Shown here piece after piece: positions 1 through 64,000 of a DNA stretch of 64,000 nucleotides. Both the position numbers and the translations under genes were made by a program. The first letter of the stretch is position 1. Each line of letters begins with the position of its first letter. Below the pieces are notes generated by a model, which was not told the origin of the DNA, ran no database searches, and worked only from the letters and a program-made list of their open reading frames with translations. The DNA comes from Luteirhabdus pelagi (GTDB lineage Bacteria > Bacteroidota > Bacteroidia > Flavobacteriales > Flavobacteriaceae): the NCBI RefSeq assembly GCF_016827595.1, contig NZ_JAECMS010000002.1, positions 620,001-684,000 on the forward strand, written 5' to 3'.

Positions 1-379
1 CGTCGGCCATTGTAGCCTTGTCCTGTATGCTTAGTACTTCTGTGATGGTGAGAATATCTTCCCAGCCATCGGTACCAGCTTCTTTCTTTTTGGTAGTTCC
101 TTTTACAGTAACCATAACCATATCGTACGGATCTTTTTGAATGGCCGTAACCTCTTCAGCAAGATCTTTGGCAATTTCATTTAAAACTACTCCGTACACC
201 TTATTGTTCTGCTGTAATACGGCGGCATCATCAACATAGATGAACTCACCAGTAAGCGTTTTTTCACCAGCTGGCGTGATTGTGACATCTGCAGCTGTTT
301 TTTCAGATTGTGCTTTCGATTGCTCTTTACAACCTAGAAAGCAAAATGCGACAAAAGCTAAAAGAACTACTTTTTTCAT
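1..379 (-). CDS. Small lipoprotein, 3' end beyond window edge
   Basis: The reading frame opens with ATG at 377-379 on the minus strand and stays open to base 1, so the C-terminus is missing. The N-terminus is a lipoprotein signal: MKK, a hydrophobic stretch, then the lipobox FLGC at about residues 15-18, followed by a polar linker. The visible mature part (about 100 residues) mentions no known catalytic motif; it looks like a small beta-rich periplasmic protein. It lies only 14 bases downstream of sufB on the same strand, so it is probably co-transcribed. A lipoprotein is not a usual SUF component and I do not recognise the family. It could be an unrelated passenger in the operon. Confidence 0.75.
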   Translation of the reverse strand, partial: MKKVVLLAFVAFCFLGCKEQSKAQSEKTAADVTITPAGEKTLTGEFIYVDDAAVLQQNNKVYGVVLNEIAKDLAEEVTAIQKDPYDMVMVTVKGTTKKKEAGTDGWEDILTITEVLSIQDKATMAD

Positions 380-393
380 TCTTACATGATTGT

Positions 394-1842
394 TTATCCA
401 ACAGAACCCTCTAGGGAGATTTCCAATAACTTTTGGGCCTCTACGGCAAATTCCATCGGTAATTTATTTAGCACTTCTTTACTGAAACCGTTCACGATAA
501 GCGCAATTGCTTTTTCGGTATCGATACCGCGTTGGTTGCAATAAAATATTTGGTCTTCTCCAATTTTACTTGTCGTTGCCTCATGCTCAATTTGAGCTGT
601 TTTGTTTTTGGCCTCGATATATGGAAAGGTATGGGCACCACATTTATTTCCCATTAAGAGGGAATCGCATTGCGAGAAGTTTCTAGCATTTTCAGCACGA
701 GAATTCACCTGAACGAGACCGCGATAACTGTTTTGTGATTTCCCTGCGGAAATACCTTTCGAAATAATGGTACTCTTGGTGTTTTTTCCAAGATGAATCA
801 TTTTCGTACCCGTATCGGCTTGCTGATAGTTGTTGGTTACCGCAATACTGTAAAACTCCCCAATACTATTATCGCCTTTCAGGATACAGCTAGGATATTT
901 CCAGGTTACGGCACTACCGGTTTCTACCTGCGTCCATGATATCTTAGCGTTCTTTTCGCATAAACCACGCTTGGTCACGAAGTTATAAACACCGCCTTTT
1001 CCATCTTTACCGCCGGGGAACCAGTTCTGAACCGTAGAATATTTAATTTCAGCACCATCTAGTGCGATAAGTTCTACAACGGCCGCGTGCAACTGATTTT
1101 CATCGCGCATAGGAGCGGTACAGCCTTCTAAATAACTAACATAGCTATCTTCATCGGCTACCACCAGGGTTCGCTCAAACTGTCCTGTTCCCGCTTGGTT
1201 AATTCGGAAATAGGTAGAAAGCTCCATCGGACATCGTACGCCCTTTGGAATATAACAGAAAGAGCCATCGCTAAAAACAGCACTATTTAGGGCTGCATAG
1301 AAGTTGTCTTTCTGCGGAACGACGGTTCCTATATATTTTTTAACGAGTTCTGGATGTTTTTTAATGGCTTCTGAAATAGAGCAGAAGATAATGCCCTTCT
1401 TAGCCAACGTATCCTTAAAGGTAGTCGCCACGGAAACAGAATCCATCACGATATCGACCGCTACACCTGCTAGTTTCTTTTGCTCTTCAATAGAAATTCC
1501 AAGTTTGTTGAAGGTATCCAGCAATTCTGGATCTACTTCGTCCAAACTGTCATATTTCGGTTTTTTATTGGGAGCGGAATAATAGGATATATTTTGGAAA
1601 TCAGGTTTTTTATAATGAACGTTCGCCCATTCAGGCTCTATCATTTCCTGCCAATACCGAAATGACTCCAAACGCCATTCGGTCATCCATTCAGGTTCTT
1701 CCTTTTTCTTTGAAATCGCCCGAACAATATCTTCATTTAGGCCGACAGGAAAGGTGTCGCTCTCGATGTCGGTGTAAAAACCATACTCATATTCCTTGGT
1801 TTCTAACTCCTTCTTCAGATCATCTTCAGTATACTTGCTCAT
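394..1842 (-). CDS. sufB: Fe-S cluster assembly protein SufB
   Basis: SufB is the scaffold core of the SufBCD complex, on which iron-sulfur clusters are built in the cytoplasm before transfer to carrier proteins. The 482-residue product has the usual family length. Recognisable blocks include SYLEGCTAP (Cys241), QCDSLLMG (Cys392) and the C-terminal [13 protein letters not shown] block around residues 419-431, all characteristic of SufB rather than SufD. The start ATG at 1840-1842 gives the typical N-terminus. It follows the HesB/SufA-like gene by 39 bases on the same strand and precedes a lipoprotein gene. In related flavobacteria sufC, sufD and sufS usually follow, so they may lie just beyond base 1. 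Identification is secure. Confidence 0.97.
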
Positions 1843-1881
1843 TCAGTACGTTTTAGTAATTGATACCAGTTCAATTGGGTG

Positions 1882-2211
1882 CTACAGCGAAAAACTTTCA
1901 CCGCAACCACAGGTGCGATTAGCATTTGGGTTATTAAATACAAAGCCTTTTCCGTTCAGACCGCCACTATATTCAAGCGTGGTTCCTACTAGGTATAAAA
2001 AGCTTTTTTTATCTATCGCGATCTTTACTGGGGTGTCTTCAAAGACCTTATCGGTATCGCCAGAGGCATTATCGAATTTCAATTCATACGACAACCCTGA
2101 ACAACCGCCGCTTTTCACCCCAACCCGAACAAAATCCTGCTCAACATTAAAGCCTTCTTCACTCATCAATTGGGCGAGCTTGGATTTTGCAGTGTCACTA
2201 ACCTTTATCAT
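1882..2211 (-). CDS. HesB/IscA-family A-type Fe-S carrier (SufA-like)
   Basis: A-type carriers accept Fe-S clusters from the SufBCD scaffold and pass them to apo-proteins. The 109-residue protein is of normal length and has the three invariant cysteines: Cys37 in SGGCSG and Cys101/Cys103 in the C-terminal CGCGESF motif. It is the first gene of the SUF operon here, 39 bases upstream of sufB. A TAnnTTTG promoter element lies 28 bases before the start. Whether it is functionally SufA, IscA or ErpA cannot be decided from sequence; in Bacteroidota one such protein usually serves the SUF operon. Confidence 0.95.
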   Translation of the reverse strand: MIKVSDTAKSKLAQLMSEEGFNVEQDFVRVGVKSGGCSGLSYELKFDNASGDTDKVFEDTPVKIAIDKKSFLYLVGTTLEYSGGLNGKGFVFNNPNANRTCGCGESFSL

Positions 2212-2238
2212 AGATTGGAATCATTCAAAATTAGACTG

Positions 2239-2246
2239 CAAAAATA
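2239..2246 (-). promoter_or_regulatory. Bacteroidota -7 promoter element of the suf operon
   Basis: On the minus strand the sequence reads TATTTTTG, a perfect match to the Bacteroidota consensus TAnnTTTG, 28 bases upstream of the HesB/SufA start codon. No good TTTG -33 element is seen at the right distance, so the call rests on the -7 box and its position. Confidence 0.5.
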
Positions 2247-2359
2247 CAATAAATAGCGCGTAACACCATAGTGACGAAGTATTATAAAACCTATTGAACA
2301 ATAGATTTAAGCAATACTTAACAAAATTTTCTAAAAAGGTAAAAATGAAATGGTTAGTT

Positions 2360-3427
2360 CTAGTTCTGGAAATCTGGATTATTGATGAAAGAAGGGTCGG
2401 AAAGTGAGAGTAGAAAGGCCTTCAGGTCTTCTTTTTGTTCTGTAGTAAGTTGAACGCCGCCCTCGGCTACGGCCTTCATAAGCGGATCGATAGTTTCGGA
2501 ATAGACCAGTCCTTCCGAATAATGATCGATAACTTCGTCCAGTGTTTCAAAACGTCCATCGTGCATATACGGAGCCGTGTAGGCTAGGTTTCGTAGTGAA
2601 GGAGAACGAAATTTTCCAAAATCCATCGGATCGCCCGTCACTAGACCACGACCACGGTCGTCGAAGGTTTCATCAAGGCCATTATTATGATACTGATTAT
2701 CGGTCCAGAGCGGATTAAAGGGATTTCCATGGCAATGGAAGCAGTCGCCTCGGTCTTCATCCATAAAGATATCGAAGCCATTTAATTCACTTTCTGTAAG
2801 TTCCAATTCACCCAAAAGATACTTGTCGAAGCGCGAATTTCCGGAAACCATGGTCCGCATAAACTGAGCGATGGCTTTAGCCACTTGATCACGGTCGATA
2901 CTAGACGTTCCAAAGGCTTTGGAGAACATTTCTGGATATTGGGGGTGTGCTGACAACTCGGCTACGGCATTTTCCCAGTCTTCGTGCATTTCAACAGGAT
3001 TTGCGACCGGTTCTAATACTTGTTTTTCAAGTGTATTGGCGGCACCGTCCCAAAAGAAGTCATTTGTGTTCCAGGCCAGATTGAAAAGCGGCATTGAGTT
3101 GCGGATACCTTCTTCACCATCTATTCCAATACTCAATGTAGCATCGTCCGTAAAGGCATTAGCGGGTTTATGGCAACCGGCACAGGCGAGCGTATTATCT
3201 CCTGATAGTATGGGATCGAAAAAAAGTTTTTTACCAAGGGCAACCCCTTCCTCGGTCAACGGATTATCCGAAGGTATGCTGGGAGGATTGATTCTATCAA
3301 AAATAGGTGGTAACTCCAGGGTATAGGGTATGGGTTCGTAACCTGGTTCGTCTGGATTGGAATCGTCGGAACAGGAAACAAATAGTAAAACTGTCAATAC
3401 TGCGATTGAAAGCACATACTTTTTCAT
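2360..3427 (-). CDS. Dihaem cytochrome c peroxidase / MauG (MbnH-like) lipoprotein
   Basis: This is a MauG/cytochrome c peroxidase superfamily member, periplasmic and lipid-anchored. The start is taken at ATG 3425-3427, because the upstream in-frame codon adds only MHG before a normal signal; the lipobox is FVSC (Cys19). Two c-type haem sites are present: CAGCH at residues 82-86 and CFHCH at 229-233, the pattern of dihaem peroxidases. Its gene directly follows an MbnP-like gene on the same strand (64 bases). In methanotrophs the MauG homologue MbnH oxidises a tryptophan of its partner MbnP, so the partner, rather than hydrogen peroxide removal, may be the real substrate. That role is inferred from gene order; peroxidase activity remains possible. 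Confidence 0.9.
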   Translation of the reverse strand: MKKYVLSIAVLTVLLFVSCSDDSNPDEPGYEPIPYTLELPPIFDRINPPSIPSDNPLTEEGVALGKKLFFDPILSGDNTLACAGCHKPANAFTDDATLSIGIDGEEGIRNSMPLFNLAWNTNDFFWDGAANTLEKQVLEPVANPVEMHEDWENAVAELSAHPQYPEMFSKAFGTSSIDRDQVAKAIAQFMRTMVSGNSRFDKYLLGELELTESELNGFDIFMDEDRGDCFHCHGNPFNPLWTDNQYHNNGLDETFDDRGRGLVTGDPMDFGKFRSPSLRNLAYTAPYMHDGRFETLDEVIDHYSEGLVYSETIDPLMKAVAEGGVQLTTEQKEDLKAFLLSLSDPSFINNPDFQN

Positions 3428-3460
3428 ACCATGCATTTTACAATTGTGATTTAAGTGTAG

Positions 3461-3483
3461 GGGATGAACCTTCGGCTCATCCC
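3461..3483. other. Intra-operon hairpin between mbnP-like and peroxidase genes
   Basis: GGGATGA (3461-3467) pairs with TCATCCC (3477-3483), with an inner CC/GG pair closing a TTC loop. It sits in the 64-base gap between two co-directional genes and has no long T-run, so it looks more like an mRNA processing or stability hairpin than a strong terminator. Confidence 0.45.
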
Positions 3484-3491
3484 TTTGCTAT

Positions 3492-4238
3492 TTAATTTTG
3501 GCTTATAGAAAACACGGATTGCGCATTCTCATGCATCATAATCTGCGCTTCATAATTTGGCATTAGTGGCGTGTCCAGTTCGTTTAAGTTCCACGTATTG
3601 GGGTTTTTAAACCATTCGGCTATGTTCATCTGAATGTTGATCGTCGTATCCCCATCAATGGTAATGGTTCCTAAATCGACTTCCACGAAATTCGACTCGA
3701 AAACACCTTCACTTACCCGCGCTGTGCCATTATGAAAATTAAATGGCTTCGGCTCGCTACTGTTTACGTTGTACATCCCATCAAATTGAAGGAAATGGTA
3801 CCCGCCACCCAACATCGTGGGCCAGTTCCATGAAGCTGCATTAAGGTCAGCATAAGCACCATCCACATTGTCTTCATCATTAAAGCCGTATATCATGGAA
3901 ACGGTGTAAGTTCCTTCTGGAACGGTTACTTGCGAATCAGACTGCATTGTAGAAGCATCGGATAGATCTATCAATTGATAGGTATTCAAAAGTGTATTTG
4001 AACCATCAGCGCTGCTTAATTGGAAGCGTGACAAAAGATATCGCAAACGAGCAATCTTCAATTCTTCACCATTTTCGTTGGTATAAACGGTATTGTCAAT
4101 ATCACTTGCCGTAACAGCTGTTCCGTCCCAATTCTGTGAGAATTGAAATTGAACCAAAGCACTCGAAGTGCTGTCGTCGTCGCTTTTGCAACTTGCAAGT
4201 ACTGCGACGAATAGTAAAAGTAGGAATACTTTTTTCAT
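3492..4238 (-). CDS. MbnP-like periplasmic protein (lipoprotein)
   Basis: The 248-residue product starts with a lipoprotein signal (lipobox LASC, Cys17) and then has the hallmarks of the MbnP domain: an early FQFSQNWDG strand, NENGEELKIARLRYLLS (the conserved 'Asn-x-x-Gly ... tyr-leu-ser' stretch), and a central SWNWPTMLGGGYHFLQFDG block containing paired tryptophans. MbnP proteins are periplasmic, copper-linked partners of the dihaem enzyme MbnH, which converts a tryptophan of MbnP to kynurenine. Here a MauG-like dihaem gene follows immediately downstream. What is seen is the domain pattern and the pairing; copper binding and tryptophan modification are inference. The family is widespread outside methanotrophs and its role there is largely unknown. 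Confidence 0.8.
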   Translation of the reverse strand: MKKVFLLLLFVAVLASCKSDDDSTSSALVQFQFSQNWDGTAVTASDIDNTVYTNENGEELKIARLRYLLSRFQLSSADGSNTLLNTYQLIDLSDASTMQSDSQVTVPEGTYTVSMIYGFNDEDNVDGAYADLNAASWNWPTMLGGGYHFLQFDGMYNVNSSEPKPFNFHNGTARVSEGVFESNFVEVDLGTITIDGDTTINIQMNIAEWFKNPNTWNLNELDTPLMPNYEAQIMMHENAQSVFSISQN

Positions 4239-4263
4239 AGGGGGTTTGCTTATAATAAAGTAG

Positions 4264-5601
4264 TTATTGGATTTTGATTAATAAAACGTCTTTCACACCA
4301 CGAAATTGCGGTATGTCCATATCGTTGCTTTCGGTATTACCGACAACGATAATTTTATTGTCTTCCACTGGAATAGCGGCATCGCCGAAATCGAAGCTGG
4401 AGCCACCAAATGTCGCTTCATATTGAATGACTCCTTGTTCATCAATAATTAAGGTCCAGAGGTCGTTTTGGCCATTATTTCCTGAAACGTCTCCAGTCGT
4501 ACTGCGAGTTGTTCCTGACAGCAAGTATTCTCCGTTGCCCATAGGTGTAATACTTCTTGCAGAATCGAATTGTTCCCCACCTAAATTACGCTTCCAAACA
4601 ATATCGCCAGTAGTATTCACTTTCACAGCCCATAAATCGGCATTGCCTTTTGCGTTAGTTACATCTTGGTCGCTACTTCTAGCATCGCCGACCATGATAT
4701 ATCCACCTTCTGCATTTGCAATGGCGTAGCACACGTCGATTTCGGATCCACCATAGGACCGCGTCCATTGTTTTTCTCCGTTGGCATTTACTTTTACCAA
4801 CCAATAATCGTAGCTTCCTTTATCGTCTGTGATATCGAAGTCGGTACTTTCTGAAGCGCCTGCCATCAAAAAGCCTCCATCTGGAGTTTGAATGGCGTCA
4901 TAACTCCTGTCGTTATTCGTTCCTCCGAAATAATTTCGCCAGATTTTAGTACCGTTGGCATCCATCCGGATACCCCAATATTCGCCTACGCCATGTAAAG
5001 TACCTCGAGTATCATTCCCTTCACCATTACTTGCCGTAACATCTAGGAAACCTGTGGTGAAATACCCACCATCGGAAGTTTGCAGAACATTCAGGGCTTG
5101 ATCGCTTCCTGGGTAGCCAAAGCTTTTTTCCCATTGAAGATTTCCGGTGCCGTCCAATTTTACGATCCAGTAGTCATGAAAACCGCTGTTTTCAGAAACA
5201 TCGCCATCGTCGCTTCGGCTATAGCCAGATACGATATAGCCACCATCATTGGTTTTTTTTATACTGGTTGCTTTATCATCTGAACTTCCGCCATACACTT
5301 TATTCCAAAGTATAGTGCCTTCTTGCGAAACTTTTAAAACCCAATAATCGGAATCGGTAGTTGTTTTGCCATCAACATCTCCATCAGTACTTTCGGTTGT
5401 GCCCAACAGAATATAATTGCCATCATTGGCCATTACTACAGATACTGCTTCATCTAGGCCACTTCCACCAAAGGTTTTGATGTATTCTACAGTTCCGAAT
5501 TCAGGATCCGGACTAGAATTATCATCTTTTTCACAAGAAAATAGGCTTACGAAAACACAGATTAGTGCTACGTAGCGCAGGGTAGGTAACATGAATTTCA
5601 T
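4264..5601 (-). CDS. Lipoprotein with seven propeller-type repeats
   Basis: A lipoprotein signal (lipobox LFSC) precedes about 420 residues made of seven similar repeats of 55-65 residues. Each has the core 'aromatic-GG-x-x-x-D ... DGGY-aliphatic-x-x-G-x-x-x-S-x-D-x-D ... D-Y-W-aliphatic-x-K-aliphatic'. Repeat starts read FGGSGLD, YGGSSDD, FGYPGSD, FGGTNND, YGGSEID, LGGEQFD and FGGSSFD, so a seven-bladed beta-propeller is likely. Such proteins are common on the cell surface of Bacteroidota and have no defined biochemical function. It sits between the choice-of-anchor B gene (14-base gap) and the MbnP-like gene (25-base gap), implying one transcript and a shared cell-envelope task. Confidence 0.8.
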   Translation of the reverse strand: MKFMLPTLRYVALICVFVSLFSCEKDDNSSPDPEFGTVEYIKTFGGSGLDEAVSVVMANDGNYILLGTTESTDGDVDGKTTTDSDYWVLKVSQEGTILWNKVYGGSSDDKATSIKKTNDGGYIVSGYSRSDDGDVSENSGFHDYWIVKLDGTGNLQWEKSFGYPGSDQALNVLQTSDGGYFTTGFLDVTASNGEGNDTRGTLHGVGEYWGIRMDANGTKIWRNYFGGTNNDRSYDAIQTPDGGFLMAGASESTDFDITDDKGSYDYWLVKVNANGEKQWTRSYGGSEIDVCYAIANAEGGYIMVGDARSSDQDVTNAKGNADLWAVKVNTTGDIVWKRNLGGEQFDSARSITPMGNGEYLLSGTTRSTTGDVSGNNGQNDLWTLIIDEQGVIQYEATFGGSSFDFGDAAIPVEDNKIIVVGNTESNDMDIPQFRGVKDVLLIKIQ

Positions 5602-5615
5602 AACGCTTATGGTTT

Positions 5616-7028
5616 TTACTTAATAATTAATCTTTTAGTGGTAGATCCGTTTATTTCAGTAAGGTACATTCCTGCTGAAAGGCTAGATACATCTAAATTA
5701 ACAGTGTTATTATCAAAACTATTGTTTTGATAAACCGTTTGTCCAAGTACATTTAAAATACGAACACTAGTAATCGTTTCTTCTGCAGAAGCGATAGTAA
5801 GCTTACTATTCGTTGGGTTAGGATACATTGAAAACCCTTCTTTGGTAAGGGACGGGGTATCAAGTACCACAGGATCACGAACGAGAAGAAAGCCTCGGTT
5901 GATATCGCTAATTACGATATTCCCACTCTCAAAATAAGGATATAAGCTCCACACGCCTTCAAAGGAAGCAGAATTTGTTTCTGGATGTGAATCGAAAGAA
6001 GCCGCCTCAAAAATATTTTGATTTGCTATGTCGCTAATATCAATTACGCGTATTCCAGCAGTATAGTTTGCAAGATAGTAGTTATCTCCTTTTACATAGC
6101 CATTATGGTCGATAGCTGGAGTAGGGCCGAAATATTCAAAGTGAAACTGAGGATTGTCCAAATCTTCAAAATCGAAGATAATCGTACGAGAGTTGAAGCC
6201 AACAAACGATTCGTCCAATTCATCTCCTAATATAAAATAGCGCTGATCCTCGGTAAACCATCCTTGGTGGGTATAACCAACATTTGTATAGGAAATGGTA
6301 GAAATAGATTGCGGATTGTTTTTGTCGGTAATATCCACGATAGAAATTTCATTTTCGTTACTTCCAATCAAGATTTCTCTGTTGGTATAGTCGGAATCCG
6401 GCCCGTTATATGTAACTACTTGCGCATCGTGGCTATAGTCGTCCATAGAATATCCTCCAGCGAATGTTGGGTTTAGGGGATCCTGGATATTGATGAAATG
6501 GGGTCCCCCATTGAAAGTACTGGTTCCGACAGCATACGCAAATCCTGTATCTTCATTGATAACAATATTGTGCGCGTTTCCAAATTCATCGTAGTGGGCA
6601 TCTTCAGTAAAGGTAACAGGTGCACTATTTACGTTACGCAAGCGCGTAAGATCAAAAACCTGCATTCCATGGCCACCTGCTTCACTTACAACGAAAGCGT
6701 AATTATTATAAACTTTTATATCGCGCCAAGTACTGTTTCCAGAGTGTGTTGGGAGTTTTCCTAGATAAATCGGATCGGTGGGTGTCGAAATATCGATAAA
6801 TGCGGTACCGTTGTTCAAGCCAACGATTGCATACTCTATTTCAGTATCTGGATCTGTCCATCCCCAGGAATCATTACCCGAGCTGGCATCCAACGTATTT
6901 AAATTGATTTGCGATTGAAGCTGCAAGCCATCGCACGGATAGCCTGCGGATGTTCCACCTTCACAGGGGGACTGTGCTAGCATTGCCGTTGTAAAAAGAC
7001 AAATTGCAGCGTGTAGAATTATTTTCAT
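5616..7028 (-). CDS. Choice-of-anchor B family protein with T9SS sorting domain
   Basis: The 470-residue protein has a cleavable signal peptide (MKIILHAAICLFTTAMLAQ) and a long region of LVIvP-type repeats: 'YAIVGLNNGTAFIDIS', 'FDLTRLRNV', 'FINIQDPLNPTFAGGY', 'VIDISD' and so on. This is the pattern of choice-of-anchor B proteins, predicted seven-bladed propellers. The last ~75 residues begin FSMYPNPT and end in TKRLIIK, a typical type A T9SS C-terminal sorting domain, so the protein is predicted to be exported and attached to, or released from, the cell surface. It is the first gene of the four-gene operon with the MbnP-like protein and MauG-like enzyme. Its molecular function is unknown. Confidence 0.85.
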   Translation of the reverse strand: MKIILHAAICLFTTAMLAQSPCEGGTSAGYPCDGLQLQSQINLNTLDASSGNDSWGWTDPDTEIEYAIVGLNNGTAFIDISTPTDPIYLGKLPTHSGNSTWRDIKVYNNYAFVVSEAGGHGMQVFDLTRLRNVNSAPVTFTEDAHYDEFGNAHNIVINEDTGFAYAVGTSTFNGGPHFINIQDPLNPTFAGGYSMDDYSHDAQVVTYNGPDSDYTNREILIGSNENEISIVDITDKNNPQSISTISYTNVGYTHQGWFTEDQRYFILGDELDESFVGFNSRTIIFDFEDLDNPQFHFEYFGPTPAIDHNGYVKGDNYYLANYTAGIRVIDISDIANQNIFEAASFDSHPETNSASFEGVWSLYPYFESGNIVISDINRGFLLVRDPVVLDTPSLTKEGFSMYPNPTNSKLTIASAEETITSVRILNVLGQTVYQNNSFDNNTVNLDVSSLSAGMYLTEINGSTTKRLIIK

Positions 7029-7238
7029 GAAGAGTTATTAAAAATTAAGATTGAGTTATAATATACGTTATCATAATATAACGAATTCAGTAGTAATATA
7101 GTATCTACCAATATAGTAAGTCGTGATAGACCTTGCAATATTACAAGTTATTATAGAAAATGTGCGATAAAAAGTTACATTTTCTATAGGATTGTTGAAT
7201 TTTATATAGTGAAGGATGTGGTTCGAATAGGTTTCCTG

Positions 7239-7246
7239 TATTTTTG
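7239..7246 (+). promoter_or_regulatory. -7 element TATTTTTG upstream of thiL
   Basis: TATTTTTG matches TAnnTTTG and lies 17 bases before the ATG at 7264. It overlaps an in-frame GTG at 7246, which argues that this GTG is upstream of the transcription start and is not the initiation codon. Confidence 0.5.
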
Positions 7247-7263
7247 TGGAAAATTTAAAGAGC

Positions 7264-8319
7264 ATGTTTGAAAATAAAGACGCTGAGAGAACTAGTATTT
7301 CCGATTTGGGTGAATTTGGCCTGATCGACCATCTAACCAAGCATTTTGAAATTAAAAATGAAGAAACGATATTAGGAATTGGCGACGATGCTGCTATTCT
7401 CCAGCCTGCAAATGATCAACAATTAGTGGTGACAACCGATATGTTGGTTGAAGGCGTGCATTTCGACCTTTCATATATGCCACTAAAACACTTGGGCTAC
7501 AAGGCGGTAGTCGTGAATGTTAGCGATCTTTTCGCTATGAATGCTGAAGCCAAACAGATAACGGTTTCCATCGCAGTTTCAAACAGGTTTCCAGTGGAAG
7601 CCCTTGAAGAACTCTATGCCGGTATTACCACGGCTGCCAAAACCTATGGTGTAGATGTGGTGGGCGGCGATACGACCTCTTCAACCACAGGGCTGGTCAT
7701 TAGTGTTACTGCCATCGGACTAGGTGCCAGCGATACTTTGGTGCGACGTTCTGGAGCGAAGGAAAATGACTTAATTGTGGTAACGGGCGATTTAGGGGGC
7801 GCCTATCTCGGCTTGCAGGTATTGGAACGAGAAAAAGAGGTTTTTAAGGTGAACCCGAAGTCGCAACCCGATTTGGAGCCGTATTCCTATTTAATTGAAC
7901 GGCAATTAAAACCGGAGGCGCGAAAGGATATTCGTCCCTTATTGATGGAATTAGAAGTGAAGCCAACTTCAATGATTGACATTAGTGATGGCCTCTCTTC
8001 CGAATTGATACATATATGCAAAAGTTCACAGATGGGCTGTACACTCTATGAAGAGAAAATCCCCTTAGATCCTCAGGTGATTACCACTTGTGAAGAATTC
8101 GAATTGGATAGCACAACGATCGCCTTGTCAGGAGGTGAAGATTATGAACTGCTCTTCACCATCGATACGGCCGATTTCGACAAAATAAAGGGAAATCCAC
8201 ACCTTTCCGTGATTGGCCATATTAATGCTGAAAATGAAGGGATGCATCTGGTAACCCGAGCCAACACCAAAATTCCACTTAAGGCAAGAGGTTGGAATGC
8301 ACTATCGGATGAAAAGTAG
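7264..8319 (+). CDS. thiL: Thiamine-monophosphate kinase ThiL
   Basis: ThiL phosphorylates thiamine monophosphate to the active cofactor thiamine diphosphate using ATP. The product (351 residues from ATG 7264) has the family motifs GDDAAI near the N-terminus (Mg/ATP site), GGDTTSS in the middle and SGGEDYELLF towards the C-terminus, in normal order and spacing. The ATG is preferred over the in-frame GTG at 7246 because it gives the usual flavobacterial start 'MFENK..RTSISDLGEFGLI' and because a promoter -7 element overlaps the GTG. No other thiamine gene is adjacent, which is normal for this group. Confidence 0.96.
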   Translation: MFENKDAERTSISDLGEFGLIDHLTKHFEIKNEETILGIGDDAAILQPANDQQLVVTTDMLVEGVHFDLSYMPLKHLGYKAVVVNVSDLFAMNAEAKQITVSIAVSNRFPVEALEELYAGITTAAKTYGVDVVGGDTTSSTTGLVISVTAIGLGASDTLVRRSGAKENDLIVVTGDLGGAYLGLQVLEREKEVFKVNPKSQPDLEPYSYLIERQLKPEARKDIRPLLMELEVKPTSMIDISDGLSSELIHICKSSQMGCTLYEEKIPLDPQVITTCEEFELDSTTIALSGGEDYELLFTIDTADFDKIKGNPHLSVIGHINAENEGMHLVTRANTKIPLKARGWNALSDEK

Positions 8320-8323
8320 AAAA

Positions 8324-8593
8324 TTAACTTGCGATACGCACGGGTTGTGATTTCCGTTGAAAGTAAGCTTGCTTTTTTCTGAAGAATTCAGCAAGCTTTT
8401 CATTTACTTGCTTATTCTTATTCGTCAACAATTCTGTGGTGCCCGAATATGTGTCAGTGATCTGTTTTCCGCAATTGCAACATTCATATTCATTGATATG
8501 GTGCGTGATGCGCTGCGACACTCGGTAACGGTGTCCGACAAGGCCACAATATGCGCCCTGCAAAGGATTCGTAGGTTTTTTGGGGAAGTTCAT
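8324..8593 (-). CDS. Small Cys/His protein of a conserved flavobacterial family
   Basis: An 89-residue soluble protein with a conserved front half: NPLQGAYCGLVGHRY, then THHINEYECCNCGKQITD. The Cys residues at about 16 and the CCNC cluster, with nearby His residues, look like a zinc ribbon. The C-terminal third is basic and helical (EKLAEFFRKKQAYFQRK). I have the impression of short homologues with this layout in many flavobacteria, but no function is known to me. It is convergent with thiL, whose stop codon lies 4 bases away, and is probably a single-gene unit. Confidence 0.75.
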   Translation of the reverse strand: MNFPKKPTNPLQGAYCGLVGHRYRVSQRITHHINEYECCNCGKQITDTYSGTTELLTNKNKQVNEKLAEFFRKKQAYFQRKSQPVRIAS

Positions 8594-8673
8594 GGGTATC
8601 AGGAGTTTGCTTGTTAGTTAGGCTAATATATAAAAATTTCATAAATAATCGTTAAAACGCATAAAAATATCGA

Positions 8674-9435
8674 TTAAATGCAAATTAATAACACTTCATT
8701 TTTGTTTTCTATCCATCCCATATGACCTCCATCTATTATTTTTAAAGGGGTTTTGCTCTCTTTTGCTAGTTCTTTTGAAAGTGTTAAAGAAATTAACGGG
8801 TCGCTCTTTCCGGCAATCCATAGTTTTTCATTCGAAAAGCGTCGTAGGGTTTCCGTTTGATCTTTCCGCTGCATCATGCCCCGTATGCACGCCTTGATTC
8901 CTTTCAATGGAAATGATAAGGCTTCGTTTTTTAAGCGTTCGATAATTTCTTCATAGTCATAAATCTTTTCCGATGGAAATAAATTCGCAATCGCCATACG
9001 GATAAAGGGAGCGGGATTTTCATCCAGCAATCGCAAGGCTCTATTTCGATTTACTAATCGCTCTTCCGAATCAGGGAGGGTGGTAGAATTCAACAGCAAT
9101 AACCTTGAGATTCTTTCAGGATAGGCTTCGGCCATCGCCAACGCAACATAGCCACCCATGGAATGCCCTAAAATCGTGGCGGTAGAAATTTCACATTCAT
9201 CCATTATATAAATCACTACCTCAGCCATTTCCTCCATCGTATGCACATGCCCAAACACATCACTTTTACCATGACCGGGTAAATCGATAGTAATTACGGT
9301 TTTCGTTTCTGAAAGGGAATCGACAAATTCATTCCAAATTGTTGAACTTTCTAAAAAGCCGTGCAGCAAAACAATCGCAGGGCCTTTTCCTGAAACGGTG
9401 TAATGAATGTCGCAATCGCGATAGGTGGAAATCAT
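8674..9435 (-). CDS. Alpha/beta hydrolase
   Basis: A 253-residue alpha/beta hydrolase fold protein. The oxyanion motif is LLHGF near residue 25, the nucleophile elbow is GHSMGG at about residues 94-99, DLPGHGKSD precedes it, and the catalytic His is in the GGHMGW motif near residue 240. The length and motifs fit small cytoplasmic esterases/MenH-like enzymes, but the substrate cannot be told. It is transcribed divergently from brnQ with only 33 bases between start codons, so the two share a promoter region. Confidence 0.88.
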   Translation of the reverse strand: MISTYRDCDIHYTVSGKGPAIVLLHGFLESSTIWNEFVDSLSETKTVITIDLPGHGKSDVFGHVHTMEEMAEVVIYIMDECEISTATILGHSMGGYVALAMAEAYPERISRLLLLNSTTLPDSEERLVNRNRALRLLDENPAPFIRMAIANLFPSEKIYDYEEIIERLKNEALSFPLKGIKACIRGMMQRKDQTETLRRFSNEKLWIAGKSDPLISLTLSKELAKESKTPLKIIDGGHMGWIENKNEVLLICI

Positions 9436-9468
9436 ATTTTAGGTATCTTCAACCGCAAATATCTTGGA

Positions 9469-10743
9469 ATGCGGCATACCAAACAAACCTTTATGACAGC
9501 CTTTGCGCTGTTTTCACTTTTCTTTGGGGCGGGTAACCTTATTTTGCCTCCATTTTTAGGGTTTCAAGCAAGTTCTGAATGGATCTGGGTAACATTCGGT
9601 TTTGCTATTTCGGCGGTTATCATTCCAATTTTGGCCATTTATGGTCATGCTAGACTTCAAGGAACGCTCACCGATTTCGCTAAAAAAATCTCACCATCCA
9701 TAGCGTTGGTATATGCTGTTGCTATTTACTTGATTGCAATTTCGCTCCCATCTCCCAGAACAGCATCGGTTACTTACGAAATGGCCATCGCACCCTATTT
9801 CGAGCTGTCGTCGCTATGGTTTAGCTGCCTTTACTTTGCCTTGGTATTGCTATTCGCCCTAAACAGATCAAAGATTCTGGAACTGATTGGAAAATTTCTG
9901 ACCCCAATCCTGGTCATATTATTGGTGATTATTATCGCTATCGGACTTTTTGCAGAACATTCGGCCTATAGCATCTCCCAAAGTGTGAGTCCCTTTACCG
10001 AAGGTATTTTGGAAGGCTACCAAACCTTTGATGCGATTGGAGGTGTGGTGGTTGGAGGTGTTATTGTTGTTTCCTTCGCTTTGCAAGGGAAATACGGTTA
10101 CGAAGAAAAGAAAAAGATGATCGGTAAAGCTGGATTGTATGCTGGTTTCGGACTTTTTACCATCTATGCGGGACTGATTGCAATCGGTGCTTTTTATAGT
10201 GGCATGTTTACGGGTGAAACGAGAACCGAGCTTCTAACCTATTTGGGTATTGAGACCCTGGGAAATGTAGGGACTAGTTTTTTAGCGGTCGCGGTTGGAC
10301 TAGCATGTTTTACCACCGCAGTTGGGATCGTAACCGGTACTGCCGATTTCTTCAAGGGGATACTGGGAAATTCGCGGCTAGTTTATAGTGTTACGGCTGT
10401 TTTGGGATGCGCTATCGGAATTGCAGTGGGCCAATTCAACGTTGCCTATATTATCGATATCGCCCTGCCAGCACTAATGATTATTTATCCGTTGACCATT
10501 ATTCTAATTTTGCTGAATGCCATCCCACAGCAATTTGCTTCTCCGTTAGTATTCCGAATAGTGGCTCTGATAACGGTTCTATTCAGTCTTCCCGATTTTT
10601 TGGGATTTATAGTGGAGAGTGAAGCATTGACGTCAATTAGAAATACCATTCCACTCGGAAACCAAAATATGGGATGGGTGCTTCCAGCATTCCTGGCGTT
10701 TATACTAGCGAACCTTCTTCACAGAACGAAAAAGGCCCCATAA
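9469..10743 (+). CDS. brnQ: Branched-chain amino acid transporter BrnQ (LIVCS family)
   Basis: BrnQ carriers import leucine, isoleucine and valine with sodium across the inner membrane. The protein is almost entirely hydrophobic with about 12 predicted membrane segments, and the N-terminal signature ALFSLFFGAGNLILPPFLG is diagnostic of the family. The start is set at ATG 9469 (MRHTKQTFMTAF...), because an ATG further upstream at 9403 would run backwards through the start of the divergent hydrolase gene and add 22 residues unlike the family. The gene ends next to a short hairpin and is convergent with the aminopeptidase gene. Confidence 0.93.
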   Translation: MRHTKQTFMTAFALFSLFFGAGNLILPPFLGFQASSEWIWVTFGFAISAVIIPILAIYGHARLQGTLTDFAKKISPSIALVYAVAIYLIAISLPSPRTASVTYEMAIAPYFELSSLWFSCLYFALVLLFALNRSKILELIGKFLTPILVILLVIIIAIGLFAEHSAYSISQSVSPFTEGILEGYQTFDAIGGVVVGGVIVVSFALQGKYGYEEKKKMIGKAGLYAGFGLFTIYAGLIAIGAFYSGMFTGETRTELLTYLGIETLGNVGTSFLAVAVGLACFTTAVGIVTGTADFFKGILGNSRLVYSVTAVLGCAIGIAVGQFNVAYIIDIALPALMIIYPLTIILILLNAIPQQFASPLVFRIVALITVLFSLPDFLGFIVESEALTSIRNTIPLGNQNMGWVLPAFLAFILANLLHRTKKAP

Positions 10744-10755
10744 AAATGAGGCCTT
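10732..10755. terminator. Short bidirectional hairpin between brnQ and M24B gene
   Basis: AAGGCC (10732-10737) pairs with GGCCTT (10750-10755) around a 12-base A-rich loop. It spans the brnQ stop and lies between two convergent genes, so it may end transcription in either direction. The stem is only 6 bp and the T-run is poor. Confidence 0.4.
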
Positions 10756-10776
10756 ATACTTTGAAAAAGTATTTAC

Positions 10777-12069
10777 TTATGCATTCATGATCTCTTCGAT
10801 CTCATCAGCTTCAATAGGAATATTTCGCATTAAGTTGAACGGTTCTCCTTCCTCTTGAATCACCACATCATCCTCCAATCGAATTCCGAAGCCTTCATCA
10901 GGAATGTAAATGCCCGGCTCAACCGTAAATACCTGATTGACCTGCATCGGCTCCCATAAAATTCCGTAGTCGTGGGTGTCCAAGCCAATATGGTGACTGG
11001 TCCCGTGCATAAAATATTTCTTATACGCTGGCCATTCCGGATCCTCGTTCTGAACATCAGCCGTATCCAATAAACCTAAGTCCAATAAAGCAGAGGTCAT
11101 CATCTTCCCGACTTCCACGTGATATTCCTTCCATAGCGTGCCTGGCACTAACATTTTGGTAGCGTCATCCTTCACCTTATTTACGGCATTATACACCTCT
11201 TTTTGGCGCTTGGTAAACCGTCCGCTAACGGGAATGGTCCGCGACATATCACTGCTGTAATTAGCATATTCGGCACCCACATCCATTAAGATAAGGTCAC
11301 CTTCTTTACATTGTTGATTGTTCTCCACATAGTGAAGCACATTTGCGTTGTTTCCACTGGCCACGATAGGTGTATAGGCGAATCCGCGTGATCGATTCCG
11401 AAGAAATTCGTGCATATATTCTGCTTCAATCTCGAATTCCCAAACACCGGCCTTCACAAAATTCAGGACTCTTTTGAAGCCTTTTTCCGTAATGTTACAG
11501 GCCGTTTGCATCAAATCGAGTTCGATCTCATCCTTTACCGAACGCAACCGCTGCAAAATAGGGTTGCTCTTCGCCCAACGATGGGCTGGGTATTGCTGCT
11601 TCGTCTTTTTGATGAAACGATCCTCGCGGGTTTCCGTTTCTACATTGGCGCGATAGTGTTCATTAGTGTTGAAGTATATCGTGCTGCACTGCGTCATCAG
11701 TTCAAAGAAAATCTTATCGAATTCTTTCAACCAGTATACCGTTCTGATACCGCTAACTTCAAAGGCTTTTTCCTTCGTCAGTTTTTCACCTTCCCAAACC
11801 GCAATATGCTCGTTGGTTTCGGTTAAGAACAATACCTCTCGATGCTTTTCTTCAACCGCATCCGGAAAAAGTAGCAACATGCTTGCATTCTGGTCGACCC
11901 CACTTAAATAGAAAAGATCGCGCGCCTGTTCAAATGGCATGGTGCTATCGGCACCGATAGGGTAAATGTCGTTACTGTTGAAAACCGCCAAGCTATTCGA
12001 CTTCATCTGTTTCATGAAGTTTTTACGGTTTTTTACAAAAAGACTACTGTCTATAGGATGGTATTTCAT
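10777..12069 (-). CDS. pepP: Xaa-Pro aminopeptidase (M24B, PepP-type)
   Basis: This dinuclear-metal peptidase removes N-terminal residues next to proline. The 430-residue protein has an N-terminal creatinase/aminopeptidase-N domain (residues 1-170) and a C-terminal pita-bread domain. All five metal ligands are visible: Asp in LMDVGAEY and in SSDMSRT, His in HGTSHHIGLD, Glu in VEPGIYI and Glu in IRLEDDV. Length and start fit the family. A TAnnTTTG promoter element lies 22 bases upstream of the ATG. It appears to be a cytoplasmic, single-gene unit. Confidence 0.94.
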   Translation of the reverse strand: MKYHPIDSSLFVKNRKNFMKQMKSNSLAVFNSNDIYPIGADSTMPFEQARDLFYLSGVDQNASMLLLFPDAVEEKHREVLFLTETNEHIAVWEGEKLTKEKAFEVSGIRTVYWLKEFDKIFFELMTQCSTIYFNTNEHYRANVETETREDRFIKKTKQQYPAHRWAKSNPILQRLRSVKDEIELDLMQTACNITEKGFKRVLNFVKAGVWEFEIEAEYMHEFLRNRSRGFAYTPIVASGNNANVLHYVENNQQCKEGDLILMDVGAEYANYSSDMSRTIPVSGRFTKRQKEVYNAVNKVKDDATKMLVPGTLWKEYHVEVGKMMTSALLDLGLLDTADVQNEDPEWPAYKKYFMHGTSHHIGLDTHDYGILWEPMQVNQVFTVEPGIYIPDEGFGIRLEDDVVIQEEGEPFNLMRNIPIEADEIEEIMNA

Positions 12070-12090
12070 TGCTTTTTATTCTTATTTCTA

Positions 12091-12098
12091 CAAAATTA
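12091..12098 (-). promoter_or_regulatory. -7 element TAATTTTG of the aminopeptidase gene
   Basis: Read on the minus strand the bases are TAATTTTG, matching TAnnTTTG, 22 bases before the start codon at 12069. Confidence 0.5.
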
Positions 12099-12196
12099 CA
12101 TGAAATTAAACCAAAGCCCATGACCGCTATTTAAAACTTTGCCGTAATTCTAAATTTCTTTTATATTGTTCTTTTTTCAAAGTAACCTCACTCTTT

Positions 12197-12991
12197 ATGA
12201 AAGTTTTAGCGCTAGCAATCCATCTATTGCTTTCCATTTTTGTTTATGGACAAGTAGGGATAAATACGAACGACCCTCAAACCACTCTAGATGTCCAAGT
12301 TCCAAATCCTGCGACGCCGGATTCCTCTGCCGGAATTGGTTTTCCACAGGTAACCATATTGCCATCTTCAGGTAATAAGGCTGGACAAGTGGTATATCAC
12401 ACTATAGATGACGAGTTTTATTATTACGATGGAATAGCATGGTTCCCTTTAAAAGCTAATGTAGATGTTGTACAAGACTTGACGAGTCCAAACAATGGAG
12501 ATGTTCTTTCTACTGCTGGATTAGTGGCTGAAATCAAGGATCTTTTTCCAAAAACCTGGGAGGAGAGAGATAATACTAATAGAAATTTTAGCAGTACGTG
12601 GGCAACAGGATTTACAACCCAAACGGTTACCATCAGGGATGGGTTCGATTGTAGATATAGGTATGAACTACCTTCACGCAATGATCAAACAAGTTGGGGA
12701 GGCGGTTATACATTAGTTCAAATCTCTGTGAATGGCGGTGCCTTTCAAGATGTGGTAGATATGGGATATCAACAATCCATGGTTAATGGCGGCGCAATTA
12801 TTCATACGGCTACCAAAACTGTCTATTTCGATCGAGGTGCATTTGGAATTCCTGCCACTGGCGACTACACTATTCAAGTTAGGCTTCGTCATCGCTCATA
12901 TTCTGGTACGCTAATGATTAATGGAAGTAGGGGAAGTTCTGCAAATGAATCTGCAAGTCTGCATGAATTTTCAGAAATTATAAGGGGATAA
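12197..12991 (+). CDS. Secreted protein of unknown function
   Basis: The 264-residue protein has a clear signal peptide (MKVLALAIHLLLSIFVYGQ). The mature N-terminus begins VGINTNDPQTTLDV, a motif seen at the start of many secreted Bacteroidota surface proteins, followed by a 'GQVVYHTIDDEFYYYDGIAWFPL' type strand common in tail-fibre-like or collagen-like repeat proteins. The C-terminal half (about residues 110-264) is predicted beta-rich with alternating polar and hydrophobic residues and no catalytic motif. It has no T9SS sorting domain. It stands alone between the aminopeptidase gene and the large Asp-box gene. I cannot assign a function. Confidence 0.75.
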   Translation: MKVLALAIHLLLSIFVYGQVGINTNDPQTTLDVQVPNPATPDSSAGIGFPQVTILPSSGNKAGQVVYHTIDDEFYYYDGIAWFPLKANVDVVQDLTSPNNGDVLSTAGLVAEIKDLFPKTWEERDNTNRNFSSTWATGFTTQTVTIRDGFDCRYRYELPSRNDQTSWGGGYTLVQISVNGGAFQDVVDMGYQQSMVNGGAIIHTATKTVYFDRGAFGIPATGDYTIQVRLRHRSYSGTLMINGSRGSSANESASLHEFSEIIRG

Positions 12992-13075
12992 CAGTAGGTG
13001 TAGAGTGCTTTTTATCCTTTCTGTTGAAGAAATCTTTCTTTATGTGTATTTTCATAGATTCAAAACTTGATTCTG

Positions 13076-15916
13076 ATGAAACACATCCTCTCATTAACAC
13101 TTCTGTTATTTTTTACCCTTATTTATGCCCAACAACCGGCAACTTCTACCGAAGCCATGCAACAGGCGCTTCAGCAAAAGGAGCAACTGTTGGAAACGTC
13201 ACTCGTAAAAAACATTCCATTTAAAAACATCGGACCAACGGTCATGAGTGGACGGGTAACCGATTTCGCCGTAAATCCTGCCAATCCAACCGAATTTTTC
13301 GTCGGATATGCGAGTGGTGGTGTTTGGCATACCAACAATAACGGAACAACCTTCACCCCAATCCTCGATAACAGCCTTACCCAAAATGTGGGAAGCATCG
13401 CCATGGATTGGGAAAACAATATTTTATGGGTAGGTACAGGGGAAGTGAATGCCTCTCGCTCCAGTTATGCAGGCATCGGACTGTTGAAAAGTACCGATAG
13501 AGGTGAAACTTGGGAGAATGTGGGCTTAAATGATAGTCACCACATCAGCAAGATCCTTATCAACCCCAAAAATCCTGAAGAGGTAGTCGTCGGAGTGGTC
13601 GGACACCTATATTCCGAAAACACCGAAAGAGGCGTGTATAAAACCTTGGATGGTGGCCAGAGTTGGAATCGCACCTTATATGTTGATGGAGGCAGTGGGA
13701 TTATTGAAATGGACCGCGATCCGAAGAACTTCAACATCATATATGCTTCTTCTTGGGATAAGGACCGAAAGGCATGGAATTTCCGTGGAAGTGGAGAAGG
13801 CAGTGCTATCTATAAAAGTACCGATGCAGGGAATACGTGGACAAAAGTTTCGGTAGATGGTAGCGGCTTTCCAGTTGGGGAAGGCGTTGGTCGTATCGGT
13901 TTGGCAGTAGTAGACGAAAACACCGTGTATGCCATTCATGATAATCAGGACCGTCGGGAAGAAGAAAATGAAGAGGATGAAAACGACGATCTGACGAAAG
14001 ACGATTTTAAGGAAATGACGGTACAGCAATTTTTGGACTTGGACAACGATAAGTTGAAACAATTTCTTCGCAGAAATGGTTTTCAGGAGAAATATCGCCC
14101 GGAAAACGTGAAAAACATGGTGCGTGGCGGAACGGTGAAGCCCATCGATCTTGCAAAATACCTTGAGGATGCTAATAGCATGCTTTTCGATTCTCCCGTG
14201 ATTGGGGCTGAAGTATACAAAAGCACAAACGGAGGCAAAACGTGGAGCAAGACGCACGAAGGCTATTTAGACGACCTGTATTATTCGTATGGATATTACT
14301 TCGGAAAAGTGCACGTAGACCCGAGCAACGCTCAGAAAATTTATATTTATGGAGTCCCAATCCTGAAGTCGGACGATGGTGGAAAAACCTTTGAAAGCAT
14401 TAGCGCTGAAAACGTACATGCCGATCACCATGCGCTATGGATTAACCCAAATCGTTCAGGTCATTTAATAGATGGGAACGATGGAGGGGTAAATATTTCG
14501 TACGACGATGGTGAAAACTGGATCAAGAACAACGCTCCGGCCGTTGGACAGTTCTATACCGTGAATGTCGATAATGAAAAACCGTATAATGTTTATGGAG
14601 GCCTTCAGGACAATGGTGTTTGGGTAGGGGCGCATAACGCCGAAATGGATTTTTCGTGGCAGCAAAGCGGTCAGAATCCGTATAAAAGCATCATGGGTGG
14701 CGATGGTATGCAAGTGCAGATAGATAGTCGGAACAGCGACATCGTATATACCGGATTTCAGTTTGGGAACTATTATCGAATCAATCGTGAAACAGAAGAG
14801 ACCACTTACATTCAACCAAAACATGAGTTGGGGGAAAGTCCGTATCGTTTCAACTGGCAAACACCGATATTGTTGAGTCCGCACAACCAAGACATCCTGT
14901 ATTTAGGAGGTAATAAATTGATGCGCTCGATGAACCAAGGAACCGATTGGGAAGCTATTTCTGGCGATCTTACCCAAGGTGGAAAAAAAGGAAATGTCGC
15001 CTATGGAACTTTGACGAGCATCAGCGAATCACCCTTCAAATTTGGATTGCTGTATGCTGGAAGTGATGATGGAATGTTGCACGTATCTCAAAATGCAGGT
15101 GGAAATTGGGTGAATATTTCTAAAACCTTTCCAAACGACCTATGGGTCAGCCACGTGATAGCCTCACAGCATAAAAAAGAGCGTGTGTATGTTACGTTGA
15201 ATGGGAATCGCTGGGACGATTTTAAGCCGTATGTATATGTAAGTGAAAATTATGGTCAGTCGTGGAAAGACATCAGAAGCAACTTACCAGCGTCTCCCGT
15301 GAATGTTATTAAGGAAGATCCTGCGAATGAAGATGTGTTGTATTTGGGAACCGATAACGGTGCTTATGTAAGCTGGGATCGTGGTGATAGCTGGCAGGCA
15401 TTTTCTGAAGGCTTGCCGCGAGTGGCAGTACACGATTTGGTGGTTCAGGAGCGTGAAAAGGATTTGGTTTTGGGAACGCACGGACGCTCTTTTTACCTCG
15501 CCGATGTGGAATTGTTGCAAATGATGAAGCAAGGTGAAATGAATGCGCTGATCGTTTCAGAATTGAAGCCCATTTCACACTCACGTCGTTGGGGAGGCAG
15601 CTATAGTATGTGGTATGAAACCAACGAACCTTCGGTTGAGATGCAATTCTATTCCCCTTCAGCAGGAAAGGGAAGCCTTCAAATTGAAACGAAAGAGGGA
15701 AAAGTGCTTCAAAAAATGGAGCAGGAATTCGATAAAGGCATTAATGTGATGCACTATGATTTGACCGTATCCGAAAAAGGTGTTAAGACATTAGAGAAAA
15801 ATGAAGTCAAAACTTCAAAGGCGCAAAACGAAAAGTATTATTTGCCAATAGGGGAATATGTTGCGAAGATTACGGTGGGCAACCAAGAGAAAACAATTCC
15901 GTTAGTGATTGAATAA
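13076..15916 (+). CDS. Large secreted Asp-box (VPS10/BNR-type) propeller protein
   Basis: The start is ATG 13076 (MKHILSLTLLLFFTLIYAQQ, a signal peptide); a TTG three codons earlier is less likely. The 946-residue product contains about ten Asp-boxes of the form S-x-D-x-G-x-x-W: KSTDRGETW, KTLDGGQSW, KSTDAGNTW, KSTNGGKTW, KSDDGGKTF, RSMNQGTDW, VSENYGQSW, VSWDRGDSW and others. This is the layout of sortilin/VPS10 and glycosidase-like beta-propellers and of the 'glycosyl hydrolase' proteins often found in Bacteroidota. A charged helical segment (about residues 285-365) rich in Glu and Asp interrupts the propeller. There is a C-terminal beta domain. No glycosidase active site can be identified, so the enzyme label should be used cautiously. 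Confidence 0.85.
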   Translation: MKHILSLTLLLFFTLIYAQQPATSTEAMQQALQQKEQLLETSLVKNIPFKNIGPTVMSGRVTDFAVNPANPTEFFVGYASGGVWHTNNNGTTFTPILDNSLTQNVGSIAMDWENNILWVGTGEVNASRSSYAGIGLLKSTDRGETWENVGLNDSHHISKILINPKNPEEVVVGVVGHLYSENTERGVYKTLDGGQSWNRTLYVDGGSGIIEMDRDPKNFNIIYASSWDKDRKAWNFRGSGEGSAIYKSTDAGNTWTKVSVDGSGFPVGEGVGRIGLAVVDENTVYAIHDNQDRREEENEEDENDDLTKDDFKEMTVQQFLDLDNDKLKQFLRRNGFQEKYRPENVKNMVRGGTVKPIDLAKYLEDANSMLFDSPVIGAEVYKSTNGGKTWSKTHEGYLDDLYYSYGYYFGKVHVDPSNAQKIYIYGVPILKSDDGGKTFESISAENVHADHHALWINPNRSGHLIDGNDGGVNISYDDGENWIKNNAPAVGQFYTVNVDNEKPYNVYGGLQDNGVWVGAHNAEMDFSWQQSGQNPYKSIMGGDGMQVQIDSRNSDIVYTGFQFGNYYRINRETEETTYIQPKHELGESPYRFNWQTPILLSPHNQDILYLGGNKLMRSMNQGTDWEAISGDLTQGGKKGNVAYGTLTSISESPFKFGLLYAGSDDGMLHVSQNAGGNWVNISKTFPNDLWVSHVIASQHKKERVYVTLNGNRWDDFKPYVYVSENYGQSWKDIRSNLPASPVNVIKEDPANEDVLYLGTDNGAYVSWDRGDSWQAFSEGLPRVAVHDLVVQEREKDLVLGTHGRSFYLADVELLQMMKQGEMNALIVSELKPISHSRRWGGSYSMWYETNEPSVEMQFYSPSAGKGSLQIETKEGKVLQKMEQEFDKGINVMHYDLTVSEKGVKTLEKNEVKTSKAQNEKYYLPIGEYVAKITVGNQEKTIPLVIE

Positions 15917-15959
15917 AGTTTATAACAATTCTAAATAACAATACAAAGCCAGTCGATTG

Positions 15960-15991
15960 TTTGCCGAAAACAGTTCTGAGCCCTATTTTTG
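15960..15991 (+). promoter_or_regulatory. Complete Bacteroidota promoter of the sdhCAB operon
   Basis: TTTG at 15960-15963 and TATTTTTG at 15984-15991 are separated by 20 bases, an excellent match to the -33/-7 (TTTG-N19/20-TAnnTTTG) promoter of the Bacteroidota primary sigma factor. The sdhC ATG lies 27 bases downstream. Confidence 0.75.
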
Positions 15992-16018
15992 TAACTCAAA
16001 AATCTGAAACAAAACCTT

Positions 16019-16684
16019 ATGGGAATGTTATCCGCCTCAATCGCCAAAAAAGTGGCGATGGCCCTTTCAGGCCTTTTTCTCGTCTTTTTCCTTGCTCAGC
16101 ATTTTACCATTAATATCACGTCTGTAATCGACCCCGACACTTTCAACGAGTGGTCGCATTTTATGGGAACCAATCCGTTGGTGCAATTTGTATTGCAACC
16201 TATTTTGATTTTCGGAGTGGTATTTCACTTCATCATGGGAATCATTATCGAGTTGAAAAACAACAAAGCGCGTCAGAAAGGATATGCGAAATATGCTGGA
16301 AACAAGAACTCTTCTTGGGCATCCCGAAACATGATTATTTCTGGAGCCGTAGTGTTGGCCTTTCTTGGGCTTCACTTTTACGACTTTTGGGTTCCGGAAA
16401 TGATCTATAAGTATGTTGAGGTGAATGAAGCGCTGGAAAGTCGCTATTACCCAGAATTGGTCCATAAGTTTGAAGACCCTATCCGAGTACTTATATATGT
16501 CGTTAGTTTCGTCTTATTGATGTTTCACTTATGGCACGGTTTCTCTTCTTCGTTTCAGACAATGGGATGGAACAATAAATTTTCAAAAGGATTACAAGGG
16601 TTCACAAAGGTATACGCCATCGCAATTCCTGCGGGCTTTATCTTTATCGCGCTATACCTTCACTTTAATCAACTTTCCCACTAA
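16019..16684 (+). CDS. sdhC: Succinate dehydrogenase cytochrome b subunit SdhC
   Basis: This is the membrane anchor of the succinate:menaquinone oxidoreductase (complex II), carrying b-type haem and passing electrons to quinone. The 221-residue protein has five hydrophobic segments and the family start 'SASIAKKVAMALSGLFLVFFLAQH'; His residues in HFTIN, FHFIMG, LGLHFYDFW and LMFHLWHG are positioned to act as haem ligands. The single larger anchor subunit is typical of the type B (Bacteroidota/epsilon) enzyme. It starts the sdhCAB operon, 12 bases before sdhA, with a clear promoter upstream. Confidence 0.95.
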   Translation: MGMLSASIAKKVAMALSGLFLVFFLAQHFTINITSVIDPDTFNEWSHFMGTNPLVQFVLQPILIFGVVFHFIMGIIIELKNNKARQKGYAKYAGNKNSSWASRNMIISGAVVLAFLGLHFYDFWVPEMIYKYVEVNEALESRYYPELVHKFEDPIRVLIYVVSFVLLMFHLWHGFSSSFQTMGWNNKFSKGLQGFTKVYAIAIPAGFIFIALYLHFNQLSH

Positions 16685-16696
16685 AAAGCAATAGCT

Positions 16697-18700
16697 ATGT
16701 CAAATTTTAAAGCTCATATACCTACTGGACCGCTAAGCGAAAAGTGGACAAAACATAAGAACGAAATCAACCTGGTGAACCCAGCCAACAAACGTAACAT
16801 CGATGTTATCGTCGTCGGAACGGGATTAGCCGGTGGAAGTGCTGCTGCAACCTTGGCAGAACTTGGCTATAATGTTAAGACATTCTGCTATCAGGATTCT
16901 CCACGTCGGGCACACTCTATTGCCGCCCAGGGAGGAATCAATGCAGCAAAAAACTATCAAGGCGATGGTGATTCTACCTACCGTCTCTTTTACGACACGA
17001 TTAAAGGGGGCGATTACCGCTCTCGTGAAGGAAATGTATACCGTTTGGCTGAGGTGTCGGCAAATATTATCGACCAATGTGTGGCACAAGGCGTTCCTTT
17101 CGCTCGTGAATACGGAGGTCTCTTAGACAACCGCTCGTTTGGTGGGGTATTGGTTAGCCGTACGTTTTATGCGAAAGGGCAGACAGGACAGCAATTGTTG
17201 CTGGGAGCCTATTCAGCGATGAACCGCCAGATTAACCGTGGAAAGATTCAGCCATTTAACCGACATGAAATGTTGGACTTGGTCATCGTAGATGGCAAAG
17301 CTAGAGGCATTATTGCGCGCGATTTGGTAACGGGGAAGATTGAGCGTCACTCGGCTCACGCAGTTGTAGTGGCTTCTGGTGGCTACGGAAATGTATTCTA
17401 CCTTTCTACCAATGCGATGGGAAGTAATGTAACGGCTGCCTGGAAAATCCATAAGCGCGGTGCCTACTTTGCAAATCCGTGCTTCACTCAAATTCACCCA
17501 ACCTGTATTCCGGTTTCGGGCGACCACCAATCAAAACTTACCTTGATGTCGGAGTCGCTTCGTAACGATGGACGAATTTGGGTGCCGAAGAAAAAAGAAG
17601 ATGCCGAGGCCATTCGCCAAGGAAAATTGAAGCCAACCGAACTTTCAGAAGACGAACGCGACTACTATTTGGAGCGTCGTTACCCATCTTTCGGTAACCT
17701 TGTACCCCGTGATGTTGCTTCACGTGCTGCCAAAGAGCGTTGCGATGCTGGTTTTGGGGTGAACAAAACTGGAGAGGCGGTATATCTCGATTTCGCTTCA
17801 GCCATCATGCGCTACGGAAAAGAGCAGGCTGCCATTGAAAAAATTGACAACCCTTCCGATGCCAAAATCAAAGAGTTAGGTAAAAAAGCAGTTGAAAACA
17901 AATACGGAAACCTCTTCCAAATGTACGAGCAGATTGTAGATGAGAATCCGTATGAAACACCGATGAAGATTTATCCAGCGGTACACTATACCATGGGAGG
18001 TGTTTGGGTAGATTACAACCTACAAACCACGATTCCAGGTTGCTATGCTGCCGGTGAAGCGAATTTTAGCGATCACGGTGCCAACCGACTTGGAGCGTCT
18101 GCCTTAATGCAAGGCTTGGCCGATGGCTATTTCGTATTGCCATATACTATTGGTGATTATTTGGCGGATGATATCCGAACGGGTAAAATTTCGACTGAAA
18201 CACCCGAATTTGAAGAAGCAGAAAAGAATGTTCGTCAACGTCTTGAAAAACTGGCGAATAATAACGGAACAAAATCGGTTGACCATTTCCACAAGCGATT
18301 GGGAAAAATCATGTGGAACAAGGTCGGGATGTCGCGTAACGCACAGGGGTTGAAGGAAGCGATTTCTGAAATCAAGGAATTGCGTGAAGAATTTTGGAAA
18401 GATGTTCGCGTACCGGGCGATATGGACGAAATGAACCAAGAACTTGAAAAAGCAGGTCGCGTAGCCGATTTCTTAGAGTTGGGTGAATTGTTCGCAAAGG
18501 ACGCCCTTCACCGTGAGGAAAGTTGTGGAGGTCACTTCCGTGAAGAATATCAAACCGAGGAAGGAGAGGCAAAACGTGACGATGAGAACTTTATGTACGT
18601 TGCGGCTTGGGAATACAAAGGAGAGCCTAGTGAAGCCGTATTGCATAAAGAAAACTTGGATTACGAAAATATCGAGGTGAAAACCCGAAGTTATAAATAA
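16697..18700 (+). CDS. sdhA: Succinate dehydrogenase/fumarate reductase flavoprotein SdhA
   Basis: SdhA oxidises succinate to fumarate with covalently bound FAD in the TCA cycle. The 667-residue product has the N-terminal dinucleotide fold [11 protein letters not shown] (near residue 42), the [10 protein letters not shown] motif that carries the His for covalent flavin attachment, the HPT and R-containing substrate motifs ([26 protein letters not shown]), and [18 protein letters not shown] near the C-terminal flavin site. Its length is typical of the Bacteroidota type B enzyme. Gaps to sdhC (12 bases) and sdhB (18 bases) show one operon. Confidence 0.97.
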
Positions 18701-18718
18701 TATTAAAGCGGAATTACT

Positions 18719-19465
18719 ATGAAGCTTACACTTAAAATATGGCGACAAAAAAACGCCAGCGCAAAAGGTGCTTTTAAGAATTATAATGTTGAGGATGTCG
18801 ATGGCGATATGTCCTTTTTGGAGATGTTGGATGTGCTAAATGCAGATCTAATCGATAAAGGAGAAGAGCCGGTAGAGTTCGATCATGACTGTCGTGAAGG
18901 AATCTGCGGAAGCTGTAACCTTCAGATTAACGGACGACCACACGGACCAAAACGTCATATTACCACCTGCCAACTGCATATGCGTAGTTTTAACGATGGC
19001 GATACGATAGTTATTGAACCATTCCGCGCAACTGCTTTTCCAGTCATCAAGGATTTGGTGGTAGATCGCAGTGCGTTCGACCGTATTCAGCAAGCAGGTG
19101 GTTATATTTCCGTGAATACTTCTGGAAATACCATCGATGCGAATTCTATTCCCGTTGAAAAGGAAAATGCAGACGAAGCCTTCAACTCAGCAACCTGTAT
19201 TGGTTGTGGGGCTTGTGTTGCCGCATGTGTAAATGCAAGTGCGATGCTCTTCACTTCTGCAAAGGTGAGTCAGTTTGCCTTACTGCCACAAGGTGAAGTA
19301 GAAGCCAGCCGTCGTGTTATGAACATGGTAGAGCAAATGGATAAGGAAGGTTTTGGAGGCTGTAGCAATACTGGAGCCTGCTATATCGAATGTCCAAAGG
19401 ATATTTCACTTGAAAATATTGCACGTATCAACCGCGAATATCTTAAAGCAAGTGTAGAAAGCTAA
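18719..19465 (+). CDS. sdhB: Succinate dehydrogenase iron-sulfur subunit SdhB
   Basis: SdhB carries the [2Fe-2S], [4Fe-4S] and [3Fe-4S] clusters that move electrons from SdhA to SdhC. The 248-residue protein has the plant-type ferredoxin site Cys58, Cys63, Cys66 and Cys84 (CREGICGSC ... TTC) and two C-terminal cluster motifs, [11 protein letters not shown] and [12 protein letters not shown]. It is the last gene of the operon; a strong terminator begins 24 bases after the stop. Confidence 0.97.
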
Positions 19466-19488
19466 TCTTAAAATTACATAATATAGAG

Positions 19489-19516
19489 AACCCAGCTAAA
19501 ATGGCTGGGTTTTTTT
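19489..19516 (+). terminator. Rho-independent terminator of sdhCAB
   Basis: AACCCAGC (19489-19496) pairs perfectly with GCTGGGTT (19504-19511) across a 7-base loop and runs into a stretch of Ts (19510-19516). Confidence 0.85.
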
Positions 19517-19636
19517 ATGTTGAAATCGCCTCGAAATTCCCTTATCAATCGATAGACGGAAACAATCGTAGACTTTTCTAATCCAAGCCATAAACTGTAT
19601 ATTTGCATTTAGAATGATTCTAAGTTGTAGCCCTAT

Positions 19637-20773
19637 ATGAAATTTTCCAAACAAGATATATCGAATGCCCTTGAAACCATCAGTATTGCTGGTGAAGGCA
19701 AAAATATGGTTGAAAGCGGCGCCGTTCGAAACATCGTAACGTTCGCAGATGAAGTGATCATCGATTTGGTGCTTTCCACGCCTGCCATGCATATTAAAAA
19801 GCGGGCAGAGGAAGACATCAAAAAGGCCATTGCTGAAAAGGTGTCCAAAGATGCTGAAGTAAAGGTCAATATCAAGGTAGAAGCGCCTTCCAAGAAAAAT
19901 CCAAACCTTATCAAAGGGAAACCGATTCCTGGCATTCAGAATATTATCGCCGTTGCTTCCGGCAAAGGAGGCGTCGGGAAGTCTACCGTTACGGCAAATA
20001 TGGCCGTAACGCTTTCAAAGATGGGCTTTAAGGTGGGTGTATTGGATGCCGATATTTATGGTCCATCCATCCCAATGATGTTCGATGTCTACAATGAAAA
20101 ACCACTTTCGGTTCAAGTAGACGGCAAGAGCAAGATGAAGCCTATCGAAAATTATGGCGTCAAAGTGCTTTCCATTGGCTTTTTCACCAAACCCAACCAA
20201 GCGGTTATTTGGAGAGGTCCGATGGCAGCAAAAGCACTAAATCAGCTTATTTTTGATGCGGCTTGGGGCGAACTCGACTTCTTGTTGGTAGACCTTCCTC
20301 CGGGAACGGGCGATATTCACCTTAGTATTATGCAGTCCTTACCAATTACTGGTTCGGTGGTGGTAAGTACGCCACAGAATGTGGCCTTGGCCGATGCGCG
20401 AAAAGGAGTCGCTATGTTCCAACAGGAAAATATTCAGGTACCAGTGTTGGGAATCATTGAAAACATGGCGTATTTTACGCCTGCCGAATTGCCCGATAAT
20501 AAATACTATATTTTCGGTCAGGAAGGTGCCAAGAATTTAGCGGAAGATTTGGATATTCCTTTCTTGGGTGAAATTCCATTAGTACAGGGTATCCGAGAAG
20601 CTGGTGATGTCGGTCGACCTGCAGCCATGCAAACGGCGACGCCAACCGAGGAGGCATTCGAGGAAGTGACCAAAAAGGTGGTCGAGGAAACGGTTCGAAG
20701 AAATGAAACCTTGCCTCCAACCGAAGCGATAAAAATAACCACTATGGCGGGTTGTAGTGCCGTCAAGAAATAA
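19637..20773 (+). CDS. Mrp/NBP35-family Fe-S carrier ATPase (ApbC-like)
   Basis: Mrp/ApbC proteins bind and transfer Fe-S clusters in an ATP-dependent way. The 378-residue protein has an N-terminal DUF59/MIP18-like domain (residues 1-90) and a SIMIBI ATPase domain with the deviant Walker A GKGGVGKST, DADIYGPS and VDLPPGTGD. The canonical cluster-binding CxxC that follows 'ENM' in E. coli ApbC is missing: here the segment reads ENMAYFTPAELPDNKYY. The only late cysteine is in the C-terminal MAGCSAVKK. The missing CxxC is, to my recollection, usual in Bacteroidota. It is followed one base later by a NifU-like gene, supporting a role in Fe-S delivery. Confidence 0.92.
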   Translation: MKFSKQDISNALETISIAGEGKNMVESGAVRNIVTFADEVIIDLVLSTPAMHIKKRAEEDIKKAIAEKVSKDAEVKVNIKVEAPSKKNPNLIKGKPIPGIQNIIAVASGKGGVGKSTVTANMAVTLSKMGFKVGVLDADIYGPSIPMMFDVYNEKPLSVQVDGKSKMKPIENYGVKVLSIGFFTKPNQAVIWRGPMAAKALNQLIFDAAWGELDFLLVDLPPGTGDIHLSIMQSLPITGSVVVSTPQNVALADARKGVAMFQQENIQVPVLGIIENMAYFTPAELPDNKYYIFGQEGAKNLAEDLDIPFLGEIPLVQGIREAGDVGRPAAMQTATPTEEAFEEVTKKVVEETVRRNETLPPTEAIKITTMAGCSAVKK

Positions 20774-20774
20774 T

Positions 20775-21014
20775 ATGAGCAACACAGAATTACATACGAA
20801 AGTAGAAGCGGCCTTGGAAGAGATCCGACCGTTTCTGCAAAGCGATGGAGGCGATATTTCGTTGGTCTCTATCGATGAGGGCACCAAGGTAACCGTTCGG
20901 TTGGAAGGTGCCTGTGTAGGCTGTAGCGTAAACCAAATGACCTTAAAAAGCGGTGTGGAAATGACAATCAAAAAGCATGCGCCGCAAATTCAGGAAGTGG
21001 TAAACGTCGCCTAA
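20775..21014 (+). CDS. NifU C-terminal domain (Nfu-type) Fe-S protein
   Basis: A 79-residue stand-alone NifU C-terminal domain with the LQSDGGDI signature and the cluster-binding CVGCSVNQMTLKSGVE motif. Such proteins hold a [4Fe-4S] cluster between two subunits and deliver it to targets. The start is ATG 20775, one base after the Mrp stop codon, so the two are translated from one message; an upstream in-frame start would lie inside the Mrp gene. Confidence 0.92.
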   Translation: MSNTELHTKVEAALEEIRPFLQSDGGDISLVSIDEGTKVTVRLEGACVGCSVNQMTLKSGVEMTIKKHAPQIQEVVNVA

Positions 21015-21030
21015 ATATGACTACGGTCAT

Positions 21031-21060
21031 TTTCTGAAAATCAGGAGTGACCTACTTTTG
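21031..21060 (+). promoter_or_regulatory. Promoter of the ferredoxin reductase gene
   Basis: TACTTTTG (21053-21060) matches TAnnTTTG. TTTC (21031-21034), one base off the -33 TTTG, lies 18 bases upstream. The start codon is 41 bases downstream. Confidence 0.5.
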
Positions 21061-21101
21061 ATGAACACTGAAATAAAACCCTATTAATCAGGGATTTTTC
21101 T

Positions 21102-22154
21102 ATGATACAAACAGATATTTTGATAATCGGTGCGGGCCCAACAGGGCTTTTTACCGTTTTTGAAGCCGGATTGTTAAAGTTAAAATGCCATTTAATCGAT
21201 GCCCTGGCACAGCCCGGTGGCCAATGCGCCGAAATCTATCCCAAAAAGCCTATTTATGACATCCCTGCCTACCCTGAAATCCTTGCAGGCGATTTAGTGA
21301 AGAATTTAATGAAGCAAATCGAACCGTTTCAGCCAGGCTTTACCTTGGGAGAACGAGCCGAAACCATCGAAAAACAAGACGATGGATCGTTTATCGTAAC
21401 CACCAATAAAGGAACAAAACACCAAGCGCCTGTAGTGGCCATCGCAGGTGGACTAGGAAGCTTCGAGCCAAGAAAACCCCCTATTACCAATATCGTCGAT
21501 TTTGAAGATAAGGGCGTGGAATACGTAATTCGTGACCCGGAATTGTATCGCGATAAGGATGTAGTAATTGCCGGTGGAGGCGATTCTGCATTAGACTGGA
21601 GTATCTTCCTTGCCGATGTGGCGAATAGCGTGACCTTGGTACACCGAAGAAATGAATTCCGTGGAGCGCTAGACAGTGTTGAGAAGGTTCAGGAATTAAA
21701 AAATCTTGGAAAAATCGAATTGATCACTCCAGCTGAGGTTGTCGATATCAATGGTAACGAAAGCGTGGAAAGCGTTTCCATTAAGCGTGGTGCCGATGTC
21801 TTTAATCGTGAGTGCGATCACTTTGTACCGCTGTTCGGATTGGCACCAAAACTCGGCCCGATTGCCGATTGGGGACTTGAAATTGAAAAGAATGCCATTA
21901 AGGTGGATAATACCTTAGATTATCAGACCAATATTCCCGGAATCTATGCCATTGGCGACGTGAATACCTATCCAGGGAAATTGAAATTGATTTTATGTGG
22001 CTTTCATGAAGCGACCTTGATGTGCCAGAGTGCCTATCAGCGTATTTTCCCCGATAAACGCTATGTAATGAAGTATACGACTGTTGGAGGTGTAGAAGGG
22101 TTTGACGGATCTAAAAAAGAAGCTCCAAAGGCTGTTGTCAAGGCTATTAATTAA
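21102..22154 (+). CDS. Ferredoxin-NADP reductase-like FAD/NAD(P) oxidoreductase
   Basis: The 350-residue protein belongs to the thioredoxin reductase-like (YumC-type) ferredoxin/flavodoxin-NADP reductases. It has the FAD-binding IIGAGPTGLFTVFEAG motif at the N-terminus, the QPGGQCAEIYP and YDIPAYP blocks typical of this subgroup, the NADPH-binding AGGGDSALDW motif near the middle and YAIGDVNTYPGK near the C-terminal FAD site. The redox CxxC of true thioredoxin reductases is absent. The next gene encodes a [2Fe-2S] ferredoxin, a plausible redox partner. Confidence 0.9.
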   Translation: MIQTDILIIGAGPTGLFTVFEAGLLKLKCHLIDALAQPGGQCAEIYPKKPIYDIPAYPEILAGDLVKNLMKQIEPFQPGFTLGERAETIEKQDDGSFIVTTNKGTKHQAPVVAIAGGLGSFEPRKPPITNIVDFEDKGVEYVIRDPELYRDKDVVIAGGGDSALDWSIFLADVANSVTLVHRRNEFRGALDSVEKVQELKNLGKIELITPAEVVDINGNESVESVSIKRGADVFNRECDHFVPLFGLAPKLGPIADWGLEIEKNAIKVDNTLDYQTNIPGIYAIGDVNTYPGKLKLILCGFHEATLMCQSAYQRIFPDKRYVMKYTTVGGVEGFDGSKKEAPKAVVKAIN

Positions 22155-22177
22155 ATCAATGAAACCATTGCGTGAGG

Positions 22178-22197
22178 CCTGCCTGCCGGCAGGCAGG
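22178..22197. repeat. Perfect 20-bp palindrome CCTGCCTGCCGGCAGGCAGG
   Basis: A GC-rich perfect palindrome in an otherwise AT-leaning intergenic gap, 28 bases before the ferredoxin start. A longer relative with the same GCCTGCCTGCC arms occurs at 39088-39129, so it is a dispersed REP-like element. Confidence 0.8.
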
Positions 22198-22225
22198 GAT
22201 AGATAGACACGCCCTAATAATCACT

Positions 22226-22558
22226 ATGGAACAGGATATATCCATAACTATTATCGATCGCCAGGGAGTGGAGCATACGATTGATGCTCCTACCGACATG
22301 AACATGAATCTGATGGAGGTGGTACGTTCGTACGAATTGGCACCAGAAGGTACTATTGGTGTTTGCGGCGGAATGGCCATGTGTGCCTCCTGCCAATGTT
22401 ATGTGTTGAGCGACCACGAATTACCTGAAATGGGCATGGACGAAGAGGCGATGTTGGCCGAGGCTTTTTATGTTGAAGACAACAGCAGGTTGGGATGTCA
22501 AATCCATATTTCTCCCGAGCTCGAGGGTTTAAAGGTGCAATTAGCGCCGGAAAGCTAA
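22226..22558 (+). CDS. [2Fe-2S] ferredoxin, adrenodoxin type
   Basis: A 110-residue electron carrier. Cluster ligands are in CGGMAMCASC (C-x5-C-x2-C, the adrenodoxin/vertebrate-type spacing) with the fourth Cys in RLGCQI. The start is ATG 22226; an upstream in-frame codon would read through the 20-bp palindrome and add unlike residues. It follows the ferredoxin reductase gene by 71 bases and probably works with it. Its stop codon overlaps by four bases that of the convergent SGNH hydrolase gene. Confidence 0.92.
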   Translation: MEQDISITIIDRQGVEHTIDAPTDMNMNLMEVVRSYELAPEGTIGVCGGMAMCASCQCYVLSDHELPEMGMDEEAMLAEAFYVEDNSRLGCQIHISPELEGLKVQLAPES

Positions 22559-23250
22559 TCAAACGAAGGCAACGCCATTTCGTACAATCGCTTCATAAAC
22601 AAATGATATGCTACTTCTGAAGGATGTAATCCGTCGGACGCGACTAATTCGGGACGTTCTAGTCCTTGTTGTGTGATATCGGTAATGTTCAAAAAACGGA
22701 CGCCTACTTTTTCCGAATAATCCTTGGCAAAAACATTGTATTCCCGTAGCTCCATTGAAATAGCTTCCGGAGTTGGCTCTTTTCCAAAAGGAGTATAAGA
22801 ATAATCGGGTATGGAGAGCACGACAACATCCTCTTTAGTTCCGCCAGCATATTGAATCGCCTTATTCAGTAGGATAGGAAATTCCTTTTCATATAAGGTG
22901 AAGTCTTTTTGCTGATATTGATTGTTCACGCCAATTAATAAAGTAACGAAATCGTAGGTAGGAGCTAGCTCCTTAGTCGCCAATGCTGAAAGCAAGTCGC
23001 TGGTTGTCCATCCCGTTTTGGCAATGATTTTCAGATTGATGTTGGTATTATTTGTTTGTTGAAGCGAATCGACCAATTGATGCGAATAGGTACAGGTTTT
23101 GCACACGCTTTCGCCGATGGTGTAACTATCGCCCAACGCTAAATAAGAATAGGCAGCCTTTTTGGTTTCATTTTTAGTTGAAGGTGTCTGTTTGGTTGCA
23201 GAACAGGAGTATAGTAACCCGACGAATAATAAGAGTGCAATTTTTTTCAT
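22555..23250 (-). CDS. SGNH/GDSL hydrolase lipoprotein
   Basis: A 231-residue lipoprotein (lipobox LYSC) of the SGNH hydrolase superfamily. The four sequence blocks are visible: GDSYT (nucleophile Ser, block I), TGWTTSDL (Gly, block II), IGVNNQ (Asn, block III) and SDGLHPS (Asp and His, block V). The enzyme is expected to be an esterase or lipase in the periplasm. The family is broad and the substrate cannot be predicted. Its 3' end overlaps that of the ferredoxin gene. Confidence 0.9.
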   Translation of the reverse strand: MKKIALLLFVGLLYSCSATKQTPSTKNETKKAAYSYLALGDSYTIGESVCKTCTYSHQLVDSLQQTNNTNINLKIIAKTGWTTSDLLSALATKELAPTYDFVTLLIGVNNQYQQKDFTLYEKEFPILLNKAIQYAGGTKEDVVVLSIPDYSYTPFGKEPTPEAISMELREYNVFAKDYSEKVGVRFLNITDITQQGLERPELVASDGLHPSEVAYHLFMKRLYEMALPSFD

Positions 23251-23280
23251 GTTGAACAGTGCGTTATAATCAATATTTTG

Positions 23281-24177
23281 TTATTCGGTTTTATAGGCTG
23301 AAAGGTGTTGCGGCCCTTCCAATAACACCCGCGTCACTTTCAACGTCCCATCTTCGGTGGTTGAAATATGCCATTTGATGAGTGAAATCTTTCCCTCCAC
23401 AATTTCCAGTCCAGTGATACTTCTAGGATGCACACAACTTCCATCATTAAAATAGGCAATATCGCCTGGTTCCGGAAAGCGCGGACGATGGGTATGACCG
23501 GTAATCGTAAAGATATTATCGTTCGCGATAATCCATTTTTTGGTGCGTCGTTCTACCTTAATTAGTTCGCGGTAGTTTTTGGCCGGACTGGTGGGGTCGC
23601 CAATGCCAAAAATCTGTAATTGTCGCCACAATGCTCGCACCATAAAACGATTGAACCTCCAGCCGTGATAGTTCATCCAATCCGCTTGATGGCCATGTAG
23701 CATAAAAATCTCCTGACCGGTTTGGGAATGCTCTAAAACCAAGCCTTCACTAAACTCGATGCCGGGAAATAGAGGGTCATCATTGCCGGTAACTTTATTA
23801 AAATAGCTATAAAGGTTTTTTTCGACATACCGCTGATTCTTATATGCCATGTCATGATTACCGATGAGGCGGTACAATCGATTTTCAGCATAAAACAAGC
23901 GCATCAGTTCGAATACGTTATGGTGGGCTTCAAATACAGATTGAAAGGTTAGGTTCTCCCATAATTCGTCACCATCGCCTAGTTCACAATACGTAAACCC
24001 TTCTTTGTAGTAGTGCTGAAGCGCATGGAAATAGATATTCCGATTGTTTGCAAAATCGTCGGCAAAGCTATTATCCCCGCGATGACAATCGCTAAAAATG
24101 ATAAATTTCGAACGATCGTCGAAGGATATCCGCCGCGCATTCTCGTAGGCTTTCGAAATTCTATGATGGGAGGCCAT
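23281..24177 (-). CDS. Metallophosphoesterase, LpxH/calcineurin-like
   Basis: A 298-residue cytoplasmic-looking calcineurin-fold phosphoesterase. Metal-binding motifs appear in order: SDCHRGDN, GDGDELWEN, GNHDMAY, HGHQADWM and GHTHRPRF. The layout resembles LpxH-related enzymes acting on UDP-diacylglucosamine, but the 'GDGDE' form and length differ from true LpxH, so the substrate is uncertain. It lies 30 bases upstream of the SGNH hydrolase gene and 38 bases downstream of the DUF3050 gene on the same strand, so the three may form one operon. Confidence 0.88.
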   Translation of the reverse strand: MASHHRISKAYENARRISFDDRSKFIIFSDCHRGDNSFADDFANNRNIYFHALQHYYKEGFTYCELGDGDELWENLTFQSVFEAHHNVFELMRLFYAENRLYRLIGNHDMAYKNQRYVEKNLYSYFNKVTGNDDPLFPGIEFSEGLVLEHSQTGQEIFMLHGHQADWMNYHGWRFNRFMVRALWRQLQIFGIGDPTSPAKNYRELIKVERRTKKWIIANDNIFTITGHTHRPRFPEPGDIAYFNDGSCVHPRSITGLEIVEGKISLIKWHISTTEDGTLKVTRVLLEGPQHLSAYKTE

Positions 24178-24215
24178 ACCGAATCTTTCTCTAAAGATAC
24201 GATATGGGAAATTCT

Positions 24216-24989
24216 TTAGGCCGGTTGCCGTTCTAAAATTTCACTCAGTACTCCTTCCCAAAGTTGCTCCCGTGCCTGAAGCGAAGCGATGACGGTTTGT
24301 TCCACTTCGTGCCATTTTCTGCCATCGTCTTGACAGAGTTGCTCGATCATAGCCAGGGCCATCGGACCATGCTCATCGCCATCCAATTCGATATGGCGAT
24401 CGAAATAATATTTGAAATCGGCTAAGTCTTCCTCTGGAAAGTTCTGCTGAATATTCTTGATGATTTCTGAAAACATCTCTGGAATCAAGTCTTCACGTCC
24501 AAAGGTGAAGGCAGCCGCAATGTTGTGATTTTTTCCTTCTGAAATAGTGTTGAAGGTGAAGGTCAAGAAGTCCTTTGCAGCTTTCGGAAGCGAACTTTTC
24601 TGAATGGTTTTTTTGATATCGTTTCCTTCCAACTGTTGAAGAAACTTAGCAATGGTCGAAGTATCCGCACCTGCTTTTTCCATAGCATCTAGGTACATTT
24701 CAAAATGACTTTGACGTTCGCCAGCACGGTTGATATCGGTTTCCTCGGCCAACACGATTTCATTGATCAGGTAGCGCGTTTCCGGATTGCCTTTCGGCTT
24801 CCATGGTACCTTGGTACAGGTTAGGTTATTTTGAAGCGCTTTTAGCAGCGACATAAAATCCCATACGGCAAAAACATGGTATTCCATAAACAACCGAAGG
24901 TGCTCAGGTGTTTTGATTTCGGTATAGAGCGGGTGGTTTAGTAGGGTTTCGCGATAGGGTGCGACTTTCTTTTCAATTTGGGCAATCAT
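24216..24989 (-). CDS. DUF3050 protein (haem-oxygenase-like fold)
   Basis: The 257-residue sequence matches what I know of the DUF3050 family: the N-terminal HPLYTEIKTPEHLRLFMEYHVFAVWDFMSLLKALQ stretch spans about residues 19-53, and the conserved EIVLAEETDINRAG follows. Members are predicted all-helical with a haem-oxygenase/TENA-like core; His and Glu residues in these motifs may bind a metal. No function is established. It starts downstream of a -7 promoter box that overlaps the terminator of the preceding acyl-CoA dehydrogenase gene. Confidence 0.82.
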   Translation of the reverse strand: MIAQIEKKVAPYRETLLNHPLYTEIKTPEHLRLFMEYHVFAVWDFMSLLKALQNNLTCTKVPWKPKGNPETRYLINEIVLAEETDINRAGERQSHFEMYLDAMEKAGADTSTIAKFLQQLEGNDIKKTIQKSSLPKAAKDFLTFTFNTISEGKNHNIAAAFTFGREDLIPEMFSEIIKNIQQNFPEEDLADFKYYFDRHIELDGDEHGPMALAMIEQLCQDDGRKWHEVEQTVIASLQAREQLWEGVLSEILERQPA

Positions 24990-25000
24990 AGCTTTTCTTG

Positions 25001-25008
25001 CAAAAATA
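25001..25008 (-). promoter_or_regulatory. -7 element TATTTTTG of the DUF3050 gene
   Basis: On the minus strand TATTTTTG lies 11 bases before the DUF3050 start codon. It also supplies the T-run that follows the upstream terminator hairpin on the same strand. The very short distance to the ATG implies a nearly leaderless message. Confidence 0.4.
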
Positions 25009-25036
25009 AAAAGCCTCCAACGAATGGTGAAGGCTT
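25006..25036 (-). terminator. Terminator of the acyl-CoA dehydrogenase gene
   Basis: On the minus strand AAGCCT (25036-25031) pairs with AGGCTT (25016-25011), with inner GC pairing in the 14-base loop, and is followed by a T-rich run towards 25001. It lies 25 bases after the acyl-CoA dehydrogenase stop. Confidence 0.65.
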
Positions 25037-25060
25037 CTTCAGATTTTAACCTAAAGTATT

Positions 25061-26239
25061 TTATTTAAAGGCATTAAGGCCTGTGATGTCAAGACCGGTA
25101 ATCAATAAGTGAATGTCGTGTGTTCCTTCGTAGGTAATAACACTTTCCAAGTTCATGCTATGACGCATGATGCTATATTCACCGGTAATTCCCATTCCAC
25201 CAAGAATCTGTCGCGCTTCCCGGGCAATGTTGATGGCCATATCGACATTGTTTCGCTTCGCCATGGAAATCTGTGCACTGGTCGCCTTCCCTTCGTTTCG
25301 AAGCACACCCAATCGCCACGCCATTAATTGCGCTTTGGTGATTTCCGTAATCATTTCGGCCAATTTCTTTTGTTGAAGTTGGTAGCCTCCAATTGGTTTT
25401 CCAAACTGAGAACGTTCCTTTGAATAGCGAAGCGCCGTATCGTAGCAGTCCATTGCAGCTCCAATCGCACCCCAAGCAATTCCGAATCGCGCAGAATCAA
25501 GGCACCCAAGCGGTGCACCAAGACCTGATTTACCTTCCAAAAGGTTTTCCTTTGGCACTTTTACATTGTCGAAAATCAATTCACCGGTAGCCGAAGCCCG
25601 AAGCGACCATTTATTGTGGGTTTCAGGAGTGGTGAAGCCTTCCATGCCACGTTCCACGATAAGGCCGTGAATACGTCCGCTTTCATCTTTCGCCCACACA
25701 ACTGCAACCTGTGCAAAAGGAGCATTACTGATCCACATTTTAGCGCCATTTAAAAGATAGTGGTCGCCCTTATCCTTAAAGTTGGTCGTCATGCCCCCAG
25801 GATTACTTCCGTGGTCTGGTTCAGTAAGTCCGAAACAGCCCATCCATTCGCCGCTGGCCAATTTGGGTAGGTATTTTTTCCGTTGTTCCTCGTTTCCGTA
25901 TTTCCAAATAGGATACATCACCAAGGATGACTGTACTGAAGCTGTAGAACGAACGCCACTATCGCCACGTTCAATTTCTTGCATGATAAGGCCGTAGCTA
26001 ATTTGGTCTAGTCCAGCACCTCCGTATTCTTCAGGAATATAAGGTCCGAAGGCACCAATTTCTGCTAATCCGCCAATAATCTGATCGGGAAATTCCGCTT
26101 TTTGGGCGTATTCTTCAATAATAGGAGAAACGTCACGCTTCACCCAATCGCGGGCCGCATCGCGTACTAATTTATGCTCATCGGTGAGCAATTCATCTAA
26201 ATTATAATAATCAGGAGCTTCGAATAAGTCTGGTTTCAT
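25061..26239 (-). CDS. Acyl-CoA dehydrogenase (glutaryl-CoA dehydrogenase-like)
   Basis: A 392-residue FAD enzyme that introduces a double bond between C2 and C3 of an acyl-CoA. Family signatures are present: GLTEPDHGSNPGGM (FAD/substrate loop), KMWISNAPFAQ, RFGIAWGAIGAA, RQILGGMGITGEY and the catalytic glutamate in SVITYEGTHDIHLL near residue 372. The 'YEGTHDIH' form and overall layout are closest to glutaryl-CoA dehydrogenases, which also decarboxylate; the sequence alone does not settle the substrate. It is a single-gene unit with its own promoter and terminator. Confidence 0.92.
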   Translation of the reverse strand: MKPDLFEAPDYYNLDELLTDEHKLVRDAARDWVKRDVSPIIEEYAQKAEFPDQIIGGLAEIGAFGPYIPEEYGGAGLDQISYGLIMQEIERGDSGVRSTASVQSSLVMYPIWKYGNEEQRKKYLPKLASGEWMGCFGLTEPDHGSNPGGMTTNFKDKGDHYLLNGAKMWISNAPFAQVAVVWAKDESGRIHGLIVERGMEGFTTPETHNKWSLRASATGELIFDNVKVPKENLLEGKSGLGAPLGCLDSARFGIAWGAIGAAMDCYDTALRYSKERSQFGKPIGGYQLQQKKLAEMITEITKAQLMAWRLGVLRNEGKATSAQISMAKRNNVDMAINIAREARQILGGMGITGEYSIMRHSMNLESVITYEGTHDIHLLITGLDITGLNAFK

Positions 26240-26262
26240 TTGGAATCAGAATTTTAGGTATA

Positions 26263-26270
26263 CAAAAGTA
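26263..26270 (-). promoter_or_regulatory. -7 element TACTTTTG of the acyl-CoA dehydrogenase gene
   Basis: Read on the minus strand this is TACTTTTG, matching TAnnTTTG, 23 bases before the start codon at 26239. Confidence 0.5.
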
Positions 26271-26291
26271 TTAAAACGGAAATCCTTTCAC

Positions 26292-27005
26292 CTACATTTT
26301 TAGGTAAAAATCTTTCACTAGGGCTTTGTATGCATCGGTATACTGATGGCGACTATGTTCTATAATAAGTGTTTCTTCTTCAATTTCTCCTTTTTCAAAA
26401 GAAAACTCTAGCATCACACGCTTTATGGCAGTCGAAGCGGTACCTTTCACATTACAGATCCGGGAAGGAAATAGACCTTTTGTTTCAGCTAATTTTATGA
26501 AAGATAATGCTTCTTTCTTCGGAAGAATAACAGAAAATAGTCCCCTATCAGAAAGGAGGGATGCTACGCCTTCAACTAAATGCGCAAAGGGGAGGGCATC
26601 GGCGAAACGCGCTTTATCGCGGGCTTCATCTTCCGTTTTATAATCTTCTGAATAGAACGGAGGGTTTGAAATGATCGAATCGTATTTGTCTTCTATCTCA
26701 TCGGCAAACTCTTGAAGCGAGGCATGATAACAGAACAGTCGGTCGCCCCAGGGAGAATTTTCAAAATTTTCCACGCATTGTTCGTAGGCGTCATGATCTA
26801 TTTCCAGTGCATCGATAAGCTCAGCATTCAATCGTTGTGCCATTTGAAGTGCAATGATGCCTGTTCCAGCACCGATATCCAAAATAGAATCAGGACGATG
26901 GTGAAGGGATGTCCATGCGCCCAATAGCACGCCGTCAGTTCCAATTTTCATCGCGCAGCGGTCCTGGGAAACGGTAAACTGTTTAAACCGAAAGGGTTTA
27001 TTCAT
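26292..27005 (-). CDS. tRNA1(Val) (adenine37-N6)-methyltransferase-like
   Basis: A 237-residue class I SAM-dependent methyltransferase. DIGAGTGIIALQMAQ (near residue 43) is the SAM-binding motif I and ISNPPFYSED (near residue 116) is the NPPF motif IV of N6-adenine methyltransferases. The N-terminal 'FRFKQFTVSQDRCAMKIGTDGVLLGAW' block (about residues 5-31) is characteristic of the TrmN6/YfiC family, which methylates A37 of tRNA1-Val. Its ATG shares one base with the rimM stop codon, so it is translationally linked to rimM and rpsP, all of which concern translation. Confidence 0.9.
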   Translation of the reverse strand: MNKPFRFKQFTVSQDRCAMKIGTDGVLLGAWTSLHHRPDSILDIGAGTGIIALQMAQRLNAELIDALEIDHDAYEQCVENFENSPWGDRLFCYHASLQEFADEIEDKYDSIISNPPFYSEDYKTEDEARDKARFADALPFAHLVEGVASLLSDRGLFSVILPKKEALSFIKLAETKGLFPSRICNVKGTASTAIKRVMLEFSFEKGEIEEETLIIEHSRHQYTDAYKALVKDFYLKM

Positions 27006-27529
27006 TATAGATAGATCTCCAAAAGGCCTTCTGGCAAGTTCAAAAGGATGTTTTTCTCATCGCGATCGACCGTATCGATAAAATCGTCGGTAATGGGTAC
27101 CAGTACTTCCTTCCCTTTATAATCGATAATAAAAAGGGCTTGTGCCGTACTATCGTTTACCCCAGTAATCGTTCCGATGTTTCCATGGGTGACATCGCTT
27201 ACCGTAAAGCCGATAATTTCGTGGTAGTAGAATTTATTTCCTGTTAGTTCAGGTAAGAGGTCCAACGGTAAATAGAGGTCGTGGTTTAGCAGTGGGTCCG
27301 CTGTCTCTTCGCTATCTATTTCTTCGAATTTAATGCGGAGCAATTGCGATTTGTGTAGCGATAATTCTTCAATAAAAAATGGAACCAAGTGTCCGCGTTG
27401 GTCCACGAACACTGATTCCATTTCCAAAAACTGTTCAGGGTCGTCGGTATCGAGTTTTACGAGTAACTCCCCCTTGAAGCTATATTTCTTAACGATTTTG
27501 CCTAGAAAGAAGCATTCTTCTTTACGCAT
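27005..27529 (-). CDS. rimM: Ribosome maturation factor RimM
   Basis: RimM helps assemble the 3' domain of the 30S subunit, near S19. The 174-residue protein has the N-terminal RimM beta-barrel (FLGKIVKKYSFKGELLVK, about residues 7-24) and the C-terminal PRC-barrel with FYYHEIIGFTV and VLVPITDDFIDTVD. It lies 8 bases downstream of rpsP on the same strand, the classical rpsP-rimM order. Confidence 0.95.
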   Translation of the reverse strand: MRKEECFFLGKIVKKYSFKGELLVKLDTDDPEQFLEMESVFVDQRGHLVPFFIEELSLHKSQLLRIKFEEIDSEETADPLLNHDLYLPLDLLPELTGNKFYYHEIIGFTVSDVTHGNIGTITGVNDSTAQALFIIDYKGKEVLVPITDDFIDTVDRDEKNILLNLPEGLLEIYL

Positions 27530-27537
27530 ATTCGTTG

Positions 27538-28176
27538 TTACGCTTCTGGTTCTTTCTTTTCTTCCGCTTTTGCCTCTTCCGCAGTTTCGGCATCCACTTC
27601 TTTGTCTACGTTAGCTTCTGGCTCGCCTTCTTCAGTAACGGCAGTGCCTTCGTAGTCTTCGTCTGGCTTCGCTTCCGCTTCAGCTTCGGCTTTTTCTGCT
27701 TCTTCAGCAGCTTTTGCCTCTTCCTCTGCAGCTTTCGCTTCGGCTACACGTTCGTCATTTTTCGCTTTTTCAGCAGCAAGGGCATCTGCCTTTGCCTGCT
27801 CTTCAGCACCAAGAACCTTATCGCGTTTGGTTTGAATTTTATTTTCCTTTTCTTCTAACCAAGCGTTGAATTTCTTCTCAGCTTCTTCCTCAGAGATAGC
27901 GCCCTTACGAACACCACCTGCCAAGTGATTTTTTAACATGGCTCCTTTATAAGAAAGGATCGCTCTAGCCGTATCAGTAGGCTGAGCACCATTTTGCAAC
28001 CATGTAACGGCACCGTCAAGATCCAACTCGATATGAGCAGGATTTACGTTAGGATTGTAAACACCTAATTTTTCAAGATATTTACCATCTCTTTTCGCAC
28101 GACTATCGGCCGCTACGATCCAATAAAAAGGTTTTCCCTTCTTACCGTGTCTTTGCAATCTAATTTTTACTGGCAT
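27538..28176 (-). CDS. rpsP: 30S ribosomal protein S16 with long acidic C-terminal tail
   Basis: Residues 1-80 are a standard S16: MPVKIRLQRHGKKGKPFYWIV..., with the conserved SRAKRDGKYLEKLGVYNP region. S16 is an essential assembly protein of the 30S body. The remaining ~130 residues form a low-complexity extension dominated by Ala, Glu and Lys (for example EEAKAAEEAEKAEAEAEAK), likely helical and strongly acidic. Extended S16 is known in flavobacteria, but the role of the tail is not known to me. The gene heads the rpsP-rimM-methyltransferase operon and has a good promoter. Confidence 0.96.
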   Translation of the reverse strand: MPVKIRLQRHGKKGKPFYWIVAADSRAKRDGKYLEKLGVYNPNVNPAHIELDLDGAVTWLQNGAQPTDTARAILSYKGAMLKNHLAGGVRKGAISEEEAEKKFNAWLEEKENKIQTKRDKVLGAEEQAKADALAAEKAKNDERVAEAKAAEEEAKAAEEAEKAEAEAEAKPDEDYEGTAVTEEGEPEANVDKEVDAETAEEAKAEEKKEPEA

Positions 28177-28250
28177 AGTAATTAATTTTTGGGGTACCCG
28201 ACCCCGGTTATAATTAGTTATGGAACCACTTCGGTTCGATAATGAGGGCG

Positions 28251-28282
28251 CAAAGATACTATTATTTTTGTTTGTTTTTCAA
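28251..28282 (-). promoter_or_regulatory. Promoter of the rpsP operon
   Basis: On the minus strand TATCTTTG (28258-28251) matches TAnnTTTG and is followed by GCGCCC. TTG (28282-28280) lies 21 bases upstream as a possible -33 box. The rpsP start is 74 bases downstream. Confidence 0.6.
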
Positions 28283-28301
28283 CGGATTAAACTTTTTATT
28301 T

Positions 28302-28309
28302 TACATTTG
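28302..28309 (+). promoter_or_regulatory. -7 element TACATTTG upstream of the lipoprotein gene
   Basis: TACATTTG matches TAnnTTTG and lies 29 bases before the start codon at 28339. Confidence 0.5.
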
Positions 28310-28338
28310 TTGAGTAACCCCAAAATGCCCCTATCGGT

Positions 28339-29136
28339 ATGAAACAGTTATTGTTAGCGTTTTTCGCCCTGTCCTTTCTTGTTGGATGTGAAGATGTCCA
28401 AGTGAACGATCCTGGCTTTCAAGGAAATTTGAATGATGAGTTATTTAAAGCCAACGATGCCCGCGTATTCCCCAATGAGGATGGAAGCGCCTTAATTCAG
28501 GGATATACCGATACCGAAACCATGACCCTACGTATTTCGGGGCAAGGTGAAGGTGTTTACCCGATCGGATCAAATAATACTAATTACGCCACTTTCGAAA
28601 ATTTTGAAGGGTTTGTATATTCTACCATTCCAGAAGGTAACGGACAAATCGTAGTGTCTAGATGGGACGAAACCAACAAAATTGTGTCGGGTTCTTTTCG
28701 TTATACAGCCTATTTACCCAATATCGATACGCTTGCAGTGTCGCAAGGAACGTTCTTCGAAGTGCCATTGGTATTAGAAGAAGAGGAAGAGAACACCAAT
28801 GCGGGTAATTTCTTTGCCCAAGTGGATGGCACTCCTTACAATCCTTTTATAGTAACTGCCGTTCAGATAAATGATTATATCCGTATCGATGGGGAAACAG
28901 CTTCTCGAAATATTCAATTACGAATTCCTGCGACCATCACCGCCGGCGAATATGCCATTGATGGTGAGGAATATCAAGCTTTTTATACTGCCAATGAAAC
29001 TGAAGAACCTGCTTTGAGCGGAACTTTTATTATTCTGGAACACAATCCTGGACAGCGAGAAATCAAAGGTACTTTTAATTTTCAAACTGCATTCACGGAC
29101 GTTACTGTGGGACAATTTAACGTTACCTACCAATAG
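28339..29136 (+). CDS. Lipoprotein, DUF6252-like
   Basis: A 265-residue lipoprotein (lipobox LVGC, Cys17). It appears to contain two related beta-rich modules: residues ~30-140 (FKANDARVFPNEDGSALIQGYTDTETMTLRI, spanning about 38-68, ... GSFRYTAYLP) and residues ~150-265 (FFAQVDGTPYNPFIVTAVQ ... GTFNFQTAF). Both modules carry a 'modify-able field plus GTF/GSF strand' pattern typical of DUF6252-type flavobacterial lipoproteins. The function is unknown. The gene is divergent from rpsP. Confidence 0.7.
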   Translation: MKQLLLAFFALSFLVGCEDVQVNDPGFQGNLNDELFKANDARVFPNEDGSALIQGYTDTETMTLRISGQGEGVYPIGSNNTNYATFENFEGFVYSTIPEGNGQIVVSRWDETNKIVSGSFRYTAYLPNIDTLAVSQGTFFEVPLVLEEEEENTNAGNFFAQVDGTPYNPFIVTAVQINDYIRIDGETASRNIQLRIPATITAGEYAIDGEEYQAFYTANETEEPALSGTFIILEHNPGQREIKGTFNFQTAFTDVTVGQFNVTYQ

Positions 29137-29310
29137 GAAATCCAATTCTATTTCAGTTCGGTTAAACTCTGTTAAATCCTTTTAAGATTGGGTTAAAAAC
29201 TTGTGTTACCCTAGTGTTTGCAGTATATTAAGTGATGTATTGAAGCGGTAACCAAGGAACTATTTCAATACTTCATTACTAATTAATCCTTGCTAATTTG
29301 AAAAATTTGA

Positions 29311-29763
29311 ATGATGCAGTATACAGAGGAAATGTCGAAAAAATTAAACGAACTATTAGAGAAAAACTATGATGCCGAAAAAGGATATAAGAAAGCGGCA
29401 GAAGTAGTAGAAAATGATAAATTGAAGCAATTCTTCAACCAACAGGCGCAAAACCGATATGATTTTGGTCACGAACTGAAATCTGAAATCAGAAACTATG
29501 GCGAATCGCCCGACAAAGGTGGAAGTGCAACCGGAAGCCTTCACCGAACTTGGATGGACATAAAAAGTACCTTTACCTCGAACGACGAGGAAGCCATTCT
29601 TGAAGAAGTGAAAAAAGGCGAAAAAGCCGCTGCAGAGGAGTATCAGGAAGTGATTAATGATACAACTTTGCCACCAACGACACAGCAATTGCTAGCAAAG
29701 CAGAAGAATAGTGTAGAGGACGCAATACAAGGCGCCAAGAATTTTGAAACAATTGTTTCATAA
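29311..29763 (+). CDS. DUF2383 / PA2169-family four-helix-bundle protein
   Basis: The 150-residue sequence is all-helical with the conserved LLEKNYDAEKGYKKAAE start, RYDFGHELKSEI, GGSATGSLHRTWMDIKS and GEKAAAEEYQEV blocks of the PA2169/DUF2383 family. Members are ferritin-like four-helix bundles, often linked to stress or stationary phase, without a proven activity. Glu and His residues on the helices could bind metal. An alternative ATG is one codon downstream. It is followed by two hairpins, the second a strong terminator. Confidence 0.85.
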   Translation: MMQYTEEMSKKLNELLEKNYDAEKGYKKAAEVVENDKLKQFFNQQAQNRYDFGHELKSEIRNYGESPDKGGSATGSLHRTWMDIKSTFTSNDEEAILEEVKKGEKAAAEEYQEVINDTTLPPTTQQLLAKQKNSVEDAIQGAKNFETIVS

Positions 29764-29780
29764 GTATGATGAAATATGCA

Positions 29781-29836
29781 GACCACCTCCCTTAGTGGTG
29801 GTCAAACCCCACTTACCCAGTGGGGTTATTTTTTTG
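29781..29836 (+). terminator. Double hairpin ending in a strong terminator
   Basis: GACCACC (29781-29787) pairs with GGTGGTC (29797-29803). Directly after it AACCCCACT (29805-29813) pairs perfectly with AGTGGGGTT (29819-29827) across a 5-base loop, followed by ATTTTTTTT. The second hairpin is a textbook Rho-independent terminator of the DUF2383 gene. Confidence 0.85.
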
Positions 29837-29970
29837 TTGATATTTTGTGAGGAAGTACCCTCAATTTTAGACCCGTCAATCGATGGGTTTTTCTATTTTT
29901 ACACGAAGGGTTGCTTCGAGAGCCTCAGCAACCTTTTTGCTAAGGAATCTTTTCAAAACCAACACACTGC

Positions 29971-32900
29971 ATGTACCTGATATTCGATACCGAGACCACC
30001 GGACTTCCTAAAAACTACAACGCGCCGGTTACCGATAGCGATAACTGGCCACGCTGTATTCAAATCGCTTGGCAGCTTCATGATGACATGGGGAATGTCA
30101 TCGAACATCAGGACTATTTGGTGAAACCAGAAGGCTTTAACATTCCCTTCGATGCGGAAAAAATTCACGGCATCTCCACCGAATTGGCAGAACAACAGGG
30201 TGAATCGCTTGAAGTGGTGGCGCAAAAATTCACCGAAGCTCTTGCCAAGACTAAATTCGTCGTAGGTCAGAATATCGACTTCGATGTGAATATCATGGGG
30301 GCGGAATTTCACCGACTGGGAATTGAAAATCCATTACCCGAATTGCCGGTATTGGATACCTGTACCGAAACCACCGCACAACTGTGTCAGATTCCCGGCG
30401 GACGCGGTGGGAAATTTAAGCTTCCCACACTTACAGAGCTTCACGAGTTTTTGTTCAACGAACCCTTTGCCGAAGCTCACAACGCTACGGCCGACGTGGA
30501 GGCAACCACACGTTGCTTTTTGGAATTGGTACGACGAAATGTCTTCACCGCAGAAGAATTAGACGTTCAACCCGATTATTTCGAGCAGTTTTCGGAAGCG
30601 AATCCGAAGGAGATTGAGCTTATCGGACTCCAGCACATCAACCTTCAAAAGGCTTCTGAAAAAATCAGAAAAGAACTGGAGGCGCAACGCGATACCGAAG
30701 AAATTTCTTCCGAGGAAATTGCAGAGAATCTTGCTACGCTGGAGGAAACAGCCTTTGCACATCTTCACAACCATTCGCAGTTTTCGATCCTGCAGGCGAC
30801 ATCTTCCACCCAGGACCTCGTAAATGCTGCCATCAAAAATGAAATGCCAGCCGTTGCCCTTACCGACACTGGCAATATGATGGGTGCGTTTCACTTCACT
30901 AGAGCCGTAAATACCTATAACGCGGGCCTTTCGGAAGAGGAACAACATAAAGAACTAAAAGCGATTGTCGGGTGCGAATTCAACGTGTGTGAAAACCATC
31001 TCGACAAATCGAATAAGGATAACGGCTATCAGGTCGTCATGCTCGCCAAAAATAAAAACGGCTATCACAATCTCGCCAAAATGGCCAGTATCGCCTATAC
31101 CAAAGGGTTCTACTACGTGCCGCGAATCGATAAGGAGGTCATTAAACAATACAAGGAAGATGTCATCGTCCTAACGGGAAGTCTCTATGGTGAAGTGCCT
31201 TCCAAAGTGCTGAACGTAGGTGAAAAACAAGCGGAAGAGGCCCTGCTGTGGTGGAAAGAAGAATTTGGCGATGACCTTTATATGGAAATCATGCGTCATG
31301 GTCAGGAAGATGAAGACCGTGTGAACCCAACCTTGATTTCCTTGGCAAAAAAGCATAAGGTGAAGCTGGTGGCCTGTAACAATACCTACTACATCCATAA
31401 GGAGAACGCCAATGCGCACGATATCTTGCTGTGTGTAAAGGATGGTGAAAAACAAGCAACACCCATTGGTCGCGGACGTGGCTATCGCTATGGGCTCCCA
31501 AACCAAGAATACTACTTCAAGACGCAGGAGGAGATGAAGGCCTTGTTTAAAGATCTTCCGGAAGCGATTACCAATATCGCGGAGGTGATTGATAAGATTG
31601 AATCCTTCTCCCTTGCACGCGATGTACTGCTGCCTAAATTTACCATTCCTGAGCAGTTTCAGGACGAGGCCGACAACGAAGATGGTGGCAAACGAGGTGA
31701 AAACGCCTATCTACGTCACCTAACCTACGAAGGCGCCAAAAGACGCTACAACGAGATTACCGAAGATATCAGCCAACGGCTCGATTTCGAATTGGACGTT
31801 ATTGCCAATACCGGCTATCCCGGATATTTCCTAATCGTGCAGGATTTCATCGCCGAAGCCCGCAAAATGGATGTTTCCGTTGGGCCCGGTCGTGGTTCTG
31901 CAGCGGGGAGTGCGGTTGCGTATTGTTTGGGGATTACCAATATCGACCCGATTGAGTACGACCTACTTTTTGAGCGGTTTTTGAATCCAGACCGTGTAAG
32001 CATGCCCGATATCGATATCGATTTCGATGATGAAGGGCGAAGCCGGGTAATGGACTATGTAATCGAAAAATACGGTGCCAATCAGGTAGCGCAGATCATT
32101 ACCTACGGAACCATGGCGGCCAAAAGTTCGATTCGTGATACCGCTCGAGTATTGGATTTGCCATTGAATGAAGCCGATCGTATTGCGAAGTTGGTCCCGA
32201 ACATGACGAAACTGAACAAGATTTTTGGCTTAAGCGATCAGGAACTTCGTGGGAAATTCCGAAGTGACGAACTTCCGAAGGTAAACGAACTGCTGAACCT
32301 AAGTGAAGGCAGCGATCTTGAGGCCGAAACCATCAACCAAGCAAAGGTGTTGGAAGGTTCCGTTCGAAATACGGGAATCCACGCCTGTGGGGTCATCATC
32401 ACGCCGGACGATATTACCAATTTCGTTCCTGTTTCCACTGCAAAGGACAGTGACCTTTACGTAACCCAGTTCGATAACTCGGTAGTGGAAAGTGCCGGGT
32501 TGTTGAAGATGGACTTCCTCGGACTCAAAACCTTGACGCTTATCAAGGATACGGTGAAAATCGTAAAGCATAAGCACAACATCGACCTCGATCCGGATTC
32601 GTTTCCGTTGGATGACGAAAAAACCTACGAACTCTTCCAAAGAGGGGAAACGGTTGGAATATTCCAGTACGAATCTGCGGGGATGCAGAAATACATGAAG
32701 GAGCTGAAACCGACGGTTTTTGCCGACCTGATTGCGATGAACGCGCTGTACCGTCCGGGTCCGATGGAATACATCCCAAGTTTTGTCCGTAGAAAGCATG
32801 GCGAAGAGGACATCAGCTACGACCTTCCGGCCATGGAGGAATACTTGGAGGAAACCTACGGAATTACGGTTTACCAAGAGCAGGTGATGCTACTATCGCA

Positions 32901-34323
32901 GAAGTTGGCGAATTTCACCAAAGGTGAAGCAGACGTCCTTCGAAAAGCGATGGGGAAAAAGCAAAAAGCGGTCTTGGACAAGATGAAGCCCAAGTTCATC
33001 GAGCAAGCCGAAAAGAACGGTCATCCCGCCGAAAAGCTCGAAAAAATCTGGAAAGATTGGGAAGCCTTTGCAAGTTATGCCTTTAATAAAAGTCACTCGA
33101 CTTGCTACGCCTGGATCGCCTACCAAACGGCCTATCTAAAGGCACATTACCCTGCAGAATACATGGCGGCAGTGCTGTCGAACAACATGAACGACATTAA
33201 GCAAGTGACCTTCTTTATGGAGGAATGCAAGCGTATGGGCATCAAGGTACTCGGTCCCGACGTAAACGAATCCTTTTACAAGTTCACCGTAAACGATGAA
33301 GGTGCCATCCGCTTCGGAATGGGTGCCATTAAAGGTGTCGGTGGAAACGCGGTGGCTACCATCGTAGACGAACGCAAGGACGGAAAATATAAGTCCATTT
33401 TCGATTTGGCCAAGCGCATCGATTTACGGGCTGCCAATAAAAAAGCCTTTGAAAGCCTTGCCTTGGCAGGTGGTTTTGATAGTTTCGATACGCATCGGGC
33501 GCAATACATCCACGATGAGGGCGATGGCGTGATGTTTATTGAAAAGGTGCTGAAATACGCTTCCCGTTATCAGGAAACCCAGAATTCGGCGCAGGTTAGT
33601 CTGTTTGGCGAAGCCAGCGAAGTACAGATTCCCGAACCCGAGGTACCACCGTGTGAAGAGTGGGGTACCATGAAAAAACTGAAACTCGAAAAGGAAGTGG
33701 TCGGGATTTATATATCGGGTCATCCGTTGGACGACTTTAAGATCGAGATGCGCTATTTCACCAATTGTAAGGTATCAGACTTTAACCATTTGGAGGATTT
33801 CGTAAATCGTGAGCTTTGTTTTGGCGGCGTGGTAAGCGATGTGCAGCATCGTGAAAGCAAGGCCGGACGCGGTTGGGCCATTTTTACGGTAGAGGATTAT
33901 GAAGACAGTTACGAGTTCAAGATTTTTGGCGAGGAGTATTTAAAGTTCCGTCATTTCTTGGTGCCCAATTCCTTTATCTACGGAAAGGTGTTTGTAAAGG
34001 AAGGTTGGGTAAACCGCGATACCGGCAAACGGGGCGAGCCACGTTTGCAGTACAACAGCATACAGCAGTTGCATGACGTGATGGAAGCCCAGGCAAAAAA
34101 GCTGACACTTCGGTTACCGATAGAGGAGTTACAGGAAGAACGCATTGAAACCCTCCGCAACCTCTTTACCGAACACAAGGGCGATCGGGTGGTTCATATG
34201 TTGGTATACGACCGTAAGGAAAAGGTAAAGTTGAACATGCCCAGCCGCAGCCAAAAGATCAATATCTGTAAGGAACTGTTGGATGCATTGGACGAGGAGC
34301 AGGTGTCGTTTAAGTTGAATTGA
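29971..34323 (+). CDS. dnaE: DNA polymerase III alpha subunit with fused proofreading exonuclease
   Basis: DnaE is the replicative DNA polymerase. The 1450-residue product has three parts. Residues 1-190 form a DnaQ-like 3'-5' exonuclease with ExoI FDTETTGLP (Asp6, Glu8), ExoII NIDFDVNIMG (Asp103/105) and ExoIII HNATADVEAT (His170, Asp175). After a charged linker, a PHP domain starts at about 262 (AHLHNHSQFS). The polymerase domain carries GPGRGSAAGSA and the catalytic PDIDIDF (Asp680, Asp682); helix-hairpin-helix and OB domains follow. Standard DnaE has no exonuclease and uses a separate DnaQ; this fusion is characteristic of Bacteroidota. The gene ends 18 bases before the AT-rich NUDIX/helicase insert. 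Confidence 0.97.
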   Translation: MYLIFDTETTGLPKNYNAPVTDSDNWPRCIQIAWQLHDDMGNVIEHQDYLVKPEGFNIPFDAEKIHGISTELAEQQGESLEVVAQKFTEALAKTKFVVGQNIDFDVNIMGAEFHRLGIENPLPELPVLDTCTETTAQLCQIPGGRGGKFKLPTLTELHEFLFNEPFAEAHNATADVEATTRCFLELVRRNVFTAEELDVQPDYFEQFSEANPKEIELIGLQHINLQKASEKIRKELEAQRDTEEISSEEIAENLATLEETAFAHLHNHSQFSILQATSSTQDLVNAAIKNEMPAVALTDTGNMMGAFHFTRAVNTYNAGLSEEEQHKELKAIVGCEFNVCENHLDKSNKDNGYQVVMLAKNKNGYHNLAKMASIAYTKGFYYVPRIDKEVIKQYKEDVIVLTGSLYGEVPSKVLNVGEKQAEEALLWWKEEFGDDLYMEIMRHGQEDEDRVNPTLISLAKKHKVKLVACNNTYYIHKENANAHDILLCVKDGEKQATPIGRGRGYRYGLPNQEYYFKTQEEMKALFKDLPEAITNIAEVIDKIESFSLARDVLLPKFTIPEQFQDEADNEDGGKRGENAYLRHLTYEGAKRRYNEITEDISQRLDFELDVIANTGYPGYFLIVQDFIAEARKMDVSVGPGRGSAAGSAVAYCLGITNIDPIEYDLLFERFLNPDRVSMPDIDIDFDDEGRSRVMDYVIEKYGANQVAQIITYGTMAAKSSIRDTARVLDLPLNEADRIAKLVPNMTKLNKIFGLSDQELRGKFRSDELPKVNELLNLSEGSDLEAETINQAKVLEGSVRNTGIHACGVIITPDDITNFVPVSTAKDSDLYVTQFDNSVVESAGLLKMDFLGLKTLTLIKDTVKIVKHKHNIDLDPDSFPLDDEKTYELFQRGETVGIFQYESAGMQKYMKELKPTVFADLIAMNALYRPGPMEYIPSFVRRKHGEEDISYDLPAMEEYLEETYGITVYQEQVMLLSQKLANFTKGEADVLRKAMGKKQKAVLDKMKPKFIEQAEKNGHPAEKLEKIWKDWEAFASYAFNKSHSTCYAWIAYQTAYLKAHYPAEYMAAVLSNNMNDIKQVTFFMEECKRMGIKVLGPDVNESFYKFTVNDEGAIRFGMGAIKGVGGNAVATIVDERKDGKYKSIFDLAKRIDLRAANKKAFESLALAGGFDSFDTHRAQYIHDEGDGVMFIEKVLKYASRYQETQNSAQVSLFGEASEVQIPEPEVPPCEEWGTMKKLKLEKEVVGIYISGHPLDDFKIEMRYFTNCKVSDFNHLEDFVNRELCFGGVVSDVQHRESKAGRGWAIFTVEDYEDSYEFKIFGEEYLKFRHFLVPNSFIYGKVFVKEGWVNRDTGKRGEPRLQYNSIQQLHDVMEAQAKKLTLRLPIEELQEERIETLRNLFTEHKGDRVVHMLVYDRKEKVKLNMPSRSQKINICKELLDALDEEQVSFKLN

Positions 34324-34341
34324 TTATATAAACAATAGAGG

Positions 34342-34746
34342 TTGAAGAAACGTAAAACTATTGAAGTTGTAGCGGCAATAATTGAAAATGGCGATAAAAT
34401 TCTTTGTGTACAACGCGGAGAAAATAAATTGACCTATATCTCTAAAAAGTTCGAATTTCCTGGCGGGAAGGTTGAAAAAGGTGAGACTTTAGAGTCTGCC
34501 TTATCAAGGGAATTGCAAGAAGAGCTTCAAATTGAACCTGATATTCAAAACTTATTTCTAACCGTTAAGCACAGTTATCCAGACTTTGATATTACGATGC
34601 ACAGCTTTATTTGTAAAGCTAAGACAAGAAATATCAACCTAACAGAACACATTAATTCTGTATGGTTGAAAAAGGATGATTTAACAACATTGGACTGGGC
34701 GGCTGCGGATATACCGATAATTAATAAGCTAGCGCGATATGATTGA
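34342..34746 (+). CDS. NUDIX (deoxy)nucleoside triphosphate pyrophosphohydrolase, MutT-like
   Basis: A 134-residue NUDIX hydrolase that splits NTP-like substrates into NMP and pyrophosphate. The NUDIX box lies at residues 41-63: GGKVEKGETLESALSREL then QEEL, with all acidic metal ligands present. Initiation is at TTG 34342, preceded by AATAGAGG, which is one of the few Shine-Dalgarno-like sequences in the window; no suitable ATG exists. It overlaps the helicase gene by 8 bases, so the two are translationally coupled. Base composition is more AT-rich than dnaE. A house-cleaning MutT role is possible, but the tight link with a nuclease-helicase suggests a shared task. Confidence 0.9.
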   Translation: MKKRKTIEVVAAIIENGDKILCVQRGENKLTYISKKFEFPGGKVEKGETLESALSRELQEELQIEPDIQNLFLTVKHSYPDFDITMHSFICKAKTRNINLTEHINSVWLKKDDLTTLDWAAADIPIINKLARYD

Positions 34747-37700
34747 AGGAATATACGAAGAATTGGTTACCGAATTAATAAAATCAAAACTTGAAAGTGT
34801 CGATTCGGAAACATTCCACATAAAGGAAACTAAAGTTGATAAGGAGGAAGCGGCACTACTATTTTCAAAGCATATTGCTAATAGTATCAGATTAGCTTTT
34901 CAATCCATAAAGGGTTCTGATCAAATTGATAGGCAGATTGAAATTTCAAACAAAATTATTCGCTTATTAAGGGATGAACTTGACAATACTTCTTTCGATG
35001 AAGATTTAATAGCTACTGAGGGGAAAATGCTACATGCAGTTTTTTCAAAAATAGACTCACACTTTTCAGATTTAGATTTACATCTCAAAGAAATTACCCC
35101 ATACACTAGATTAACGCACAGCGAACTATTTACGGGAGCTAATGCAGGTGTTTCATTGGGTAGCGAATTACAAAAAGAAATTCTTTCTGCAGATAGAATT
35201 GATTTGCTCGTTTCATTTATAAAATTCAAGGGGATTATAATTCTAGAACCACAATTTAAAGAGTTTATTGACCGTGGTGGTGAGCTAAGAGTAATTACTA
35301 CCACATATATGGGTGCTTCTGATTATAAAGCCATTCAGCTACTTTCTAACCTTCCAAATACCACAGTTAAAATTTCCTATAATACTGGCAATGAAAGGTT
35401 ACATGCTAAGGCATATCTTTTTTACAGAAAAACTGGGTTTCACACTGCTTATATAGGTTCTTCAAATTTTTCTAGATCTGCATTAACAGATGGATTGGAG
35501 TGGAATTTGAAAGTCACAACTAAGGAAGTTGGACATATTATAGATAAGTTTCAAAAAACATTCGAAACCTATTGGCAAAGCAATGATTTTGAAATTTTTA
35601 ATGATGGGATTCACAGAGAACGCTTAATTAAAGAATTAAAAAGTGGAAAATTCAGAAAAGAATCGAATGCGTTTACCACATTTTTTGATTTAAAGCCTTA
35701 CCCATATCAGAATGAAATCTTGGAAAAATTAGAAGTTGAACGAGGTGTTCATAACAGGTATAAAAATCTAATTGTTGCGGCAACTGGTACTGGCAAAACC
35801 GTAATTTCAGCCTTTGACTTTAAAAACTTTAAAAAAGAGAATCCTTCAGCGAAGCTTTTGTTCTTAGCACATAGAAAAGAGATATTAGAGAAATCAATGT
35901 CCACCTTTCAAGGGGTGCTTAAAGATAATAATTTCGGGGAGTTATGGGTTGACGGAATGGTGCCCGATCGTTTCGAAAACGTATTTGCATCTGTTCAAAC
36001 TCTTAATAATAAAGTCGAGAAATTAGACCAATCACCAAGCTATTATGACTTTATAATTATTGATGAATGTCACCATCTGACAGCGAATAGTTACCGTGGC
36101 ATTATAGAGTACTTCAATCCAAAAATATTACTTGGACTTACAGCAACTCCGGAAAGAATGGATGGTGGAGACATTCAGGAAGATTTTCATAATCGAATAG
36201 CAGCTGAAATTAGATTGCCTGAAGCTTTAAATAGGAAATTGTTGTCACCTTTTCAATATTTTGGAATTTCGGACAGTGTAGATCTTTCCAAGGCGAGATG
36301 GGAAAGAGGAAGATATGTGCCTTCTGAGTTAACAAAAATATATACGAAAAGTGATCGTCGGGTGGGTGAAATAATTCAAAGTTTAGAAAAATATACTAAG
36401 GATATAAATGAGGTTAAAACGCTAGGATTTTGTGTTTCTATCGAGCATGCACAATTTATGGCTCACAAGTTTACATTAGCTGGTTTAAAGGCCGACTATT
36501 TAACAAGTTCAAATAGTAAAAATCGAGACACCATTAGAAAATCATTAATGGATGGAACTATTAATTATCTATTTGTCGTTGATATTTTTAATGAAGGAGT
36601 CGATATTCCAGAAATAGATACCGTCCTTTTTCTTCGCCCAACAGAAAGCCTTACTATATTTCTGCAACAGTTGGGTAGGGGGCTAAGACTAGCAGATAAC
36701 AAAGAATGTCTTACTGTTTTAGATTTCGTGGGTAATGTACGTCCAGAATATAATTTTGAAAATAAATTTAGGGCCTTAATTGGGAAAACCAATACCCCCA
36801 TTAAGAAAGAAGTCGAAGACAGTTTTCCGCATTTGCCTTTAGGCTGTTCTATAGTTCTTGAGAAGAAAGCTAAGGAGTCTATTTTGAAAAATATCAGAAA
36901 TGCAACTTCACTTTCAAGTAGTCAGCTGATTAATAAAATAAAAACGTTTAAACATCAAACTTCGTTGCCGCTAACATTGAGTAATTTCTTATCAATATAT
37001 TCAATTAAGTTGCAAAATATCTATAAGCGTAATAGCTGGAATAGACTCTGTCAGTTAGCTGGTGAGGAAGTTGATTATTCATCTGAGGGCGAAAAGGCAA
37101 TGGTTTCAATGATACTCAGAAAGTGGTTGGCATCTAACTCATTAAGTTATTTCAAATTTATTTTGAATCTCGCTAGAAATAACTTCCAAGTAAAAACTAG
37201 AACCTTTTCTGAGGAAGAAAGGTTGATGCTTCTAATGTTGCATTACGATTACTACGGTGAAGCTGGAGGTTCGGAAAATTTAGAAACCAGCATAACGTCA
37301 ATTGGTAGGAATAGAACGGTGGTTCAAGAAATAGTTGAGGTATTGGAGATTCTTATAGATAGAATAGACTTTAAGGAATTAGAAGTTGACTTGCCATTTA
37401 AGCAACCATTGAAAGTTCATGCACGATATACTCGTGATCAGATTCTCGTTGCATTTCGAAAAAGTTCTTTTTCGAAAAAGTCTTCAAATAGGGAGGGAAG
37501 TGCGGTGAACAAAGACTTGAATACAGAACTATTGTTTATCAATTTAATTAAATCTGAAGAGAACTTTTCACCAACGACCATGTACGATGACTACGCCGTT
37601 ACAAAAAATCTTTTTCATTGGCAAAGTCAGAACTCAGCTAGCCCAGAAACGGCCAAAGGTTTATCCTATATCAACCAAGACAAAAATGATAAAATTGTAC

Positions 37701-37876
37701 TTTTATTTGTACGCGAAAAAGCGAAAGATGAATTCGGCAATACAATGGGCTATGTTTTTATAGGTAAAGCATTTATCCAGGATTATTCAGGAGCAAAACC
37801 GATGAATATTAATTGGAAACTTGAAGAACCAATGCCAAATTATCTTTGGAAAGAATCTGCAAAATTGGCGATCTAA
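34739..37876 (+). CDS. PLD-nuclease / SF2 helicase / DUF3427 fusion protein
   Basis: The 1045-residue protein has a helical N-terminus (1-130), a phospholipase-D-type nuclease domain (about 140-265) with the HKD motif LHAKAYLF (His222, Lys224) and GSSNFS (240-245), and an SF2 helicase core (about 315-690). The helicase shows Walker A AATGTGKT (347-354), DECH (442-445), TATPER (468-473) and motif VI QQLGRGLR. The C-terminal ~330 residues correspond to what is usually labelled DUF3427. One HKD motif per chain implies a dimeric nuclease. The gene is visibly richer in AT than its neighbours and sits with a NUDIX gene between dnaE and a bestrophin gene. A DNA repair or anti-phage role is inferred, not shown. 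Confidence 0.88.
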   Translation: MIEGIYEELVTELIKSKLESVDSETFHIKETKVDKEEAALLFSKHIANSIRLAFQSIKGSDQIDRQIEISNKIIRLLRDELDNTSFDEDLIATEGKMLHAVFSKIDSHFSDLDLHLKEITPYTRLTHSELFTGANAGVSLGSELQKEILSADRIDLLVSFIKFKGIIILEPQFKEFIDRGGELRVITTTYMGASDYKAIQLLSNLPNTTVKISYNTGNERLHAKAYLFYRKTGFHTAYIGSSNFSRSALTDGLEWNLKVTTKEVGHIIDKFQKTFETYWQSNDFEIFNDGIHRERLIKELKSGKFRKESNAFTTFFDLKPYPYQNEILEKLEVERGVHNRYKNLIVAATGTGKTVISAFDFKNFKKENPSAKLLFLAHRKEILEKSMSTFQGVLKDNNFGELWVDGMVPDRFENVFASVQTLNNKVEKLDQSPSYYDFIIIDECHHLTANSYRGIIEYFNPKILLGLTATPERMDGGDIQEDFHNRIAAEIRLPEALNRKLLSPFQYFGISDSVDLSKARWERGRYVPSELTKIYTKSDRRVGEIIQSLEKYTKDINEVKTLGFCVSIEHAQFMAHKFTLAGLKADYLTSSNSKNRDTIRKSLMDGTINYLFVVDIFNEGVDIPEIDTVLFLRPTESLTIFLQQLGRGLRLADNKECLTVLDFVGNVRPEYNFENKFRALIGKTNTPIKKEVEDSFPHLPLGCSIVLEKKAKESILKNIRNATSLSSSQLINKIKTFKHQTSLPLTLSNFLSIYSIKLQNIYKRNSWNRLCQLAGEEVDYSSEGEKAMVSMILRKWLASNSLSYFKFILNLARNNFQVKTRTFSEEERLMLLMLHYDYYGEAGGSENLETSITSIGRNRTVVQEIVEVLEILIDRIDFKELEVDLPFKQPLKVHARYTRDQILVAFRKSSFSKKSSNREGSAVNKDLNTELLFINLIKSEENFSPTTMYDDYAVTKNLFHWQSQNSASPETAKGLSYINQDKNDKIVLLFVREKAKDEFGNTMGYVFIGKAFIQDYSGAKPMNINWKLEEPMPNYLWKESAKLAI

Positions 37877-37896
37877 AGACTTAAGTTTTCAACTAA

Positions 37897-38883
37897 TCAC
37901 ATCAAAAACCCCTTCTCTACCTGTACCGGTGCGGGAATGTCGGTGTCGTTGATCATTTGGCGGAGGTCGATCTCTATGGCGCGGGCGATAGATGTTATCG
38001 GCACATCATTATAAGTGCCTTCGAACGGGTTTTCGGAGTAGTCGCCTATCATTTCCATTAAAAAGAACACCCAGATAATCACGGCCGATAGCAAAGAGCC
38101 GAATGCAACCAACAACAAACTGTGGGCACCGATAATGTCCAACATCCCAAACGGCACAAACGCACAGAAAATCAAACACAGCCAAAAGGCGGTAGACGCA
38201 TATTGCCTTGGAAAGGGGAAGTTCTTGATGCGTTCCGATTTGCCTTGGTCTTCATAAAAGGTGGTGATGAGGGCATGGAATTCCATATGACGGAAGTCCT
38301 CGAAGTACTGCTTGTCGCGAAGCTGCTGTAACCGTTCCGACTGTATTTTCAGGATTTGCGTGGCCCGATTGGCACTTTCATGGATTTCAGAAATCTCGTG
38401 GTCGGGTAGGTAGGCCTTTAGTTCGGTTTCGAGGCTGGTGGTGTAGTTTTCGGTGACTTCAGAAGCAGTTGGGTTTTTACTACCGTTTCGGGAATGCTCC
38501 CACGGCTGTGCCCGACGCAATTGGTAGCGAAGGGCGGTCATCCATGCAATATGACGATAGAGCAATTCTTTTTTGATAGCGGGCGCATCAGCACCCTGTA
38601 CGAAGGCTGAAACCGCTGCACCGAAGGTTCGGCTGTTGTTGACGATGCTTCCCCAGATTTTTCGCGCTTCCCAAGTACGGTCGTAAGAGCTATTGTTCTT
38701 AAAGCCCAAATAAAACGCCACCGCAATACCAATTACGCTAATCGGTTGCCACGGAATCTTAAAATAAAAGGGCAGAAAGTACACCGCCAAAAAGATGATG
38801 AGGGAGTATAGCAGTCCGATCAACAAGGGTTTTTTGGACCAGTCGAGGGTCATAAAAAACCCGTACTTGCGCTTGGTATACAT
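37897..38883 (-). CDS. Bestrophin-family ion channel
   Basis: The 328-residue protein matches bacterial bestrophins (formerly UPF0187), pentameric anion- or cation-selective channels of the inner membrane. Visible are the N-terminal membrane pair around residues 20-60 (LLYSLIIFLAVYFLPFYF), the SSYDRTWEARKIWG motif, the paired C-terminal membrane segments near 225-275 and the acidic GDYSENPFEGTYNDVP motif, which resembles the Ca-clasp region. It is convergent with the helicase gene, 20 bases apart. The ion carried cannot be predicted. Confidence 0.9.
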   Translation of the reverse strand: MYTKRKYGFFMTLDWSKKPLLIGLLYSLIIFLAVYFLPFYFKIPWQPISVIGIAVAFYLGFKNNSSYDRTWEARKIWGSIVNNSRTFGAAVSAFVQGADAPAIKKELLYRHIAWMTALRYQLRRAQPWEHSRNGSKNPTASEVTENYTTSLETELKAYLPDHEISEIHESANRATQILKIQSERLQQLRDKQYFEDFRHMEFHALITTFYEDQGKSERIKNFPFPRQYASTAFWLCLIFCAFVPFGMLDIIGAHSLLLVAFGSLLSAVIIWVFFLMEMIGDYSENPFEGTYNDVPITSIARAIEIDLRQMINDTDIPAPVQVEKGFLM

Positions 38884-38990
38884 ATCGGTTGGTTTTCGTT
38901 TCTAAGATAGGGAATTTTTCAAGACGGAAACCCCGGCCAGGGATGGAGGCGGCATCCTCTTTTGCGTTGCCAGAATTGCTGGGTATTTTT

Positions 38991-39041
38991 AGACCTGCAG
39001 GGTAAAGGCGACCTGCTGGGTCTGGGGTACCCGGCAGGTCT
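38991..39041. repeat. Inverted repeat AGACCTGC...GCAGGTCT
   Basis: Part of the ~410-base gene-free stretch between the bestrophin gene and trxA. AGACCTGC (38991-38998) pairs perfectly with GCAGGTCT (39034-39041). The interior holds another CCTGCTGGG and GGGTACCC, so a long branched hairpin is possible. The GC-rich content and imperfect internal repetition suggest a dispersed palindromic element. Confidence 0.6.
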
Positions 39042-39087
39042 AATTCGCTTTGCATTTCTTGCCCAAGCAAAAGAGATATAGCCGTGA

Positions 39088-39129
39088 GCCTGCCTGCCCT
39101 GTCTGCCGACAGGCAGGCGGCAGGCAGGC
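39088..39129. repeat. Nested GC-rich palindrome of the GCCTGCCTGCC family
   Basis: GCCTGCCTGCC (39088-39098) pairs with GGCAGGCAGGC (39119-39129). Between them CTGTC pairs with GACAG. The outer arms are the same as in the palindrome at 22178-22197, here split by an inner hairpin. Confidence 0.75.
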
Positions 39130-39262
39130 CCGGTGCTACGAAGCACACTCTGAAATTTATTGTGAAGGAGTGGGCGAAGGAGCAGGCCGCCCGATAATAA
39201 AAAGTAATATGCCCATATCCTAAACCAATGTTAAGCGTGCGATGAAAACTCGTATTTTTGAC

Positions 39263-39270
39263 TACTTTTG
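39263..39270 (+). promoter_or_regulatory. -7 element TACTTTTG of trxA
   Basis: TACTTTTG matches TAnnTTTG and lies 23 bases before the trxA start. No convincing -33 box is seen. Confidence 0.55.
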
Positions 39271-39293
39271 TGCAATAATAAAATATAGAAACA

Positions 39294-39611
39294 ATGGCTT
39301 TAGAAATAACTGACGAAACATTCGAAGAAACCGTATTGAAAAGCGACAAGCCTGTCTTGGTAGACTTTTGGGCTGCTTGGTGTGGTCCTTGCCGTATGGT
39401 AGGCCCCGTAATCGATGAAATTAGCAAGGATTATGAAGGAAAAGCGGTCGTAGGAAAGGTGGATGTAGATGCAAACCAAGAGTTTGCGGCGAAGTATGGC
39501 GTTCGAAACATTCCGACGGTGTTGGTTTTCAACAACGGTGAGTTGGTAGGGCGTCAGGTTGGCGTGGCACCGAAAAACGTGTATGCCGAGGCCATCGACG
39601 AGCTATTATAA
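39294..39611 (+). CDS. trxA: Thioredoxin
   Basis: A 105-residue classical thioredoxin that reduces protein disulfides in the cytoplasm. The active site WCGPC holds Cys30 and Cys33, and the cis-proline loop is NIPTVLVF. The start and length are typical. It has its own -7 promoter element, and a strong hairpin terminator follows 27 bases after the stop. Confidence 0.97.
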   Translation: MALEITDETFEETVLKSDKPVLVDFWAAWCGPCRMVGPVIDEISKDYEGKAVVGKVDVDANQEFAAKYGVRNIPTVLVFNNGELVGRQVGVAPKNVYAEAIDELL

Positions 39612-39638
39612 GATATTTTGAAAAAGAAAAATTGATGG

Positions 39639-39667
39639 AAGGCTTAGCATATCGCTAGGCCTTTTGT
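39639..39667 (+). terminator. Terminator of trxA
   Basis: AAGGCTTAGC (39639-39648) pairs with GCTAGGCCTT (39654-39663), one G-T wobble in ten, with a 5-base loop and a following TTTTGTT. Confidence 0.75.
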
Positions 39668-39716
39668 TATTTTAGTGCCTGCCTAGTCTGGCGCCAATCA
39701 TTTAATCAAAAACGCA

Positions 39717-40259
39717 ATGGAGAAAGTATATAAAGTAAAGGACAAAATCGATAATCAGCTGCTCAAGCAGCGCAAGATATTTTTGTGGGGACAAGTAGAC
39801 GACGACAGTGCCCAGCACGTGGTAGATCGTCTGTTGTACCTCGATTCGTTGAACAATGATGAAATTCAGTTGTACATCAATAGTCCGGGTGGTTATGTAA
39901 CATCAGGATTTTCAATGTATGACACTATTAAATCGATTAAAAGTCCGGTAAGTACTATTTGTAGCGGATTGGCAGCTTCCATGGGAAGTATTTTGCTTTC
40001 CGCTGGAGAGAAGGGCCGACGCTTTATTCAGCCCCATGCGCGCGTGATGATTCACCAGCCAAGCGGTGGCGCCCGTGGTCCAGCCAGTGATATCGAAATC
40101 ACCGCCCAAGAAATCCTAAAGACAAAGGAACTAAGTGCCAAGATCCTTGCCGATAATTGTGGTCAGGACTACGAAAAAGTGATGAAGGACTTCAACCGCG
40201 ACCATTGGATGGATGCCGAGGAATCGGTGGAATATGGGATTGTGGATGGAATCTTATAA
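39717..40259 (+). CDS. ATP-dependent Clp protease proteolytic subunit (ClpP paralogue)
   Basis: A 180-residue ClpP-family serine peptidase. The triad is visible: Ser88 in GLAASMGS, His113 in MIHQP and an Asp near 158 in KDFNRD. INSPGG precedes the oxyanion region. It is somewhat shorter and more divergent (KVKDKIDNQLLKQRKIFLWG start) than the main ClpP, which usually sits next to tig and clpX in this group; here it stands alone between trxA and a DUF58 gene. It may be a second ClpP that forms mixed or separate rings. Confidence 0.9.
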   Translation: MEKVYKVKDKIDNQLLKQRKIFLWGQVDDDSAQHVVDRLLYLDSLNNDEIQLYINSPGGYVTSGFSMYDTIKSIKSPVSTICSGLAASMGSILLSAGEKGRRFIQPHARVMIHQPSGGARGPASDIEITAQEILKTKELSAKILADNCGQDYEKVMKDFNRDHWMDAEESVEYGIVDGIL

Positions 40260-40275
40260 GAAATGATCTCGAAGG

Positions 40276-40299
40276 CCCCTCTCCTTTCAAGGAGAGGGG
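40276..40299. repeat. Palindrome CCCCTCTCCT..AGGAGAGGGG
   Basis: A 10-bp perfect stem with a TTCA loop (CCCCTCTCCT at 40276-40285, AGGAGAGGGG at 40290-40299), followed by TTGGGGGAGAGG, starting 17 bases after the clpP stop. There is no T-run, so it resembles a dispersed palindromic element more than a terminator. Confidence 0.65.
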
Positions 40300-40409
40300 T
40301 TGGGGGAGAGGATGTAGATGTATTGAGATGTGAGTATTAGAGTATTGAGAGAAACTTCTCATTACTAATAGCTCACTACTCAAATCTAATTTCTGATGGA
40401 AATAAACAA

Positions 40410-40445
40410 CCCTTCGACAGGCTCAGGGTGACAGCTCAGGGTGAC
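40410..40445. repeat. REP-like CTTCGACAGGCTCAGGGTGAC element with tandem end
   Basis: The core reads CCCTTCGACAGGCTCAGG, and its last 12 bases GCTCAGGGTGAC (40421-40432) are repeated immediately (40434-40445). From memory, this core is a common dispersed intergenic repeat of flavobacteria. It lies just upstream of the DUF58 start. Confidence 0.65.
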
Positions 40446-40460
40446 TACCAAGACGCGTAT

Positions 40461-41393
40461 ATGGAAATTGACAAAGAAATAAACAACATCACAGGTTTCA
40501 ACAACCTGGAACTGCTCGCTACCCAAGTGGTGGAAGGGTTTATTTCTGGTTTGCATAAAAGTCCGTTCCATGGATTTTCTGCTGAATTTGCCGAACATAA
40601 GATTTATAATCAAGGTGAAAGCACCAAGCATATCGATTGGAAGCTCTATGCCAAGACCGATAAGCTGTATACCAAGCGGTATGAGGAAGAAACGAATCTT
40701 CGCTGTCATTTGATCGTCGATAACAGCAGCTCGATGCACTATCCGAAGGTAAAACAGTTTACCAGCGATTCGCTCAATAAAATTGGTTTCTCTGTTTTGG
40801 CAAGTGCTGCGATTATGAAGTTGTTGAAACGTCAGCGTGACGCGGTAGGATTGAGCATTTATAGCGATACCTATGAGTTCTATGCCAATGAAAAGGGAAG
40901 TGAGCGTCACCACCAGATGTTATTAAACCACCTAAACGAAGCATTGCAGCAGAACAAGAAGGATGTTGCTACGAAAACGTATACCCATCTTCATTTAATC
41001 GCTGAAAAGTTGAAACGTCGGTCGCTAGTGTTTTTGTTTACCGACATGTTTCAGAGCGATATGGAGGAGGAGAAGTTGTTTGAGGCGCTTCAGCATTTGA
41101 AGTACAATAAACATGAAGTGGTATTGTTCCATACGTTTGATGCTGAAAAGGAATTGAATTTCGATTTTGGTAACCGACCGAAACGATTTGTAGATGTGGA
41201 AACTGGCGAACATGTGAACCTTTATGCCGATAACGTAAAAGAGGTGTACGAAGAAGCCGTAGCACAGTACTTTGATGACCTAAAAATGAAGTGTGGCCAA
41301 TATCGCATTAAGTATGTGAAAGCTGATATTAATAAAGGTTTTCAGAAGATCTTGACCACCTATTTAATCGAACGTCAAAAGTTTGGCGGATAA
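40461..41393 (+). CDS. DUF58 / vWA-like protein
   Basis: A 310-residue soluble DUF58 protein. The conserved GESTKHIDWKLYAKTDKLYTKRYEEE segment (about residues 53-78) is diagnostic, followed by a degenerate von Willebrand A fold with the metal-site-like DNSSSMHYP motif. DUF58 proteins usually act with MoxR ATPases and membrane vWA proteins. None is seen next to this gene within the window. The start is ATG 40461, because upstream codons lie within the REP-like element. Confidence 0.88.
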   Translation: MEIDKEINNITGFNNLELLATQVVEGFISGLHKSPFHGFSAEFAEHKIYNQGESTKHIDWKLYAKTDKLYTKRYEEETNLRCHLIVDNSSSMHYPKVKQFTSDSLNKIGFSVLASAAIMKLLKRQRDAVGLSIYSDTYEFYANEKGSERHHQMLLNHLNEALQQNKKDVATKTYTHLHLIAEKLKRRSLVFLFTDMFQSDMEEEKLFEALQHLKYNKHEVVLFHTFDAEKELNFDFGNRPKRFVDVETGEHVNLYADNVKEVYEEAVAQYFDDLKMKCGQYRIKYVKADINKGFQKILTTYLIERQKFGG

Positions 41394-41418
41394 GGAGGAG
41401 ATTTTTTGATAAAAAGTT

Positions 41419-41448
41419 TTTGCCGAAATAAAAAGTAGCGTATATTTG
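41419..41448 (+). promoter_or_regulatory. Promoter of the tRNA-Asp region
   Basis: TTTG (41419-41422) and TATATTTG (41441-41448) are 18 bases apart, a near-perfect Bacteroidota promoter. It points into the segment with the decayed and intact tRNA-Asp copies and no protein gene. Confidence 0.7.
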
Positions 41449-41500
41449 CCACCGCTTATAAAAGCAAACGTTCTTATTATAGTGAACACAACGAATAAGT

Positions 41501-41556
41501 AACAATTGCATCTAAAATCGACTGTTGTCGATGTCCGAGTCAATCGGGTTTTGCAA
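41501..41556 (+). repeat. 56-bp leader element, copy 1
   Basis: This unit recurs at 41691-41746 with one mismatch. CAATTGCA (41503-41510) is complementary to TGCAATTG (41552-41559). Inside, CGAC-TGTT-GTCG and CCGA-GTCAA-TCGG can form two small hairpins, giving a three-way junction if transcribed. It directly precedes the decayed tRNA-Asp copy. Confidence 0.75.
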
Positions 41557-41560
41557 TTGT

Positions 41561-41648
41561 GTCTGAAAGGTCAGTTGCCTGCCCGGATGAACGGGTTCAC
41601 CGTTCGGACGGGGTTAGAATATCCCGCTGTGGCGGGAGGGTCGCTGAG
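41561..41648 (+). pseudogene. Decayed tRNA-Asp copy interrupted by palindromes
   Basis: Aligned to the intact tRNA-Asp at 41750-41823, this copy keeps GTCTG, a D-arm-like GGTCAGTTG, GTTAGAATA and GGGTCGC-GAG. A 35-base hairpin (41578-41612) is inserted exactly inside CAGTTG|GTTAGAATA, and the anticodon arm is replaced by a 16-base palindrome TCCCGCTGTGGCGGGA (41622-41637). No T-arm or 3' acceptor can be found, so it cannot be a working tRNA. Confidence 0.7.
41578..41612. repeat. 35-base palindromic insert in tRNA remnant
   Basis: CCCG-GAT-GAACGG-GTTCA-CCGTTC-GGA-CGGG: two perfect stem blocks separated by a 3x3 internal loop. It is more GC-rich than its surroundings and looks like a mobile palindromic unit. 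Confidence 0.65.
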
Positions 41649-41690
41649 CCATAAGGCAAAGACACTGCTTGGGTCTTAATATAAAAGTGA

Positions 41691-41746
41691 AACAATTGCA
41701 TCTAAAATCGACTGTTGTCGGTGTCCGAGTCAATCGGGTTTTGCAA
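41691..41746 (+). repeat. 56-bp leader element, copy 2
   Basis: Identical to 41501-41556 except for one A/G change (41721). It stands 3 bases before the intact tRNA-Asp. The offset of 190 bases between copies marks a duplication of leader plus tRNA. Confidence 0.75.
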
Positions 41747-41749
41747 ATT

Positions 41750-41823
41750 GGTCTGGTAGTTCAGTTGGTTAGAATACCTGCCTGTCACGCAGGGGGTCGC
41801 GAGTTCGAGTCTCGTCCAGACCG
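41750..41823 (+). tRNA. tRNA-Asp (GTC)
   Basis: A complete cloverleaf: acceptor GGTCTGG/CCAGACC, D-arm with AGTTCAGTTGGTTAGAAT, anticodon stem CCTGC/GCAGG with loop CTGTCAC (anticodon GTC), T-arm with GTTCGAG, and discriminator G at 41823. CCA is not encoded; the following bases are CATAC. Confidence 0.95.
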
Positions 41824-41828
41824 CATAC

Positions 41829-41848
41829 ACACCTTTGCAAAAAGGTGT
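41829..41848 (+). other. Perfect hairpin just after tRNA-Asp
   Basis: ACACCTTT (41829-41836) pairs with AAAGGTGT (41841-41848) over a GCAA tetraloop. No T-run follows, so it is more likely a processing or stability hairpin of the tRNA precursor than a terminator. Confidence 0.55.
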
Positions 41849-41958
41849 CTCATCTAAATTGATGGGATTCCGTAACGAGTGCGGAAATTAAGACGTTGTG
41901 TTGAGTCACTTAAATGTGGCTAGTGGTTTTCCTGATATCAATCAGGTACGCCAATGAG
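41849..41958 (+). other. Structured spacer between tRNA-Asp and terminator
   Basis: There is no open reading frame of note. Two further hairpins occur: TTCCG/CGGAA (41868-41872 with 41882-41886) and CCTGAT-ATCA-ATCAGG (41931-41946). Because a terminator follows at 41959, the tRNA transcript may carry a ~150-base structured 3' part, possibly an independent small RNA. Confidence 0.4.
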
Positions 41959-42010
41959 AAGCTTTTCCTACTATCTGCAGTGAGCAGATTATCTTGGAAG
42001 GGCTTTTTTT
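41959..42010 (+). terminator. Terminator of the tRNA-Asp transcript
   Basis: AAGCTTTTCC (41959-41968) pairs with GGAAGGGCTT (41996-42005), two G-T pairs, enclosing a perfect inner hairpin ATCTGC-AGTGA-GCAGAT (41973-41989). A run of seven Ts (42004-42010) ends it. Confidence 0.75.
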
Positions 42011-42015
42011 GTACC

Positions 42016-42054
42016 TGCCTCCGACGAGCCAACAGCGTTGGCGAGAGGAAGGCA
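42016..42054. repeat. Nested palindrome downstream of the tRNA unit
   Basis: TGCCT-CC (42016-42022) pairs with GG-A-AGGCA (42047-42054), and inside GCCAAC-AGC-GTTGGC (42028-42042) is a perfect hairpin. It is GC-rich in AT-rich surroundings and is not linked to a gene end. Confidence 0.55.
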
Positions 42055-42202
42055 CTTTGACGAGCATTTATGCTACCCCAGCACCTGAAATCAGTCACTA
42101 TCCATTGATTTTTTGGTTAGTAATGCAGACCACTTATATCTCATAAATTGTACTTTTATATAAATAAATGCCAAAACATGCTATTACTGTATAAATTAGA
42201 CA

Positions 42203-42516
42203 TACCTTTGCCCGCAGAATGAGTAGGGAATAATTTTAAAAAGTATAGTTTTTCCTTCCATATGTTTTACGGAATCAGCAAGAGTTTGTTGTCAATGAAT
42301 CCGGAAATTACAAGTTAAGCAGTATAGTATTTTAGTACAGAATCTTTCACAGTACCTAGTAGTAGTCTCTTCCTTTTTTTTCCTTCATCCAATAGATTGT
42401 TTACAGCCTTGAGTAACGCACTCAAACCTGTCTGTGTATTTCTTAAAACACAAACAAAATCGATATGAATCTATTTTTCATATCACAATAATTAGTAACC
42501 CTAAAATAGGAACACC
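42203..42516 (+). promoter_or_regulatory. Putative promoter and ~300-base leader of the cold-shock gene
   Basis: The -7 element TACCTTTG (42203-42210) is the only good match upstream of the cold-shock gene, giving a leader of about 300 bases without an open reading frame. Long structured leaders are known to act as RNA thermosensors for csp mRNAs. The 42055-42202 stretch before it holds nothing I recognise. Confidence 0.4.
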
Positions 42517-42708
42517 ATGAAAAGAGGAACCGTAAAGTTTTTCAACAACACCAAAGGATTTGGTTTTATTCAACAAGAAGATTCTAACGAGGATATCTTC
42601 GTTCACCAGAGCGGACTAATCGATGAGATTCGTGAGGACGACGAGGTAACGTTTGAAACGACCCAAGGGAAGAAAGGTCTTAACGCAATCAATGTAGAAT
42701 TGGCGTAA
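42517..42708 (+). CDS. Cold-shock domain protein (CspA family)
   Basis: A 63-residue single-domain RNA chaperone. RNP1 is KGFGFIQ and RNP2 is DIFVHQ, and the start MKRGTVKFFNNTKGFGFI is typical for Bacteroidota Csp proteins. It binds single-stranded nucleic acids and melts RNA structure. It has a long leader and its own terminator. Confidence 0.95.
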   Translation: MKRGTVKFFNNTKGFGFIQQEDSNEDIFVHQSGLIDEIREDDEVTFETTQGKKGLNAINVELA

Positions 42709-42731
42709 GGTTAATCCCAATTGGAAAAAGA

Positions 42732-42758
42732 AAAGCCATCATTCGATGGCTTTTTTTG
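42732..42758. terminator. Bidirectional terminator between csp and a convergent gene
   Basis: AAAGCCATC (42732-42740) and GATGGCTTT (42745-42753) form a perfect 9-bp stem with an ATTC loop. A T-run follows on the plus strand and an A-run precedes it, so it works in both directions. Confidence 0.85.
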
Positions 42759-42762
42759 TTTC

Positions 42763-43209
42763 TTATTCTATTCTGCGATAGTTCTCCGAATAGTATTTTT
42801 CCCCGTCATTGTCGTACGCGATCTGCCTAAAGGAGTTTTCATTTAGATCCAACTCGTATCGAAAGACCTGCGTAGTATCGGCAATCTGCATCATTCTATA
42901 CGACGCATACTCCAAACGCTCTTCCAAAAAACCATCCTTCACGGTGTACGTTCCATATCCAAACCATTCCACCGAATCGTTCGGATTATAACGCGACCAC
43001 ATTACCTTGCTTTCACTATACATTTTTACCTGACGGGTACCGTGAATAGTATTGGTAGAATCGATGATCATTCCATTATCGTAAGTGTACTGATTCACCA
43101 TTTCCCAAACCCCTTTTAAGGTCTGCTTTTGTTGAACGGGACGACTGCTGGCGGCTAGTAAGAAGGCGGCTAAAACTATTCCGAGTAAAGGGTAGAAAAT
43201 CCGTTTCAT
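42763..43209 (-). CDS. Secreted lipocalin-like small protein
   Basis: A 148-residue protein with a signal peptide/anchor (MKRIFYPLLGIVLAAFLLAASS). The mature part has the LKGVWEMVNQYTYDNG start and evenly spaced beta-strands ending in YRRIE, a small lipocalin-like or DUF4488-type barrel as seen in many Bacteroidota periplasmic proteins. No ligand can be predicted. It is convergent with the cold-shock gene and shares its terminator. Confidence 0.75.
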   Translation of the reverse strand: MKRIFYPLLGIVLAAFLLAASSRPVQQKQTLKGVWEMVNQYTYDNGMIIDSTNTIHGTRQVKMYSESKVMWSRYNPNDSVEWFGYGTYTVKDGFLEERLEYASYRMMQIADTTQVFRYELDLNENSFRQIAYDNDGEKYYSENYRRIE

Positions 43210-43327
43210 AATGTTGATATTTAATACTGAAGTTCAGTTTGTTACGTACATATAAGGTACGAATTTTTTCAATATGAATGGAATATTAGCTCCTAGAACG
43301 ATGTAGAACGTTCAACATAAATACCCT

Positions 43328-43410
43328 AAAAAAGAAAAGCCATCACAGATGTGATGACTTTTCGCCCCAAATTTGATCGGCCTGCAAAGATGCAGGTCAA
43401 CCTACTTATG
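43328..43410 (-). ncRNA. Candidate small RNA with terminator
   Basis: On the minus strand a -7 element TAGTTTTG (43423-43416) is followed by about 80 bases with a perfect TGCAGG-type hairpin (CCTGCA 43381-43386 with TGCAGG 43391-43396). They end in a 12-bp hairpin (43335-43362, one mismatch) and a T-rich run (43334-43328). Promoter, two hairpins and a terminator without any reading frame fit a small RNA. It sits in the 430-base gap between the lipocalin-like gene and the metallophosphoesterase gene. The rest of that gap (43430-43637) is AT-rich and shows nothing else. Confidence 0.5.
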
Positions 43411-43637
43411 TGAACCAAAACTACGAAATTTTTCCTACCCCACCACTATAAAAATTAAAAATTAAACGAATTGAAGTATATATAACCAACTGATTTACTG
43501 TTAACTATAGCTATTTAAGATAAGTTTGACGTTCGCCTTAACATTTCGGCCGAAGTAAAGAGGGAAATATAGCCGTTAAAGTATTGCAAAGAATTCCCCT
43601 GACATACCGTAACACCTTATATTTACGGGCACAACAC

Positions 43638-44873
43638 ATGCCCATGGTTCGCTGGATAATTTTTATTGCAATTTATATAGTGGTAGATATCTATGCCTAT
43701 CAAGCCTTTCGAACCCTCTCCAAAAGCAATTGGTTGCTATCGGCCTATATTTTGGTTTCGCTATTTCTGTTAGGAAGCCTTATCTATCAATTGGAGTTTA
43801 ACGATTCTACCCGTACCATGACACCCGCTCGGATGTATGTGTTCGGCTTCTTCCTTGCCATTTTTGTGCCGAAACTATTGGTGGTATTGGTAATGGCGTT
43901 GGAAGATATAATTCGCCTCTTTGTAGGATTGTTCTCAAAATTTGGGGGGAATGAAGCCTCCTTTTATATGCCATCCCGAAGAACCTTCGTTAGCACTATA
44001 GCCCTTACCTTGGCAGCCATTCCCTTTGCATCTTTACTGTATGGAATGTACCGTGGAAAGTATAATTATCAAGTATTGAAATACGCCTTGGAGTTCGACG
44101 ACCTACCCGAAGCCTTCGATGGCTATACGCTTACACAGATCAGTGATATCCATAGCGGAAGTTTCGATAATGAAGAAAAAGTGAAGTATGCCGTCAACTT
44201 GGTAAATGAACAAAAAAGCGATATGATTCTTTTTACGGGCGATTTGGTAAATAACCTCGCCAGTGAAATGGACAATTGGCAGTCGGTCTTTTCTGAATTG
44301 AACGCAACCGATGGTATCTATTCCGTACTAGGAAACCATGATTATGGCGATTATATCGAATGGTCTTCCCGCGAAGCACAGGCTGAAAACTTAGAACGCT
44401 TAAAAAACATGCAGCGTGATATGGGATGGGAGTTGTTGTTGAATGAAAACCGAACCATTTCAAAAAACGGGGAAACCATAAAATTGATCGGAGTTGAAAA
44501 TTGGGGTGCCGGTGGCTTTAAAAAAGCAGGCGATTTAGAAAAAGCGTGTGAAGGGGTTGAAGAAACCGACTTTAAAATCCTGATGAGTCACGATCCGTCC
44601 CACTGGCAGGCGCAAGTGAAGGAGCACCCAAAAAATATTCAACTTACGCTTAGCGGACATACCCACGGTATGCAATTTGGAATTGAAATCCCAGGCCTTA
44701 TAAAATGGAGTCCCGTTAAGTATCGCTATGAAAACTGGGCCGGACTGTATGAAGAACTCGGACGCTTTATCCACGTGAACAGAGGATTTGGCTATTTGGG
44801 CTATCCAGGTCGCGTCGGAATGTGGCCGGAAATTACGGTCCTAACCTTGAAAAAGAAACGCAATACTGCTTAA
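43638..44873 (+). CDS. Membrane-anchored metallophosphoesterase (YkuE/YaeI-like)
   Basis: A calcineurin-fold phosphoesterase with four hydrophobic segments in the first ~150 residues (MVRWIIFIAIYIVVDIYA, about 1-20, then three more). The catalytic domain follows with QISDIHSG, FTGDLVNN, GNHDYGDY, SHDPSHW and SGHTHGMQFG, the complete metal-site set. The start is set at ATG 43638; ATG 43644 (MVRW) is equally possible, while a TTG at 43584 would add 18 unlikely residues. Proteins of this layout are predicted inner-membrane phosphohydrolases of unknown substrate. Confidence 0.9.
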   Translation: MPMVRWIIFIAIYIVVDIYAYQAFRTLSKSNWLLSAYILVSLFLLGSLIYQLEFNDSTRTMTPARMYVFGFFLAIFVPKLLVVLVMALEDIIRLFVGLFSKFGGNEASFYMPSRRTFVSTIALTLAAIPFASLLYGMYRGKYNYQVLKYALEFDDLPEAFDGYTLTQISDIHSGSFDNEEKVKYAVNLVNEQKSDMILFTGDLVNNLASEMDNWQSVFSELNATDGIYSVLGNHDYGDYIEWSSREAQAENLERLKNMQRDMGWELLLNENRTISKNGETIKLIGVENWGAGGFKKAGDLEKACEGVEETDFKILMSHDPSHWQAQVKEHPKNIQLTLSGHTHGMQFGIEIPGLIKWSPVKYRYENWAGLYEELGRFIHVNRGFGYLGYPGRVGMWPEITVLTLKKKRNTA

Positions 44874-44887
44874 TAACAGGGAAATAC

Positions 44888-44895
44888 TATATTTG
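44888..44895 (+). promoter_or_regulatory. -7 element TATATTTG upstream of the thioredoxin-like gene
   Basis: TATATTTG matches TAnnTTTG. The TTG at 44904 would lie at or just after the transcription start, which favours the ATG at 44928 as initiation codon. Confidence 0.5.
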
Positions 44896-44927
44896 TATTA
44901 GCTTTGACTACTGAAAACGCTACACAT

Positions 44928-45230
44928 ATGTCAAAATTTGGCGAACTAATCGAAACCAAAATGCCCGTACTGCTAGACTTCTATGCAGAATGGGACGAAG
45001 CCTCAAAAGAAATGCATCCCGTCCTACGCGACGTAGCTGCTGCTTTGGGCGATAAGGCACGTGTTATTAAAATCGATGTCGATAAAAATCAGGAATTGGC
45101 GGAGGCACTTCGTATCAAAGGCCTTCCTACCTTTATGATCTATAAGAATGGCGAAATGAAATGGCGCCAAAGTGGCGAACAGGATGCCAACACCCTTATC
45201 GGTCTCGTCAAGGAATACGTGAAACAATAG
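44928..45230 (+). CDS. Thioredoxin-fold protein lacking the active-site cysteines
   Basis: The 100-residue sequence is clearly a thioredoxin: the PVLLDFYAEWDEASKEMHP segment aligns with PVLVDFWAAWCGPCRMVGP of trxA, and the cis-proline loop KGLPTFMIYKNGE is kept. WCGPC is replaced by WDEAS and the protein has no cysteine at all, so it cannot do dithiol exchange. It may be a binding or chaperone module. The start is ATG 44928, supported by the upstream -7 element. Confidence 0.88.
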   Translation: MSKFGELIETKMPVLLDFYAEWDEASKEMHPVLRDVAAALGDKARVIKIDVDKNQELAEALRIKGLPTFMIYKNGEMKWRQSGEQDANTLIGLVKEYVKQ

Positions 45231-45321
45231 GCCTCGACTGAAGGTTTAAATATTTCGTAATCTACGCGTAACCTAAAGCCCTATAGAATTTTCCAACTTG
45301 TCATATTGAAATTTGATCAAT

Positions 45322-46881
45322 ATGAAAAGTGCTCCCCTTCTTATAAGCATTCTGTTAGTCTTAATGTTGCTTTCATGCAATAAACGAAATTCAAAATATT
45401 CATCGGCTGCAACGTTCCCGACGTCAGTTTATAACGACACAAATGAAGATCAGGGTGAAATGTTAGCTCAAATGTATTGTGCTACCTGCCATCAGTACCC
45501 AGAGCCTTCATTGCTTGATAAAAATACCTGGAAGGAATTTATTCTCCCACGTATGGGGTATATGTATGGTATTTATAAGGATTCCACCGAGCGTGAAGCC
45601 TTGTTCGAACAAAATGAGGGTGGTGTAATCGTCCGTCAACGAAATCTCTTCCCGAAGCGACAGCGTATGCACGATACAATTTGGGAGGCTATTACCAATT
45701 TCTATCTCAAAAAGGCTCCGGAATCAATAACATCACCTAAAAAGAAGAATATCACTATGGATCTTTCGCAGTTTCAACCCATCTTTCCGCAGCAGAAAGT
45801 ACCCATGCCTAGCAGCACCTTTGTCGAGTTTTCCGACCGAGGAACCTTATATTTGGGCGATGCCGCCACCAAGAGCTTTTCAGAGTTTTCAACCGATTTA
45901 CAATTGTTGAATACCGGAAACGTTCAAGAAGGAGCGGTTTCATTATATGAGGGTGAAGATGATTTTTGGCTGACCGTTATGGGAAGTTTTTCACCTACCG
46001 ATGCCCCTAAAGGATTTATTGCTACACTTCCGAAGAATAAAGGCGAAAGTAGTGTTCCCATCAAAGACCTGCAACGCCCCGTCCATAGCAGTTATGGCGA
46101 TATTGATAACGATGGCGATACCGATGTTATCGTATGCGAATTTGGCAAATGGACAGGTGGACTTTCGCTTTTCAGAAATGTTGGGAACGGAATGTATTCA
46201 AAATCTACGTTGCTTCCCACACCTGGAGCTATTAAAGCGTATTTGAGAGATATGGATAGCGATGGCGATTTAGATGTGGTAGCACTTTTTGCTCAGGGAG
46301 ACGAGGGCATCGATATCTTTTACAATTATGGTGAAGGACAGTTCGATCGGAAACGCGTGTTGAAGTTTCATCCATCCATGGGGTCTAGCTTTTTTGATCT
46401 TATCGATTATTACAACGACGGACATTTGGACATTCTGTATACTGCGGGCGACAATGCCGATTATGCTCCGGTAATGAAGCCTTGGCATGGGGTGTATGTG
46501 TATTTGAATGACGGGGAGAATACATTTTCAGAAGAACTCTTTCTTCATCTAAACGGTGCCTATAATGCCGTTGTAAACGATTTTGATGGTGATGGCGATA
46601 GTGATATTGCGGCTATTTCCTTTTTTCCAGATTGGCAGAACACCCCAGAGGAAGGTTTCGTCTATTTTAAAAATGAAGGCAATAGCTTTTCACAGCATAC
46701 CTTTCCTGAAGTGAACAAAGGCCGATGGGTTGTGATGGATGCTTCCGATTATGATAAGGATGGCGATGTCGATTTAGTCTTAGGTTCACTCGCTTTTGAA
46801 GTCGTACCAAAAATGGGTTATGTCGAAAAATGGATCGAGGAGGGCATTCCGTTTGTAGTGCTTCAGAATACGCAATATTGA
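45322..46881 (+). CDS. FG-GAP/VCBS-repeat lipoprotein with N-terminal c-type haem site
   Basis: The 519-residue lipoprotein (lipobox LLSC, Cys19; start ATG 45322) has a CATCH haem c motif at residues 53-57 with a possible Met ligand in PRMGYMYG. The C-terminal two-thirds hold five Ca-binding FG-GAP/VCBS repeats: DIDNDGDTD, DMDSDGDLD, DYYNDGHLD, DFDGDGDSD and DYDKDGDVD, which form a propeller. Such haem-propeller fusions are found on the surface of Bacteroidota; the electron partner is unknown. It is followed by a PhoX-like and a MauG-like gene. Confidence 0.85.
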   Translation: MKSAPLLISILLVLMLLSCNKRNSKYSSAATFPTSVYNDTNEDQGEMLAQMYCATCHQYPEPSLLDKNTWKEFILPRMGYMYGIYKDSTEREALFEQNEGGVIVRQRNLFPKRQRMHDTIWEAITNFYLKKAPESITSPKKKNITMDLSQFQPIFPQQKVPMPSSTFVEFSDRGTLYLGDAATKSFSEFSTDLQLLNTGNVQEGAVSLYEGEDDFWLTVMGSFSPTDAPKGFIATLPKNKGESSVPIKDLQRPVHSSYGDIDNDGDTDVIVCEFGKWTGGLSLFRNVGNGMYSKSTLLPTPGAIKAYLRDMDSDGDLDVVALFAQGDEGIDIFYNYGEGQFDRKRVLKFHPSMGSSFFDLIDYYNDGHLDILYTAGDNADYAPVMKPWHGVYVYLNDGENTFSEELFLHLNGAYNAVVNDFDGDGDSDIAAISFFPDWQNTPEEGFVYFKNEGNSFSQHTFPEVNKGRWVVMDASDYDKDGDVDLVLGSLAFEVVPKMGYVEKWIEEGIPFVVLQNTQY

Positions 46882-47182
46882 AAAAATGCTATTTAGAAGA
46901 GGTCTACATAAATCGTAAAATACGGTTCTTAACATTGCTTCAATCACTTTGGCACTTTTCATAAGCCGTTGTAAAACAAAAGACTTTTGAGAAACTTTCT
47001 AATAGACGCGCTACGCTTCATTTTATTGAAAAGTTAAAAATCCTACCACTTCGAAACGTTGCGCTAAAAGTTTCGTAACACGCCTAACATTCAGGTTAAG
47101 ATTGCTTCACTTTCACACAAAAAAAACCTAACAACCGCATTCTAGCTTTGGGATACAAATTGTAAAACCAAACTTAGAAACA
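46882..47182. other. Gene-free stretch before the PhoX-like gene
   Basis: About 300 AT-rich bases without a reading frame. The only structure seen is an inverted repeat CGAAAC (47052-47057) and GTTTCG (47070-47075). No convincing TAnnTTTG promoter box was found. Confidence 0.4.
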
Positions 47183-49030
47183 ATGAAAACAAAATTACTG
47201 GCTATCTTTTCTCTAGCTGTATCGGCAATCGCGGTTGCCCAAAACGAATTTCCTTCCGTAGTCGTAGAAACCGACTGGGAAGCAACCGAAGTAGTAGTAC
47301 CACCATCGCCTTTTCAATACCAAGTATTGTTTATAGGAAGTGAGGATATGGTACAAACAGGAATTAATGAAGAAGTTCCTGCAAAACAATGGCACGACTT
47401 TATCGGCTTTACGCCTTTAACAGCTGAAGACTGTGTGGACGATCCCAACGCCATTGGTTGGGCTTCTGTAAACCACGAAATGATTCTTTCCGATGATAAA
47501 ATCGGAGATGGTGGTGGAATGACCGCTTTCCTTTTGGGAAGAAATCCATCGAATGACGAACTATATGTTATTCCTCAGACCTTAACCGATGGTCGTTCTG
47601 GCGATTTCTTCAACGTAGATTTCTCTGCGGTTGGTGAAACGGGAATGAACTGTGGCGGTATCAACTCTAACATCGATGGACGTATCTGGACGGCTGAAGA
47701 GTGGTTCCGTACGAATAACGAAAGTATCTATGATGGTGGAAACGGGGTTCGCGATACTACCGATTATACTATTAAGTATACCCAATTTGAAATGGCGAAC
47801 TTCCAAACCATTCCAAAGTACCAGAACTTTAACTGGATGGTTGAAATCGATCCACGTGCTGCAAAGGCGGTTCGTAAGCAATACAACTGGGGACGTCAGC
47901 CGTTCGAAGGCGGTACCGTTGCTAACGATAACCAAACCGTTTATATGGGTGCCGATGCAACTCCTGGTTTCTTCACCAAATTCGTAGCCGATACGCCTGG
48001 CGATTTTACCGAAGGGACTACCTATGTGTATAAGCACGATGCTGGTGGCGATCCTTGGGTTGAAATCGATAACGAAGACTTCACCAAGATGTTGAATTTT
48101 GGAGATGAAGCAGTTTCAGCAGGTGCTACCATGTTCAACCGTTTGGAGTGGGTAACCATCGACAAGACCACAGGTAAAATTTATATGACCGAAACAGGTC
48201 GTGATAACCCTGCAGGTAGCTGGGAAGGTGAAGCAGCCGATGGTGCTGTTTACGCGCCACACCATATTCAGCGTGCTACCGATCAAGGAGTATCAGGCCC
48301 CGGCGATGCCGACTATTGGGATTACTATGGTCGTGTGTTGGAATACGATCCAGCTACTGGTGAAGTAAACATCTATGTTGAAGGCGGTCCGTATTTCGAA
48401 ACGAGCCCAGCATTGGATGACTACCCAAACAAGCATCTTTCGAATCCTGATGGTCTAAATATGCTCTATGTGAATGTTGCAGGTGAAGACAAGCGCTATA
48501 TGTTAATCAACGAGGATTTGAACGGAACTTCCTTCGGCCGTACGCCACTGGAGTATCCTAACGACCGTATGTGTGAAATGTACATCTTGGATATGGACGT
48601 AGAAAACCCTGGTATTGATGATTTAATCCGTCTTACCCAAACGCCACGTGGCGCTGAAATTACAGGAGCTTGTGCCACGACGGATGGAAAGTCAGTGTTG
48701 GTAAACTCTCAGCACCCTGATACTTCAAACCCATTCCCGTACAACAATTCCTTAACCTTCGCTATTACAGGATTTGACGATTCAGGTGCGATAGCTACCT
48801 TATCTGCTCCTGAATTCGATGAGGATGCAACGGGATTTGTGATCTATCCGAACCCAACAGAGCGTATCGTATACTTCAATCAAGTTTCTGATGTTGCACT
48901 TTATAATATTTCTGGTCAGCGTATCGCGGTGTACCGAAATGTAAAGTCTATCGATATTTCAGGACTTGCCACTGGAACCTACCTACTTCGTAATGGAGAA
49001 GGAGAGACCAAAAAACTTTTGATTAAGTAA
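47183..49030 (+). CDS. PhoX-like (DUF839) protein with T9SS sorting domain
   Basis: A 615-residue secreted protein with signal peptide (MKTKLLAIFSLAVSAIAVAQ). The central part matches the DUF839/PhoX propeller family: IGWASVNHEMI, KYNWGRQPFEGGT-type loop, FNRLEWVTIDKTTGKIYMTETG (about residues 319-340), LSNPDGLNMLYVN and TPRGAEITGA. PhoX enzymes are Ca/Fe-dependent alkaline phosphatases, but many DUF839 proteins are uncharacterised. The last ~75 residues (FVIYPNPTERI ... TKKLLIK) are a type A T9SS C-terminal domain, so it is exported to the surface. Confidence 0.85.
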   Translation: MKTKLLAIFSLAVSAIAVAQNEFPSVVVETDWEATEVVVPPSPFQYQVLFIGSEDMVQTGINEEVPAKQWHDFIGFTPLTAEDCVDDPNAIGWASVNHEMILSDDKIGDGGGMTAFLLGRNPSNDELYVIPQTLTDGRSGDFFNVDFSAVGETGMNCGGINSNIDGRIWTAEEWFRTNNESIYDGGNGVRDTTDYTIKYTQFEMANFQTIPKYQNFNWMVEIDPRAAKAVRKQYNWGRQPFEGGTVANDNQTVYMGADATPGFFTKFVADTPGDFTEGTTYVYKHDAGGDPWVEIDNEDFTKMLNFGDEAVSAGATMFNRLEWVTIDKTTGKIYMTETGRDNPAGSWEGEAADGAVYAPHHIQRATDQGVSGPGDADYWDYYGRVLEYDPATGEVNIYVEGGPYFETSPALDDYPNKHLSNPDGLNMLYVNVAGEDKRYMLINEDLNGTSFGRTPLEYPNDRMCEMYILDMDVENPGIDDLIRLTQTPRGAEITGACATTDGKSVLVNSQHPDTSNPFPYNNSLTFAITGFDDSGAIATLSAPEFDEDATGFVIYPNPTERIVYFNQVSDVALYNISGQRIAVYRNVKSIDISGLATGTYLLRNGEGETKKLLIK

Positions 49031-49049
49031 AATATATCTTAAGTCAGTT

Positions 49050-49124
49050 TGTCTGTTCGAGCGCAGTCGAGAACTACCACAGGTATAATCATGCCAACAG
49101 GTTTCGACTGCGCTCAACCAGACA
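49050..49124. repeat. Inverted pair of the TTCGACTGCGCTC element
   Basis: TTCGAGCGCAGTCGAGAA (49055-49072) and, inverted, TTTCGACTGCGCTCAA (49102-49117), with matching TGTCTG/CAGACA flanks, can fold into a long hairpin in the gap between two genes. From memory, this motif is a common dispersed intergenic repeat of flavobacteria. It may also serve as a terminator of the PhoX-like gene. Confidence 0.7.
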
Positions 49125-49157
49125 TATTTAAAGTCATATACAGTATTATTTCCCATC

Positions 49158-51095
49158 ATGCGAACCGATTCCCTTTTATTACTCTTCAGCCTATCCATTT
49201 GCGGTATTCTTATCTGGGCTAGCAAGCATTCAACGCCTTCTTCAACCTATACCGCCAAGGCTATTGGTCCTATAAACCAAAAATTTCAAAAAGAATTACA
49301 GGAATTCACCAACGAAACCGCAACCTTCAAGGAAGCGACAGTGTTGTATTCCAATCAGACCCTTTCAGAAGAAAAACTTCACCAAAAGTACCACCAGCTT
49401 CGTCAGGCTTTTAAGAAAATAGAATTTCTAGTAGAATATCTCGATAAGGAAGCGTTCGATAAAACCTTAAACGGTGCACCACTTCCCAAGCCGGAACCAA
49501 AGGTTAGCGACTTTGCCATTCTTCAACCTAAAGGCCTTCAGGTAATCGATGAATTGATGGCGGAACCTTCAGCGGATAATGAAGCACTGCTGGAAATGGC
49601 GAGCAAACTGAACCAAGACACCAAAAAAATATATGCTTTTCTAAAACCTCGGAAGATTACCGACCGGCAGTTTTTTGAAGCGTCACGTCAAGCGATCATC
49701 CGATTGATTACCTTGGGAATTACTGGGTTTGATACGCCGGGTACATTAAAAGGAGTAACAGATGCTTCAACGGTATTAAACACCCAAAAACAATACTTTA
49801 CCTTTTATAAAAAGGAACTTTCAAATGTGGCGCGACCTGCATTGCTGACCGATATTCAAAATACAATTGAAAAAGGCCTTCAACAAACGGAAAAGGCAAC
49901 CTTTGAAGATTTCAACCGCGTTACTTTTATTCAGCACATTGGAACCCCTATCTATAAAAACATTCGGGAAATTCACCGTGCGCTCGGGTATGAAACCATC
50001 GATGAGGTTTCCAAATATCCGCTAGCTGTAAACTATGAGGCCGAGCAGTTGTTCTCCAAGGATTTTTTGAATGATTTCTATTATGTGAGTATTCCGCAAG
50101 GCGATACATTCGATGACCTGGCTGCCTTGGGAAAATTACTGTTTTACGATCCCGTACTGTCGAACGATAACAAAATGTCATGCGCGAGCTGCCATAAGCC
50201 CGAGAAGGCCTTTACCGATGGACTGGCAACGAGCCTTTCCAATAATGGAAAGCCGCTGAAGCGAAATAGCATGACCTTAAATTACTCGGTTTATGCCTCT
50301 GGCTTTTTTCACGACTTACGGGCGAAGCGATTGGAAGACCAATTCGAGCATGTGGTGTTGAATCCAGAGGAATTCAATAGTGAATATCGCGCCATTATGG
50401 AAAAACTGAACGAAAGTGACACCTATCGGCAATTGTTTCAAAAGGCATTCCCAAATCAGCCAAATCCTATAAAATCACATACCATCGATTATGCCTTAAC
50501 CACTTATGTAATGAAGTTGAATAGCTTCGATAGTAAGATCGATCAGTTTTTTCAAGGTGAAATTGAAGCCTTATCGGCTTCAGAAGAAAGAGGTTTCAAC
50601 TTATTTGCAGGAAAGGCTGCCTGTGCAACCTGTCATTTTATCCCCACTTTTTCAGGCTTGGTGCCGCCGTTATATGTCGACACCGAATCTGAAGTCTTGG
50701 GCGTTCCCGATACTACCGAATCGCCTGCTATTGATGATGACCTAGGACGTGTAAATAATGGATCTACCCGTGAAGTAGCACCCTTTTATGCACATTCGTT
50801 TAAAACACCAACGCTTCGAAACATCAATAAGACCGGTCCTTATATGCACAACGGTGTTTTTAATACGTTGGAAGAGGTAATGGATTTCTATAATGAAGGT
50901 GGCGGTGCTGGGCGTGGTGCCGAGATACCACACCAAACCCTTGCAGCAGATGCGTTGGATTTAACAGAAGAAGAAATCAGCAATATTATAGCTTTTATGA
51001 AAGCGCTTTCGGATACGAGTGAAGTAACCCCTCCTGATAGTTTGCCGCGTGATTTTTCTGAAAAAAACATCAACAGTCGTAAGCTGTTGAAGTAA
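49158..51095 (+). CDS. Long MauG/cytochrome c peroxidase-like protein
   Basis: A 645-residue dihaem protein with a signal or anchor at the N-terminus (LLLLFSLSICGILIWA). The C-terminal 330 residues are a standard peroxidase: haem motifs CASCH (342-346) and CATCH (489-493), followed by TPTLRNINKTGPYMHNG. The N-terminal ~300 residues are helical, have no haem motif and are not part of the normal enzyme; I do not recognise the domain (an imelysin-like helical bundle is possible). Gene order with the PhoX-like and haem/FG-GAP genes suggests a joint surface redox role. Its stop abuts that of the convergent TolC-type gene. Confidence 0.88.
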   Translation: MRTDSLLLLFSLSICGILIWASKHSTPSSTYTAKAIGPINQKFQKELQEFTNETATFKEATVLYSNQTLSEEKLHQKYHQLRQAFKKIEFLVEYLDKEAFDKTLNGAPLPKPEPKVSDFAILQPKGLQVIDELMAEPSADNEALLEMASKLNQDTKKIYAFLKPRKITDRQFFEASRQAIIRLITLGITGFDTPGTLKGVTDASTVLNTQKQYFTFYKKELSNVARPALLTDIQNTIEKGLQQTEKATFEDFNRVTFIQHIGTPIYKNIREIHRALGYETIDEVSKYPLAVNYEAEQLFSKDFLNDFYYVSIPQGDTFDDLAALGKLLFYDPVLSNDNKMSCASCHKPEKAFTDGLATSLSNNGKPLKRNSMTLNYSVYASGFFHDLRAKRLEDQFEHVVLNPEEFNSEYRAIMEKLNESDTYRQLFQKAFPNQPNPIKSHTIDYALTTYVMKLNSFDSKIDQFFQGEIEALSASEERGFNLFAGKAACATCHFIPTFSGLVPPLYVDTESEVLGVPDTTESPAIDDDLGRVNNGSTREVAPFYAHSFKTPTLRNINKTGPYMHNGVFNTLEEVMDFYNEGGGAGRGAEIPHQTLAADALDLTEEEISNIIAFMKALSDTSEVTPPDSLPRDFSEKNINSRKLLK

Positions 51096-52499
51096 TTATG
51101 GAATGGCATCGGGGTTTTGAACCGTAGTACGGAATAGATCCAATTTCGCCCGAAACCATTTGTTTTCCAAATCGATTTCCTTTAAACGGGCATCGATAAA
51201 GCGATTTTCTCGGGAAATGACTAAGAACAGTGAGCTTTCCCCCAAGTCGAATTTTCGGATTTCAGCCTCCCACAAGGTTTCGTAATTGGTCACGATATCT
51301 TGAATCACATCATACTGATCGCTATACGACTGTACCGCGGTAAACGCAGCATCCAATTTGTTGCGCAATTGAAGTTTTTCGTTTTCCAGTGTAAATTCGC
51401 CATCTTGTTCCTTCGCCTTGGCTAATTGAAGCGCACCGCGTTCTTTTCGAAGAAATATAGGAACACTCAGTTGTAAACCAGCCTTTAGGTTATCATTTAT
51501 AAACGAATTGGCCACTTCGGGGGTGGTGGTCAAAAAGTTGTAGTAGGCCGATACGTCTGGCAACAATAAATTTCTTTTGAGGCGTGTATCCAACTGCAAC
51601 TGATCCACCTTTCGCTGTACTGCTTGAATTTTAGGGTGATTGGTAATATCGATATCGTTCAACGCCAAACCGGACAATGCCAAAACGCGATCCATTTCCG
51701 AAGGTGCTACCGGAACGGGTGTAACGTCCTGCTGTAGTTCAACCGGAATGGTGTTGGAGAGCCAGAGATAGTTTGAAACTTCCAGGGCAGCCTTTCGATA
51801 GGCTAATCGAGCTGCCTCCAACGACAACTGCCTGTTTTGAAAGGTAATTTTGGCTTCCGTACTATCAATTGCGGCCATTTCACCAACTTCCGCTTGCTTC
51901 TTAATGCCTTGAAAGCGATCTTCAGCATTGGTTAAAAACGTTTCATATACCGATCGCTCTTTAAACGCTTGTAGCCAATCGATATAGGCAATAGCGGCAT
52001 CGTGTAGGATGGCATTCACCAGAATATCGCGTTCGGCCTGTGTTTGTTGTATGAATAACTTTGCTTTGCGTACGGTTGCCATACGTTTCGTCAATAGAAA
52101 TCCTTCTTTTAAGGAAAGGGAGACGCCAGCGCTATACAGACCGTCTTCAGGTACTACGTTCTGCGGATTTAAAAACTCCCCTGAGTTCTGTTCCCAAGAG
52201 GCTTTTAGTTCAATACCATACCACGTTGGAATCTTAAAACTTGTATTGAGGTTATCGTAATACTCAGTTCCTTTGAATTCCTTATTTTCATAGTCGACTT
52301 CCACCTTTGGATCGAATCCACCTCTTGCTTCCAGCAAAGAAGCTTCACTCATTTCCAATTGGAGGTTCGCCTGCTTCACCACGGGATGAAAGGCCTTTAC
52401 TTGGGCCATATACTCTTCAAATCCTAACACCTTCTCTTGTGCTAGCAAAAACGTACTGCCCAGTAAAAAACTAACGAATATGTGAAAAAGCGTTCTCAT
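51096..52499 (-). CDS. TolC-family outer-membrane channel
   Basis: The outer-membrane component of a tripartite exporter. The start is ATG 52499 (MRTLFHIFVSFLLGSTFLLAQ, signal peptide), 4 bases after the HlyD stop; an upstream codon would add 20 unlike residues. The 467-residue protein has the TolC pattern of two long helical hairpins (for example residues 170-260 and 380-450) and the repeated beta-barrel insertions. It is the last gene of the TetR-ABC-HlyD-TolC operon. Confidence 0.9.
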   Translation of the reverse strand: MRTLFHIFVSFLLGSTFLLAQEKVLGFEEYMAQVKAFHPVVKQANLQLEMSEASLLEARGGFDPKVEVDYENKEFKGTEYYDNLNTSFKIPTWYGIELKASWEQNSGEFLNPQNVVPEDGLYSAGVSLSLKEGFLLTKRMATVRKAKLFIQQTQAERDILVNAILHDAAIAYIDWLQAFKERSVYETFLTNAEDRFQGIKKQAEVGEMAAIDSTEAKITFQNRQLSLEAARLAYRKAALEVSNYLWLSNTIPVELQQDVTPVPVAPSEMDRVLALSGLALNDIDITNHPKIQAVQRKVDQLQLDTRLKRNLLLPDVSAYYNFLTTTPEVANSFINDNLKAGLQLSVPIFLRKERGALQLAKAKEQDGEFTLENEKLQLRNKLDAAFTAVQSYSDQYDVIQDIVTNYETLWEAEIRKFDLGESSLFLVISRENRFIDARLKEIDLENKWFRAKLDLFRTTVQNPDAIP

Positions 52500-52503
52500 T
52501 TCC

Positions 52504-53850
52504 CTATTTCTTTGCGGTTTCAGTGGTAGTTGGTGTATAGTAATTCGGTGGGAAGCCATTTAGCTGTCGCCACAATTCATACCAAATCGGTACATCCTCC
52601 AATAGCGCCAAGGTAAACGCGCCACTACCGATGCGAATATCCTCGGGCCATGGATGATCGTTAGGATCGGGCGATAACAACACACGGTATTTTCCATTGG
52701 TGGAGATATAATTTTCAATGGCAACCACTTTTCCACCATAGGTTCCGTAAGAAAGGTTCGGCCATCCGCTAAAGACAATGGCAGGCCACCCATCAAAACG
52801 CACCCGCATTTCTTCTCCTAAATGAATCAAGGGAATATCGATAGGATCTACAAAGGTCTCTACTGCCTTTTCGTATTGTGAAGGCATGATATTGACCAAT
52901 TGCTCGCCTTCCTTGAAGGTTTCCCCCACACCAGAACGAATCGCTTTGTTGATATAGCCATTTTGCGGTGCTTTCACATAATAAAGACTGTTTCTGATTT
53001 CATAATTGCTGTAATCATTTTGCAACTTGCTTACCTGAGCTTCCGTATCGAACTGATTCGATTGGGCCGTAAACTTTTCACTCTGTGCCTTTGCAATTTT
53101 ATCGGCATACTCGGCGCTAATTCTGCTAAGCTCCACCTGAGCATTTATCACATCATTTCTGCTCGATAGCAGTTTGTTCTCTTGTGAAACCAACTTGGCA
53201 GAGGTCTCCTGAAGTTTCAGTCGTTTTTGTTCTACATCGGTCAACGACTTCAAGCCTTCCTGCTGCAGCGTGTTGATTCGCTCGAACTGTCGCTCGGCAA
53301 TCGTCTGGTTTGTTTTGGCTGCTTCTAGGTCGATGCTATCGCTCTTTACGTTCAATCGTGCTTGTTGTAGCTTATTCTTTGCTTGCTCCAACTTAAGGCG
53401 CTGCTCGGAAGAAAGCGCTGCGATTTGGTTTTCCAAGGCTTTCACCTTCTCCTTATACGATTCGACAGAAAGACTCTTCGAATTGATTTGCTCTCCCGTC
53501 CGTGCTACCAATTTTGGGTCGAAATATTGGTTCTGCACCTCCGAAATATGAAGGATGGTATCGCCTTTCTCCACAAAATCGCCTTCACGCACATACCATT
53601 TTTCGATTTTTCCTGGAATTGGCGACTGAATGGTCTGCGGACGCTGCTCTGGTGTTAAGGTCGTAAGCGTTCCCGTGCCTGTTACAGTCTGTGTCCATGG
53701 CAGGAACATGATAATTATAGCAACGATGGCAAATACCAATAGAAAGCGGTTGAAATGCTTATAATGGCGCTTGTGAAACACAATCTTTCCCGAGGCGAAT
53801 TGCTTCAGGTCTAAATTGGGACGCGTAGGTAAATTTGAAATGTTTAACAT
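52504..53850 (-). CDS. HlyD-family membrane fusion protein
   Basis: A 448-residue periplasmic adaptor linking the ABC exporter to the TolC channel. One membrane segment (FLLVFAIVAIIIMFLPW, about 34-50) is followed by a biotinyl-lipoyl half (PIPGKIEKWYVREGDFVEKGD), a long coiled coil (about residues 130-270, with repeated heptads), the second lipoyl half (KAPQNGYINKAIRSGVGETFKEGE, about 297-320) and a beta-barrel. The gene starts 2 bases after the ABC stop, which supports one complex. Confidence 0.92.
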   Translation of the reverse strand: MLNISNLPTRPNLDLKQFASGKIVFHKRHYKHFNRFLLVFAIVAIIIMFLPWTQTVTGTGTLTTLTPEQRPQTIQSPIPGKIEKWYVREGDFVEKGDTILHISEVQNQYFDPKLVARTGEQINSKSLSVESYKEKVKALENQIAALSSEQRLKLEQAKNKLQQARLNVKSDSIDLEAAKTNQTIAERQFERINTLQQEGLKSLTDVEQKRLKLQETSAKLVSQENKLLSSRNDVINAQVELSRISAEYADKIAKAQSEKFTAQSNQFDTEAQVSKLQNDYSNYEIRNSLYYVKAPQNGYINKAIRSGVGETFKEGEQLVNIMPSQYEKAVETFVDPIDIPLIHLGEEMRVRFDGWPAIVFSGWPNLSYGTYGGKVVAIENYISTNGKYRVLLSPDPNDHPWPEDIRIGSGAFTLALLEDVPIWYELWRQLNGFPPNYYTPTTTETAKK

Positions 53851-53852
53851 CG

Positions 53853-55529
53853 TTATGCTTTTAAGGTTAAACGTCCGGCTTCCATGTAGGCATGGCTGTT
53901 ACAATATTTCTTCCATAGAGCATTCTGACTTACGACGATTAGGCCCCACGGACGATCTGGGTGTGTGAGGTATTCGATGATGTCCTCTTGTTCATCGGGT
54001 GGTAGCTGCTCCAAAGGTTCGTTAAGGAGTAACAGCTTTGGATTGGTAACAATGCTACGTGCCAAAACGATTTTCTTGCTCACTGAAAAAGGGATTTTCT
54101 TGCCTTCAGGATATAACATACTGTTCAATCCTTTGGGCAGTTTTTTAATGAAATCGGATAGCCCCGTTGCTGCTATGGCATTTTCGACCATTTCCATTGA
54201 AATGGACGGGTCGCCAAAGGTGAGGTTTTCCAGAACAGTCCCTTCAAAAGGTGATTCTTCTGAAAGGGATTGACCGATACCAGCGCGATATTTATTGGGA
54301 TGTATCCCTTGCATGGATTTTTCATTGACGAACATTTTTCCTTCTGAAGGAGCGATGATGCCTGATATAAGTTGAAGTAGGGTAGACTTACCCGATCCGC
54401 TAGGACCATTCAACAATAATCGTGAGTGTTTATCGAGCTGTAAATTGATGTCTTTCAGCAACACCTCGCCATTATCGTGCGCCCTGTAGATAACCTCTGA
54501 CAGTTCTAGTTTAAATGGGCGGTCGGTTTCGAACGGATCGCTTCCTTCCTGAGGCTCCATTTCCTTGTCGACGACCACCCCAAGTTTTTCCAGGGAAGTA
54601 AGCAGGTCGTAAAAGGACTCCAATCGTAGGATAAGTTTTTCTACCGCACCGATGATCAGTAGGATAATGATTTCCGCCGCTACAAATTGTCCGATATTCA
54701 TTTCTTGGTTTAATACCAAAATCCCTCCGATTAGCAATAAGCCTGCTGTTACCAAGACTTTAAAGGTGATTAGTTGGGCGAATTGAATGACAAGGACCTT
54801 AAAGTGACTTTCACGTGCTTCGAGATATTCCGTTACCAATTGATCGTTTTTGGAAAGTGCCCAAGATGTTTTTCCGGAAAGCTTAAAGCTGGTGACGGAA
54901 CGCGCAATTTCCTGAAGCCAATGCGCAATACGATACTTTTGTGTGCTTTCCTCCAAACTCGTCCGCATTCCTTTCTTTCCCGTGAATTTGATGATGAGGT
55001 AAATGATAAGAACCAAGAGGACACCATATACGATAAAGAACGGGTGGTAAAGTGATAATAATAAGAGCCCGAAAATGATTTGAAGCAAGGAGGCTGGAAA
55101 ATCCAGTAGGATTTTTGTTATTTCCTTTTGAACCGTTATTGTATCGAAAAAACGATTTGCCAACTCTGGTGGATAGAATTGCTTAAAAGCTTCCATCTTA
55201 ATTTTTGGGAAGCGATAGGCGAATTCGAAAGAAGATCGTGTAAAGATTTTCTGTTGCACATTCTCGATGATTCGGAATTGCATGAGTTGAAGAACACCGA
55301 CAAAGGCAACCCCTAAGGTAACGAGCACGACCAGCATAACCCATGAGGTACTTATTTCGGCGCCTTGAATGAGGTTGATGATGGCCTGAATTCCTAACGG
55401 AAGGGAAAGGCTGACCAATCCTGCGAAAATGGCATAGTAAATTATTTGGAGAACGTCTTTTCGATCCAGTTTCAAAAGATTTACGAGTCGTTTCCAGGGC
55501 GATAAGGGATCGTTATGCATGGGTTTCAA
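53853..55529 (-). CDS. ABC exporter (membrane plus ATPase domain) with degenerate ATPase motifs
   Basis: A 558-residue half-transporter: about five to six membrane segments in residues 25-300, then an ATPase domain. Walker A is intact (GPSGSGKST, 375-383) and a Q-loop-like Gln420 is present. The other motifs deviate: the LSGGQ signature is replaced by FSVSK (about 481-485), Walker B reads LLLLNEP (Asn503 instead of Asp, Glu504 kept), and the H-loop His is Gln535 in VVSQNALW. There is no peptidase domain. The normal homodimer would have no complete site, so it may be a slow or partner-dependent ATPase. It overlaps the TetR gene by 17 bases. Confidence 0.9.
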   Translation of the reverse strand: MKPMHNDPLSPWKRLVNLLKLDRKDVLQIIYYAIFAGLVSLSLPLGIQAIINLIQGAEISTSWVMLVVLVTLGVAFVGVLQLMQFRIIENVQQKIFTRSSFEFAYRFPKIKMEAFKQFYPPELANRFFDTITVQKEITKILLDFPASLLQIIFGLLLLSLYHPFFIVYGVLLVLIIYLIIKFTGKKGMRTSLEESTQKYRIAHWLQEIARSVTSFKLSGKTSWALSKNDQLVTEYLEARESHFKVLVIQFAQLITFKVLVTAGLLLIGGILVLNQEMNIGQFVAAEIIILLIIGAVEKLILRLESFYDLLTSLEKLGVVVDKEMEPQEGSDPFETDRPFKLELSEVIYRAHDNGEVLLKDINLQLDKHSRLLLNGPSGSGKSTLLQLISGIIAPSEGKMFVNEKSMQGIHPNKYRAGIGQSLSEESPFEGTVLENLTFGDPSISMEMVENAIAATGLSDFIKKLPKGLNSMLYPEGKKIPFSVSKKIVLARSIVTNPKLLLLNEPLEQLPPDEQEDIIEYLTHPDRPWGLIVVSQNALWKKYCNSHAYMEAGRLTLKA

Positions 55530-56199
55530 GATTTAGGGATGAAAACAACAAATCGGTAAAGAAGTCCTTTGGAGCAACGGTCTTACTGCAACTCGTCAAG
55601 GACGAAAAATGCTGCATTAGAAAATGTTGGTGCAACACCCCTTCGACGGTAGTGCTGGCAAGACTAGCTGCAAAACCATAGTCGGGTTGTGCTTCTAAAA
55701 TCATATCCTTTACACGTCCGACCAATCGCTTGTAGATTGCAAAAAAGCCTTCTTTATTCTCTTTATCGACTTCCTTGGTGAGGTACGACTTCGAATATTC
55801 ATTGATAACAATGGCATTTAAAGCTTTCTCGTCGATATGCGAGTAGGTAGAATCCTCTTTCACCTCTTCCGACAAAATATCGATGGCTTTTTTCAGCTTT
55901 TCTTTGGAATCGCTGATATTATTGGTAGCAAACACCAATCGATATTCCATCCATCCCCAATACCAAGAAGTTAGATAGAGCAGAAGTTTATGTTTGTTTT
56001 CGAAATAGCGATATATGGAGCTTTCGTTACTGCCAATGCGATCGCCCAGTTTTTTAAAGGTGAAGCATTCGAACCCCATATCGTCGATTAACGTGATGCT
56101 CTCTCCAACAATGCGCTTTCCCAAATCTGAAGTTTCTGGATCTTTGAGATACAACTTATCGTGCACCACCACCTTCAAGTTTTTAAGTAAATTTTGCAT
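55513..56199 (-). CDS. TetR/AcrR-family transcriptional regulator
   Basis: The 228-residue product (start ATG 56199, MQNLLKNLKVV...) has an N-terminal helix-turn-helix with GFECFTFKKLGDRIGSNESSIYRYFENKHKLL (about residues 40-71), the TetR recognition pattern, and a helical ligand-binding C-terminus. Upstream codons to 56259 would add 20 hydrophobic residues and are rejected. It is the first gene of the exporter operon and most likely represses it; a palindrome in its upstream region is a candidate operator. The inducer is unknown. Confidence 0.88.
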   Translation of the reverse strand: MQNLLKNLKVVVHDKLYLKDPETSDLGKRIVGESITLIDDMGFECFTFKKLGDRIGSNESSIYRYFENKHKLLLYLTSWYWGWMEYRLVFATNNISDSKEKLKKAIDILSEEVKEDSTYSHIDEKALNAIVINEYSKSYLTKEVDKENKEGFFAIYKRLVGRVKDMILEAQPDYGFAASLASTTVEGVLHQHFLMQHFSSLTSCSKTVAPKDFFTDLLFSSLNLETHA

Positions 56200-56225
56200 T
56201 TCCGAATATTTTAGACGCAAAAATA

Positions 56226-56238
56226 ATAGTAATACTAT
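56226..56238. promoter_or_regulatory. Candidate TetR-family operator ATAGT-N3-ACTAT
   Basis: A 13-base inverted repeat 27 bases upstream of the TetR start codon, in the gap between the TetR operon and the divergent nitroreductase gene. Position and symmetry suit autoregulation. The site is short, so chance cannot be ruled out. Confidence 0.35.
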
Positions 56239-56288
56239 CATATTTGCAAGTATTAACAATTTTTTAATGTTGAATGGATTGATAACCT

Positions 56289-56296
56289 TATTTTTG
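56289..56296 (+). promoter_or_regulatory. -7 element TATTTTTG of the nitroreductase gene
   Basis: TATTTTTG matches TAnnTTTG, 14 bases before the start codon at 56311. Confidence 0.5.
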
Positions 56297-56310
56297 TGTG
56301 AAAAAGAAGC

Positions 56311-56865
56311 ATGAAAATTGAAGAAGCTATTCCACAGCGACGCTCGGTATATCCACCGCAGTATTCCGATAAGGAGATAACAAGGGAAACCATTGAAACG
56401 ATTTTAGAAGCTGCTAATTGGGCGCCTACGCACAGACGAACGGAGCCCTGGCGTTTTAAGGTGTTTCAGGGAAAAGCGAAACAGGAACTTGCTGAATTCT
56501 TACGAGAGGCCTATTTGAAGCATGAAAATGCGCCATCCACCTTTAAGGCAAAGCGCGTTGAGAGTAAAGTGCAACAAGCAGCCTGTGTCTTGGCTATCTG
56601 TATGCAGCGCGATCCCAAAGAGTCAGTTCCCGAATGGGAGGAAATTGCGGCTACTTCCATGGCGGTTCAAAACCTATGGCTTCGTGCAAGAAGTATTGGG
56701 ATCGGTGGTTATTGGAGCACTCCTTTCCTAAAAGATCATATTGGCGATTATATTTCCTTGAAAGAAGGTGAAACGTGCTTAGGTTTTTTCTATATGGGAT
56801 ATGTTGAAGAATGGCCCGAAGGAAGTCGCGAGACTTCAATTGCAGACAAAACGGAGTTTATCTAG
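56311..56865 (+). CDS. Nitroreductase-family FMN oxidoreductase
   Basis: A 184-residue FMN enzyme of the nitroreductase fold. The RRSVYPP start (FMN phosphate-binding Arg-Arg-Ser), ANWAPTHRRTEPWRF loop, VQNLWLRARSIGIGGYW and the C-terminal GFFYMGY are in standard positions. It probably reduces nitro compounds or quinones with NAD(P)H as a dimer. Its 3' end overlaps that of the convergent DUF456 gene by four bases. Confidence 0.9.
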   Translation: MKIEEAIPQRRSVYPPQYSDKEITRETIETILEAANWAPTHRRTEPWRFKVFQGKAKQELAEFLREAYLKHENAPSTFKAKRVESKVQQAACVLAICMQRDPKESVPEWEEIAATSMAVQNLWLRARSIGIGGYWSTPFLKDHIGDYISLKEGETCLGFFYMGYVEEWPEGSRETSIADKTEFI

Positions 56866-57362
56866 AATAGAAGGTCCCAGTTACCGATTAGTTTGTAAAT
56901 AAAAAGCCCGAGATACACGACCGTTGCCAGGAACTTGATGAAGGTCGATGCCAGAAAACCTAAAAAGGATCCAAACGCAGCTTTCATCGCGAGTTTCTTT
57001 TCGGTCTTATTTACAATTAATTCACCCACCAAAGCGCCTACAAAGGCACCGATTAATATTCCAAACGGAACGGGAACAAACAATCCGACCAACAATCCGA
57101 TAGTAGTACCCCAAGCACCCGCCTTACTACCACCAAATCGCTTGGTGCCCATGGCGGGAATGATATAGTCGAGAACGTAAAGCCCAATCGCTACGACTCC
57201 TGTAATAGTGATAAAAAGCCAATCGAACGGAAGGGAAGGAGCGAGATAGAGCAAGACCAATCCCAACCAACTAATGGGTGTTCCGGGTAACACCGGAAGG
57301 ATGCTTCCCGCCATTCCGATAAGCATACATACGAATCCTAAAACCACCATTGCTATATCCAT
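56862..57362 (-). CDS. DUF456 membrane protein
   Basis: A 166-residue integral membrane protein with four to five hydrophobic segments and glycine-rich helices: MIGMAGSILPVLPGTPISWLGL (about 17-38), then AGAWGTTIGLLVGLFVPVPFGILIGAFVGALVGE (about 81-114), the signature of DUF456. The function is unknown. It is probably a single-gene unit, divergent from the BlaI-controlled operon. Confidence 0.88.
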   Translation of the reverse strand: MDIAMVVLGFVCMLIGMAGSILPVLPGTPISWLGLVLLYLAPSLPFDWLFITITGVVAIGLYVLDYIIPAMGTKRFGGSKAGAWGTTIGLLVGLFVPVPFGILIGAFVGALVGELIVNKTEKKLAMKAAFGSFLGFLASTFIKFLATVVYLGLFIYKLIGNWDLLF

Positions 57363-57408
57363 GTTTCAAAAATAGTACTCTAACCCAAACTTCAACACAA
57401 AATATTTC

Positions 57409-57448
57409 AACTAAATATTTAGTTAAACTAAAAAATTAGTTATATTTG
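57409..57448 (+). promoter_or_regulatory. Two BlaI-type operators overlapping the operon promoter
   Basis: AACTAAATATTTAGTT (57409-57424) is a perfect 16-bp palindrome. AACTAAAAAATTAGTT (57426-57441) shares the same arms AACTAA/TTAGTT. They are centred 17 bases apart. The second touches the -7 element TATATTTG (57441-57448), and the first covers the -33 region. A BlaI-family repressor is encoded three genes downstream, and such dyads are typical of that family. Confidence 0.65.
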
Positions 57449-57471
57449 GAACTATTGTTATTCATCTTGCT

Positions 57472-58965
57472 ATGGGGAAAAGGTTCCATCCATTATACAT
57501 ACTGCTGCTGCTGCCTTTCTTGGTAGGCGCACAAACCTATATTGGTGAATTGCTTTATCGAGATTCGTTTCAATACATAAAGATTGAAGCTTCCGATAGC
57601 CTTGTTTCGATTAGCATGCCTTATATGGATGGAAGAAAATCTTATCCTACTTCCCAACGGCAACTTACCAGACCATTTCAGATAAAACGGGAAAATAGAA
57701 CTTGGACTTTCAATTTAAAGGAGGAAGAAAACACCCTTTCAGGCACCATAAGCATTGGAAATATGGCGCAGCCTATAGTATTTCACAAACAAGCATCACC
57801 TATTGCGGCAGCTGACTTGTCAAAATTTGAAGGAATTTTTCGGGATGAAAACGGTACGAGAACAACCGTATATAAACGAAACGGATACCTTCACATGCTG
57901 TCGCCCTATTCTGGTAGAACGATGTCGCTGAAACCAATCGCTCCCAATACTTTTTGGACCGTTTCAGGTTGTATTTGGAAGTACGACGCAGCATCTTTAG
58001 CTTATACACGCATCGATCGAAACCAAAATAAAATTCAACTTACGAAATTGGGTACCATTCACGTTGAAGGGCAATGGATTCCTATACAAAACGACACCTT
58101 GTATGCGAAACTTTTCTTCCCACCTGATACCGGAAGTGTTCCCGCTTGTTTGGTGCTTCCCGGAGGTGGAGCTGTAGGCATGGACAATTATGAATATGAA
58201 GCGCGTTTTTTTGCAGCCAATGGCATGCTCGCCATGGTGTTCGATAAATCAGGTAACGGAAAATCGAAGGGACCGGGAAACTTTAACCGACAAACCTTTG
58301 AGGAAAAAAATGATCAGTATAAAGCGCTCTTTCAATACCTTCAACAACATCCTAGAAGTTTAAAAAACAAAGTGGGAGTCCATGGGCCGAGTGAAGGCGG
58401 CAGGTTGGCCCTTATGATGGCGAGCGACCTTCCCGAGATGGCTTTTGTAAATGCCACGGCGGCACCAATTATGACAATGCGGGAGGGACAATTATATGCG
58501 GTCGATCATTATCATCGCGCGCTCGGGGTTTCGGAAGCAGACAATAATGCTATCGCCGCGATTTGGAACGACTATTACGAAGGCATTATCAATGATAGTA
58601 TTCCACCATCGGTTATCGATCGGGCCAATCAATTTCGAGGAAATCAGGACCGGTTGTTTCTCCCGCCGAATGCAACGGGAATTCCAATGTCGCCTTCAAA
58701 AGAAGACCTGCAGAATAAGCGGGTGGTTACCGATTTAAAAAATATTCAATGTCCGATCTTGCTTCAATACGGTGAAAACGACCAGCGTGTCGATGCTACG
58801 GCAAGTATCCGTACCTTTAAGGAACACGTTTCACCAAACATAAAAACCACCATCCTCCAATATCCACGGGCAAGCCATTCTTTTATGACCCCAGAATATG
58901 AAATCAGTTACGGGTATTTGGACGATAAACTCGCGTGGCTAAAGGAAATAGGAATTTTAAAATGA
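57472..58965 (+). CDS. Secreted alpha/beta hydrolase (BAAT/dienelactone-type C-terminal domain)
   Basis: A 497-residue protein with signal peptide (LYILLLLPFLVGAQ). Residues ~20-200 are a beta-rich domain of unknown role. The C-terminal ~290 residues are an alpha/beta hydrolase with the oxyanion block LVLPGGGAVGMDNYE, the nucleophile HGPSEGGRLAL (G-x-S-x-G), an acid in YGENDQRVDA and the His in ASHSFM. The enzyme likely hydrolyses an ester or thioester in the periplasm. It heads the operon and is followed by an ATGA overlap with the next gene. Confidence 0.85.
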   Translation: MGKRFHPLYILLLLPFLVGAQTYIGELLYRDSFQYIKIEASDSLVSISMPYMDGRKSYPTSQRQLTRPFQIKRENRTWTFNLKEEENTLSGTISIGNMAQPIVFHKQASPIAAADLSKFEGIFRDENGTRTTVYKRNGYLHMLSPYSGRTMSLKPIAPNTFWTVSGCIWKYDAASLAYTRIDRNQNKIQLTKLGTIHVEGQWIPIQNDTLYAKLFFPPDTGSVPACLVLPGGGAVGMDNYEYEARFFAANGMLAMVFDKSGNGKSKGPGNFNRQTFEEKNDQYKALFQYLQQHPRSLKNKVGVHGPSEGGRLALMMASDLPEMAFVNATAAPIMTMREGQLYAVDHYHRALGVSEADNNAIAAIWNDYYEGIINDSIPPSVIDRANQFRGNQDRLFLPPNATGIPMSPSKEDLQNKRVVTDLKNIQCPILLQYGENDQRVDATASIRTFKEHVSPNIKTTILQYPRASHSFMTPEYEISYGYLDDKLAWLKEIGILK

Positions 58966-59426
58966 TAACTATGAAAGCAATTGCAACAGTATTGATTGTT
59001 ATTAGCACTACTATCGGCTTTTCACAAAGTGAAGTCGATAAGGAAGGTGTTAAAACGGCATGTATGAATTATTTGGAAGGATTTTATGAGGGCGATACCC
59101 TAAAGTTGAAAGAAAGCTTACAGCCTGAATTGTACAAATTTGGATTCTACAAAGGTCGAGATAGTGAAACCTACAATCAAGTTTCACCAATGACCTATGA
59201 AGGTGCAATAGCGTTTGCCAAAGGAGTGAAGGAAAAAGGAAATTATCCCAAACCCGATGCGCCCAAAGAAGTTGAAGTATTGGATATAGGTAATACCATT
59301 GCGGCTGCTAAGGTTACCGCGTGGTGGGGCATCGATTATCTCCTATTATCAAAACGTGAAGAGGGCTGGATGATTGAACAGGTGCTTTGGGAAGGGCCCT
59401 TGGAGCGTAAAAAGGCGAAAGGATGA
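58962..59426 (+). CDS. NTF2-like protein, lumazine-binding type
   Basis: A ~154-residue secreted protein (signal MKAIATVLIVISTTIGFSQ). The mature part has the VKTACMNYLEGFYEGDTLKLKESL block (about residues 27-50) and the AAKVTAWWGIDYLLLSK strand of the 'putative lumazine-binding' NTF2-like family. The start at ATG 58962 overlaps the preceding stop as ATGA, like three other junctions in the operon; ATG 58971 is an alternative that gives the same signal. The ligand is unknown. Confidence 0.8.
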   Translation: MITMKAIATVLIVISTTIGFSQSEVDKEGVKTACMNYLEGFYEGDTLKLKESLQPELYKFGFYKGRDSETYNQVSPMTYEGAIAFAKGVKEKGNYPKPDAPKEVEVLDIGNTIAAAKVTAWWGIDYLLLSKREEGWMIEQVLWEGPLERKKAKG

Positions 59427-59842
59427 GAACACTTTTGTTTTTACTATGTATGGCCGTTCCGCTATCACAACAAGCACAATCGGTAACCGATCAAGTGCTG
59501 GCACAAAATCGCGCCATGGAAACAGCCTATAATGCAGGAAACCTAACCAAGATAGCCGACTACTATACGAAGGATGGATTGGTTATTGGTCCCCAAAGCC
59601 AAGTGGAAGGCCACGAAGCTATCGTCAATTATTGGAAAGGTCTGGAAGGTCGCCATGTGGATTGGGAATTGGAAAATATCGAACTTTTGGAGTATGGCGA
59701 AGCGGTGGTGCAACGTGGTATTTCACATTTGCGGTATTATTACAATGAAGAAATCGTACAATCGGATGTTCGCTTCACGCTACTTTGGGTGAAAGAGGAC
59801 GGCCAATGGAAAATTAAAATAGATCATTATACCCCTTTATAA
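59423..59842 (+). CDS. NTF2-like protein, SnoaL/DUF4440 type
   Basis: A 139-residue secreted NTF2-fold protein (signal MRTLLFLLCMAVPLSQQAQ). 'NAGNLTKIADYYTKDGLVIGPQSQVEGHEAIVNYWKG' (about residues 37-73) is the DUF4440/SnoaL pattern, and 'DVRFTLLWVKEDGQWKIKIDHYTP' the closing strand. No catalytic residues stand out. Its ATG overlaps the preceding stop, and the BlaI gene follows without a gap. Two NTF2-fold genes in a row suggest a shared ligand-handling role. Confidence 0.82.
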   Translation: MRTLLFLLCMAVPLSQQAQSVTDQVLAQNRAMETAYNAGNLTKIADYYTKDGLVIGPQSQVEGHEAIVNYWKGLEGRHVDWELENIELLEYGEAVVQRGISHLRYYYNEEIVQSDVRFTLLWVKEDGQWKIKIDHYTPL

Positions 59843-60208
59843 ATGAAACAACTTACTAAGGCAGAAGAAGACATTATGCAGGTGCTATGGGACTTGGAAG
59901 AGGCAAATGTGGCGTCGGTTATCGACCAGCTCCCAAAGCCGAAACCTGCTTATAATACGGTTTCGACAATAGTCCGGATTTTGGAGAACAAAGGCTTTGT
60001 CGACCACCGAAAGGAAGGTCGTGGCTATGTTTATTTTCCTATCATTCCGAGAACGGAGTATAGCAATCAGCGGCTGAATAATTTCGTTGAAGGCTACTTT
60101 CAAGGATCGTTCAAGAGCATGGTATCCTTTTTTATGAAGAAGAACGATATCAGTCTTCAGGAGTTGGAGGAAGTGCTTCAGGAAATCGAGAAAAACAACG
60201 AAAAATGA
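59843..60208 (+). CDS. BlaI/MecI/CopY-family repressor
   Basis: A 121-residue winged-helix repressor. MKQLTKAEEDIMQVLW and AYNTVSTIVRILENKGFVDHRKEGRGYVYFP (about residues 36-66) are the typical BlaI DNA-binding segments. The C-terminal helices serve dimerisation. BlaI-type repressors are removed by proteolysis when the partner M56 sensor is activated. The partner gene follows directly (ATGA overlap), and candidate operators lie upstream of the operon. Confidence 0.92.
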   Translation: MKQLTKAEEDIMQVLWDLEEANVASVIDQLPKPKPAYNTVSTIVRILENKGFVDHRKEGRGYVYFPIIPRTEYSNQRLNNFVEGYFQGSFKSMVSFFMKKNDISLQELEEVLQEIEKNNEK

Positions 60209-61680
60209 TACACTATATCTTACAAACCATAGCATTTCAGCTACTGTTTTTGTTGCTATATGAAGTGTTTCTGAAACGGGAAACCTTCTTTCAGCAGAAC
60301 AGGTGGTATTTGTTAGGAACGTCGGCCTTGAGTTTTGTACTTCCCTTGGTGAAGTTACCCGCCCTGCAAAGTGCCATACCTTCGCAATATCAAATTCAGT
60401 TGCCAGCAGTACTTCTGGGTGAACCATCGACCACGACTACTTCAACCCAGCTACCAGAGGTGTTAATGCAGTCGAATACTGAAATGATAGTAACCGTTTC
60501 CCAAATAGCAGTTTCACTATGGATCATCGGTATGATAGGTAGCATAATTTGGTTGGCATATAAAGGACTTAAACTACATCAGTATATAAAAAATAATCCT
60601 TCAGAAAACTACCACAATGCTACTGTGAAGATCGTGCCCGGGAAGCATGCGTTTTCGTTTCTTCACTATATATTTTTAGGCACTGAACTTTCTATCTCGC
60701 AGCGGGGAATCGCGCTTCAACATGAATATGTTCATATAAAACAAAGGCATTCATGGGATTTGCTCTACTTCGAAATCCTTCGAACGATATGCTGGTTTAA
60801 TCCGTTGCTATATCTTTTTCAACAGCGCATTACTTCGGTACATGAATATTTGGCCGATAGTGCCATTACCAAAAACATTTCAAAAACATCGTATTGCAAT
60901 GAATTGTTAGCATCTGTTTTTCAAACGTCTGCTATATCGTTCACCAATACTTTTTTTAATCATTCATCAACCCGCTTGAACGTTTTGAATAAATCATTTG
61001 TTTTTCAGAACGGACAGGTCAAAAAACGAATTCTTATGTTACACAGTAAACAATCAACAACAACAAAGCTTTGGAAGTATCTATTGGTGCTTCCCTTACT
61101 AGCAGGAATGCTAGTGTACACCTCATGCTCGCAGGAAGTGGAAAATGCTACAGATGAGAATCTTTCGCAGCAGATTTCGAATTTAAAAATGTCGCTTGAA
61201 AACAAAGAATCCCTGTCGCAAGAGGAAATGGCGCAATTTAAAGCCCTATTTTCTAAAGCCACCCAACTCTCAGGCGATTCCAATATAAAAGTTGAGTATA
61301 CCGACGATAACTGGGATGAAAGCGATTCCCCCGTTCCGTTTACGGTCATCGAAAGGGTTCCTGTATTTCCAGGGTGTGAAGGCATGGAAAACGAAGCCGC
61401 CAAAAAATGTATGTCGCAGAAAATTGCATCACTCGTAGCCGAGAACTTCAACACCGATGTCTCTAAGGATTCAGATATAAACGGCAAGCAACGCATCTTT
61501 GTTCAATTTAAAATTGATGCGCAAGGAAACGTGGTCGACACCAAGGCGCGTGCCCCGCATCCCGAACTTGAAAAGGAGGCCCTTCGCGTAATCGAAATGC
61601 TGCCCCAAATGACACCGGGAGAACATAGAGGAAAGCAAGTAGCCGTCATCTATTCATTACCCATTATATTTGAAATATGA
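60205..61680 (+). CDS. M56 (BlaR1-type) metallopeptidase sensor with TonB-like C-terminus
   Basis: A 491-residue membrane protease. Four hydrophobic segments lie near residues 5-22, 35-50, 96-120 and 292-308. The zinc motif is HEYVH (173-177) on the cytoplasmic side, followed by a Glu downstream in the helix (SVHEYLAD). After the last segment (LLVLPLLAGMLVYTSC) comes a periplasmic part, including VFPGCEGME, and a TonB-like C-terminal domain (about 430-491, FVQFKIDAQGNVVDTKARAP). Bacteroidota typically pair such M56-TonB proteins with BlaI. It presumably senses an envelope signal and cleaves BlaI. Confidence 0.9.
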   Translation: MIHYILQTIAFQLLFLLLYEVFLKRETFFQQNRWYLLGTSALSFVLPLVKLPALQSAIPSQYQIQLPAVLLGEPSTTTTSTQLPEVLMQSNTEMIVTVSQIAVSLWIIGMIGSIIWLAYKGLKLHQYIKNNPSENYHNATVKIVPGKHAFSFLHYIFLGTELSISQRGIALQHEYVHIKQRHSWDLLYFEILRTICWFNPLLYLFQQRITSVHEYLADSAITKNISKTSYCNELLASVFQTSAISFTNTFFNHSSTRLNVLNKSFVFQNGQVKKRILMLHSKQSTTTKLWKYLLVLPLLAGMLVYTSCSQEVENATDENLSQQISNLKMSLENKESLSQEEMAQFKALFSKATQLSGDSNIKVEYTDDNWDESDSPVPFTVIERVPVFPGCEGMENEAAKKCMSQKIASLVAENFNTDVSKDSDINGKQRIFVQFKIDAQGNVVDTKARAPHPELEKEALRVIEMLPQMTPGEHRGKQVAVIYSLPIIFEI

Positions 61681-62816
61681 GGTTTGTATTAGTTGCAGTA
61701 CTTCTTTTTTGTAAAATAGCCGAAGGACAAACACCTTCGGCTGTTTTTGATTTACGACAAGCTGATAGTCTTTTTGCCATTGGAGCCTACCAGGAAGCAA
61801 TTGCTATTTATAAAGAAATAGAGGGTGCCGAAAAGCAGTTGGCCGAAGTCTACGCAACTATTGGAAACAAAACAAAAGCCAGAGCGTATTACAAAGCGTA
61901 CATAATTAGTCATGACAACCATGTTCGGGAGCAATTTCAATATGCAAAGCTCAGTTATGAAATGGGCTATTTGACGGTTGCCGATTCGCTATTTCAATCA
62001 CTTATCCAAGCACATCCTACCAATGCCACCTATCTATATTATAGCGGAATGCTTCAGGAAAACAGCAGCGATTCCTTAGCTACTGAAACGTATAAAAAAG
62101 TACTTCAACTAGCGCCTTTGCACACCGATGCCATGTACAAAGTGGCACGCTATACATTGCAGAAGCGTAATTTTAAGAAAGCGGATTCTATAGTATCAAT
62201 CGGCTTGACGGTTGATCCTGAAAGTCGAAGGTTTCTTAATCTTTCGGCCTTACTTCACTTTCATACCGAACAATACGATGAAGCCATTTCCCTCTATCAA
62301 AACTTATTGGATAGGAACTATGATACCGTTCAGCTTCGGGAAAATCTAGCTGAATGTTATGTAGAAACCCTACAATTTGAAGCGGCAATCGATCAATACA
62401 ACCATTTGGTGAAAGCCTATGGCGATGATAATGCGGAGTGGCATTATCAGTTAGGGTTGGCAAATATGTCGCTTCGGTACGATGACGTTGCCGAGAAGCA
62501 TTTCAAACGTGCGCTGGTGTTACAGGATATACCCGTCGACTATCTGTATCTTAGCTTGGCAACGCTTTACAATAAACAAAAAAAGTATAAAGAAGCCTAC
62601 CAAGCTTTTCAACAGGGGATAAAGGAGAATCCAGAAAATGAACTGGCAGTCTTTATGCTGGCTACAGCGGCCGATAATTATTTCAGTGATAAATCGCTTA
62701 TAATTAAGCATTACCAAAATTATTTGGGGCAATTTGGCGATAAGGGGCGGTTTTCGGAACTATGCCAGAGAAGAATTCGAGATTTGAAGGAAGCAATTCA
62801 TTTCGAGGGCAATTGA
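61677..62816 (+). CDS. Periplasmic TPR-repeat protein
   Basis: A 379-residue protein with a short signal peptide (MRFVLVAVLLFCKIAEGQ) and about eight tetratricopeptide repeats, recognisable by A-x-x-x-Y and G-x-x-x-x-A spacing, for example 'ADSLFAIGAYQEAIAIYKEI', 'EYDEAISLYQNLL', 'FEAAIDQYNHL' and 'YKEAYQAFQQGIKENP'. It should serve as a protein-protein interaction scaffold. The gene overlaps the M56 stop (ATGA) and belongs to the same transcript. Confidence 0.85.
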   Translation: MRFVLVAVLLFCKIAEGQTPSAVFDLRQADSLFAIGAYQEAIAIYKEIEGAEKQLAEVYATIGNKTKARAYYKAYIISHDNHVREQFQYAKLSYEMGYLTVADSLFQSLIQAHPTNATYLYYSGMLQENSSDSLATETYKKVLQLAPLHTDAMYKVARYTLQKRNFKKADSIVSIGLTVDPESRRFLNLSALLHFHTEQYDEAISLYQNLLDRNYDTVQLRENLAECYVETLQFEAAIDQYNHLVKAYGDDNAEWHYQLGLANMSLRYDDVAEKHFKRALVLQDIPVDYLYLSLATLYNKQKKYKEAYQAFQQGIKENPENELAVFMLATAADNYFSDKSLIIKHYQNYLGQFGDKGRFSELCQRRIRDLKEAIHFEGN

Positions 62817-62861
62817 TAACGCCTTAAATTTTTGTACTTTTCGCTTCCTTAACTAATTGGA

Positions 62862-63353
62862 ATGCGAATTGTTTTCTACATGCTACTGACGAGCTTTTTC
62901 ACTTCTTGTCAATACTTCGAAACGGAAAAAATTTCTTCGGAAACCATCGTAGAAGAAGAGTTGAAAACCATCGATTGGAAGGCTGTCGACCAATATCCGC
63001 TGTTCTCTGAATGCGAATCGTTTACCGATAAGTCGAAACAAAAGGAATGTTTTGAAAAGGCTCTCATTTCACATATCCAACCTGCACTAACTGGAAACGA
63101 TGAGGTATCGATCCATAGCTTTTCCGATACGATTTTATTAAGACTCTCGATTTCCGATCAGGCAAGGATAGGGGTGCAATCCCTTGAGATTGATAGTTTG
63201 GTTGAAGCCGAACTTCCATCCCTTCGGAAGCGGTTGCTTGCCAAAATCGATTCCATTTCCTTAATCGCGCCAGCCTATAAAAGGGGCGTACCTGTTAAGA
63301 CAGCTTTCTCCTTACCGATAATTTTAAAAACAGAAGATTCGTCTATAAGGTGA
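62862..63353 (+). CDS. Lipoprotein of unknown function, weakly TonB-like
   Basis: A 163-residue lipoprotein (lipobox FTSC, Cys16). 'VDQYPLFSECESFTDKSKQKECFEKAL' (about residues 42-68) resembles the 'VFPGCE...KKCMSQK' segment in the M56 protein of the same operon, and the C-terminal 'TAFSLPIILK' resembles the final strand of TonB-like domains ('VIYSLPIIFEI' in the M56 protein). A detached, diverged TonB-like domain is likely. It follows the TPR gene by 45 bases and may belong to the operon. Its 3' end overlaps the convergent gene by 11 bases. Confidence 0.7.
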   Translation: MRIVFYMLLTSFFTSCQYFETEKISSETIVEEELKTIDWKAVDQYPLFSECESFTDKSKQKECFEKALISHIQPALTGNDEVSIHSFSDTILLRLSISDQARIGVQSLEIDSLVEAELPSLRKRLLAKIDSISLIAPAYKRGVPVKTAFSLPIILKTEDSSIR

Positions 63354-64000
63354 ACTTATACCCCAAGGTGAAATCGACCGGAAACTCACCATTGCTATCC
63401 ACGCCAAGTCCTACGATATCATTGTAGGTGAAGAACAAATAACCTTTTGCCAATTTGATATCGGCGCCAATTCCAAAGGTCGCTGGACTGTTGAAATCGC
63501 CTCCGGATACCTCTTCGGTAATCAATACGGCTGGTTCGTCATCCAGCGTATCGGGATCTAGATATGTAATTTCCTTTGTGGAATACGTATAGGCTACAAA
63601 CTTCCCGTTTGCATACACATCAATCGCATCGGATTTGATAAATTTAAAGCGATAGTTTAATGAGGCCTGTGTGGCTGAAAACTTATATTCCTCATTTTCA
63701 AAAACATGCTCAAAACGAAATACTAACGCGTGCCGACGAAGATTCTCTTCTTCAAGAAGCTCAAGTTCAAAACCTACCGTAGGTAAATATATATTGTCTG
63801 GATTTTCACTGAAAATGGAATTGGTAATACCCGCCAATGGTCCTAATCGCCAGGTGACTGCCACTCCGGGATCGGAGGCTACAAATTCCGTTGAAACTTG
63901 ACTGTTGTAGGTATTGAAAAACTCTCGCAGACTGGGCAGCGTCAATTTTAGATCTTCAGTAGATACGTTTCCATCATCAGTCGCTTTTTGTAAGACATCT
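63343..64000 (-). CDS. Outer-membrane beta-barrel-like protein, N-terminus beyond the window
   Basis: The frame is open from the stop at 63343 to the window edge, so the start is missing; about 218 residues are visible. The visible part alternates hydrophobic and polar residues in long strands ('HALVFRFEHVF', 'ASLNYRFKFI', 'FGIGADIKLAKGYLFFTYNDIVGLGVD', the last about 27 residues before the end region) and ends FTLGYKFTL, with a terminal hydrophobic/aromatic residue pattern typical of outer-membrane barrels. The exact family is not recognised. Confidence 0.7.
   Translation of the reverse strand, partial: DVLQKATDDGNVSTEDLKLTLPSLREFFNTYNSQVSTEFVASDPGVAVTWRLGPLAGITNSIFSENPDNIYLPTVGFELELLEEENLRRHALVFRFEHVFENEEYKFSATQASLNYRFKFIKSDAIDVYANGKFVAYTYSTKEITYLDPDTLDDEPAVLITEEVSGGDFNSPATFGIGADIKLAKGYLFFTYNDIVGLGVDSNGEFPVDFTLGYKFTL

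What the first reader, a model, noticed from the sequence alone, without database searches (positions are those of the whole stretch)
34342..37876. AT-rich NUDIX plus PLD-nuclease/helicase/DUF3427 cassette inserted after dnaE
Seen: two overlapping genes (8 bases) encode a NUDIX hydrolase with an intact NUDIX box and a 1045-residue protein joining a single-HKD PLD nuclease, an SF2 helicase and a DUF3427-type C-terminus. The pair is visibly richer in AT than dnaE on one side and bestrophin on the other, starts with a TTG and a Shine-Dalgarno-like sequence unlike its neighbours, and has no mobility genes. Known: helicase-nuclease fusions and nucleotide-cleaving enzymes are common parts of anti-phage and repair modules. 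Inference: this is a horizontally gained two-gene system that may degrade foreign or damaged DNA, with the NUDIX protein clearing or making a nucleotide signal.
Basis: partly seen in the sequence, partly recalled or inferred. Interest (0 to 1): 0.7.

Follow-up and report, generated by a model that had tools for sequence, protein, structure and literature searches.

The report
Methyl-DNA cutter with a nucleotide-cleaning partner
Two horizontally gained genes encode a SauUSI-type enzyme expected to cut DNA carrying methylated cytosine, and a small enzyme whose nearest tested relative destroys methylated cytosine building blocks, suggesting that bacteria using this weapon also keep its trigger out of their own DNA.

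Summary
In detail: a NUDIX gene (34342-34746) overlaps by 8 bases a 1045-aa PLD/SF2/DUF3427 protein (34739-37876). The large protein is a full-length homologue of SauUSI, an ATP-dependent type IV enzyme that cuts 5-methyl- and 5-hydroxymethylcytosine DNA. The pair is AT-rich and patchily distributed. The only held congener lacks it and carries a C5-methyltransferase/MutH-type restriction cassette at the same spot; a related genus has dnaE-bestrophin uninterrupted. NUDIX linkage is real and recurrent: immediately upstream in Bacteroidota, immediately downstream in Firmicutes, partners swapped in this window, and one base upstream of SauUSI itself in S. aureus. Every window-type NUDIX examined (13/13 besides the window, 7 families) sits beside a SauUSI-like gene. 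Inside that clade lies B. fragilis Q5LBB1 (PDB 3GWY), published as a near-diffusion-limited 5-Me-dCTP/5-hydroxymethyl-dCTP pyrophosphatase: the same two modified bases that SauUSI attacks. Best explanation: a type IV restriction module whose NUDIX subunit keeps 5-methyl-dCTP out of host DNA, avoiding self-cleavage. Association and family membership are shown; substrate is inferred from a 51% identical enzyme; the self-protection role is inferred. MutT-SauUSI adjacency was noted before without a function.

The parts
34342..34746 (+). NUDIX hydrolase, 134 aa, TTG start; PADLOC PDC-S07 family; predicted 5-methyl-dCTP / 5-hydroxymethyl-dCTP pyrophosphatase
   Evidence: Pfam/PADLOC/NCBIfam; AF2 pLDDT 94.8, best PDB match 3gwy; nested in a clade with 3gwy/Q5LBB1
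34465..34533 (+). NUDIX box, residues 42-64 (GKVEKGETLESALSRELQEELQI), catalytic Glu residues intact
   Evidence: sequence; invariant columns G42, E48, R56, E57, E60, E61 in 24 homologues
34739..37876 (+). SauUSI-like type IV restriction enzyme, 1045 aa
   Evidence: PADLOC mREase_IV PDLC03659 750 bits over its whole length; PDB 7clg SauUSI 259 bits and top fold match
34739..35164 (+). N-terminal helical extension (residues 1-142), about 100 residues longer than in SauUSI
   Evidence: SauUSI alignment pairs residue 143 with SauUSI residue 43; model helices, low-moderate pLDDT
35165..35578 (+). PLD nuclease domain with single HxK (H222/K224) plus N243 and E254
   Evidence: Pfam PLDc_2; all four residues invariant in 46 homologues and aligned to SauUSI H119/K121/N139/E150
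35690..36748 (+). SF2 ATPase/translocase: Walker A ATGTGKT (348-354), DECH (442-445), TATPER, QQLGRGLR
   Evidence: Pfam ResIII/Helicase_C; motifs invariant or nearly so
37109..37855 (+). DUF3427 C-terminal region (coupler + predicted target-recognition domain)
   Evidence: Pfam PF11907 98.6 bits
34739..34746 (+). 8-base overlap of the two reading frames (ATGATTGA); same overlap length as SauUSI-subfamily loci L026, L027, L233, L234
   Evidence: sequence

Best explanation
The pair is a two-component type IV (modification-dependent) restriction module. The large protein, like SauUSI, is expected to find cytosine-modified (5mC/5hmC) foreign DNA through its DUF3427 region, translocate with its SF2 ATPase and cut with a dimeric PLD active site. 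Because the enzyme treats 5mC as foreign, the cell must keep 5mC out of its own DNA. [quoted passage not shown] Modified cytosines released when invader DNA is degraded, or made by a phage, then cannot be polymerised into host DNA and turn it into a target. Shown here: architecture, family membership, recurrent NUDIX linkage, partner swapping, patchy insertion at a defence hotspot. Inferred from a 51% identical assayed enzyme: the NUDIX substrate. Inferred only: m5C specificity of this particular nuclease, and self-protection as the purpose.
For: Nuclease: PDLC03659 750 bits; 7clg (SauUSI) 259 bits and best fold match; catalytic residues invariant. SauUSI cuts m5C and hm5C DNA with ATP (PMC3874153). 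NUDIX linkage: 21/28 family genomes verified; co-occurrence odds ratio 68, p=8e-20; 45/98 wider loci, upstream 37, downstream 8, at least 15 changes on the tree. Window-type NUDIX (>=48% identity): 13/13 others adjacent to a SauUSI-like gene. Archetypal SauUSI has a NUDIX one base upstream; that NUDIX is PDB 5x1x. 3gwy/Q5LBB1 lies inside the all-linked clade (100/94) and hydrolyses 5-Me-dCTP 4.8e6 and 5-hydroxymethyl-dCTP 4.4e6 M-1 s-1 (PMC5158307). Partner swap: window NUDIX nests with NUDIXes of the other nuclease subfamily, AU p=0.0017. Avoidance of m5C: C5-methyltransferase in 6/28 carriers vs 199/372 others, p=0.0013; one genome per genus 4/20 vs 106/217, p=0.018; none in the own genome. 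Same NUDIX family beside McrBC, MrcB_N-HNH, DUF3427-HNH and SRA-like HNH genes, and fused to Vsr.
Against: About half of SauUSI-like loci, including all 18 gammaproteobacterial ones and the closest relative of this nuclease (L005), lack a linked NUDIX. NUDIX-less Flavobacteriaceae have no NudG-like gene elsewhere at E<=1e-6, so the NUDIX is not strictly required. Six carriers do encode C5-methyltransferases. The genomic context of Q5LBB1 itself could not be read. E. coli MutT and NudG are each 34% identical to the window NUDIX, so general sequence similarity does not decide the substrate. Some members of the NUDIX family sit beside non-m5C genes (SLFN-g3 helicase, AIPR) or in ordinary contexts. 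C5-methyltransferase depletion is not fully corrected for phylogeny.
Confidence: 0.62

Rival explanations
1. The NUDIX is itself an antiviral effector: it destroys hydroxymethyl- or methyl-dCTP made by phages that replace cytosine, starving their replication, while the nuclease cuts what is already modified.
For: Q5LBB1 acts equally on 5-hydroxymethyl-dCTP, the T-even type precursor; NUDIX and nuclease share predicted chemistry and an operon.
Against: A NUDIX-Vsr fusion links the family to m5C repair rather than phage killing; C5-methyltransferase depletion points to self-avoidance as a real constraint; m5C/hmC phages of Bacteroidota are not documented in what I read.
Confidence: 0.2
2. The NUDIX is a generic MutT-like antimutator (8-oxo-dGTP and similar), carried along as a repair gene with no specific link to the nuclease.
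For: MutT model 87.5 bits and NudG model 84.8 bits are close; Bell et al. 2020 labelled such genes 'DNA repair'.
Against: Both scores are below the curated cut-offs (97.9 and 156); the nearest assayed relative prefers 5-substituted dCTP and discriminates against canonical NTPs; repeated adjacency with the nuclease in two gene orders and partner swap argue against hitchhiking; the S. aureus partner matches NudG/MutT2 (75-76 bits) far better than E. coli MutT (39 bits).
Confidence: 0.12
3. The NUDIX makes or clears a nucleotide signal that activates or silences the nuclease.
For: NUDIX enzymes clear ADP-ribose and related signals in other conflict systems (PMC7159879).
Against: No cyclase, TIR or SIR2 partner; sequence and fold neighbours are dNTP pyrophosphatases; SauUSI needs only ATP and modified DNA.
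Confidence: 0.04

Closest known systems
SauUSI of Staphylococcus aureus (type IV restriction; PDB 7clg)
   Same: PLD-SF2-DUF3427 order, conserved nuclease and helicase residues, and, found here, a PDC-S07 NUDIX gene next to it on the same strand
   Different: remote identity (24% in the fold alignment); window protein has about 100 extra N-terminal residues and belongs to the second PADLOC subfamily (PDLC03659, not PDLC03658); the Glu of SauUSI's HxK(x)4E motif is Tyr229 here; modification specificity untested
Q5LBB1 / PDB 3GWY, 5-substituted (d)CTP pyrophosphatase of Bacteroides fragilis
   Same: 51% identity, intact NUDIX box, same clade, best sequence and fold match in the PDB
   Different: window protein not assayed; no link to restriction was made in the publication and its gene context was not readable here
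E. coli NudG/Orf135 (5-methyl-dCTP) and mycobacterial MutT2 (5mdCTP complex 5zro)
   Same: fold; cytidine-triphosphate specificity expected; Asp in the C-terminal ADxP motif (NudG)
   Different: about 34% identity to NudG, below NCBIfam cut-off; those genes are not known as restriction partners
MutT homologues beside SauUSI homologues in Streptococcus (Bell et al. 2020, Fig. 9 legend); PDC-S07 with RM type IV in S. suis (23/23 co-localised)
   Same: the same gene pairing
   Different: earlier notes gave no substrate or mechanism

Membership tests
SauUSI-like type IV restriction enzymes | PLD single-HKD nuclease, SF2 ATPase and DUF3427 in this order | tested here: met
   Pfam; PADLOC PDLC03659 750 bits over 119-1042
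SauUSI-like type IV restriction enzymes | conserved catalytic residues (HxK, Asn, Glu; Walker A, DExH, arginine finger) | tested here: met
   invariant in 46 homologues; alignment to 7clg
SauUSI-like type IV restriction enzymes | full-length homology to SauUSI | tested here: met
   259 bits over 143-1000, top PDB sequence and fold hit
SauUSI-like type IV restriction enzymes | no cognate methyltransferase with the nuclease | tested here: met
   neighbours are dnaE and bestrophin; no PF00145 in the genome; other methyltransferase types not searched
SauUSI-like type IV restriction enzymes | ATP-dependent cleavage of m5C/hm5C DNA | not testable with these tools
   needs protein and modified DNA
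5-substituted dCTP pyrophosphatases (Q5LBB1-type NUDIX) | intact NUDIX box | tested here: met
5-substituted dCTP pyrophosphatases (Q5LBB1-type NUDIX) | same clade as Q5LBB1 | tested here: met
   100/94 support, 51% identity
5-substituted dCTP pyrophosphatases (Q5LBB1-type NUDIX) | hydrolysis of 5-Me-dCTP and 5-hydroxymethyl-dCTP | not testable with these tools
   assay needed
MutT 8-oxo-dGTPase equivalog | TIGR00586 curated score of 97.9 | tested here: not met
   87.5 bits
NudG equivalog (PRK10546) | NF007834 curated score of 156 | tested here: not met
   84.8 bits
PADLOC defence candidate PDC-S07 | match to PDLC04899 | tested here: met
   158.7 bits
RadD repair helicase | NF053632 curated score of 720 | tested here: not met
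   118 bits, helicase core only

The most novel reading that the evidence does not exclude
Nucleotide-pool sanitation is a general second arm of m5C-dependent restriction: SauUSI, McrBC, MrcB_N-HNH, DUF3427-HNH and SRA-like HNH systems recruit the same 5-methyl-dCTPase family again and again, so that cells which treat 5mC as foreign do not write it into their own genome, even from the debris of the DNA they have just destroyed.
Probability: 0.42. Interest if true: 0.85.

Novelty: new variant of a known kind. Interest (0 to 1): 0.72.

Why it matters
SauUSI is described as a stand-alone enzyme and a major barrier to gene transfer into staphylococci. If it has a dedicated 5-methyl-dCTPase partner, type IV restriction gains an answer to how it avoids self-attack through the nucleotide pool. 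A puzzling class of 'MutT' defence candidates (PDC-S07) gains a substrate. A published orphan enzyme activity (Q5LBB1) gains a physiological role. One partner already has a solved structure (5x1x), and the key assay is simple.

Tried and rejected
RadD-type repair helicase and type I R subunit: only the SF2 core matches, far below cut-offs. Signalling NUDIX: no supporting partner or fold neighbour. 'NUDIX-less carriers rely on a chromosomal NudG': not supported; gammaproteobacterial carriers have one 31-43% match each, probably MutT, and NUDIX-less Flavobacteriaceae have none. Finding Q5LBB1's own neighbourhood: B. fragilis was not reached. Literature searches for Nudix with type IV restriction found no paper making the functional link in the held library, which lacks most subscription papers.

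Full report
What is there. A 134-aa NUDIX ORF (TTG start) begins 18 bases after the dnaE stop and overlaps by 8 bases a 1045-aa ORF; a convergent bestrophin gene follows. The large protein reads PLD nuclease, SF2 ATPase, DUF3427. PADLOC places it as a type IV methyl-directed restriction enzyme over its full length (PDLC03659, 750 bits; PDLC03658 272 bits). The only full-length solved homologue is SauUSI, 7clg (259 bits), which is also the top fold match of an AlphaFold2 model (pLDDT 81.7; E 7e-44 over about 930 columns; TM 0.37-0.46, rmsd 13, so the relative domain placement is not reproduced). H222, K224, N243, E254, Walker A, DECH and QQLGRGLR are invariant or nearly so in 46 homologues. Differences from SauUSI: about 100 extra N-terminal residues, and Tyr229 where SauUSI has E126 of its H(X)K(X)4E motif.

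Horizontal gain. Both genes are AT-rich (GC 0.356 and 0.342 vs 0.434 +/- 0.023 for other window ORFs). The only other held genome of the genus lacks the pair. It carries, between the same dnaE and bestrophin genes, a C5-cytosine methyltransferase (PF00145), a MutH-domain restriction enzyme and a small ORF. A related genus has dnaE-bestrophin-trxA uninterrupted (L170), and other relatives have dnaE-trxA directly. So the interval is an insertion site for alternative restriction cassettes, one making m5C and one expected to attack it. In the family, SauUSI-like genes occur in 28 of 400 genomes and 26 of 237 genera.

NUDIX linkage. In 21 of the 28 family genomes a NUDIX gene lies directly upstream. 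Co-occurrence of the NUDIX subfamily and the nuclease: 22 both, 19 NUDIX only, 6 nuclease only, 353 neither (p=8e-20). Across 98 scorable loci from Bacteroidota, Firmicutes, Proteobacteria and others, 37 have it upstream (mostly 4-8 base overlaps), 8 directly downstream and 53 not; the tree needs at least 15 changes. The association has therefore arisen or been lost many times, in two gene orders.

Partner swap. The window nuclease is firmly in subfamily PDLC03659 (nearest relative L005, 74%, without NUDIX), but its NUDIX nests among NUDIXes that accompany the SauUSI subfamily PDLC03658 (97/81). Grouping it with the NUDIXes of its nuclease's own relatives is rejected (AU p=0.0017). L044 shows a second such swap. 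The 8-base overlap matches that of SauUSI-subfamily loci L026, L027, L233, L234.

Archetype. In a S. aureus record a 133-aa NUDIX ORF ends one base before an ORF that is SauUSI (1442 bits to 7clg over 656 residues; the deposited assembly is frameshifted and inverted-duplicated). That NUDIX is identical over 130 residues to PDB 5x1x, filed as 'mutT', and matches MutT2 and NudG (76 and 75 bits) much better than E. coli MutT (39 bits).

Substrate. All 13 other NUDIXes at 48% identity or more to the window's, in 7 families, have a SauUSI-like gene immediately downstream. B. fragilis Q5LBB1 (3gwy) falls inside this clade (100/94; 51% identical to the window) and is the best PDB match by sequence and fold. 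It was screened on 74 compounds: 5-Me-dCTP 4.8e6, 5-hydroxymethyl-dCTP 4.4e6, 5-OH-dCTP 8.5e4 M-1 s-1, with much lower canonical NTP activity (PMC5158307). SauUSI cleaves m5C and hm5C DNA and not m4C (PMC3874153). The nucleotides removed and the bases attacked coincide. 5-Me-dCTP is efficiently polymerised, and its main intracellular source is thought to be degraded methylated DNA (PMC10742078), which is what a type IV enzyme produces.

Other contexts. Other members of the same NUDIX family lie next to McrBC (L155), AAA plus DUF2357/PDDEXK_7 (L150), MrcB_N-HNH (L158), DUF3427-HNH (L159), HNH_2 with an unassigned N-terminus (L156) and SRA-like HNH (L162), are fused to Vsr (L201) and to an SLFN-g3 helicase (L145), or sit by polA. 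A Vsr gene also sits beside a SauUSI-like gene in L103. Most of these recognise or repair sites of modified cytosine; SLFN-g3 and AIPR contexts do not fit so simply, and some distant members are in ordinary contexts.

Self-avoidance. C5-methyltransferases are found in 6/28 carriers against 199/372 non-carriers (p=0.0013; one genome per genus 4/20 vs 106/217, p=0.018) and none in the window's own genome. One of the six, G349, has a disrupted 5' end of its nuclease gene. This is consistent with m5C being the target and harmful to carriers, but phylogeny is not fully controlled.

Limits. The module is not obligatory: all 18 gammaproteobacterial relatives and the nearest relative lack a linked NUDIX, and there is no sign that a trans NudG compensates. 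The specificity of this nuclease and the activity of this NUDIX are untested.

What was known. MutT-SauUSI adjacency appears in a figure legend for Streptococcus (PMC7641849), and PDC-S07 was co-localised with RM type IV in 23/23 S. suis cases (PMC12813430). No held paper gives a function or connects it with 5-Me-dCTPase activity. The nuclease is a member of a known family; the two-part module with a modified-nucleotide sanitiser is a new reading of it.

Noticed in passing
L026, L027, L028, L029, L030, L232, L233, L235: SauUSI-subfamily proteins of Bacteroidota carry an extra C-terminal Peptidase_S24 (LexA/UmuD-like) domain after DUF3427 (weak to clear Pfam scores, 23-33 bits), suggesting possible damage-linked self-cleavage of a restriction enzyme.
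   Followed up: partly
L201:4998-5984 (Collinsella aerofaciens, plasmid record): A single ORF fuses a PDC-S07 NUDIX to a Vsr mismatch endonuclease, linking the NUDIX to m5C deamination repair.
   Followed up: yes
L145:3128-5497: NUDIX fused to a Schlafen group 3 helicase (PADLOC candidates PDC-S07 and PDC-S41 in one 790-aa protein); several unfused neighbours L146, L149, L152, L155, L157.
   Followed up: partly
L019 and L021: NUDIX-less SauUSI-like gene overlaps by 20 bases, convergently, an Eco47II-type restriction enzyme (PF09553 confirmed in L021); genome G101 (L021) has no C5-methyltransferase, so that enzyme's protection is unexplained.
   Followed up: no
polA 3' side: L008, L011-L015, L035, L038, L146-L149, L151, L152: The polA 3' flank in Flavobacteriaceae repeatedly carries this NUDIX with alternative defence genes: a second hotspot.
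   Followed up: partly
G017:C77:5132-9289: Another genus also has C5-methyltransferases directly downstream of dnaE, so the dnaE 3' hotspot extends beyond this genus.
   Followed up: no
L032:9843-10163 and L151:4720-5028: A small roughly 105-aa protein without Pfam match recurs beside two different C5-methyltransferase restriction cassettes.
   Followed up: no
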